Origin: a bacterium
GTDB lineage: Bacteria; Patescibacteriota; Minisyncoccia; UBA6257; JAGOQP01
Length of the DNA: 34,339 bases
Direction: 5' to 3'
Assembly: GCA_021814695.1 (NCBI GenBank)
Contig: JAKAHY010000008.1
Coordinates: 1 to 34,339, forward strand
The notes beneath the pieces are model-generated. The model was not told the origin of the DNA. It did no database searches and saw only the letters and a program-made list of their open reading frames with translations. This document shows, piece by piece, positions 1-34,339 of the stretch; position 1 is the stretch's first letter; every line of letters begins with the position of its first letter. The translations under genes were made by a program, and so were the position numbers.

Positions 1-367
1 CGATCGCTCCCAGCATCATAAATACATAAAAATACATCATTCCAAATACGCCCTCGGCCCGCTCAACGTCTCCAAAAAACGCCCGAAAAGTATCTAAAGC
101 AAATACCGAACTGATTATAAATATCGCAAAGAAAGACAGGGTAAATATCGTTATCGGGTTTTTTATTATTTTTTTGAAGCGCGCATATTGTTCTTTTCTG
201 AACTGGTCGGAAAAAAACAGATATGAAGCGTAAAGGATGGCAGCAATTGAAACCGCCAGCCGGACCAACATAGTTTTTCCGGTTATGTACGGAAAATAAA
301 CCGAAGAGTCGACTATAAGAGGCGTGAAGGCTAATAAATACAAAAGCCATTTGATCGCTGTTTTCAT
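1..367 (-). CDS. O-antigen ligase family membrane protein, N-terminal part (runs off the window)
   Basis: The minus strand reads openly from an ATG at 365-367 to the window edge, giving about 122 residues. It begins MKTAIKWLLYLLAFTPLIVD and has hydrophobic segments at about residues 5-20, 35-52 and 75-93. A later stretch reads AFFGDVERAEGVFGMMYF. That F-G-(N/D)-x-E-R-x-E-G pattern after the first membrane helices is typical, as I recall, of the O-antigen ligase/polymerase (Wzy/WaaL-like) family common in CPR genomes. These proteins polymerise or attach surface glycans in the cytoplasmic membrane. The catalytic loop is outside the window, so the family call rests on the N-terminus only. A competing frame at 63-443 on the same strand shows no comparable membrane-protein pattern. 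Confidence 0.6.
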   Translation of the reverse strand, partial: MKTAIKWLLYLLAFTPLIVDSSVYFPYITGKTMLVRLAVSIAAILYASYLFFSDQFRKEQYARFKKIIKNPITIFTLSFFAIFIISSVFALDTFRAFFGDVERAEGVFGMMYFYVFMMLGAI

Positions 368-438
368 ATGGACAAATGATATTACAAAAGAGAGTCTCTA
401 TCAAATAGCGATTACTTGTCATCCTAGCGCTTTTTCTT

Positions 439-512
439 GTCATTCTGGATTAAATCCAGAATCCAGGATTATATCTTTTGACTCTGGATCCTGAATCAAG
501 TTCAGGATGACA
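439..512. repeat. Composite inverted-repeat element (TGTCAT...ATGACA)
   Basis: The element is bounded by TGTCAT (439) and ATGACA (ending 512). It contains two hairpins: ATTCTGGAT/ATCCAGAAT (442-450 and 454-462, perfect 9 bp) and TCCTGAA/TTCAGGA (489-495 and 501-507). Elements of the type 'TGTCATTCTGGA ... CCAGAATGACA' are dispersed repeats in many bacterial genomes. The rest of the 368-738 spacer is another repeat cluster plus a terminator; I see no gene in it. Confidence 0.6.
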
Positions 513-544
513 GAGGGAGATTAGAATGACAGAAGTATTTTATT

Positions 545-680
545 CCTCCTTTGTTAAAGGAGGTGGCGAGTCAACGAGCCGGAGGATTTGTATTGATAAA
601 TCCCTCCCTGCTTTACAGCAGTACTCCCTTTAGAAAAGGGAGAATAAATCCCCCCGCCCCCTTTAGAAAAGAGAGAATAA
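545..680. repeat. Cluster of CCTCCTTT/AAAGGAGG-type hairpin repeats
   Basis: Three related units occur in a row: CCTCCTTT GTT AAAGGAGG (545-563), CTCCCTTT AGA AAAGGGAG (624-642), and a decayed copy at about 655-675 that keeps CTTTAGAAAAG followed by GAGAATAA. The second and third units share the direct repeat CTTTAGAAAAG(G/A)GAGAATA. They look like small dispersed palindromic repeats. A short open frame across them is a by-product. Confidence 0.5.
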
Positions 681-683
681 TAC

Positions 684-717
684 AAACAAAAAACTCCCCG
701 AAGGGAGTTTTTTGTTT
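684..717. terminator. Bidirectional rho-independent terminator
   Basis: This is a perfect 15-bp stem (684-698 with 703-717) around a CGAA loop. It has an A-tract on one side and a T-tract on the other, so it can work in either direction. It lies about 20 bp after the stop codon of the 1098-aa surface protein gene on the minus strand. Confidence 0.85.
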
Positions 718-738
718 ATGGCTTTCGCCATTACAACA

Positions 739-3700
739 TTACTGAACAATCACGACAGGGTTGGTAGAACCCGGAATCGCGTTGGTCGGCAAGTTGTATG
801 AAGCTGACGGAACCTGTCCGGAGACTTGTCCATCGCCCCATTTCCAGCTGGTCAGGTTGACCTGAGCAGTGATTGACGCTGTCGCGCTGGCTGGCTTGGT
901 CGTGAAGTTGTTCACGTCTGCGTAGACGTAAAGGGTCTTCGTCTGACCAGGAGTCAACGTTTCACCAGTCAACGCAAGCGTTGTGGTGACTCCGTCAACA
1001 GTGCTTGTCGCACCTGCCGAGCTAACAGTCAAACCGAGGCTCGGATCCCAAACTGAGATCGTGGTCGTGGTGTTTGACGTGCTGGCATTGCTGATTCTCA
1101 ATCCAAGGTCGATTGAAGAGAGCGAAGCTCCGTTGCCGCTTCCAGCGGTAAAGCTGTAAGCACCAACGAGGTAGTTGCTGTACGAACCACCGTAGGTAAC
1201 ACCGGAACCGGTAGCACCGTTCAAAGTCGTTCTAAGAGCAGTGAACGTCTTGCTAGCATCGGTTGATGTGACTGAAGCGGTTTGCGATGAAGCAACACCC
1301 TGGTAATCAACTTGGCTGATATTGACAGTGGCTGTCGGAGCGGTCGAAGTTGAAGTATAAACGCTGCTCAAATTGTTGTAGCTATTTGCATCAGCGATGA
1401 CATCAACGTAGACAGTTCCTCCAAGCGCAACCGGAATGTTAACTCCGGCCCATTCAAGTGAGTACGGAGAGGCTGTACCGGTAAGGTTAAGCGTTCCGCC
1501 GTACTGAGTTGAACCAACCATCAATTTGAAGTTGGTGAACAAACCGGTCAAGGTAGACGTCGATTTCAGCCAAACGTTGTTGACGTTGACAGCTTCGGAC
1601 GTGTTTCCAACTAACTGGTAGGTCGCCAATTTGATTCCGGTGGTACCCATACCAACCTGCGTAGCAGCTGGCATGTTGTATCCGGCATAGGAAAGCGTAC
1701 CTGCAGCAACAATGCTCGCGGTTTGGGAAGCAAGCGGGCTTCCAAGGCCAGTCACCGAAGTGATCGACTGATTGGTAGCTGTTGCAAGAGCCGAAACGCT
1801 CGACAAGCTAACTGCAGTTGACGTAGTAACAGACAAGCCAGTCTTGGCATCAGCATAGACGTCAAGAATGAGCTGTCCTCCGGCAGGAATCGTTATCGGT
1901 GCGCCGGCGCTGACTGTGAAGGATCCGCTGTTGACCGGAGTCGACTGGACGGAACCAATCACGGTTGAGCCGTTCTTAACCGTTACGTTCTGGAAGAGGG
2001 TAGCAGCATTGCTGCCGTAGTTGAAGCTGAAGTTTGACACCTGCACCGCTGAAGCGGCACCGGCAGTCAAAGTGAATGAACCAACTTTAGCTGCGAGCTG
2101 TCCTGATACAACGTTCATATTTGACACACCGCTGTTTAAGGCAGCCGTCAAAAGCGCAGTTGAAGCGCTCAAAGCATTACCATTGCTAGCCAATGTTCCG
2201 GATGTCGGAATTGCCACCAATGAGGTGTATCCTTGTCCGCTAACAGCCGTCACTCCACCAGTCAAAGTACCGGTCGCTGTTGAAGCGATATCGGCAATGA
2301 TTGATACGACGCGAGTCGTGTTGGCGGGGATCAGGTAGTTAAGGTTGGTGTAAGCAGTCTGGTTACCAAGCGCCGAAAGGGTCGCAAAGGTAGTACCAAT
2401 CTGCGTTCCCTGGTCATCAACCGCTTTAAGGTTGGTGATCTGGCTAGCAGCTAATCCGTTAGCACCAGTCTGGACCAATGTTAAGTTGGTGACTCTGACA
2501 GCTTCTCCAGCTGAGGCAAAGTCAATCTTAGCAATCGTCTGGTTGGTACCTCCGGGCAACAAGTAGTTTACCGGTGACGCTGAGTCACGAGTCAAAGTCA
2601 AAGTTCCCTGCTGAACGTTGACATAAGCCATGTTCATCGGGAAAGCCGTGTTTCCAGTCTGCGTCGGCAAAATGCCGATGTTGAACATCAAGTCCTGCGC
2701 AACGATATCATAGTTGTGCTGAACCGAGAACTGGAAGTAGCGGTTAACTCCGCCGTTAACATCAGTGTACAAGTAAAGCTGAGCAGTTTGTCCCGAGCTC
2801 AACTGAAGCGGGTTTGACGTAAGGTCAAATACCACTTGGCTACCCGAAACTACACCAGTGCCAAGCTGATTGGCTCCGTTGTAAAGGTAGATGTTGCCGA
2901 GGTCGGAAGTCTGCAAGCTGGCCGTCAAAGTGAAGGCAAGCGAGCGGAGCTGAACTGCCTGGTTGTTGGCCTGAACAGTGAACTGACCTGCCAAGAACTT
3001 TTGGGTTCCGGCATTAACAGTCAAAGCCGAGCCTGACGTGTTGTTTGCGGTTGAGCCGTTGGTAAGAGTGATTCCACCGAGGTTAGAAACGACGGCTGAA
3101 GTCATTATATTTCCGGCAACCGGGAACGAACCGGCCACAGTTGCTGAACCCGCGTTTATATCGGAAGCAGCATTAACTGAGAACTGATAAGTTCCTCCTC
3201 CGCTGGTTATGTTGGAGGACAAGCTCATAGCAAAGGTGATTTCTTTGGTCGTTCCGGCTTTAACCGTGAACAAACCGCTGGGACTGTTGAAGTTAATAAC
3301 TCCCTGGTTGATTCCCAAGTTAGTCGTAACAACATGGCTGCCATCCATAAGATAGACGTTAGTCAAATCCTGGTCGGAGCCCAATCCACCACGCTTTACA
3401 TTCAATGAAGAAACAGTTACATCGCTGGAACCGGCCGTGAAGTTAAGTCTCAACATCGGGACTGCTTCGGCTGCTCCTGCGGGTGACGTCGGGTTAACCG
3501 GAATGCTTGAAGCAGCCGGGTTGTCCGATGCCAATGAAACGCTCAATCCACCACCAACCGGGGTAACAACACCACCAGTTGATCCTCCGGTTGAACCACC
3601 GGTTGATCCGCCGCTAACAGGCGCTCCCATTGAAGCGATGTAGGCGCGGGTTTTAGGACCGAAATATCCTACTGAAGGAGTAACTCCCATGGCCGCTTGC

Positions 3701-4035
3701 CACTTCGCCAAGGCTGTCTTGGTCATAGGACCAAAGTAGCCAGTCGGAGCGGAAACACCAGTGAGGTATCCTCCGTTAATTAACATTTGCTGAAGGGCAG
3801 ATACGTCTTCTCCCTTACTTCCGAGGGTGAGGTCCTTGGTGTAGTTATAGGAAGATGAGACGGTCGTGCCACTGTTTGCAGTAAGCTGCGCTTTCAATGC
3901 ATTGATCTGAGCGAGCAAAGCCGCGATTTGGGCCTGCAAGTCAGAAGTGGTCTGCGCTTTTGCCGAAGGCAAAGCGACGACAACCATAGCGATTGCTAAC
4001 GCAACGACTGCAAATTTTTTAAATGCAGTACTCAT
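739..4035 (-). CDS. Secreted peptidoglycan-binding surface protein, 1098 aa, S-layer- or adhesin-like
   Basis: The N-terminus is a signal peptide (positive start, hydrophobic core, cleavage probably after PSAKA near residue 27). It is followed by a short coiled coil (SDLQAQIAALLAQINALKAQ, 31-50), then a peptidoglycan-binding (PG_binding_1) domain at about 65-135 containing DVSALQQMLINGGYL and two GYFGPxTxxA repeats. A Gly-Ser-Thr linker of GGST repeats follows at about 141-155. The remaining ~940 residues are Thr/Ser/Val/Asn-rich beta-sandwich modules. They recur with the pattern 'xEAVxVxNLxL ... NLxLxxGxxxIG', and cysteine appears absent. It is probably a wall-attached, highly expressed surface layer or adhesion protein. 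Codon use looks less AT-biased than in neighbours (impression, not calculated). The start has no clear Shine-Dalgarno sequence. An unusual 560-nt leader region lies upstream. The function of the long C-terminal part is unknown. Confidence 0.85.
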   Translation of the reverse strand: MSTAFKKFAVVALAIAMVVVALPSAKAQTTSDLQAQIAALLAQINALKAQLTANSGTTVSSSYNYTKDLTLGSKGEDVSALQQMLINGGYLTGVSAPTGYFGPMTKTALAKWQAAMGVTPSVGYFGPKTRAYIASMGAPVSGGSTGGSTGGSTGGVVTPVGGGLSVSLASDNPAASSIPVNPTSPAGAAEAVPMLRLNFTAGSSDVTVSSLNVKRGGLGSDQDLTNVYLMDGSHVVTTNLGINQGVINFNSPSGLFTVKAGTTKEITFAMSLSSNITSGGGTYQFSVNAASDINAGSATVAGSFPVAGNIMTSAVVSNLGGITLTNGSTANNTSGSALTVNAGTQKFLAGQFTVQANNQAVQLRSLAFTLTASLQTSDLGNIYLYNGANQLGTGVVSGSQVVFDLTSNPLQLSSGQTAQLYLYTDVNGGVNRYFQFSVQHNYDIVAQDLMFNIGILPTQTGNTAFPMNMAYVNVQQGTLTLTRDSASPVNYLLPGGTNQTIAKIDFASAGEAVRVTNLTLVQTGANGLAASQITNLKAVDDQGTQIGTTFATLSALGNQTAYTNLNYLIPANTTRVVSIIADIASTATGTLTGGVTAVSGQGYTSLVAIPTSGTLASNGNALSASTALLTAALNSGVSNMNVVSGQLAAKVGSFTLTAGAASAVQVSNFSFNYGSNAATLFQNVTVKNGSTVIGSVQSTPVNSGSFTVSAGAPITIPAGGQLILDVYADAKTGLSVTTSTAVSLSSVSALATATNQSITSVTGLGSPLASQTASIVAAGTLSYAGYNMPAATQVGMGTTGIKLATYQLVGNTSEAVNVNNVWLKSTSTLTGLFTNFKLMVGSTQYGGTLNLTGTASPYSLEWAGVNIPVALGGTVYVDVIADANSYNNLSSVYTSTSTAPTATVNISQVDYQGVASSQTASVTSTDASKTFTALRTTLNGATGSGVTYGGSYSNYLVGAYSFTAGSGNGASLSSIDLGLRISNASTSNTTTTISVWDPSLGLTVSSAGATSTVDGVTTTLALTGETLTPGQTKTLYVYADVNNFTTKPASATASITAQVNLTSWKWGDGQVSGQVPSASYNLPTNAIPGSTNPVVIVQ

Positions 4036-4195
4036 TTTACAGAATTAATAGGTAATCAATTTTATTTTTCGACAAAATTCAGATAATTTTTTGAGTTTCT
4101 GAAAGCCATCCTTTTATTATTATCGACCCGCTGCTTCATCGGTGAGGACGCATCAGCAAGCTAATAATCAGAACGACTCTTGTTATGAATTTAGG

Positions 4196-4462
4196 TACGG
4201 ATTAGTACCGATTAGACGGATTCATACGGATTTTTTATCCGTATCCGTATCAGTCCGTATTAATTTGTTCAATCCGTACAATTTCGTATTACTTTCTAAC
4301 GTTTGTGAGGCAACTTAAAACATTTTATCCGGTGCAACTTTGACTATCGTGCTTTCATTTGTTCGTGGGCCCGTAGGCCAATCATGACTGCTTTGCTTTT
4401 CGTATCTAATTGTTTTTTGTTCAATCCGTATCCATCCGTTTTGATCCGCATGAATCCGTATC
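4196..4462. repeat. Dispersed CGGAT/ATCCG repeats in the region upstream of the surface-protein gene
   Basis: Between 4196 and 4462 the 5-mer ATCCG or its complement CGGAT recurs about ten times, often as ATCCGTAT or TACGGATT. A 15-bp direct repeat TTTGTTCAATCCGTA occurs at 4264-4278 and 4416-4430. An inverted pair ATACGGAT/ATCCGTAT sits at about 4224-4243. No credible gene overlaps it. The 4036-4790 interval holds these repeats, a predicted RNA with promoter and terminator, and a nested hairpin; I see nothing else. Confidence 0.6.
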
Positions 4463-4463
4463 A

Positions 4464-4488
4464 AATAAAAAACTCACTTTTCAGTGAG
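4464..4488 (-). terminator. Rho-independent terminator of the leader/ncRNA
   Basis: On the minus strand the stem is CTCACT GAAA AGTGAG followed by TTTTTTATTT, a compact 6-bp stem with a GNRA-type tetraloop and a T-tract. Its upstream arm overlaps a segment (4484-4491) that can pair instead with 4550-4557. It could therefore be a regulated terminator as well as the end of a small RNA. Confidence 0.75.
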
Positions 4489-4596
4489 GCGCTCTAAACA
4501 CAACTCGCACTAGCTACTATAAATAGTGACTAGTTAAGAGGAGTAGTTCCGCCTCACCCCCCGCTTCATTGCAGGGGACAGAACTTATTCAGTTAT
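4464..4596 (-). ncRNA. Predicted structured RNA (about 130 nt) or transcription attenuator, unidentified
   Basis: The minus strand has a good sigma70-type promoter (4603-4632) and a terminator at 4464-4488, so a transcript of about 130 nt is expected. It contains a hairpin CCCC(U)GC AAUGAA GCGGGG near its 5' end. A long-range 8-bp helix GUGAGGCG (4557-4550) with CGCCUCAC (4491-4484) encloses a hairpin ACUAG-UC-ACUAU / AUAGU-AG-CUAGU (4510-4535). The long-range helix and the terminator stem share bases and exclude each other. I checked by eye for 4.5S, RNase P and tmRNA signatures and did not find them. It may be an independent small RNA or a leader controlling the surface-protein gene about 430 bp downstream. 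Confidence 0.5.
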
Positions 4597-4602
4597 ATTT
4601 CC

Positions 4603-4632
4603 AGTATACACGCTCCCCATAAAATAAGTCAA
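4603..4632 (-). promoter_or_regulatory. Sigma70-type promoter of the predicted RNA
   Basis: On the minus strand TTGACT (4632-4627) is followed after 18 bp by TATACT (4608-4603). Initiation is expected near 4596. The -35 box touches the left arm of the nested hairpin at 4632-4699. Confidence 0.65.
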
Positions 4633-4699
4633 TCCCGCACCTTTTTCCCGCTTGGGCCTCTGCCCAATATTTGAAAAATGCGGGCAAAAGGTGCGGGAT
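4632..4699. repeat. Nested inverted repeat (cruciform-like element)
   Basis: Two 20-nt arms (4632-4651 and 4680-4699, both based on ATCCCGCACCTTTT plus CCCGC) are complementary with a single mismatch. Inside them is a second perfect stem TTGGGC/GCCCAA (4652-4657 and 4662-4667). The whole folds into one long hairpin with an extra internal stem-loop. There is no T-tract, so it is not a plain terminator. It could be a small palindromic repeat or a protein-binding element next to the promoter. Confidence 0.65.
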
Positions 4700-4766
4700 C
4701 AAGAAAAAGACCTATCTTTGGGAGTTCAAATTAATTAAACGAGGTAGAAGCAAGATTGTTACATCA

Positions 4767-4789
4767 AAAAAGGCCTAGCTAGCCTTTTT
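4767..4789 (-). terminator. Terminator after the winged-helix protein gene
   Basis: The stem AAAAAGGC (4767-4774) with GCCTTTTT (4782-4789) lies directly after the stop codon of the minus-strand gene ending at 4791. On that strand it is followed by T-rich sequence. Confidence 0.75.
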
Positions 4790-4790
4790 A

Positions 4791-5726
4791 TTACTTTTTA
4801 AGCCTAAAGAAGGAATTGGGGCCACCGGTCCCTATCCGCTCTATAATACCCTTATCAACAAGCCTTTGGACGTCGTACCGGATGGTCCTTTCGCTGATTC
4901 CCGGCATGGATTGGATAACGTCTTTTATATGGCAGAGCGTCCGTTTGGAAAGAATCTTCACCAAAATCTCATTTCTCTCTTTAAAACCTATAGACGCCTC
5001 AAATCGGTTATTTCCGGGTGTTTTTGGCTGACTATCGGCCGACTGGCTCTTATTTTCATTCAGTTGAGCACTTGCCGGACTTTCTTGCCGGACTATTTCT
5101 TTGGATTTAGCATCCCTTGCCGGACTTTGATTTTGGCTGGGAGCCGGAGCATAAAATATCTCTTTTTTCTCAAAAACAGCTGCCGATTGAACCTCAGCTA
5201 TTGGAGTGGGGTTTGTTTTTGAAAATTGTTGAGGCTTGTCCTTGCCGGACTCTTGCCGGACTTGCTTGTTAACCTCCGGAACGTCTTTGGCTTCTTGGTT
5301 TAGAGGAGCCGAACCATCTGCCGGCTGTGATTTGTTTAGGGAATCGCTTATTGATCTGATTATCTCCGAAATCCTCATCGGCGGACGGGAAAATGACTCC
5401 TCTATATTTGGAGCGGTTTCGGGATTTTTTGCCGATTCAATCATCCGCATCTTGCAGTCATTGAGTTCCAATATCGCCGAACGCAAATTCCCTATTTCCC
5501 GAAGGATAACCGAGGAGTTGACCTTATTGATGTCTTTTACCTGAGCGCCAAGCCGAACCATTTCCTCAAGCCCGTCTAAAGACGCCAAATCTTTGGAAGC
5601 CAGGTAATCCACAGCCTTGTCCTCCAGGACCTGTTTTATTTTGAGGCGGGTGGCGTGTTCAGCAACGCGAAATACGGCCCACACGACCTCAAACGATCTT
5701 TGAACGAAAAATTCCTGGCTGAACAT
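4791..5726 (-). CDS. Winged-helix (DeoR-like) domain protein, 311 aa, unknown role
   Basis: The C-terminal ~65 residues (about 246-311, including RTLCHIKDVIQSMPGISERT and IRYDVQRLVDKGIIERIG) form a winged-helix DNA-binding domain resembling DeoR/MarR-type regulators. Residues 1-100 are helical, rich in charged residues and Leu/Ile. Residues 115-240 are a low-complexity linker rich in Gln, Ser, Pro, Lys and Asn. It is probably a cytoplasmic DNA-binding protein; what it controls is not visible. The linker DNA carries five copies of one 10-mer read in three different frames (see the repeat entry). A promoter sits just upstream (5737-5765), leaving only a few bases of leader. A terminator follows at once, so the gene is monocistronic. 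Confidence 0.7.
   Translation of the reverse strand: MFSQEFFVQRSFEVVWAVFRVAEHATRLKIKQVLEDKAVDYLASKDLASLDGLEEMVRLGAQVKDINKVNSSVILREIGNLRSAILELNDCKMRMIESAKNPETAPNIEESFSRPPMRISEIIRSISDSLNKSQPADGSAPLNQEAKDVPEVNKQVRQESGKDKPQQFSKTNPTPIAEVQSAAVFEKKEIFYAPAPSQNQSPARDAKSKEIVRQESPASAQLNENKSQSADSQPKTPGNNRFEASIGFKERNEILVKILSKRTLCHIKDVIQSMPGISERTIRYDVQRLVDKGIIERIGTGGPNSFFRLKK
5072..5262. repeat. Five copies of the 10-mer TTGCCGGACT inside the winged-helix gene
   Basis: Exact copies lie at 5072-5081, 5085-5094, 5117-5126, 5242-5251 and 5253-5262. Relative to the gene's frame they encode SPA (copies 1 and 3), VRQ (copies 2 and 5) and SGK (copy 4). All three reading frames are therefore used, so the conserved unit is the DNA word and not a peptide. 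Confidence 0.75.
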
Positions 5727-5736
5727 GTTGGTCTAA

Positions 5737-5765
5737 ATCTAAATCATTGATTGCCGCCGTGTCAA
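5737..5765 (-). promoter_or_regulatory. Promoter of the winged-helix protein gene
   Basis: Minus-strand TTGACA (5765-5760) is followed after 17 bp by TTAGAT (5742-5737). Initiation near 5730 would leave a nearly leaderless mRNA for the ATG at 5726. The -35 box is perfect and the -10 box is weaker. Confidence 0.5.
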
Positions 5766-5795
5766 TCTTTTCTTTTTTGATATTCCCTTTTTCCT

Positions 5796-5837
5796 TTTGT
5801 CCAGGTTATTTCACGATCGTGAAATAACCTGGACAAA
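5796..5837. repeat. 42-bp perfect palindrome, copy 1 of the family
   Basis: The left half-arm is TTTGTCCAGGTTATTTCACG followed by A, and the right half is its exact complement around a central CGATCG (5814-5819 region). The 38-bp core starting TGTCCAGG is identical to copies 2 and 3. This copy stands alone in the divergent region between the winged-helix gene (minus) and the 195-aa membrane protein (plus). There is no T-tract, so it is not a typical terminator. Confidence 0.95.
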
Positions 5838-5989
5838 GTACTTATCCACACAAATCAAAAGAAATCCAATGCCATGATTGTTATAATTAAATTAATCAGA
5901 TAAATCTCAGAAAATGACCTCACTTATAACAAAAATAAGTTGTGCCGTAATTTCATCCGAAATATCTATCACACAGACTTTTTAACCAC

Positions 5990-6016
5990 CCACCGTCCCG
6001 TCCGACGGTGGTTTTA
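5990..6016 (+). terminator. Terminator-like hairpin ahead of the 195-aa gene
   Basis: CCACCGTC (5990-5997) pairs with GACGGTGG (6004-6011) around a CCGTCC loop and is followed by TTTTATTATT. It lies upstream of the next plus-strand start, so it either ends a short transcript begun in 5840-5985 or attenuates the downstream pair. A TATAAT at 5882-5887 has no good -35 partner. I see no gene in 5838-5985. Confidence 0.6.
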
Positions 6017-6037
6017 TTATTAATATTCATTTTGCAC

Positions 6038-6625
6038 ATGGACGATATCTCAGGCTATAAAATTAAAGACGATTCCGAGGACAACTCCCCCGACTCTCTT
6101 CCGCCAAAGATGAATAAAAAACGCTTATTTAAATTTACCCTTATTTTTGTCGGGATTATGATTTTGATCGGAGGTGGATATCTGGTTTGGAATAATTATC
6201 TAAGCCCATCGGCTCAATTTGCCCGCAGGGCGGCTGCAAACTATCAAAAATACCTCGACCAGCAGAGCAAGTACGAAGCGGCGATGACTGCTGATGCTTA
6301 TGGCGGCCAAACTCCGGAAGAGACCATATCTATGTTCAAAGAGGCTCTTATAAAAAAGGACGTTGAATTGGCCAGTAATTATTTTTTGCTGGACGAAGAC
6401 GGAGAAAAGAATCCGTTGATAAAACAAAATCTGCAGAAACTTTTTGACAACAACCAGATACAAAAAGTGCTTGATGTAATAAATAATTTAAAACCATCAC
6501 AGCGTGACACCGGAGATGGCGGGTTAAAAGAATTTGTAGTCTTGACCCAACAAGGATTTGTAGACTATTCAATGACATTAAAACTCAATAAATACTCAAA
6601 CGTATGGAAAATAGAAAGTTTGTAA
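6038..6625 (+). CDS. Small single-pass membrane protein of unknown function, 195 aa
   Basis: I chose the ATG at 6038. A GTG at 6008 is in frame but lies inside the terminator-like hairpin. The protein has an acidic cytoplasmic head, one membrane helix (about residues 33-52, FTLIFVGIMILIGGGYLVWN), then a ~140-residue outer part. This contains TPEETISMFKEALIKKDVEL and a beta-rich end (FVDYSMTLKLNKYSNVWKIE). It resembles the small NTF2- or Cystatin-like membrane proteins of CPR genomes, but I cannot name a family. Its end overlaps the next gene by 22 nt, so the two are probably co-translated and may act together at the cell surface. Confidence 0.7.
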   Translation: MDDISGYKIKDDSEDNSPDSLPPKMNKKRLFKFTLIFVGIMILIGGGYLVWNNYLSPSAQFARRAAANYQKYLDQQSKYEAAMTADAYGGQTPEETISMFKEALIKKDVELASNYFLLDEDGEKNPLIKQNLQKLFDNNQIQKVLDVINNLKPSQRDTGDGGLKEFVVLTQQGFVDYSMTLKLNKYSNVWKIESL

Positions 6626-9600
6626 TATTTTTGGCCCCGGTAATCGCACTGGGGCTTTTTCTTGCCTGGCCGAAAATAAGCTTGGGATATGATACCGGAA
6701 CTCACGAGTTTTTGACCGATACAGCAATCCGACTTTATGACAAAAATTATCCCCAAAATAAAATAGATTCGGCTTTAAATTCATTTGTTTTGGATGGAAC
6801 AAGGAGAGAGGACGACCCTCCCCGGTGGATGAACCATTTTTATGACCCCGTTTATGAACGGGGACTTAGCCAGGATAATGCAATTGACCCTCTATATAAA
6901 CTTGGTAACTGGCAGGAATCAAAGCTTTGGGCGCAGGATGGGACAAACCAAAATAATATAAAATATTCTCCTATAATCGCGACAATACTTTCTTCAATTC
7001 AATCGGGAAAGATAGAAAAATTCTTTCCGACAGCTGATTTTACCTGGAACGAAGCTCTCCGTTATTGGATCCAGGGCGATAAGGAGATGGCAATGTTTAC
7101 CCTGGGCCACATTTTGCATTTAGTTCAGGATGTTTCAGTCCCGGACCATACCCGAAACGACCCCCATCCGGGAGATAGTCCTTATGAAAATTATTCGGCT
7201 CAATATACCCTTTCCAACCCCGATAACGATCTGTCTCAATCTGTATCCAAAAACCCCCTTGTTTCTCTTTCCGATTTAAATTCATATTTTGTTCAACTGG
7301 CAAATTATTCCAATAATAATTTCTACAGCAAAGACACTATAGGAATACAAAGCGGCTATTCTTCGCCTAGCTCAGAAGAGTATAATCCCGTAAATATTAA
7401 TGGTCAGATGGAATACTATGGTTTGAAAAAAGATAATTTAGGCAATGAATATCTATTGGTATTAAAAAAATCTCTCAATAATAATTTGGTAGTAACAAAT
7501 AATAACGATGTCATTATTGATGATGGAAAGATAGAGTATGACTACTGGAGACTCCTTTCTCCAAAAGCAGTTGAATACAGCGCCGGAGTAATAAATCTCT
7601 TTTTTCAAGACGTTGAAAAAAATAAAAATAATCCCGAATTTACACAAAAAGAAAAACCTTCTTTTTTGGGACAAGTTACCCAAACAGTTCAAAACGGATA
7701 CAATGCGGCGAAAAATTTTGTATTAGGAGTTTTTGGATCCGGACAATTTGAGCCGATAGCAGAAGTCAATGTTAACAACCCGGCCGATACCTCAAACGCC
7801 GACCAAAACACAAATCAGGGAAACAGTGCGATCACGTCGGAGAATCCACAACCAAACGGCCAAAATAATATCAGCGGAAATAAAACCGAAAAAACATACA
7901 AAGTAACCAGAGTGATTGACGGCGATACGATAGTTTTGGAAAACGGAACCGTTGTGCGCTATATCGGAATTGACGCTCCGGAACTTTCCGATACCGAAAG
8001 CAAAAGCGATTGCCTGGCAAAAGAGGCCCGGGAGAGAAACAAACAATTAGTGCTCAGTAAAGAAGTCCGGCTGGAATCTGGTCCGCAAAAAACCGATAAA
8101 TATGACCGAACTCTGGCCTATGTTTGGGTCCAGAATATAGACGCCAATGCCGTCCTTATAAAAGAAGGGTTCGCTTATGCCTATAATTTCAAAAATGCCC
8201 ATCCAAGAGAAGACGAGTTTGCCGAGCTCCAAGAAGAGGCCAAGAATGCAAAAGCTGGTATTTGGGGAGAATCCTGTGCCGCCTCGTCCACCAATAAAAG
8301 CAACAAAACATCAACCAGCACTCAAAGTGAGCCGCCCAAAACAACTGATCCCGCTAAACCCGTGGCATGTTTGTATTCAACAACTCAGCCCCCATCCCAT
8401 TCCGGAATTCAGATAAACGAAGTTGCTTGGATGGGTTCGGCAAATAGCGCCAGTGACGAGTGGATTGAGCTCAAAAATACCTCAAGCTCGGAAGTGAATC
8501 TTTCCGGATACTGGCTTATCGGCAGAGATAATCAGATAGAAATAAATTTAAGCAGCGGAAGCTCCACATCAATTGGGCCTTCGGCATTTTATTTGCTTGA
8601 GAGAAGCAACAATGAGTCCGTTCCCGGAGTCACGGCTGATATTATTTATTCGGGATCGCTAGGAAACTCAAATGAGGGGCTCAGATTATTTTCTCCAGGA
8701 TGTATCCTTGTCGATGAAGTTTTGGCATCATCCTCATGGCCAGCTGGAGATAATGCTACGAAAAAGACGATGGAAAGGGACCGACAAGGCTTTGGCTGGC
8801 ACTCATCGCTTGGAGCTGGTGGAACACCAAAACAAGAGAATTCAATTCCATCAGGAATCACTTGGACCGGGAGTGGCGGTGGATACACGTCCCAAACTAA
8901 TTCTGCGGCGTTATCTACCGCCTCTTCGTCTGATACCACTCCACAATTCTTTCCCGTTGCAATCAATGAAATAATGTATAACCCGGAAGGTACCGACACA
9001 AACCGAGAATGGATAGAAATCCTAAACACCGCATCAACATCTGTAGATATTTCCGAATGGAGACTTTTTGAGAATGACACCGCTCATAGACTAAATTTAA
9101 TCTCGGGAAATTTTGTGTTGCAACCCGGAGAATTTGCCATAATTGCCGATGATGGAGATCAGTTTAAAATTGATTATCCTTTTTTTTCGGGAAATCTATT
9201 TGATAGTTCATTCTCATTAAATAATGAAGGTGAGGTAATTTCTTTAAAAAACGGGGATCTGAAAATTGACGAAATTTCATACTCGCCTTCCGGCGGCGCC
9301 GATGGTAACGGAAAATCGCTTCAGAAATTTTCCGATAACTGGGAAGAGTCACTGCCCACTCCCGGAAAAGAAAATTTAATTGATGCCTCAACCGACCGCT
9401 TTTCACATGCCCCATCACATTTATTAATAAGCGAAATTCAGGTTGATGGCGAAGGTCCGGATGATGAATTTGTTGAAATTTATAACCCAACACTAAATCC
9501 CATTTCGCTTTCGGATTATTCGATCCAGTATATTAGCGGCAAAGCTACAACAACAAAGAATGTTTATAAAAAAATAATTGATGCTCCATTAACCGTCGCT

Positions 9601-11679
9601 CCTTTTGGTTTTGCTCTTTTTGCAAATAAAGCTGGAATTTTCTCTCAAAATTCAGATGTAAATTATTCATTTTCTCTATCCGGAGAATCCTCCGGTGGTA
9701 TAATTTTGCTTTCAAATTCTTCCGGAACAATAGAATCGCTGAATCAGAATGAAATAGTCGATTTAGTTGCATATGGAAACACGGAAATGCCCGGAATTAC
9801 TAAAGCTATAAAACCGGAAAATAACCAAAGCATCGAGCGTAAGGCATTAAGTAATGACTACTGCACCTCTTCTCAAAATAAAGGAGAGTTTCTGGGAAAT
9901 GCCTGCGACACAAATGATAACGAATACGACTTTGAATTACGTTTAAATCCCCGCAGACAAGGACTATCCAACCTTGCTGAACCCAGAACAGCTCCAAATC
10001 CGGCTCAAAACCTTTCTATTTCATATGCTCCTGGATCAACTAATATTTCAGCCTCATGGCAGGCTCCAGCCGAAAATGGCGCCTTTGGACCATTCACCTA
10101 CAAAATAATTGATTCCGATACCGATACTGTATTAGCAACAACTACCGCGCTCACAAATGAAACTTTAATTGATGAAGTCGGGAGAGATTATGCTATTGCA
10201 CTGACAGCTGCCGACAAAGAAGGATTGGAATCGCTGACAGCCACCAGCTCAATAACAGTCCCTAGTTACATAAAATCACTGAGTATATTCAAAAATCCCC
10301 AAAGTTCAAACGATTACGTATTGGAAGGAAGTTATGATCAGCTACCACTGATTTCCAATCCGAATGCAAACGGAGATATCCTCGTATTTTTTATAAACAA
10401 AGATGCCCCAAAAGAACCCAGCCTTGCGGGAGGCTATCCTTCAGGAGAATCTAGAGACGGACTGATTCAAGCCGACTATCGCCATTGTTCCGGAATTTCC
10501 GGAAGCCGTGATTTTTTGGCATTAACACAAAATCCTTGTCCCCAGGGAGGAATGATGACCGAAGCGCTACCGCAAGAGTATCTGGAGGATAAAATATTTT
10601 CCCTAAAAATTTCTCCGGAGAGCTCTTTAGTCTCATCGGATTATTTCACGATAGCATTCTATACGTTTGAACATTCCAATTTGTGGAGTGGAGGAACCGA
10701 TATTTACCGGATAGCGGCGGTCGATAAAACAAAATATTATTTTAGCGATATTACTCCTACACACTCATCTCCGATTCAAATCCAAAATTTTACTGCCGAA
10801 CTTCACGAACAGGATTCGACAAACAATTCCTATGCTCTGCTTAAATGGGATGACACGACCGATGCCGACAGCATCGATAAGTCTCTAATGTACGAATACA
10901 ATATTTCAAAAAATAATACCTCGCTAGATGACAGCGGGTGGATAGAAATTAAAAGAGAACTCGCTCAAACATCCGATGGACAAGGAGGGGTGACAACAAC
11001 TCAGATCGGACCGCAAATCCCCTTGCTGGAATCCGGCAATTACACTTTTTATCTGCGTGCTAAAGACGAGCTGGGACTCACATCGACGTCTTCAACTTCA
11101 ACCGTAGAAATTATTATTCCTAGTTTTATTACCGGAATTCAAGATGAGACTTGCAACTACTGTAACACAACAAATTTTGCCACCATTCAGGGATCGGCAA
11201 ATCCTTATATGGCAGGCCAAGTATTCACCCTGCAATCTCCAACTAAAATAAGCGAAATTCAGATAGAGCTTCACAACTTCGCTGCGCCAAGCGATATGAA
11301 TATCCCGCCATCAAACTTTGACGCAAAAATATCCATCAATTCCATGGACGACTCAAGTGATCCCAATGTTGGACTTCAGGAGATATTTTCAACAAACGTC
11401 ACAAATCTTCCGGCGCTGACGTTTCCAAACAAAAACTATACAACCGTCAAAATTCCGTCTCCAGTAAATCTGCAACCGGGAACTTATTTTATAAAATTAG
11501 AAACAATTGGAGGCTCCCTAAGTCATCCCTCACAAGGAATTGCTTTTTCAACGGTGGGATCGGACAAATATTCACAAGGACGGGCATATTTTGTCTATTC
11601 TACGGCCGAATATCCGCCTTCTTTATGGTCCCCGGTAGAGCTAAATATGTATTTCCGAATATTTGGCGCCAGTCAGTGA
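6604..11679 (+). CDS. Secreted multidomain protein: P1-nuclease/PLC-like, thermonuclease (SNase), lamin-tail and Fn3-like domains, 1691 aa
   Basis: A signal peptide (1-28) precedes a zinc-dependent phospholipase C/S1-P1 nuclease-like domain (about 30-340). It shows GTHEF (H34), NHF near 77, and the zinc motif GHILHLVQDVSVPDH (H169, H172, D176, H182). An SNase domain follows (about 430-560): VIDGDTI (D441), VRYIGIDAPE (R452, D457, E460) and DKYDRTLAYV (R502) match the staphylococcal nuclease catalytic set. Lamin-tail domains start near 600 (INEVAWMG ... DEWIELKNTSS), 786 (INEIMYNPEG ... REWIEILN) and 942 (ISEIQVDGEG ... DEFVEIYNP). A fibronectin-III-like segment lies near 1130-1220, followed by ~470 residues of beta-rich sequence. 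The protein probably digests extracellular nucleic acids, and perhaps lipids, at the surface. No Shine-Dalgarno is seen, so translation is likely coupled to the overlapping upstream gene. Confidence 0.85.
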   Translation: MENRKFVIFLAPVIALGLFLAWPKISLGYDTGTHEFLTDTAIRLYDKNYPQNKIDSALNSFVLDGTRREDDPPRWMNHFYDPVYERGLSQDNAIDPLYKLGNWQESKLWAQDGTNQNNIKYSPIIATILSSIQSGKIEKFFPTADFTWNEALRYWIQGDKEMAMFTLGHILHLVQDVSVPDHTRNDPHPGDSPYENYSAQYTLSNPDNDLSQSVSKNPLVSLSDLNSYFVQLANYSNNNFYSKDTIGIQSGYSSPSSEEYNPVNINGQMEYYGLKKDNLGNEYLLVLKKSLNNNLVVTNNNDVIIDDGKIEYDYWRLLSPKAVEYSAGVINLFFQDVEKNKNNPEFTQKEKPSFLGQVTQTVQNGYNAAKNFVLGVFGSGQFEPIAEVNVNNPADTSNADQNTNQGNSAITSENPQPNGQNNISGNKTEKTYKVTRVIDGDTIVLENGTVVRYIGIDAPELSDTESKSDCLAKEARERNKQLVLSKEVRLESGPQKTDKYDRTLAYVWVQNIDANAVLIKEGFAYAYNFKNAHPREDEFAELQEEAKNAKAGIWGESCAASSTNKSNKTSTSTQSEPPKTTDPAKPVACLYSTTQPPSHSGIQINEVAWMGSANSASDEWIELKNTSSSEVNLSGYWLIGRDNQIEINLSSGSSTSIGPSAFYLLERSNNESVPGVTADIIYSGSLGNSNEGLRLFSPGCILVDEVLASSSWPAGDNATKKTMERDRQGFGWHSSLGAGGTPKQENSIPSGITWTGSGGGYTSQTNSAALSTASSSDTTPQFFPVAINEIMYNPEGTDTNREWIEILNTASTSVDISEWRLFENDTAHRLNLISGNFVLQPGEFAIIADDGDQFKIDYPFFSGNLFDSSFSLNNEGEVISLKNGDLKIDEISYSPSGGADGNGKSLQKFSDNWEESLPTPGKENLIDASTDRFSHAPSHLLISEIQVDGEGPDDEFVEIYNPTLNPISLSDYSIQYISGKATTTKNVYKKIIDAPLTVAPFGFALFANKAGIFSQNSDVNYSFSLSGESSGGIILLSNSSGTIESLNQNEIVDLVAYGNTEMPGITKAIKPENNQSIERKALSNDYCTSSQNKGEFLGNACDTNDNEYDFELRLNPRRQGLSNLAEPRTAPNPAQNLSISYAPGSTNISASWQAPAENGAFGPFTYKIIDSDTDTVLATTTALTNETLIDEVGRDYAIALTAADKEGLESLTATSSITVPSYIKSLSIFKNPQSSNDYVLEGSYDQLPLISNPNANGDILVFFINKDAPKEPSLAGGYPSGESRDGLIQADYRHCSGISGSRDFLALTQNPCPQGGMMTEALPQEYLEDKIFSLKISPESSLVSSDYFTIAFYTFEHSNLWSGGTDIYRIAAVDKTKYYFSDITPTHSSPIQIQNFTAELHEQDSTNNSYALLKWDDTTDADSIDKSLMYEYNISKNNTSLDDSGWIEIKRELAQTSDGQGGVTTTQIGPQIPLLESGNYTFYLRAKDELGLTSTSSTSTVEIIIPSFITGIQDETCNYCNTTNFATIQGSANPYMAGQVFTLQSPTKISEIQIELHNFAAPSDMNIPPSNFDAKISINSMDDSSDPNVGLQEIFSTNVTNLPALTFPNKNYTTVKIPSPVNLQPGTYFIKLETIGGSLSHPSQGIAFSTVGSDKYSQGRAYFVYSTAEYPPSLWSPVELNMYFRIFGASQ

Positions 11680-11698
11680 TTAAAAAGCTGACTTATCT

Positions 11699-11738
11699 AT
11701 GTCCAGGTTATTTCACGATCGTGAAATAACCTGGACAT
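11699..11738. repeat. 40-bp perfect palindrome, copy 2
   Basis: The 38-bp core is identical to copies 1 and 3 (half-arm TGTCCAGGTTATTTCACGA), extended by one A/T pair. It starts 19 nt after the stop of the 1691-aa gene and ends 67 nt before the Cas2/PaaX-like gene. Confidence 0.95.
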
Positions 11739-11805
11739 GACTAGAAATTAATTAAGATACTAAAAGTCGATAAATTATCATTAAAAATTAATCACTTGGA
11801 TAAAA

Positions 11806-12396
11806 ATGAAGAGAAAAAGAAACCATAAATATCTGCTACTCGAGGCTCTTTCGGAAGCAGCAGGAGAGACAATGGATTTTGCTACAGCTTTTATTTGTGC
11901 TGGGTATGGAGCATCGATGAGAAATTTGGAAATTACCAGAGATAAAATCAGCAGTAAAAATTTTAAATTAAAACAAGAACAAGAAAAAACCAGGGCTTCA
12001 AAAAAATGCCTTTATGAGCTGGTAGCTGATATGAAAAAAGATGGTCTTATCGAAAAGAACGGGTTAGGTAGAAAAAAATTGATCACATTAACACGGACTG
12101 GAAAAGAAAAAGTAAATAACGGCGACATCAAAAAACCAAGCACTTCTTACACGAAAGAAGTCAGTAAAGAGCCAATTATTTTTGTATTTGATATTCCGGA
12201 AAAAGAGAGGAAAAAGAGGGATTGGCTCAGAAGATCGTTGAATCATTTAGGATTTCATATGATCCAAAAAAGTGTCTGGATTGGATCCGTTAGATTACCG
12301 AAGGTTTTTCTTAGTGATTTGAGCGAACAAAATTTAATATCATATGTTGAAATTCTCTCGATTAATAAATCCGGGACTATCAAAAACGTATTGTAG
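11806..12396 (+). CDS. Winged-helix plus Cas2/PaaX-like ferredoxin-fold protein, 196 aa
   Basis: Residues 60-105 (KKCLYELVADMKKDGLIEKN, then a LITLTRTGKE wing) look like a winged helix. Residues 123-196 match the shape of Cas2 and of the PaaX C-terminal domain. Strand 1 is IIFVFDIP with an Asp (D129) where Cas2 binds metal, then a basic helix, then GFHMIQKSVWIG as strand 2, and SYVEILSINK as strand 3. PaaX-type repressors and Cas2 nucleases share this fold. There are no cas genes or CRISPR repeats here, so a CRISPR role is unlikely. Two copies of a perfect palindrome flank the gene, which suggests the protein binds, cuts or spreads that palindrome (inference). The Shine-Dalgarno is weak (TTGGA). 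It stands alone, not in an operon. Confidence 0.7.
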   Translation: MKRKRNHKYLLLEALSEAAGETMDFATAFICAGYGASMRNLEITRDKISSKNFKLKQEQEKTRASKKCLYELVADMKKDGLIEKNGLGRKKLITLTRTGKEKVNNGDIKKPSTSYTKEVSKEPIIFVFDIPEKERKKRDWLRRSLNHLGFHMIQKSVWIGSVRLPKVFLSDLSEQNLISYVEILSINKSGTIKNVL

Positions 12397-12418
12397 TTAG
12401 ATTTATTTATAGAAGTCT

Positions 12419-12460
12419 TTTGTCCAGGTTATTTCACGATCGTGAAATAACCTGGACAAA
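12419..12460. repeat. 42-bp perfect palindrome, copy 3
   Basis: The core is the same as in copies 1 and 2, extended by two T/A pairs. It begins 22 nt after the stop of the Cas2/PaaX-like gene. Open frames that start within it and read FHDREITWT are products of the repeat and not genes. Confidence 0.95.
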
Positions 12461-12495
12461 CATTTTTCTGCCTTTTTCAGACAAGCCCGTTTCAG

Positions 12496-12523
12496 ACAAA
12501 CCCGCGCATTTGCGCGGGTTTGT
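12496..12523. terminator. Bidirectional terminator between convergent genes
   Basis: ACAAACCCGCGCA (12496-12508) pairs perfectly with TGCGCGGGTTTGT (12511-12523). A T-rich run follows on the plus strand. It separates the Cas2/PaaX-like gene (plus) from the copper-linked membrane protein gene (minus). Confidence 0.75.
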
Positions 12524-12568
12524 TGTCTCTTTTTCAATTCCTTTTCGATTACTTTTTGTCGATTATGT

Positions 12569-13096
12569 TTATTCCTTTTTGCCTTTCTCGTGCTTCAAAG
12601 ACTTTATCAGCTTGACGGTAAAGACGACAATCAGAACCAGGATAGCAATAGGAATCGCCAGACAAAATATTCCGAAGATTGCCGCAATTATTCCGAAGAA
12701 CCAAATCCAGCCGGACAGGTGCCCGTCCCTCCACATCGGATTTTGGGCACTTATAAACCAATTTCCGAAATCTCCCTTGTTCCAACTGGTGCTTGTTCCA
12801 TACCCGTAATAGCCCATCATCGGCATTTCCCAATTTCCCTGATCCTTGGACCAAGCTCTGCCCATTACATCCCTCATTTGGTTGAAGAAGGAGTCGCCTC
12901 CTATCTGGCGCATATTTTGGACATATTGTTCGTAATTTGGGCCCATCATACTTTGCATCCACTGATCACCGATAGCGCCGTAGTCGGTTGAGGTGGCGGT
13001 GGTTCCGACATAACCCCAATTACCCATCATTTGAGCCGAAACAAGCATCGGCAAGGCCAACATAACCAATCCACTGATAATAAATAATTTTTTCAT
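12569..13096 (-). CDS. Met/Gly-rich exported membrane protein linked to copper ATPase, 175 aa
   Basis: The protein has a signal peptide (MKKLFIISGLVMLALPMLVS, cut near AQ). An outer region of ~110 residues is rich in Met, Gly, Trp and Tyr (MMGNWGYVG, WMQSMMGPNYEQY, MPMMGYYGYGTSTSW). One long C-terminal membrane helix (about 130-163) precedes a basic tail (KSLKHEKGKKE). It lies 35 bp downstream of the copper ATPase gene on the same strand, so the two are very probably one operon. Clusters of Met on the outer side suggest a copper-binding or copper-handing role, by analogy with Met-rich copper proteins. I recognise no named family. Confidence 0.7.
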   Translation of the reverse strand: MKKLFIISGLVMLALPMLVSAQMMGNWGYVGTTATSTDYGAIGDQWMQSMMGPNYEQYVQNMRQIGGDSFFNQMRDVMGRAWSKDQGNWEMPMMGYYGYGTSTSWNKGDFGNWFISAQNPMWRDGHLSGWIWFFGIIAAIFGIFCLAIPIAILVLIVVFTVKLIKSLKHEKGKKE

Positions 13097-13131
13097 AATT
13101 TTTATAATTGATAGTTACTAATAATTCGACC

Positions 13132-15405
13132 CTATAATTGTACTCTTTTTAACCGCAAAGAGTTAAGGACAACCGAAAGCGAAGAAAATGCCATCGCTCC
13201 GCCGGCCAGAATAGGATTGAGCAGGATTCCAAACACCGGAAACAGAACTCCGGCAGCCACCGGAATCAAAATTATGTTATAAGCATAAGCCCAAAAAAGA
13301 TTTTGCTTGATGTTGGATAATGTTTTCCGGGAAAGCATAATGGATTTATAAATTCCCGCCGGATCTCCTGAGGCAAGAGTAATTCCGGCCGATTCAATGG
13401 CAATATCGGTTCCGGTACCGATGGCGATTCCGACATCCGCCTGAGTTAATGCCGGAGCATCATTGATTCCGTCTCCCACCATCGCCACGATTGCGCCTTT
13501 TTGCTGCAGTTCTTTTATTTTTAAAGATTTTTGCTCGGGAAGAACGCCGGCTAAAATATTTTCAATACCGACGTCTTTGGCGATATATTTGGCGGTTTTT
13601 TCGTTGTCGCCGGTTATCATCCAGACATCAAGACCCATATCTTTGAGCCGAGAAATAGCCTCTTTGGCTCCTTTTTTGATGGTATCGGCAATTCCGATAA
13701 TTCCTTTAGGACCGCTTCCATCGGCCAGGATAAGCGCGGTTTTTCCGCCCTCCTCAAGACCGATAAATATCTTTTCTATATCGTCCAAACCGATATTGGC
13801 GTCCGAAATAAGTTTTTTGTTTCCGAAATAATATTTTTTTCCTCCGACGGTTCCGAAAATTCCCTTACCCGGGACGGTTTGAAAATCATTTACCATCACG
13901 GACTTGATCCCCAACGATTCGGCTTTTCTTACTACCGCCAAATCAAGAGGGTGGTTCGTATTTTTCCCAAGGCTGGCGGCAATCTGCAAAACAAATTCCG
14001 GACCGGAAGATAGGTGAGGGACGATGTCCGTAACTACCGGTTGGCCGCTGGTGATAGTTCCGGTTTTATCCAAGACAACCACATTTGTTTTACCGGCAAC
14101 CTCAAGCGCCTGGGCATTTCTGATAATAATTCCTTTTTCGGCTCCTTTACCGGTACCGGTTATGACTGCAATCGGAGTTGCCAAACCTAATGCGCAAGGA
14201 CAGGCAACAACAAGTACCGCCACCATATTTACAATAGAATACGAAAGTCTGGGTCTGGGACCGAAAAACATCCATATAACAAATGTCGCGACGGCAATGG
14301 CAATCACTATGGGAACGAATACTCCGGTAATTTTGTCGGCTAAGCGCTGGATCGGGGCTTTCGATGCTTGAGCTTCTTCAACAACTTTTACTATCCTAGC
14401 CAAAAAAGTTTCGTTTCCGATTTTTACCGCTTTCATCTTAAAAAGTCCGCTCACGTTGATTGTCGCGCCGATAACCTTATCACCCTCTTTCTTATCCAGA
14501 GGCAGGGATTCGCCGCTAATCATAGACTCATCCAACGACGCGCTTCCTTCAATAATAATTCCATCAACCGGAACTTTTTCCCCTTGTTTGACCAAAAGCA
14601 CATCACCCACCTTAACCATAGCAATATCCATATCATGGACATTACCTTTGTCATCAACGTGATGAGCGGTTTTTGCCTGGAGCTTGAGTAATTTTTTTAT
14701 CGCTTTGGATGCCGAGCCTTTAGCTCTGGCCTCAAGATACTTTCCCAAAATAATAAGCGTAATAACGACAACAGCGGCATCAAAATATGGGCTAAATTGC
14801 GCAAGTAAAGACACGCTGAATTGAGGTACCAAACGCATAATCACAATCACCACACTGAAGAAAAAAGCCGCCCCCGTTCCAAGAGCCACCAAGCTATCCA
14901 TTCCGGGGCGCATATTTTTAAATTCAAAATACATTCCCCGCCAAAACTGCTTACCTACCCAAAACTCCACCGGTATCGCCAGCAAAAGCATTATAATCAA
15001 TGAAAGTTGCGAAGGGATAAATGCAGCTGTCCGGCCACCAAAACTCAAAAATAAAACGACGACAGACACTACCGCACCGATTATAAATTTTTTCTTGAGC
15101 AAAGATATCTGGCCCTCGCTTTCCATTTTGGCATGATCGTGTCCGGAATGTTCGCCATGATTCATCTCCATTCCATAGCTCATATGCTCATCACTTTTTT
15201 CTTCATCCAGAAAATAACCGACATCTTCAACTGTTTTTTTAACATCCTCTTTAGTAACCGTCCCATCGTGTTCAAGAAATACTTTTCCTGCGGCATAACT
15301 AACTTTTGCATCTTTAACGCCCTCAATATTCTTTAAGGCTTTTTCGATAGACGTAGCGCACGAAACGCAATCCATTCCCTTAACTAAATAGGTTTCTTTG
15401 GACAT
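13132..15405 (-). CDS. copA: Copper-exporting P1B-type ATPase, 757 aa
   Basis: The N-terminal heavy-metal-associated domain has GMDCVSC (C13, C16). A His/Met-rich stretch (about 74-95, MNHGEHSGHDHAKM) leads to the membrane domain. Core motifs are intact: actuator SGES (297-300), CPC in the transport helix (402-404), DKTGT with phosphorylated D447, HP (485-486), GDGINDAP (645-652), and late-helix YN (709-710) and MxxSS (738-742). CPC with YN and MxxSS is the Cu+/Ag+ signature. The pump exports monovalent copper across the cytoplasmic membrane using ATP. Length is normal for a one-HMA CopA. The AT-rich 15406-15450 region holds several TATAAT-like boxes but no operator I could recognise. Confidence 0.95.
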   Translation of the reverse strand: MSKETYLVKGMDCVSCATSIEKALKNIEGVKDAKVSYAAGKVFLEHDGTVTKEDVKKTVEDVGYFLDEEKSDEHMSYGMEMNHGEHSGHDHAKMESEGQISLLKKKFIIGAVVSVVVLFLSFGGRTAAFIPSQLSLIIMLLLAIPVEFWVGKQFWRGMYFEFKNMRPGMDSLVALGTGAAFFFSVVIVIMRLVPQFSVSLLAQFSPYFDAAVVVITLIILGKYLEARAKGSASKAIKKLLKLQAKTAHHVDDKGNVHDMDIAMVKVGDVLLVKQGEKVPVDGIIIEGSASLDESMISGESLPLDKKEGDKVIGATINVSGLFKMKAVKIGNETFLARIVKVVEEAQASKAPIQRLADKITGVFVPIVIAIAVATFVIWMFFGPRPRLSYSIVNMVAVLVVACPCALGLATPIAVITGTGKGAEKGIIIRNAQALEVAGKTNVVVLDKTGTITSGQPVVTDIVPHLSSGPEFVLQIAASLGKNTNHPLDLAVVRKAESLGIKSVMVNDFQTVPGKGIFGTVGGKKYYFGNKKLISDANIGLDDIEKIFIGLEEGGKTALILADGSGPKGIIGIADTIKKGAKEAISRLKDMGLDVWMITGDNEKTAKYIAKDVGIENILAGVLPEQKSLKIKELQQKGAIVAMVGDGINDAPALTQADVGIAIGTGTDIAIESAGITLASGDPAGIYKSIMLSRKTLSNIKQNLFWAYAYNIILIPVAAGVLFPVFGILLNPILAGGAMAFSSLSVVLNSLRLKRVQL

Positions 15406-15452
15406 ATGATCATTATATATCGTTATACTATTATATCCCTAAAAACAAAGAT

Positions 15453-15472
15453 GACCCCAAAAAACTGGGGTC
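15453..15472 (-). terminator. Terminator after the HAD phosphatase gene
   Basis: GACCCCA (15453-15459) pairs with TGGGGTC (15466-15472). On the minus strand it is followed by ATCTTTGTTTTT. It separates the metG-tatD-HAD group from copA. Confidence 0.6.
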
Positions 15473-15479
15473 AGATATC

Positions 15480-16142
15480 TCACAAAAATTTATCAGACTC
15501 CAAAAAATCTGAGATTTCTATAAAACTACCGAACGTCTTTTTTGCCCCGGAGCTTAAGAGCCGCTTGGAATCATATGAAGTGGTTATGCCGATAGGATAA
15601 GCTCCGGCGCTTTTAGCGGAAGCGATACCGCTTTCAGAATCTTCGATTACCGCACAACTGCCTATGGGAACACCTATGGATTGGGCCGCTTTTAAATAGG
15701 GCTCCGGATCCGGTTTTCCGTTTTTTACGTCATCTCCGGTAATAACGGAATCAAAATATTTATCCAGACCGAACATATCAAACATTAATTCCTGAATCAC
15801 CCGCTTACTGGAGGTAACCAGCGCCGCTTTGGATACCCGCGGACGCATCCACTCCAAGAATTGGGCCGACCCCGGTATTAATACGGCCTCTTTAGAAGCG
15901 AGTGCCAGATAATTTTCGGTTTTATGGCTTATGAGATATTCGATATCGAGAGGCGCTTTAGAATAATTGGAAACAATATATTCAAAAATAGTACGGGTAG
16001 TTTTCCCGCGAAAATAATCCCACTCGCTTAATGGCACGGAGAGATTGTTGGCGGCGCAGGTGGCCAGTTCCGCCTTGGAGTGGAGATGTTCGGTATCGAC
16101 GATAACTCCATCCATATCAAAAAGAATCGCTTTAAACTTCAT
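15480..16142 (-). CDS. HAD-superfamily phosphatase, beta-phosphoglucomutase-like, 220 aa
   Basis: Motif I is FDMDGVIVDTE, with nucleophile D9 and acid/base D11. A helical cap follows (20-80). Motif II is the Thr/Ser of ALVTSSK, motif III is the Lys of KNGKPDPEPY, and motif IV is VIEDSESG. This is subfamily IA, as in beta-phosphoglucomutases and phosphoglycolate phosphatases. The exact substrate, probably a small phosphate ester, cannot be read from the sequence. The start overlaps the end of tatD by 4 nt, which indicates translational coupling in one minus-strand operon metG-tatD-HAD. Confidence 0.85.
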   Translation of the reverse strand: MKFKAILFDMDGVIVDTEHLHSKAELATCAANNLSVPLSEWDYFRGKTTRTIFEYIVSNYSKAPLDIEYLISHKTENYLALASKEAVLIPGSAQFLEWMRPRVSKAALVTSSKRVIQELMFDMFGLDKYFDSVITGDDVKNGKPDPEPYLKAAQSIGVPIGSCAVIEDSESGIASAKSAGAYPIGITTSYDSKRLLSSGAKKTFGSFIEISDFLESDKFL

Positions 16143-16927
16143 ATCGATAGGTTAAATAACCCCGTTGTGTTATTTAACGCCGTTTTGGAAGCAATTTCAA
16201 CAGAGACTTCTTTTATTTTAGCCAGTGCCTCAATCGTTGAAGTGATGAATGCCGGCTCATTGCGTTTTCCCCGATAAGGGACGGGGGTTACAAAAGGCGC
16301 GTCAGTTTCAACTAATATTTTTTCAAGCGGAATAAATTTTAACATATCGTCAAAAGAGCGGTTAAAAGTAATGAGGCCTCCGAAAGTAAATGAAAAATTA
16401 AGATTCAGTAATTGTCTGGCATTTTCGATTGTGCCGGTAAAGAAATGCAAAATACCCGGCTCAGGCAAAAGATCGTTTTTATTAGCCATTAAAACATCTA
16501 TTGTATCGACAAACGCCTCACGACAATGGATAACCAGAGGTTTTTTAACATTATTTGAAAGCCGGATGTGATTTTCAAAAATTTCTTTTTGTTTTTTTTG
16601 AATATCAAAATCTTTATCTCTGAAATAATCCAATCCGCACTCTCCTATCCCGACCACATTCGGGTCAGTGGCCAATTTTTTTATTTCTTCCAATTTATCG
16701 AAATCTTTCGGTTCTGTCGGATGAATTCCGACGGCAGCCCAAACTCCATTTTCGTATTTATACGATAAATCCACCGCATCTTTTGAAGATTTGAGGTCGG
16801 CCCCGGCGTTAATCATTCCTATCCCGCTCGCAAGCGCCCCGGCTATCATCTCATCTCTATCTTTGTCATATTGCTCAAATTGAACATGAGTATGAGCGTC
16901 AATTATTTTTATTCTATTACCTTCCAT
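16139..16927 (-). CDS. tatD: TatD family metal-dependent hydrolase (DNase), 262 aa
   Basis: The TIM-barrel metal ligands of TatD are present: IIDAHTHVQF (H12, H14), GECGLDYF with the bridging Glu, LVIHCREA, ILHFFTG, and ETDAPFVTPVPYRG with the late Asp. Length is typical. TatD proteins are Mg-dependent 3'-5' DNases or general hydrolases acting in DNA repair and turnover. The gene lies 6 bp after metG and overlaps the HAD gene by 4 bp. metG next to tatD is a common bacterial arrangement. Confidence 0.92.
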   Translation of the reverse strand: MEGNRIKIIDAHTHVQFEQYDKDRDEMIAGALASGIGMINAGADLKSSKDAVDLSYKYENGVWAAVGIHPTEPKDFDKLEEIKKLATDPNVVGIGECGLDYFRDKDFDIQKKQKEIFENHIRLSNNVKKPLVIHCREAFVDTIDVLMANKNDLLPEPGILHFFTGTIENARQLLNLNFSFTFGGLITFNRSFDDMLKFIPLEKILVETDAPFVTPVPYRGKRNEPAFITSTIEALAKIKEVSVEIASKTALNNTTGLFNLSI

Positions 16928-16933
16928 AGATAA

Positions 16934-18403
16934 CTATTCGAGTAGTTCAAAAAGTTTGGGGATATTTTTGAGCTGAACGTATTTTCCTTTAAGAGTGATA
17001 TTTTTGGTGATAGATTTTGAAGTTTCGGGTAGAAACGGAGAAAGTAAAATACCGACGCTGTTTAAAAGCGCAACCAAGTTGAATAATATCTTTTCTTTTT
17101 CGGCATCGGGAAGTTCTTTGCTCCAGGGTTTTTTGTCGTTGATATAAACATCACCGAAAGAAATCAGAGACCAGAGTTCCGAGAGAGCGTCGTTGAATTC
17201 AAACCGGAATAAGTGCTCGTCAATATTTTTTTGGACCGTTTTTATTTTCTGTTCGAGCAAAAGCTCCATATTTTTGAAATCGTTTCTGATAGGATGGCTG
17301 AATTTTCCAACCAATCCCGCTACGCGCGCAGCAAAATTTCCCAACCCATGCGCTAAATCGGCATTATGACGATCTTTAAATTTAGTCTCCGAATAATCAC
17401 CATCTTCAAACGGAGAAACTTCTCTCAAAAAATAATACCTGAAGGAATCGGTGCCATATTTTTCAACCAAGTCATTGGGAGAAATAACATTACCGATTGA
17501 TTTCGATATCTTCTGACCCTCAACGGTTATAAATCCGTGGGCAAAAATCTTTTTGGGAAGCGGCAATTTTGCAGAAAGCAACATAGCAGGCCAAATGGCG
17601 GCATGAAATCTGAGGATATCTTTGCCTATCGCATGGACATCTGCCGGCCACCACTTTTCGAATTCTTTTTCATCACGCGCATATCCGATAGCCGATATGT
17701 AATTGGTTAAAGCATCAGCCCAAACATAAATAACCTGAGTGTCGTCTCCGGGCACGGGAATTCCCCAGGAAAGCTTTTCTTTGGGCCGGGAAAAACTGAC
17801 ATCTTCAAGCCCCTTTTCCATTAGAGAAATTATTTCTTTGGACCTGAATTCCGGAAAGATTTTAAGTTCGCCTTCTTCTATCTTTTTTTTAAGTATTTTG
17901 GAATAAGCGGACAGACGAAAAAAATAATTTTCTTCTTCAACCAGCTCCGGCTCTTTATTATGAATGGGGCACTTTCCTTCGATTAAATCGCTTTCGGTCT
18001 TGAACGACTCACATCCCGTGCAATAAAGCCCCCGATAGGCACGCTTATAAATATCTCCCGATTTAACTAGTGCATCCCATATTTTAAACACACCGGGCCA
18101 ATGTTTTTTAGAATCGGTGGTTCTAATAAATTCATCCCAGGACAAATTAAGCACTTTTTTAAGGTCTTTGAATTTTTTGCTGTTGGCATCGGCTAATTTT
18201 TTTGGAGATAAACCCTGATCAGCGGCCATCTTTTGGATTTTTGTCCCATGCTCGTCGGTACCGGTGAGAAAAAAAACTTTATCTCCATTAACTCTGGCAT
18301 AACGGGCCAAAACATCCGCCTGAATTTTTTCCAAAGAATGCCCTATGTGTGGAGGGCCGTTAACGTAGTCGATAGCAGTCGTAATGTAAAACTTTTTGTC
18401 CAT
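16934..18403 (-). CDS. metG: Methionyl-tRNA synthetase, 489 aa
   Basis: Class I synthetase attaching Met to tRNA-Met. The N-terminus has YITTAIDYVNGPPHIGHSLE, with HIGH as the first signature. The second is KISKSIGNV (KMSKS variant). Between them is a zinc knuckle region (YCTGCESF ... GKCPIH) and the usual VWADALTNYISAIGY core. It lacks the C-terminal tRNA-binding EMAP domain seen in longer MetG. I start it at the ATG at 18403 because MDKKFYITTAIDY matches the family start. An in-frame ATG at 18433 would add ten unrelated residues, and neither has a Shine-Dalgarno sequence. Confidence 0.95.
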   Translation of the reverse strand: MDKKFYITTAIDYVNGPPHIGHSLEKIQADVLARYARVNGDKVFFLTGTDEHGTKIQKMAADQGLSPKKLADANSKKFKDLKKVLNLSWDEFIRTTDSKKHWPGVFKIWDALVKSGDIYKRAYRGLYCTGCESFKTESDLIEGKCPIHNKEPELVEEENYFFRLSAYSKILKKKIEEGELKIFPEFRSKEIISLMEKGLEDVSFSRPKEKLSWGIPVPGDDTQVIYVWADALTNYISAIGYARDEKEFEKWWPADVHAIGKDILRFHAAIWPAMLLSAKLPLPKKIFAHGFITVEGQKISKSIGNVISPNDLVEKYGTDSFRYYFLREVSPFEDGDYSETKFKDRHNADLAHGLGNFAARVAGLVGKFSHPIRNDFKNMELLLEQKIKTVQKNIDEHLFRFEFNDALSELWSLISFGDVYINDKKPWSKELPDAEKEKILFNLVALLNSVGILLSPFLPETSKSITKNITLKGKYVQLKNIPKLFELLE

Positions 18404-18445
18404 GATTGTGTACGTTACCACAGAAACCGGCATCTGTCACCATTA

Positions 18446-18472
18446 AAAATGCCCCGTCTTGCGGAGCATTTT
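18446..18472 (-). terminator. Terminator overlapping the end of the AI-2E permease gene
   Basis: AAAATGC-CCG pairs with CGG-GCATTTT (18446-18456 with 18462-18472). On the minus strand a T-run follows. The stem shares bases with the stop codon of the upstream gene, leaving no spacer. Confidence 0.7.
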
Positions 18473-19488
18473 CAGGAAACTTCTTTGGGATGATGTTTTC
18501 TCACGGACCACTCATCAATTACCTCTTCAAAAATTATACTCACGGGGACGGCTACCAATACTCCGACGATTCCGGCAATTTCTCCTCCGGCCAGCATTGC
18601 AACCAATATAACAACCGGATCGGTTCCTATCGCCTTACTCATAACTACCGGTACTAAAACATGTCCCTCCAACTGTTGAATGATGAAAAATACCATAACT
18701 GCCAGAAGCGCTGTCGTAACCGACTGAGGAAGTGAAATAAGAAATACTATAGTTCCCACCGCAATCGGACCCACATAGGGAACAAGTTCAAGAATCGCCG
18801 CCAAAAGCGCTATTACCAGAGCATAATCAATTCCGAGAATTATCAATCCGACAAAAGTCAGAGCGCCAACTATGAGGCTCAAAATTATCTGCCCCGAAAG
18901 CCAGCGTCCGAGCTTGCGACGCGTCCGAATATAGAGATTAACCGCATAATCTTCTTTTCCTAAAGGCAAAACGGCACGGATAAATCTCTCGACCCCGTCA
19001 CGATTTAATGTCAGATAAAAAGATAATATTAAAGATACCGCTATAAAGAATACGTTGCCGATAAAATTGGAAAAGAATTGGGTGAAGTCGGCTCCTCCGT
19101 AAAAAAGAGTGTTCAAAAGATTAGTGATGCTTTGGTCTATCTGGGAAACTATCTGAGAAGAACCAAACAAGTCCAAAATAGGAATCTTGAGGTCGTTTAG
19201 GTGAGTTAAAAGATATTTAAGCTGAATGAGCGTCACGGGGACGATGGTGTAGAGCAAAAGCGCGACAACTGCGGCGCCGACAAGATAGATCATGAGCACG
19301 CTTAAAACTCTGGGTATTTTTTTCTGCTCAAGATACGTCACCGGACCATGAAGGGCCGAGGAAAGAATTATACCCACCAAAAGCATGCCCAAAACATTGC
19401 GCATATAAAAAAGAGCTATAGCAAAAATCACCATAAGCAAAATGCGCCATAGCGTGCTCCAAGTTATATTCAGTCCGGTCTTGTCCAT
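18472..19488 (-). CDS. AI-2E family transporter (PerM/UPF0118-like permease), 338 aa
   Basis: Seven to eight hydrophobic helices span the protein: two near the start (about 10-45), one at 60-85, then a soluble stretch (90-140), and a dense block from 140 to the end. The conserved C-terminal half contains LELVPYVGPIAVGTI and QQLEGHVLVPVVMSKAIGTDPVV, the hallmark of the AI-2E/YdiK/PerM family. The family includes transporters of small molecules and Na+/H+ antiporters; the cargo here is unknown. It lies between the M16 peptidase gene and a shared terminator. Confidence 0.9.
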   Translation of the reverse strand: MDKTGLNITWSTLWRILLMVIFAIALFYMRNVLGMLLVGIILSSALHGPVTYLEQKKIPRVLSVLMIYLVGAAVVALLLYTIVPVTLIQLKYLLTHLNDLKIPILDLFGSSQIVSQIDQSITNLLNTLFYGGADFTQFFSNFIGNVFFIAVSLILSFYLTLNRDGVERFIRAVLPLGKEDYAVNLYIRTRRKLGRWLSGQIILSLIVGALTFVGLIILGIDYALVIALLAAILELVPYVGPIAVGTIVFLISLPQSVTTALLAVMVFFIIQQLEGHVLVPVVMSKAIGTDPVVILVAMLAGGEIAGIVGVLVAVPVSIIFEEVIDEWSVRKHHPKEVS

Positions 19489-19514
19489 TTAAACCAATAG
19501 TACTTCAAAAAACG

Positions 19515-20786
19515 TTACAAATAAAGGATTTTTTTAAATTTATCGGTCGATTTATAAGGGCCGACGATAGCAAAATTTAAGCGATTATTTTGAAGTATCT
19601 GCTTTGCTAAACGAGCGACTTGGCCTTTCGTTACCGATTTGAGCTTTGAGATAGCTTGAGATGGGGTAAGAATTTTTGAATTTTCAGCCTCCTGCTCTCC
19701 ATAATAGAATGCCAGGTCACTGGAAGTCTCCAGCGAAAGCATAAAAGTCCCGATTCTGTGCTCTTTTACGTGGGCTAATTCTTTGGCGGTGATGCCATTA
19801 TTGGAGATATCCCGTAGCTGACCCATAATTGCTTCTATAACCTGATAAACCTTGGAGTGGTTAACGCCGGCAGAAATATCCAGATATCCGTGGGTAGCAT
19901 ATAGATTCGTCGATGCTCCAATATAATACGCCGCTCCAAGTTCTTGGCGCACTTTTTGGAAAAGTCGGGAGGTCATACCTCCGCCCAAAACGTCCGCCAA
20001 AACTCCTAAGGCAAATCTCTTTTCCGAAGTAACCGGAAATGCTTTGAAGGCCAGGACGAGATGAGATTGATCCAACTCTTTATAGAGCGAAACCAATTTT
20101 TTGTTTTTCTGAAAGTCTGTTGTTTGTTTACTTTTTATAATCTTCCCCTTCTTTACCGAATTGAAATATTTACCCGTCAAAGATCTGGCTTTTTTTAAAG
20201 AAATATTCCCTGCCAAAATAATTATTGTCTTGGGACCGATATAATGTTTACTGCGGTAATCTATAAAATCCCTACGGGACATTCTTCTGATGTTTTCCTT
20301 AGTGCCGCTGACGCTCCATCCTGCCGGTTGATTTCCGTACATCGCAGCTTCTATCACTTGAGAAACTTTAACCTGTGGCTGATCTTCATACATATTAATC
20401 TCTTCTATAATTACGCCTTTTTCCTTTTCTATCTCTTCGGTTAAAAAAAGAGGATTTAAATACATATCGGAAATCAAGTCCATAATTTTCTCGGTATTGG
20501 GCCAGGCGACTTTGGCGTAGTAACCGGTCAAATCGCGGGAAGTAAAAGCATTATAAACCGCTCCAAGAGCTTCAAATTCCGTGGAAATATCTATCGGGCG
20601 CGGACGCTTTTTTGTGCCCTTAAAATACATATGCTCCAAGAAATGAGACAGGCCATTTGTGGATTTGCTTTCATAAGCCGTTCCTGCCTGAACCAATACC
20701 GCGGCAGTTACCGAGGGACTTTGGGGGTTAGGGATTACCAGGACCCTTATGCCGTTATTTAAAGTAAAATGTTTAAGTTTAACCAT
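19515..20786 (-). CDS. M16 family zinc metallopeptidase (pitrilysin/processing peptidase type), 423 aa
   Basis: The inverted zinc motif HxxEH is at residues 48-52 (SHFLEHMYFKGT), with the third ligand expected in the EKGVIIEEINMYED segment about 76 residues later. Length fits the short single-chain bacterial M16B peptidases related to mitochondrial processing peptidase (YmxG/PqqL-like). The C-terminal half keeps the GGGMTSRLFQKVRQELGAAY signature. It degrades or trims peptides. No signal peptide is visible, so it is probably cytoplasmic. It lies 26 bp upstream of the AI-2E permease gene on the same strand. Confidence 0.92.
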   Translation of the reverse strand: MVKLKHFTLNNGIRVLVIPNPQSPSVTAAVLVQAGTAYESKSTNGLSHFLEHMYFKGTKKRPRPIDISTEFEALGAVYNAFTSRDLTGYYAKVAWPNTEKIMDLISDMYLNPLFLTEEIEKEKGVIIEEINMYEDQPQVKVSQVIEAAMYGNQPAGWSVSGTKENIRRMSRRDFIDYRSKHYIGPKTIIILAGNISLKKARSLTGKYFNSVKKGKIIKSKQTTDFQKNKKLVSLYKELDQSHLVLAFKAFPVTSEKRFALGVLADVLGGGMTSRLFQKVRQELGAAYYIGASTNLYATHGYLDISAGVNHSKVYQVIEAIMGQLRDISNNGITAKELAHVKEHRIGTFMLSLETSSDLAFYYGEQEAENSKILTPSQAISKLKSVTKGQVARLAKQILQNNRLNFAIVGPYKSTDKFKKILYL

Positions 20787-20831
20787 GCTTCAATATTAAT
20801 GGAAAGATCCGAATATGAAAAGATAAAAAAA

Positions 20832-20853
20832 GCGGCTCATCAATAGAACCGCC
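20832..20853 (-). terminator. Terminator overlapping the end of the trypsin-like gene
   Basis: On the minus strand GCGGTTC pairs with GAGCCGC (one G-U) around a TATTGAT loop and is followed by TTTTTTT. The loop holds the TGA stop codon of the gene. Confidence 0.75.
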
Positions 20854-21580
20854 ACATAATCCTGTCGAACCAATTTTGGACCACAACTTTGGAATAATAA
20901 CTTTCAAAATCCCGATCCCTGATTTTACCCAGGAAACTCCGGACGGCTTCAGGACTCGTTGCCGTTCCGTAAGTTGCAAAATAGGTAGGCCGTTTCGGGT
21001 CGGGTTGATGAGCATAAGGTATCTCATACCCTCCCGTAGCAATTCCGGAAAGTTGTCCTCTGGAATTAAACAGTCCGGCTCCCGACTCCCCCGGAATGAC
21101 GGGCTTGTCGATATCCAGAGAGCTGCCGTTATGACGCTTGACCAGATAACGATTCAGAGTGCCTTGCCGACTATTGGCGTTGGAACAATCGTACAGATCA
21201 TCAAACGGAAATACCGATTGTGCAATTTCCAAATCCTCCATCGTCTTCCGGTTGGTGTTCACCTTGAAAAGCGCGAGGTCGTCTTTGGCGTCAACTCCCA
21301 CGACGTGCAGCTTTTCGCCCTCAAGAAATACAAATTCACCATTCTCGAAAATATGCGCGCAGGACAAGACAAATTTATCATTGAGACGAACTCCACTGGC
21401 ATATGCGATATCATTTCCATGCTTGCCCTTAGTAACCAATACTACGCTGGAATTTTCCGCCGAAAGAATTCCTTTCGTAGGAGATCCCACAAAATAAGGA
21501 AGAGCTAGAAGGAAGATGGCCACAACCAGCAGAAAAATGGTTACAACCTGCAAGACACTAACCATCGGTAACCGTTTCAC
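20840..21580 (-). CDS. Membrane-anchored trypsin-like serine protease, 246 aa
   Basis: An N-terminal membrane anchor (about 9-31, VLQVVTIFLLVVAIFLLAL) precedes a chymotrypsin-fold domain. Catalytic residues appear in order: H76 (LSCAHIF), D101 (DDLALFKV) and S166 (PGESGAGLF). There is no PDZ domain, so it is shorter than HtrA/DegP. The protease domain is probably outside the membrane and cuts surface or external proteins. The start is GTG with a strong GGAGG 5 nt upstream. The gene has its own terminator and stands between glycyl-tRNA synthetase and the M16 peptidase genes. Confidence 0.8.
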   Translation of the reverse strand: MKRLPMVSVLQVVTIFLLVVAIFLLALPYFVGSPTKGILSAENSSVVLVTKGKHGNDIAYASGVRLNDKFVLSCAHIFENGEFVFLEGEKLHVVGVDAKDDLALFKVNTNRKTMEDLEIAQSVFPFDDLYDCSNANSRQGTLNRYLVKRHNGSSLDIDKPVIPGESGAGLFNSRGQLSGIATGGYEIPYAHQPDPKRPTYFATYGTATSPEAVRSFLGKIRDRDFESYYSKVVVQNWFDRIMWRFY

Positions 21581-21585
21581 GGGAG

Positions 21586-21590
21586 CCTCC
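21586..21590 (-). promoter_or_regulatory. Strong ribosome binding site fixing a GTG start
   Basis: Minus-strand GGAGG lies 5 nt before GTG at 21580-21578. It decides the start of the trypsin-like protease. Strong Shine-Dalgarno sequences are rare in this window. Confidence 0.8.
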
Positions 21591-21646
21591 TTTATGTCCT
21601 AAACGGATAATGAATTAAATTATGATTTATGTCAATAATACAAAAA

Positions 21647-21666
21647 CGGCGCCGGAAATGGCGCCG
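21647..21666 (-). terminator. Terminator after the glycyl-tRNA synthetase gene
   Basis: CGGCGCC (21647-21653) pairs with GGCGCCG (21660-21666), followed on the minus strand by TTTTTG. It is 15 bp after the stop codon. Confidence 0.8.
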
Positions 21667-21681
21667 CCTATTATAATAATC

Positions 21682-23025
21682 TTATTTTAATTTATTTAAG
21701 AGGAACTCGGGCACTCTCTCCACTTCAATTCTTTCCTGGTTCATAGTGTTTCTGTCCCTCACGGTAACCGTATCGTCCTCAAGCGTCTGGAAGTCAACGG
21801 TGAAACAATAAGGCGTTCCGATTTCATCCTGGCGGCGATATCTCTTTCCGACATTCCCCCCATCATCAAACGCGATCGGATATACTCCGGATTTTTTGAT
21901 GCCATGGAAAAGGTCCTGTGCTTTTTTGACAAGCTCCGGCTTATTGGCCATAAGCGGAAATATTGCCGCTTTGTAAGGGGCGAGTTTGATGTCAAAATCC
22001 AGATAAACTCTAGTTTCTTTTTCGGTTTTTTCTTCTCTGTATGCCGAAATAAGCAGCGCCAACAAAGTCCGTTCAACGCCAAGAGAAGGCTCAATAACAT
22101 GCGGAAGAAATTTTTCACTTGCCTTTTCATCAAAATATTCCAGATTCTGGCCGCTGGCCTCCTGATGACTTTTTAGATCAAAATCCCCTCTGTAAGCGAG
22201 CCCGTAAAGTTCTTTTTTACCGAAAGGAAATTCAAACTCTATATCAATAGTTCTTTTTGAATAATGAGCCCTTTCGTGTTCGGGAACTTCAAGATATGAA
22301 ATTTTGGATTCATCCAATCCTACCAGCTTCATCCACTCCTTCATTTGCGAAAGCCAATATTCGAATCTATCTTCCCATTCGTTCGGTTTTATAAAATATT
22401 CTATTTCCATCTGTTCAAACTCCCTGGTTCGAAAAACAAAGTTTCCGGGGGTAATTTCGTTGCGGAAAGCTTTTCCTACCTGAGCGATTCCGAACGGAAG
22501 TTTGGGAGACATAGTATCCAAGATCTGTTTGAAATCGACAAACATCGCCTGAGCCGTCTCGGGACGAAAATAGACAATATGAGCTTCATCTTCGGCCGGA
22601 CCCAAAAAAGTTTTGAGCATGAGATTGAACTGTTTAGGCTCCGTAAATTCAATACCGCCACAGGAAGGACAAATATAATTTTCTTTTTTGTCCTTTTCAA
22701 GAATATCCGCCCTGTATCTCTCATGACACTTTTTACATTCCACCAACGCATCTGAAAATCCCCTCAGATGGCCCGATGCTACCCAGGTTTTGGGATTCAT
22801 CAGAAGAGCCGCATCCAGTCCGTACATATCATCACGTTTCTGGACAAAAAATTCCCACCAAAGTTTTTTAATATTATTTTTAAGTTCCACTCCAAGAGGC
22901 CCAAAGTCCCAGGCATTTGCCAAACCGCCGTAAATTTCGGAGCTGGGAAACACAAATCCCCGCCTCTTGGCAAGGCTGACTATCTTATCCATCAAATCAC
23001 CTTCTTTTTTATTTTCTTTTGTCAT
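21682..23025 (-). CDS. glyQS: Glycyl-tRNA synthetase, alpha2 (single-chain) type, 447 aa
   Basis: Class II synthetase attaching Gly to tRNA-Gly. The N-terminus has RRGFVFPSSEIYGGLANAWD and FGPLGVELKNN. Later come YFRPETAQAMFVDFKQ (motif 2 region), GIAQVGKAFRNEITPGNFVF, EFEQMEIEYF and EPSLGVERTLLALL (motif 3). The C-terminal anticodon-binding domain contains KLAPYKAAIFPLM and GTPYCFTVDFQTLEDDTVTV. A zinc-like CKKCHERY ... CPSCGG insert is present. This is the eukaryote/archaea/mycoplasma-like form, not the alpha2beta2 form of E. coli. An internal ATG at residue 12 is an alternative start. Confidence 0.95.
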   Translation of the reverse strand: MTKENKKEGDLMDKIVSLAKRRGFVFPSSEIYGGLANAWDFGPLGVELKNNIKKLWWEFFVQKRDDMYGLDAALLMNPKTWVASGHLRGFSDALVECKKCHERYRADILEKDKKENYICPSCGGIEFTEPKQFNLMLKTFLGPAEDEAHIVYFRPETAQAMFVDFKQILDTMSPKLPFGIAQVGKAFRNEITPGNFVFRTREFEQMEIEYFIKPNEWEDRFEYWLSQMKEWMKLVGLDESKISYLEVPEHERAHYSKRTIDIEFEFPFGKKELYGLAYRGDFDLKSHQEASGQNLEYFDEKASEKFLPHVIEPSLGVERTLLALLISAYREEKTEKETRVYLDFDIKLAPYKAAIFPLMANKPELVKKAQDLFHGIKKSGVYPIAFDDGGNVGKRYRRQDEIGTPYCFTVDFQTLEDDTVTVRDRNTMNQERIEVERVPEFLLNKLK

Positions 23026-23030
23026 TTTTT

Positions 23031-23074
23031 ATGATTCCTAATTCCTAATTACTGATTACTATTTACTGATTACT
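23031..23074. repeat. Short tandem AT-rich repeat
   Basis: The gap after the membrane protein gene holds near-tandem units: ATTCCTA, ATTCCTA, ATTACTG, ATTACT, ATTTACTG, ATTACTCC. Such ATTAC(T/C)-type tracts are common spacer repeats. No coding potential is seen. Confidence 0.55.
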
Positions 23075-23076
23075 CC

Positions 23077-24960
23077 TTATGGCTGCACCTTGTCATATCC
23101 CAATGGAAGTGACGCATCGGAAATATCCTTAGTTTCGGTAGGATTAAGTGTAAAATCAACCTGTTTTCCAGTAAAGGCCTCCGTTGCGGTTACGTGAACG
23201 GAGGATACCAATTGCAGTCTGGCGCCGACTTGATTGACGGAAGGAGTTACCGAGACCTGAAAAACCGACTGCGGCCCCTGGCCTATCAAGCCTTGATTGG
23301 CATCAATAGAATCAAGCGCCCAGGTAACCTCCTGAGTTCTGGAATTGTAACTGGGAACATTGTTCGTATTGGCGGTAAATTTTCCGGTCCATTGGACCCC
23401 CGGCCCCAAAAAAGCGCTGACGGATATATTAGTAAAGTCCGCGGCGGAAGCAACAAAATTCCAATGAATCGTGTAATTGGTTTGCTGTCCGACTTGCGGA
23501 GGAATCGGTCCCGAATTCGTTATATCCTGAAGCGGTTCTTTATAATAGGCGGTCGGCATAAGTTTTAAAGTGCCGCCGATCTTATTTTCCAAAACAGCAT
23601 AGCCGATTGTTTTTTGGGCGATAACGCCGTAGGGAACGGTCGGTGAAGTTATCTGACCGGTGGCGTCTATAACGAAGTTTTTATCCGATAGTTTTGTAAT
23701 CGGATAATTTTGCCTTAATTTAACTTTAAAAGAAACCTGGTCTCCTGAACGCGATTTTATTTCTTTGAGAGTAGCGAGATTGGCCGCCGTCCATGTAATC
23801 GTACGCGACCCATAATCGAAGTACCCGGAGCTATCCACCGTAGAATAATCAAACATATCTCCTTTAAGAGCGACCGACAAAACCGCATCCGAAAGATTTA
23901 TGTCCGCATTATTATTAAAAGAAACTCTGTAGCTTAGCTCGTCTCCCGGATAAACAACCGGATCGGAATTATCCAATTCAATTTGAAGTGACAGCGGCGA
24001 GGGCTCAATCGAAAGCGATGCCGTTTTCACATTTATGTCATAATTTTGGCCGCCGATAGATACTTGAGCATGGGCTTCAATATTAAAAAAGGAAGACTCC
24101 TGGCCCATAACCGATCCGGAAAATGTAATATCATTTGATGCCTGGGGATCAATGGATCCCAAAAACAATCCGAAATTGGTGAGTGCAGGCTGGGAGTTGT
24201 TAATATGGAACGTATCGGGGACCTTAAACTGAATTTGGACATTCTGAAGAGGTTGATCGCTTACATTTTGATAATGAAGATTAACTTCAAAATCTTCTCC
24301 GTTTAAAACTTTATCCGGAGTCGATAGATCAAGAGCAATCACCGGATCGCGGGCAAGAACGCTGTAAGTAGCCGCCTTTTCAAAACGACTGGACAAAGCG
24401 GCCGCCTCATAACTATAAGAAACTCTTCCGGAAAACTGGTAGGTCTGGAGAGGTGACCCGATTATCGCCACATTAAAATCTTCTTTGATGGATTCTCCCG
24501 CATTAATCGCGTCGATATCGACAGTGACAATGCGCTTGGTGGAATCTGGAATATATATCACTCCATCAGGCAACGATAGCGTCACTTTGGGAGCGTTTAG
24601 AACTCTTGAAGCTAAATTGGTAAAAGTAACCGAAACGGTAAAAGGCGTCCCAACCATAACTTCCGAGGGGCCGGAAAAAGATACGGAAACATCCTTGGTA
24701 GTAAAGTATTGATACAGATAAAAACCGGAAAATCCTACCAGAATCAAAATTACCGCACTCAAAACGGTGATGATTACTTTACTGTATTTGGCGAACTTTC
24801 CAAAAAACCCACCGCCTTCGGAGACGGGTATTTTAGTAGATTTCCAAGGGTTTTTAATCTCGGACGAAATATTCTTTTGTGATTCCTCTACAACTTTAGA
24901 TTTATCCCGCTGATAACTTTTTTGGCCGTAGAGTTCTTTTTCCAAGTCCTCAAGAGACAC
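23077..24960 (-). CDS. Membrane-anchored protein with tandem Ig-like (DUF11/CARDB-type) domains, 627 aa
   Basis: A ~60-residue hydrophilic N-terminus (rich in Lys, Ser, Glu) is cytoplasmic. One membrane helix follows at 62-85 ([20 protein letters not shown]). The remainder forms about four beta-sandwich modules. Each opens with a phrase like '[20 protein letters not shown]', '[20 protein letters not shown]' or '[20 protein letters not shown]' and carries L-x-x-V/A-x-(V/I/L) strands. These match the DUF11/CARDB style of cell-surface adhesion domains. It is a type II membrane protein exposing a long stalk. There is no enzyme motif, and the partner or ligand is unknown. Confidence 0.75.
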
Positions 24961-24982
24961 GTTCTTAAGAAAGCCAATTATT

Positions 24983-25020
24983 CGATTCCGATTTCTAAAG
25001 ACAATTAGCCGTCGGAATCG
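24983..25020. other. Inverted repeat between recO and the Ig-like protein gene
   Basis: CGATTCCGA (24983-24991) pairs exactly with TCGGAATCG (25012-25020) around a 20-nt loop. There is no T-tract. It may be a weak terminator or a processing site between the two minus-strand genes. Confidence 0.4.
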
Positions 25021-25032
25021 CTTATGAGTCTA

Positions 25033-25581
25033 TTATAGATATAGTAACCTATCGGGCGGTAATTTTGAAGCGCAGGAGGAGCATAAAAAGATTTGGTCCG
25101 TTCCATGAAATGCGGCAATCTCCTTAGAATGACACGAGAGACAGTCGGCTTTAGCGGGATCAAATCCCATAATAACCAGTAACCCTTTAGCGACATCGGA
25201 ATATTCGTAACGCCGGCTAAAAACATGCCGGATATAAGCCCACAATTTTCTGTCTGTCTGGAATTCAAACAAAAATAAATTCAAAAAACCGACTATAGGA
25301 AGCATATCGGATCGACGCGGAGCGTCGAGGCCCGAAAAATCATCATCATAAAGACAATCCACAATAGCCCATCCATCCCTGGGGCCTTGGCGTTGAATAA
25401 ACCTTACTTTAATGAACGTAAGTGGCTGCAGATGTGCCGAAAGTTTTGAAGTTGGCTTGCGGACACTTTTGGCAAAGGCCACAATCTTGCCGAAATCTTC
25501 GGTAAATAAGGAAATGATGCCATCAACTTCGCCGGCATTTTTACGCTCAAGCACCAATGCTTTGGAATACAGTTCTCTCAT
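25033..25581 (-). CDS. recO: DNA repair protein RecO, short form, 182 aa
   Basis: RecO loads RecA at gaps with RecF/RecR. The N-terminal OB-fold is recognisable: YSKALVLERKNAGEVDGIIS, LFTEDFGKIVAFAKSVRKP, SKLSAHLQPL. The C-terminal domain carries a zinc site CLSCHSK ... FLCSSC. At about 182 residues it is clearly shorter than the ~240 of E. coli RecO, with a trimmed helical region. I start at the ATG at 25581 because MRELYSKALVLER matches the family start. Longer in-frame starts (to 25674) add a Lys/Ile-rich stretch without similarity. Confidence 0.82.
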   Translation of the reverse strand: MRELYSKALVLERKNAGEVDGIISLFTEDFGKIVAFAKSVRKPTSKLSAHLQPLTFIKVRFIQRQGPRDGWAIVDCLYDDDFSGLDAPRRSDMLPIVGFLNLFLFEFQTDRKLWAYIRHVFSRRYEYSDVAKGLLVIMGFDPAKADCLSCHSKEIAAFHGTDQIFLCSSCASKLPPDRLLYL

Positions 25582-25688
25582 GAGGTTCACTATACATAAT
25601 CTTAAAATAATCTTAAAGATTACCTTATTTTTTATTAAAACCCGCGTTTTTGCCATAAGGCCAAGCGCCGCCAATGGAACATTTTGAA

Positions 25689-25718
25689 TTGACTTCCAAA
25701 TGGATTAGTGCGTAGTAT
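25689..25718 (+). promoter_or_regulatory. Promoter of the AAA+ ATPase gene
   Basis: TTGACT (25689-25694), an 18-bp spacer, then TAGTAT (25713-25718). Initiation is expected near 25725, giving a ~25-nt leader that contains the GGAGG ribosome binding site. Confidence 0.6.
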
Positions 25719-25740
25719 TAAACCAGATTCTTTGACACGC

Positions 25741-25745
25741 GGAGG
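25741..25745 (+). promoter_or_regulatory. Ribosome binding site deciding the AAA+ start
   Basis: GGAGG lies 4 nt before ATG at 25750. This makes 25750 the start rather than the in-frame ATG at 25708, which would lie ahead of the predicted promoter's -10 box. Confidence 0.75.
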
Positions 25746-25749
25746 CAAT

Positions 25750-27060
25750 ATGAAGAACGACGGGGCGTTCGTGAATTTGGATCCTGATCTGTTGGGGGAA
25801 GAAGCGAGAAAGCTTCTTGATTTTCTCAAGAGCCGCGTCTTGTTTCAGAACGAAGCACTAACTCAGTTAGCGAGAGCGTATGATTTTGCCGAATCACCTT
25901 TGAGGCAACCTCATACAACTTTTCTTCAGATGATGTTTATCGGATGTTCGGGCGTGGGAAAGACCGAAACCGCCAGAGCGCTGGCAGAATTTCTCTTTGG
26001 AAGCAGGCTAGCAATGACAAAAATCGATTGCGGAAATCTTAACGAAAAATATAGCGGGAGCATGCTTGTAGGCTCTACTGCCGGATATATGGGATATGAT
26101 CACCCCACCGACCCTAGATACAGTAATCCGCCCCAATTTTCCCAAAAAGTGATCAACAAGCCTGCTCTTGACCATTTGATGAGAAATCTCAAATTCATCG
26201 ACCCGAATAAGTATTTGGAACTTGAGGATATCTCAAAACAGGCCAAAGAGATCAAGAAAGGCCTTGAAGGCACTCCAACTCCCGAAGTAGTTGTGGCCAT
26301 TGGACAACAAGTCACTATGCTTGAAGAGCGACGCAGAGGCGTAATTGAGCGCGCAGTTCTCCAGCACCCTCTCAAGCAAGTAATTTTACTGGATGAATTC
26401 GAAAAGGCCCATACGTCGATTCGCGATATGATTCTTCCAATTCTGGACGAAGGAAGAATCCAGATGGCTAATGGCGAATTTACTTCTTTTGAAAATGCTC
26501 TCGTGATTATCACAAGCAACGTCGGTTCCAGAGAGCTTGCGGAGAGCGCCAGAGGAAAGCATCCGATCGGATTCGGGGAGCATTCATCGAGTACGGAGGC
26601 CTCCGATATCGCAAGAAATGCCGCGCGGAATATATTTCCTCCTGAATTCATGAGCCGGATGGGAAACAACATATTTGTTTTTAATCCGCTTAACCGCGCA
26701 CAACGCCGGGCCATTCTGGAACAAAAGTTCCGGCAACTGCAGCGATTTTGCGACGAGAGGTTCCCGGTGACAATCTCCGTTTCGGAAGAGGTATTTGAAT
26801 TCCTTCTTAACCTCTGTGAAAGAAATCCGGAAGAGGGCGCCCGAATGCTGGAAAAGACTCTCCATCAGCACGTAACCAGCCTCATCGGGGGGCTCATCAA
26901 CTCCGGCCAGATCGATAAACAGGACAGGGTCGTACTGAGCCTTGAGGGAAGTCGGATTACAGCCATTCGCGACAACAGCAGCTCCAAATATGGGTCATTC
27001 GAATTTCAGGAAGCGCCTACTCTGCCAAACAGTGTCGCAGATGTTTTCGATTCCAACTGA
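25750..27060 (+). CDS. Single-module ClpB/ClpA-type AAA+ ATPase with an unusual insertion, 436 aa
   Basis: One AAA_2 module is followed by a ClpB D2-type small domain. Walker A is GCSGVGKT (65-72), the pore-side region reads YSGSMLVGSTAGYMGYDHPT, Walker B is VILLDEFEKAH (about 211-221), sensor 1 is N257 (ITSNVGS), the arginine finger is likely R303 (PPEFMSRM), and sensor 2 lies in GARMLEKTL. Full ClpB/ClpA/ClpC proteins are about 750-860 residues with two AAA rings and an N-domain; here only one ring is present. About 65-70 extra residues (after residue ~125), rich in Lys and Glu and probably helical, separate the pore region from Walker B. It is probably an unfoldase or remodeller with an unknown client. 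It has its own promoter and terminator. Confidence 0.8.
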   Translation: MKNDGAFVNLDPDLLGEEARKLLDFLKSRVLFQNEALTQLARAYDFAESPLRQPHTTFLQMMFIGCSGVGKTETARALAEFLFGSRLAMTKIDCGNLNEKYSGSMLVGSTAGYMGYDHPTDPRYSNPPQFSQKVINKPALDHLMRNLKFIDPNKYLELEDISKQAKEIKKGLEGTPTPEVVVAIGQQVTMLEERRRGVIERAVLQHPLKQVILLDEFEKAHTSIRDMILPILDEGRIQMANGEFTSFENALVIITSNVGSRELAESARGKHPIGFGEHSSSTEASDIARNAARNIFPPEFMSRMGNNIFVFNPLNRAQRRAILEQKFRQLQRFCDERFPVTISVSEEVFEFLLNLCERNPEEGARMLEKTLHQHVTSLIGGLINSGQIDKQDRVVLSLEGSRITAIRDNSSSKYGSFEFQEAPTLPNSVADVFDSN

Positions 27061-27074
27061 AATATATCAGCTCC

Positions 27075-27106
27075 AAGCCAACTCTTTATGTTGGCTTTTT
27101 ATTTTC
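27075..27106 (+). terminator. Terminator after the AAA+ ATPase gene
   Basis: AAGCCAAC (27075-27082) pairs with GTTGGCTT (27090-27097), followed by TTTATTTT. Confidence 0.85.
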
Positions 27107-27175
27107 TACCGGTAAAAATTAATTGACATATAATTAAATAAATGTTTTTCTACTATCAGAACAAGGGGGGTTGTA

Positions 27176-27535
27176 ATGGCTTTCTGTGAAAGCGACCTTT
27201 CGAAAGTGCTTTTTATCACAACCACCTGTGAAAGATGCGGTAATCCGTTTCCGCTCAGATATCTGGGGATTGAATTCCGATACACGCTGCGCGGGGAGTC
27301 GTCTTCCAAGCCGAACTCTCCGGAAAATAAGCTGGTTGCCGGGGAAATCATATTCTCGGTAGCGGGAAAATGCGAAACGGAAAATTGCGGATACCGGGAA
27401 GTTCAGAGGTTTAACTCCCAACAATTGCTCGAGGCCGCCAGTAAATTAGCGGAAGATGCCGAAAAAAGGGGCGTGGAAAGCTCTGATATCCTGATATCTT
27501 CCCACAGCACAAACGGAGGTCCTCAAATAATGTAA
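27176..27535 (+). CDS. Small zinc-ribbon-like protein, 119 aa, unknown
   Basis: Four cysteines are arranged as CERC (about 18-21) and CETENC (about 71-76), separated by a beta-rich stretch. This resembles a split zinc ribbon. The C-terminal 40 residues are a charged helix (QQLLEAASKLAEDAEKRGVE) and a polar tail. The start has a purine-rich AAGGGGGG ribosome binding site 6 nt before ATG. A TTGACA box lies at 27123-27128, but the nearest -10-like TACTAT is 22 bp away, so the promoter is unclear. A weak hairpin CCGGC AATA GCCGG follows (27541-27554). No family is recognised. Confidence 0.65.
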   Translation: MAFCESDLSKVLFITTTCERCGNPFPLRYLGIEFRYTLRGESSSKPNSPENKLVAGEIIFSVAGKCETENCGYREVQRFNSQQLLEAASKLAEDAEKRGVESSDILISSHSTNGGPQIM

Positions 27536-27598
27536 TCTTGCCGGCAATAGCCGGTATTATTATCAAAGAAACCGCTTATCACAGTGCTAAGCGTCGGG

Positions 27599-27626
27599 TT
27601 GACTTTTTGTAAATTAGGAGTATACT
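27599..27626 (+). promoter_or_regulatory. Promoter of the 3D-domain protein gene
   Basis: TTGACT (27599-27604), a 16-bp spacer, then TATACT (27621-27626). Expected initiation near 27633 gives a ~125-nt structured leader. Confidence 0.65.
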
Positions 27627-27638
27627 TACTAGTAGATC

Positions 27639-27734
27639 GTGCGAAAGGCGCGGTTTTTTGTTGCAAAAGATAAATTTCGCACTCTAAAAACAGAATAAAT
27701 CGGCCATTTAAGCCCTTTTTAGGCTTAAAAGCCG
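27639..27734 (+). promoter_or_regulatory. Structured 5' leader of the 3D-domain protein gene
   Basis: Two hairpins lie between the promoter and the ATG at 27758. GTGCGAAA (27639-27646) pairs with TTTCGCAC (27675-27682). CGGC plus TTTAAGCC (27701-27714) pairs with GGCTTAAA plus GCCG (27722-27734). Neither is followed by a T-tract, so this looks like a translation- or stability-control leader. It does not match a riboswitch I can name. Confidence 0.45.
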
Positions 27735-27757
27735 AGATGCATAATTAATAAATACAT

Positions 27758-28282
27758 ATGGGTAAACGCAGAAATTCAATAGTAGCGTCAATTCTTATTA
27801 TTGGTGCTTTAGTATCGGGATATTTAGCCAGAAACGTCAGTTCAAATGAGGTTATCTCCAGTTTTCAGGGCAGTGAAGCCAGGGCCCAAGAACTTAATCC
27901 CGACAGAACCATAGCTCTTGAAGCTAAATCCGGTTTTGCGGGTGATGCATTGGCAGAAAGAACGATAATCCCCCAGAATTCGGGGAATAGGTCACATCTC
28001 CAAGTCTGGGCTACCGCTTATTCAAGCGAGCCTTCACAAACCGACAGTACGCCATTTGATACGGCAAACGGAACCAGAGTTCACGACGGAATTGCCGCCG
28101 CCAACTTCCTTCCGTTCGGTACTCAATTCAAAATTCCCGCAGTCTACGGAGATAAAATCTTCACGGTAGAAGACAGGATGAATGCCAAATACAACAATCA
28201 AAGCATCATTGATATCTGGATGCCGACAAGAAAAGACGCTGTAATCTTTGGAAAGCAATCCCTCACGTTGGAATTGCTCTAA
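27758..28282 (+). CDS. Exported 3D-domain (double-psi beta-barrel) cell-wall protein, 174 aa
   Basis: An N-terminal signal anchor (about 8-26, IVASILIIGALVSGYLA) is followed by a linker and a 3D domain at about 85-170. Signature pieces are WATAYSSEPSQTDSTPFDTA, NGTRVHDGIAAANFLPFGT and FTVEDRMNAKYNNQSIIDIW. The three Asp that name the domain appear in DSTP, EDRM and IDIW. 3D domains occur in lytic transglycosylases (MltA) and Rpf/YocH-type wall hydrolases, so it probably acts on peptidoglycan or wall glycans outside the membrane. It has its own promoter, leader and terminator. Confidence 0.8.
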   Translation: MGKRRNSIVASILIIGALVSGYLARNVSSNEVISSFQGSEARAQELNPDRTIALEAKSGFAGDALAERTIIPQNSGNRSHLQVWATAYSSEPSQTDSTPFDTANGTRVHDGIAAANFLPFGTQFKIPAVYGDKIFTVEDRMNAKYNNQSIIDIWMPTRKDAVIFGKQSLTLELL

Positions 28283-28313
28283 ATCAAAACCGCCTCAAAG
28301 GCGGTTTTGATTT
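28281..28313. terminator. Bidirectional terminator between the 3D-domain gene and pnp
   Basis: A perfect 14-bp stem AAATCAAAACCGCC (28281-28294) pairs with 28300-28313 around TCAAA. The stop codon of the 3D-domain gene (28280-28282) runs into the stem. It also lies 25 bp after the pnp stop on the other strand. Confidence 0.9.
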
Positions 28314-28337
28314 TATCCGATATTTATCGTTTCAAAA

Positions 28338-30497
28338 TTAAATTTTATCGGCAATTGACGGATTTCCTCCGGACAATGCTTTAATGGAAAGTCCGATTTT
28401 TCCGTTCTCATCCACTTTAACGACTTTGGCTTTGACGGTCTGGCCTTGTTTTAGAACGTCGGTGATTTTATTTACAAATCCGTTTTTGACTTCGGAAATG
28501 TGAATCATTCCGTCCCGACCGCCTCCCAAGTCGACAATCGCTCCGAAATCCAAAAGTTTTATAACCGGACCTTCAATAATATCCCCGATTTCAAATTCTC
28601 TGGTCATTCCCTTAATCTGATCCACGGCTTCCTGAGCACTCTGCGGATTAGTTGCCGCAACAAATACTCGGCCGTCATCATCTATATCAATGGAAACAAG
28701 TTTATATTTTTCGATAAGACCATTAATCATTTTACCCCCGGGTCCGATTACCATACCTATCTGGTAGGGCTGAACTTGGACGGTCATAATAATTGGCGCG
28801 TAAGGAGAAAGTGCTTTTCTGGGTTCTGGCAAAACAGAAGTGATGACGTCCAAAATTTGAAACCGAGCTTTTTCGGCCTGGTCAATTGCCTTAACGAATA
28901 TTTCTTCGGTTATGCCTTCTATTTTTACGTCCATCTGCAGCGCCGTTACTCCAGTTTTGGTACCGGCCACCTTCAAGTCCATATCTCCATAGTGATCCTC
29001 GGGTCCTTGGATATCGGTTAGTATTTTATATTCTTCTTCTTTCCTGTCGGAATCATAACCCTGATGAGTCATAAGGCCCATAGCAATTCCGGCAACCGGT
29101 TGTTTTATCGGCACTCCTGCATCCATCAACGAAAGGCATCCGGCACAGGTTGTCGCCATTGAAGAAGAACCATTTGAGGCCAACACTTCGGAAACGACAC
29201 GGATAGTGTAGGGAAATTCTTCTTGGGAAGGAATCATGGATTCCAAAGCTTTTTTAGCCAACGCTCCGTGGCCGATTTCTCTCCGGCCGGGCATTCCCAT
29301 TCTTCCGGTTTCTCCGGTTGAATAAGGCGGAAAATTATAATGGAGCATAAAGCGACGCTTCATTGAAGTTTCCATGGTTTCAACCATTTGTTCGGATCCG
29401 GGCGCGGCTAATGTTGTGACCGCCAACGCCTGAGTTTGGCCCCTGACAAAGAGAGCCGACCCGTGAAGACGTTTGAAAAGACCGGCTTCGGCATAAAGTG
29501 AGCGCACCTCATCCAATTTTCTGCCGTCAGGCCTTTTTTCTGTTGCTAAAATATTTTTATGGACCACCTCATTAATCAGTTTTTCCCAAATAGCATCGAC
29601 GCCCGAGAGGTCTTCAATTTTAAGTTCGCGCAGATGGTCAAAAAGCTCCGCCTCAAGTTTTGTAAGAGCGCTTTCCCGCTCTTCTTTATGCGGCGTATAC
29701 AAATCTTCCTGCAAACGAGGGATAACAAAATTTCTGACGGTTTCTTCCATTGCCGGATCATCGGTTTTTAAAACAACTTCTGTTTTGGGACGGCCAATTT
29801 CTTTAACTATAGAATTTTGAAAAGATATAAGATTTTTTATCTGTTCAAAGCTTTGTGAATACGCTTTTTGGAGATTTTCCTTGGAAGCATTCTTTCCTCC
29901 AAGTTCAATCATATTGATCTTGTTCTGAGTTCCCGAAAAGAAAGATTCAAACCCCCCTTCTTCGGAAACGCATTCTGCAACCTGGGCATTGGTCGGATTG
30001 AAGATGAATCCCTTTGAAGGACTGAAAGCAATGCGAATTCCGGCTACCGGGCCTTTCCAGGGAATATCGGAAATGGAAAGCGCCAGAGATGCGGTTATGT
30101 GAGCTAAAAAGTCCGGGTCGATTTCCTCGTCATAAGACAAAATAGTGACCACCACTTGGACATCGCGCCTTAATCGTTCATCAAAAAGCGGCCTAATGGA
30201 ACGGTCAATGAGTCTTCCGGAAAGAACGGCAAAATCGGAAGGCCTGCCTTCGCGACGGATAAACCGGCTGCCGATAATTTTACCGGCGGCATAAAACCTC
30301 TCTTCATAATCGACTGTCAGCGGAAAAAAATCCGTAGATCTGTCGTTTCGGCCCATCACCGCGGTCACCAAAACGGAAGTATCGCCGTACTGGCCGATAA
30401 CCGAAGCATTAGCCTGATTAGCTACGTCCGATACGATAAATTTAAGTTCCCGACCATGGAGCGAAAGGGAGTACTCCTTTTTATTTTGTAGTTGCAT
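28338..30497 (-). CDS. pnp: Polyribonucleotide nucleotidyltransferase (PNPase), 719 aa
   Basis: PNPase degrades RNA 3' to 5' by phosphorolysis as a trimer. Two RNase PH-like halves are seen: FFPLTVDYEERFYAAGKIIG and FIRREGRPSDFAVLSGRLID in the first; PDGRKLDEVRSLYAEAGLF, VTTLAAPGSEQM and TGRMGMPGRREIGHGALAKK in the second. A KH domain follows (VIGPGGKMINGL), then an S1 domain (GDIIEGPVIKLLDFGAIVDL). Length is normal. The ATG at 30497 fits the family start; an in-frame ATG at 30515 adds MEPSKH. A small hairpin GTGC CAAA GCAC sits in the 99-bp upstream gap (30543-30554), where E. coli-type autoregulation would act (inference). Confidence 0.95.
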   Translation of the reverse strand: MQLQNKKEYSLSLHGRELKFIVSDVANQANASVIGQYGDTSVLVTAVMGRNDRSTDFFPLTVDYEERFYAAGKIIGSRFIRREGRPSDFAVLSGRLIDRSIRPLFDERLRRDVQVVVTILSYDEEIDPDFLAHITASLALSISDIPWKGPVAGIRIAFSPSKGFIFNPTNAQVAECVSEEGGFESFFSGTQNKINMIELGGKNASKENLQKAYSQSFEQIKNLISFQNSIVKEIGRPKTEVVLKTDDPAMEETVRNFVIPRLQEDLYTPHKEERESALTKLEAELFDHLRELKIEDLSGVDAIWEKLINEVVHKNILATEKRPDGRKLDEVRSLYAEAGLFKRLHGSALFVRGQTQALAVTTLAAPGSEQMVETMETSMKRRFMLHYNFPPYSTGETGRMGMPGRREIGHGALAKKALESMIPSQEEFPYTIRVVSEVLASNGSSSMATTCAGCLSLMDAGVPIKQPVAGIAMGLMTHQGYDSDRKEEEYKILTDIQGPEDHYGDMDLKVAGTKTGVTALQMDVKIEGITEEIFVKAIDQAEKARFQILDVITSVLPEPRKALSPYAPIIMTVQVQPYQIGMVIGPGGKMINGLIEKYKLVSIDIDDDGRVFVAATNPQSAQEAVDQIKGMTREFEIGDIIEGPVIKLLDFGAIVDLGGGRDGMIHISEVKNGFVNKITDVLKQGQTVKAKVVKVDENGKIGLSIKALSGGNPSIADKI

Positions 30498-30614
30498 ATG
30501 TTTACTGGGCTCCATGACCAGTTCAAACCTCGGAATTGGATCTGTGCTTTGGCACCCGATGCAGTTCTGAGCTTTGACGCCTGTGTCCGAAACCCTGATT
30601 ACTTTTAATTTTTG

Positions 30615-31190
30615 TTAATTATTTTTTCGACTGTATTTCGTTTTTAATAATACTTTCGGATTCTGATCCAAGTCAATATACTCGTCAACCACCTCTTTTA
30701 GCCGGCCCGACGTGCTTCGTCCGAATGATGCCACCTCAACCTGTTTACCCTTGCCCCATTTTAAATATTCGACCAAAGGAACAAAGTCTCCGTCTCCGGT
30801 AACAAGAATAACAACATCCAATGCATCGGCCGCCCGAATCGCATCTACCGCCATTCCCACGTCCCAATCGGCTTTTTTGGCACCTCCGGCAAATATTTGG
30901 AGATCTTTAACGCGCAGTTCTATTCCGCTTTTTTCCAGAGCTTCAAAAAAATTAGCCTCCGGAGATTTGTTTGTAGGATCGGAAAATCTCGATTTTTCGG
31001 AACGAGGCCCTTCGCCCGCGGAGAGATCACTTTTAACCACGTAGCCGATAGCGCGTATCAATATGCGTGAACCGACAATGCTTTTGAGCATTTCCGAAAA
31101 ATTAACCCGCGCACCGTATAAGTGCTTGGCCGAATGGTAAAGATTTTGAACATCCACAAAAACACCAACTCTCTGGTCTTTATATCTCAT
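30615..31190 (-). CDS. NYN-domain (LabA/DUF88-like) putative ribonuclease, 191 aa
   Basis: A PIN-like NYN fold with the acidic metal site: FVDVQNLYH (D13, N16), ADWDVGMAVDAI (D108, D110, D116) and VTGDGDFVPLV (D133, D135). Residues 55-80 form a charged loop. NYN/LabA proteins are predicted or proven endoribonucleases. It lies between rpsO (upstream) and pnp (downstream) on the same strand, which ties it to RNA turnover: a likely endonuclease made together with the 3'-5' exonuclease. Confidence 0.85.
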   Translation of the reverse strand: MRYKDQRVGVFVDVQNLYHSAKHLYGARVNFSEMLKSIVGSRILIRAIGYVVKSDLSAGEGPRSEKSRFSDPTNKSPEANFFEALEKSGIELRVKDLQIFAGGAKKADWDVGMAVDAIRAADALDVVILVTGDGDFVPLVEYLKWGKGKQVEVASFGRSTSGRLKEVVDEYIDLDQNPKVLLKTKYSRKNN

Positions 31191-31229
31191 TGGAAGTTAG
31201 AATTTAATATTTAAGATAACCGGCGAAGT

Positions 31230-31496
31230 TTATTTTTTGAGACCCAATTTTTTCACCAGTTTTAAATAGGCCTTTTCGTCTTCTTTGGCTAAAAATTCCA
31301 AAAGCTTTCTGCGGCGAGAAACCATTTTCAAAAGACCCCTTCTGGACGAATGGTCCTTGGGATTTTTCTTCAAATGTGATGTCAATTCGTCGATTCCGCG
31401 GGACAAAAGACCGATTTGAACTTGGGCCGAACCGGTGTCTGTCTCATGCGCCTGAACATCCTTTATGATTTTTGATTTAACTCGAGGTGTTAACAT
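31230..31496 (-). CDS. rpsO: 30S ribosomal protein S15, 88 aa
   Basis: Full-length S15 with the family core DTGSAQVQIGLLSRGIDELT and the HSSRRGLLKMVSRRRKLLEF helix that binds 16S rRNA. Length equals the usual 88-89 residues. It heads the minus-strand order rpsO, NYN gene, pnp, a variant of the classic rpsO-pnp operon. Confidence 0.97.
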   Translation of the reverse strand: MLTPRVKSKIIKDVQAHETDTGSAQVQIGLLSRGIDELTSHLKKNPKDHSSRRGLLKMVSRRRKLLEFLAKEDEKAYLKLVKKLGLKK

Positions 31497-31540
31497 TTCT
31501 TATAAAATACCTTTTTTATTCCAAAAAGTCAATAAAAAGA

Positions 31541-31562
31541 GCCGCTGGATAAACCATGCGGC
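31541..31562 (-). terminator. Terminator after the 110-aa gene
   Basis: GCCGCTGG (31541-31548) pairs with CCA-GCGGC (31554-31562, one bulged T). On the minus strand it is followed by TCTTTTTATTG. Confidence 0.75.
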
Positions 31563-31590
31563 ATAATACTGAAAGCTGGGCGTCTCATTT

Positions 31591-31923
31591 TCAGAACAAC
31601 CGGTCTTTGTCGAACATTTCGGCAAAAATTGCCTTCTCAACCTCCATTTGAAAAATAACCGGATTGAAATTTCCATCGGAATCGGTGGCTTCCTGCTTAG
31701 CCGCTCTGATTCTGCAGGCAAAAGGCGTCTGACGAGTGAGCTCAATCGCTCTTTCCTGAGTGATGCCCTTTTCAACAACCTCTTGATAAGCCGCCATCTC
31801 CGGCGTATACGCTTGGATAAATTCTTCCTCACTTGGATATGAAGTCCAAGTAATGATGCCGTGGTAACCGCCCGCTTTCTTTGTATAGCGGAAAACAACG
31901 ATGTAGCGGTTAGCGTCTTCCAT
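31591..31923 (-). CDS. Small cytoplasmic protein of unknown function, 110 aa
   Basis: An acidic protein with no signal or membrane segment. Pieces are RYIVVFRYTKKAGGYHGIIT, SYPSEEEFIQAYTPEMAAYQ and GITQERAIELTRQTP. The N-terminal strand-rich and C-terminal helix-rich pattern suggests a small alpha/beta fold. I do not recognise a family. Support for being real is strong: GGAGA (31930-31934) sits 6 nt before ATG, a promoter lies upstream (31958-31986) and a terminator follows. A longer frame over the same DNA (31500-31967) lacks these signals. Confidence 0.75.
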   Translation of the reverse strand: MEDANRYIVVFRYTKKAGGYHGIITWTSYPSEEEFIQAYTPEMAAYQEVVEKGITQERAIELTRQTPFACRIRAAKQEATDSDGNFNPVIFQMEVEKAIFAEMFDKDRLF

Positions 31924-31929
31924 CTATAC

Positions 31930-31934
31930 TCTCC
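31930..31934 (-). promoter_or_regulatory. Ribosome binding site of the 110-aa gene
   Basis: Minus-strand AAAAGGAGA lies 6 nt before ATG at 31923. It settles the frame over a longer overlapping open frame. Confidence 0.75.
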
Positions 31935-31957
31935 TTTTTGAATCTTATGCTGGAAAT

Positions 31958-31986
31958 AAAATACCATCGACCGTCACTCACGTCAA
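31958..31986 (-). promoter_or_regulatory. Promoter of the 110-aa gene
   Basis: Minus-strand TTGACG (31986-31981), 17-bp spacer, TATTTT (31963-31958). Confidence 0.55.
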
Positions 31987-32068
31987 TGTGTTCAATATAT
32001 TTAGCGCAGATTGTTTTATCTGTCGCAAAATGAAAGGAAAGGATATAGAATTGATATATGTAGATATG

Positions 32069-32131
32069 AATTGAGATAGGCGGTTTAGATACAATCTATC
32101 TCCATTTTATATCGCAAAGCACGTCTCAATT
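32069..32131. other. Inverted repeats upstream of the tyrosine recombinase gene
   Basis: AATTGAGA (32069-32076) is complementary to TCTCAATT (32124-32131). Inside, GAGATAG (32073-32079) can pair with CTATCTC around 32096-32102. The structures share bases, so they are alternatives. They end 7 bp before the recombinase start and may affect its expression. I find no convincing promoter in 31987-32138. Confidence 0.4.
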
Positions 32132-32138
32132 TATATTT

Positions 32139-33053
32139 ATGAATTCTATCGACTCTTATATAAAAGAATATTTGGATTATCTTGAGGTTGAAAAAAATCG
32201 CTCTCCCAAAACGGTTGAAAATTACCGCCGATATTTGAATATGTTTGCAAAAACCGTCGGCGCTAAAGATTTAAAGGATATAAATCAGGACTCAATCAGA
32301 AGATTCCGTCTGACGCTGGCAAGAAAACCCGGGGAAGAGAGTGAGTTTCTAAAGAAATCTACCCAGAGCTACTACGTGATCGCAATCAGAAATTTTTTGA
32401 AATATTTGGTTAAAAATAACATTAAGGTTGCGCTCCTTCCCGAACAAATAGAACTCCCCAAAATCCCCCAGCGACAAATAGAAATAATAGAATATACGGA
32501 TTTGGAAAGATTTCTAAACGGTCCGCAGGGCGATTCTTTGCGGGCAATCCGAGACAAAGCAATCCTAGAAATGTTATTTTCTACCGGTTTACGTATTTCG
32601 GAATTGTGCTCGCTTTCACGTTATCAGGATTTTGAAAGAGGGGAGATTACCGTCAGAGGCAAGGGTAGTAAATTGCGGGTAGTGTTTCTGTCCGACAGGG
32701 CCCGTTCGGCGATAAAAAAATATTTGGATAAAAGAGGGGATGCCGATGAAGCTCTTTTTATAAGCTTGTCCAAAGCTAAAAATCCGAAAGTTTTGGGGAG
32801 AATCATTCCCCGCACGGTCCAACGCCTGGTCCAGTTTTATGCCAAGAAAGCCGGAATTTTAGGTAAAGTAACACCTCACCAATTGCGCCATCAGTTTGCC
32901 ACCGATTTATTGATGAACGGCGCCGATATCCGTTCGGTTCAAGCGCTTTTGGGACACGCCAATATTGCAACCACTCAAGTCTATACCCACGTCACTAATA
33001 AGGAGCTCAAAGAAATCCACAAATCCTTTCACGGAAGACGGAGGATACGCTAA
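32139..33053 (+). CDS. Xer-type tyrosine recombinase, 304 aa
   Basis: An N-terminal SAM-like DNA-binding domain (about 5-90, YLDYLEVEKNRSPKTVENYR) precedes the catalytic domain. All six active-site residues are present: R152 (TGLRISEL), K175 (RGKGSKLR), H247 and R250 (TPHQLRHQFA), H273 (LGHANI) and Y282 (TTQVYTHV). Length and order match XerC/XerD, which resolve chromosome dimers at dif. It could equally be an element-borne integrase, since a tRNA gene with a duplicated 3' end lies just downstream. A member of the palindrome family begins 5 nt after its stop codon. Confidence 0.9.
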   Translation: MNSIDSYIKEYLDYLEVEKNRSPKTVENYRRYLNMFAKTVGAKDLKDINQDSIRRFRLTLARKPGEESEFLKKSTQSYYVIAIRNFLKYLVKNNIKVALLPEQIELPKIPQRQIEIIEYTDLERFLNGPQGDSLRAIRDKAILEMLFSTGLRISELCSLSRYQDFERGEITVRGKGSKLRVVFLSDRARSAIKKYLDKRGDADEALFISLSKAKNPKVLGRIIPRTVQRLVQFYAKKAGILGKVTPHQLRHQFATDLLMNGADIRSVQALLGHANIATTQVYTHVTNKELKEIHKSFHGRRRIR

Positions 33054-33058
33054 ATCCT

Positions 33059-33098
33059 TTGTCCATGTTAATTCACGATCGTGAATTAACATGGACAA
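33059..33098. repeat. 40-bp perfect palindrome, copy 4 (divergent but compensated)
   Basis: The half-arm TTGTCCATGTTAATTCACGA differs from the other copies at two positions (G to T, T to A). The other half carries the matching complementary changes, so the palindrome stays perfect. It lies 5 nt after the recombinase stop. Confidence 0.95.
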
Positions 33099-33144
33099 GA
33101 ACTGCCAAAAATCCGGGCGATAGATTCGTGGATTTAATTAATAT

Positions 33145-33160
33145 TGTGCTCCCGGGAGGA
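33145..33160. repeat. 16-bp direct duplication of the tRNA-Leu 3' end (copy A)
   Basis: TGTGCTCCCGGGAGGA occurs here and again at 33301-33316, where it covers the 3' end of tRNA-Leu (acceptor and T-arm bases). The copies are 156 bp apart. Such a duplication is the usual mark of site-specific integration at a tRNA gene. Confidence 0.75.
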
Positions 33161-33189
33161 AATTTTCACACTTACCCCCGACCCCCATA

Positions 33190-33211
33190 TAAGAAACCTT
33201 CCGGTTTCTTA
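33190..33211. other. Hairpin between the tRNA-end duplications
   Basis: TAAGAAACC (33190-33198) pairs with GGTTTCTTA (33203-33211) around TTCC. It is surrounded by short C-runs (about 33174-33186) and a G-run (about 33239-33243) that could form an outer stem. Confidence 0.5.
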
Positions 33212-33264
33212 CGTCGCTTCGCTCCTATTTTCCAACACGGGGGCTCGCATTCAAACCTCGTGCT

Positions 33265-33304
33265 CACATAACAAAAATAGGCCGTCGCCTATTTTTGTTA
33301 TGTG
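33265..33304. terminator. Bidirectional terminator after tRNA-Leu
   Basis: A perfect 18-bp stem (33265-33282 with 33287-33304) around CGTC, with A/T-rich flanks, touches the 3' end of the minus-strand tRNA gene. Confidence 0.8.
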
Positions 33305-33384
33305 CTCCCGGGAGGATTTGAACCTCCAACCCTTGCGGGACATGGTCCTAAGCCATGCGCGTATGCCAGTTCCGCCACGGGAGC
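33303..33384 (-). tRNA. tRNA-Leu, anticodon UAG
   Basis: Minus-strand sequence begins GCTCCCGTGGCGGAACTGGC and folds as a class II tRNA. The acceptor stem GCTCCCG pairs with CGGGAGC. The anticodon stem CATGG/CCATG encloses loop CTTAGGA, giving anticodon TAG (reads CUA-type Leu codons). A long variable arm (TCCCGCAAGGG) and T-arm GGAGG TTCAAAT CCTCC are present. CCA is not encoded. A 16-bp piece of its 3' end is duplicated at 33145-33160. Confidence 0.95.
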
Positions 33385-33396
33385 AAGTACGCTGGT

Positions 33397-33425
33397 ATCG
33401 TAATCAAAAAATAGTTTTTGTGCAA
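33397..33425 (-). promoter_or_regulatory. Promoter of tRNA-Leu
   Basis: Minus-strand TTGCAC (33425-33420), 17-bp spacer, TACGAT (33402-33397), 12 bp before the tRNA start. Confidence 0.55.
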
Positions 33426-33426
33426 C

Positions 33427-33452
33427 GCAAAAAGCCCTTTTGGGGCTTTTTG
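33427..33452 (-). terminator. Terminator after the pilin-like gene
   Basis: GCAAAAAGCCC (33427-33437) pairs with GGGCTTTTTGC (33442-33452 region) around a T-rich loop. It stops the minus-strand pilin transcript 20 bp after its stop codon, ahead of the tRNA promoter. Confidence 0.8.
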
Positions 33453-33471
33453 CAAAGGGTTCTAGATTTAA

Positions 33472-33849
33472 TTACTGAGTCAAACCCGACTGCAACGAAG
33501 TGCGGACCAAGGTTACAACTCCATACGCAAGAAGTGCCACGGCAATACCGACAACTGCATAAAGCAATTGTTTTTTGGCAGTCCCCGTCTTTACCGCGTC
33601 TCCTTTGCTGGTAATGAAATTAAATGCGGCCAGAAGAATAAAGAGCACTGCAACTATAAAGATGATGGTGTAAATCCATCTTACGATGGTGATAAGAACA
33701 TCAACCCATCCAGAAATAGATGTTGGGCCGACAGTATTTACGATCGGACCGGGAATATCTCCGGGGTTCACGGCAAAGGCGCTTGTGCCAATACCCAAAG
33801 CCAATACGGCAACCATCAATCCTATTGTAATAAGCGATTTTTTACTCAT
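33472..33849 (-). CDS. VirB2/TrbC-like pilin subunit, 125 aa (paralogue 1)
   Basis: A signal peptide (cleavage after TSAFA near residue 26) precedes a short polar segment. Then come two membrane helices (about 50-77, VLITIVRWIYTIIFIVAVLF, and 92-112, LLYAVVGIAVALLAYGVVTL) split by a basic loop (SKGDAVKTGTAKK). This is the topology of VirB2/TrbC major pilins of type IV secretion systems, common in CPR genomes. It probably forms an extracellular pilus or a secretion-linked filament. A TATAAT box lies at 33887-33892 on the minus strand. No other secretion genes are in the window. Confidence 0.75.
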   Translation of the reverse strand: MSKKSLITIGLMVAVLALGIGTSAFAVNPGDIPGPIVNTVGPTSISGWVDVLITIVRWIYTIIFIVAVLFILLAAFNFITSKGDAVKTGTAKKQLLYAVVGIAVALLAYGVVTLVRTSLQSGLTQ

Positions 33850-33918
33850 AGTAATTCAATTTTTACGACCTTTCGTCTGTATTTTGATTATATAATAATT
33901 CTTAATAACTTAGAAGCC

Positions 33919-34302
33919 CTAAGCTCTCTGCTGAAGAAATCTCTGCAAAACAAGAGCCACTCCACTGGCAATCAAGGCTACTACGATAGCGATAACGGCA
34001 TATTTGAGCTGTGCTTTTGCCGTCTCAACTGCTTTGGGATTGCTTCCTCCCTGAACGAAGTTGTAAGCAGCTACGAGAATAAACAGAACGGCAACAATAT
34101 AAAAAATTGTGTACGCCCACTGCACAATACTGATGAGAAGACTGGCCGCACCGGTAACGCTTTGAATAGGCGATTGTGTATTGCCTGTATTGAACGGGGA
34201 AATAATATCACTCTGATTAGGATTGACCGTTATAGCATAAGCACCAGCCGCAAACATCGAAAACATTGAGAACATAATTGCGATTGCTAAAATTTTTTTC
34301 AT
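33919..34302 (-). CDS. VirB2/TrbC-like pilin subunit, 127 aa (paralogue 2)
   Basis: Same architecture as its neighbour: signal peptide (to about AGAYA), polar segment, helix ISIVQWAYTIFYIVAVLFIL, loop with GGSNPKAVETAKAQ, and helix YAVIAIVVALIASGVALVLQ. The two share the motif W-x-Y-T-I-(I/F)-(F/Y)-I-V-A-V-L-F-I-L, so they arose by tandem duplication. They differ in the loop and C-terminus, which suggests different roles such as major and minor subunit (inference). It lies upstream of paralogue 1 with a 69-bp gap. Confidence 0.75.
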   Translation of the reverse strand: MKKILAIAIMFSMFSMFAAGAYAITVNPNQSDIISPFNTGNTQSPIQSVTGAASLLISIVQWAYTIFYIVAVLFILVAAYNFVQGGSNPKAVETAKAQLKYAVIAIVVALIASGVALVLQRFLQQRA

Positions 34303-34339
34303 ATTTTGAATATTTTATAAATTGGGATTTTTCTAAATT

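Follow-up and report, generated by a model that had tools for sequence, protein, structure and literature searches.

A gene-free repeat of about 150 bp at tRNA and protein gene ends in Patescibacteria, probably a mobile element

A duplicated tRNA-Leu end and the interval that it encloses

The window analyzed here (34,339 bp of a Patescibacteriota genome) carries a tRNA-Leu(UAG) gene whose 3' end is present twice, and the question that this locus raises is what lies between the two copies. The 16-mer TGTGCTCCCGGGAGGA occurs at 33145-33160 and again at 33301-33316 with zero mismatches. Chance is ruled out by shuffles, which gave an expectation of 0.01 matches at ≤2 mismatches for a 16-bp repeat, together with the genome-wide count of the 16-mer: a search for further copies in the 748-kb genome found exactly two, both at the tRNA-Leu(UAG) locus.

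The original prediction had taken this duplication for a tRNA integration site next to a tyrosine recombinase gene, with two hairpins in an interval too short to hold an element. Its observations hold well: a tyrosine recombinase is encoded at 32139-33053, with 91 bp separating it from the first copy, both hairpins are in place (Table 1), and a duplicated tRNA 3' end is a signature of integration at loci that differ among relatives. The interval is not too short, however, since it is itself a dispersed repeat with a structured core and would be the element. We consider it rather probable that it represents a single integrated mobile element, about 150 bp long and devoid of genes, that inserts at gene ends.

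A different, near-perfect 40-bp palindrome family (TTGTCCAGGTTATTTCACGATCGTGAAATAACCTGGACAA) has 8 copies in the same genome and none in 20 relatives, and both of its arms change together. Copies in the window lie at 5796-5837, 11696-11739, 12417-12460, and 33056-33099, and three others are found near tRNAs (C7:81060, C14:13612, and C4:47585).

Table 1. Features of the window copy and its target gene
Feature	Position	Strand	Remark
tRNA-Leu(UAG), target gene	33302-33384	-	
X, proximal copy: functional tRNA 3' end plus one trailer base	33301-33316	-	
Terminator-like hairpin ATAACAAAAATAGGC-CGTC-GCCTATTTTTGTTAT, between A' and tRNA	33268-33301	.	
A', degenerate inverted copy of the tRNA 3' end, ATTCAAACCTCGTGCTCACA	33249-33268	+	weak fit in the window copy alone
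Structured core, alpha class	33161-33259	+	covariance model match, 102 bits
P1 3' strand, CGGGGG	33238-33243	+	
Conserved junction strand, TATTTTCCAACA	33226-33237	+	
Variable P3 region; longer hairpin in other copies, missing in some	33213-33225	+	
P2 hairpin, TAAGAAACC-TTCC-GGTTTCTTA	33190-33211	+	covarying helix
P1 5' strand, CCCCCG, pairing with 33238-33243	33175-33180	+	covarying helix
X, distal orphan copy of the tRNA-Leu 3' end, TCCTCCCGGGAGCACA in tRNA sense	33145-33160	-	geometry as in other copies

A repeat family at gene ends of Patescibacteria

Comparison of positions 33020-33420 with 61 genomes returned tRNA matches and a dispersed repeat at about 33160-33256, which is present in the same genome and in several relatives. 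Most copies of this repeat adjoin a tRNA gene, and beyond most of them the 3' end of that tRNA is repeated. In a covariance model search of 244 genomes of the order, 48 had copies of the core, with 1 to 11 in each. Among 73 alpha copies, 49 follow a tRNA gene within 230 bp of its 3' end, and 27 anticodons are represented; about one third lack an annotated tRNA 3' end in their vicinity. This remaining third includes copies at undetected tRNAs or at the ends of protein genes (polX, rpsI, and a thioredoxin-like gene at the 3' end, rplK and a copZ-like gene at the 5' end; gene names from our reading of the translations), besides copies at which neither kind of target was recognized. The core of the window copy recurs with 92-97% identity at 14 other tRNA targets in four genomes, and X, A', and the hairpin differ among these sites, suggesting that near-identical cores reach new targets.

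An exact gapped pattern matched 29 stretches in 84,980 species genomes, all of them in records of Patescibacteria lineages or unnamed bacterial MAGs (metagenome assemblies, as are the named genomes in our comparison), and had zero matches in viral contigs. Judged by these searches, the family is seen only in the ultra-small Patescibacteria, with pattern matches also in unnamed MAGs. No Rfam family matched the core above its gathering score in the window or at the other loci searched, and we found no description of the element in the open-access papers that we searched.

Anatomy of the unit

Read in the sense of the tRNA, each unit of about 150 bp consists of X (the tRNA 3' end), a hairpin that often resembles an intrinsic terminator, A', the core, and a second, orphan X; it is gene-free. 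A direct repeat was recognizable (z over 5) in 47 of 69 copies, and its length ranges from 15 to over 100 bp across copies. A' is a degenerate inverted copy of X, and among 28 units the own tRNA fits it better than reassigned ones do (0 of 2000 permutations); taken alone, A' of the window copy matches its own tRNA weakly. An inversion of the tRNA in the same genome is not needed as the cause of A', because two genomes with the same tRNA orientation (G005 and G010) have no alpha match. Units stand in tandem at tRNA-Pro-CGG, Pro-GGG, Lys-CUU, Ser-CGA, and Ala-UGC, and six copies are oriented in the opposite direction relative to the tRNA.

Several further observations concern single copies. Two loci of G063 (L135 and L138) have inverted rather than direct flanking repeats (CAGGAAAGCACCCTCT / AGAGGGTGCTTTCCTG). 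Small palindromes (CCTGCCTACCGGCAGGCAGG and GTCCGCCC..GGGCGGAC) are nested in the cores of L028, L041, L045, and L046 and are possibly another mini-repeat. The tandem units at tRNA-Pro-CGG and -UGG of G002 (L207 and L215) contain each other's trailer hairpins, which would suit an exchange of units between the two genes.

A conserved fold in several core classes

Covariation in the core is very strong. Across 82 distinct sequences, 91.8% of cells pair, and two-sided changes are found in 14 of 20 pairs (251 cells compared to 69 in shuffles), counts that are helped by an alignment fitted to the model, though the signal of the variable outer stem is large nonetheless. The sequences of this outer stem vary with the target. 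Slid structures score far lower than the core structure. A protein-coding role of the core (open frame PDP..R.L.VSYVASLL.SNTG) was rejected: in some copies the frame is shifted by the loss of 8 nt or by additional hairpins.

A second class, beta, was aligned independently as GGGGTC-[P1]-GTGnnGGAAA, with a loop closing P1 and covariation in 7 of 9 pairs. Alpha has the same junction strands with P1 open, and we therefore read the beta core as a circular permutation of the alpha core. With its natural circular permutants and its absence from Rfam, the structured motif merits structural study in its own right. Two additional classes, gamma and delta, are found at tRNA-Leu, Ser, Gln, Tyr, and His (L158 2541-2696, L198, L221, L220, L188, and L170); they have the X-hairpin-A'-core-X architecture in common with alpha though not the sequence, and have no Rfam match at the loci searched. 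One of these loci also contains a probable group I intron (L170 1520-1829; 48.3 of 50 bits, just under the Rfam gathering score).

Occupied and empty sites among relatives

In three congeners, the 3' 16-mer of a tRNA gene is repeated downstream at 28 of 128 genes (10/48, 4/37, and 14/43 by congener) and upstream at none of the 128, and the set of occupied tRNAs differs among the three. The clearest case is tRNA-Leu-CAA, where G001 has an exact 151-bp insertion at a site that is empty in G002; the downstream flanks of the pair are near-identical and the 16-bp end is repeated. At tRNA-Leu(UAG), where the original prediction had proposed to compare relatives, the duplication is not fixed: the insertion is missing from G002 and G005, and a different (gamma) core takes its place in G001. 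Mobility of the element is well supported by inference.

The same data bear on the idea that the unit is an immobile cis-acting RNA, which would regulate tRNA operons from the 3' side or serve in their processing or termination and would include the X copy in its fold. The conserved structure, the position just 3' of tRNAs, and the complementarity of A' to X would all suit such a role. It would not account for copies at the 5' ends of rplK and the copZ-like gene or the 3' ends of rpsI and polX, and it is weakened already by the empty sites, by the patchy occupancy among congeners, and by the exact occupied/empty pair, so that we hold it to be quite unlikely.

The neighboring recombinase and other enzyme candidates

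The recombinase beside tRNA-Leu(UAG), which the original prediction had connected to the duplication, is the only PF00589 protein of its genome. Ten relatives likewise have a single PF00589 protein whether alpha copies are present or not, and the protein is 69-81% identical across the family. We therefore assign it by sequence as a housekeeping Xer and not as the integrase of the element, and its adjacency is no evidence for a role because it is the sole such enzyme of the genome and conserved. In several family members xer adjoins tRNA-Leu(UAG), with the strand of the tRNA varying by species (L158, L159, L160, and L162).

This also decides against a scar left by a larger island that the adjacent tyrosine integrase had inserted and that was later deleted. 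Such a scar would look like this locus, with the tRNA 3' end directly repeated and a recombinase gene close by, but the recombinase is the single-copy Xer and the interval is a conserved repeat of similar extent at dozens of sites; this reading is refuted for the window locus and retains next to no probability.

No mobilizing enzyme was identified among the families of site-specific recombinases, HUH transposases, and reverse transcriptases tested. Serine recombinases, HUH Y1 transposases, and reverse transcriptases are each absent from some tested carriers, which speaks against them as the mover: HUH Y1 (PF01797) had no match in the carriers G000, G001, G009, G035, G063, and G239, and reverse transcriptases are encoded in 9 of 11 genomes and absent from the carrier G239. 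The reverse transcriptase examined, on contig C5 of the window's own genome, G000, seems to belong to a diversity-generating retroelement (L179 4275-6963), with a variable protein, a template repeat, an Avd-like gene, and the reverse transcriptase. On a 3384-bp contig of the same genome (C15; L028), tRNA-Ala(GGC) is accompanied by an alpha element, and the contig also encodes a tRNA-Arg and a large serine recombinase with a 517-aa open frame. Of the families tested, Xer alone is present in all tested carriers and for this reason stays a candidate and no more, which might act on folded single strands like integrases do on the attC sites of integrons.

Differing gene ends and a possible mechanism

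Whether the functional end of a target gene is native or imported can be judged only where it differs from the orphan. G002 offers such a case at tRNA-Ser-CGA: its two orphans preserve the 3' end that this gene has in G001, whereas the functional gene terminates in 28 nt identical to the Ser-GCU type. A T-stem change on the 5' strand of this tRNA lies upstream of X, and we therefore consider that gene conversion between isoacceptors or later compensation may explain this end. Compared to its sister G086, rplK of G087 is 88% identical in the orphan 5' end, 68% in the functional 5' end, and 77% in the remaining gene. An independent insertion with a permuted core is found at rplK of G110, where the orphan and functional starts agree in 20 of 20 residues with 15 of 20 codons changed, and where the orphan is up to 88% identical to the closest relatives and the functional start no more than 77%. 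The orphan rplK starts are closer to the relatives and are therefore taken as native.

By these comparisons we regard the displaced orphan as the native gene end at tRNA-Ser-CGA and at rplK of G087 and G110, and the functional end as probably imported. The functional rplK ends matched no donor among the sampled genomes, and they may also have diverged locally after insertion. By analogy, the orphan copy at 33145-33160 would be the displaced native end of tRNA-Leu(UAG). A simple target site duplication of fixed length is not favored because the Ser-CGA and rplK ends differ and the lengths of the repeats vary.

The alternating orientation of X, A', and X, joined by hairpins prone to fold back, could also arise by template switching during replication, with hairpins making the polymerase fold back or jump so that direct and inverted copies of a gene end form and the core spreads passively with no dedicated enzyme. 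That no tested enzyme family other than Xer is shared by all carriers agrees with this proposal, but compensatory change preserves the structure over many genera and one core with one architecture is found at many unrelated targets, protein genes included; we consider it rather unlikely.

An integrating mobile element remains our preferred reading, which draws on features that are all observed at the level of sequence: the repeat family with its conserved structure, gene-end location and target-specific flanks, the occupied/empty pair, and the native-like orphans. The unit would insert at the 3' end of a tRNA or at a protein gene end, and at the loci where this can be judged the functional gene would obtain a different end, presumably arriving together with the unit, while the native end stays as the far-side orphan. 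The moving form may be a small circular or hairpin-ended DNA that recombines at X in trans, and the foldback of A', hairpin, and X together with the folded core might be recognized by a putative recombinase or polymerase.

Beyond this, we assign only a small probability to selfish gene-end swapping, in which the folded core (as RNA or single-stranded DNA) would be the active part and the orphan native end an address for insertion at that gene end in other cells, with a different working end supplied so that the host survives. The synonymous codons of rplK and the flipped T-stem pair of tRNA-Ser would then reflect a working replacement end.

If our preferred reading is true, the element is among the smallest integrating elements known, and gene ends such as tRNA 3' halves and ribosomal protein starts would be exchangeable between isoacceptors and possibly species, in hosts with genomes of mostly about 1 Mb or less. 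The element can also mislead annotation through antisense-tRNA ORFs and orphan gene ends, and several contigs start or stop within it.

Comparison with known systems

Like the REP/BIME repeats associated with RAYT (HUH Y1), the units are short, structured, gene-free, and dispersed in intergenic DNA, but they target gene ends with duplication of the target, and HUH Y1 is undetected in most carriers tested. A DNA-transposon MITE was rejected, as the outer stems differ for each target and the repeats vary in length, unlike fixed TIRs and a fixed duplication length. Casposons insert at tRNA 3' ends with a repeat of 14-16 bp and are similar in this respect. In contrast to casposons, no Cas1 or TIRs are seen within the unit, and the functional and orphan ends are not always the same, as they should be after a simple target site duplication. 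Fungal mitochondria contain small double-hairpin elements near tRNA genes and duplications of tRNA 3' ends, which resemble the units as small hairpin elements beside tRNAs but have other hosts and another architecture.

Integron cassettes with attC sites are comparable in their tandem units that each end in an imperfect hairpin, in the short direct repeats at unit borders, and in a candidate recombinase of the Xer type. They differ in that the units described here have no ORF and no integron integrase (only the single Xer), form their hairpin from target sequence, and occupy many loci instead of one attI platform. The integrative elements of tyrosine integrases (ICEs, satellites, and prophages) likewise insert at the 3' ends of tRNA genes and of rpsI, are flanked by a direct repeat of the tRNA 3' end, and leave a second copy of the gene end beyond the element, with a functional end that can differ from the native one. 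Compared to them, the unit is only about 150 bp long with no genes and no integrase of its own, combines one core with 27 anticodons and several protein gene ends, and carries an inverted, degenerate copy of its target.
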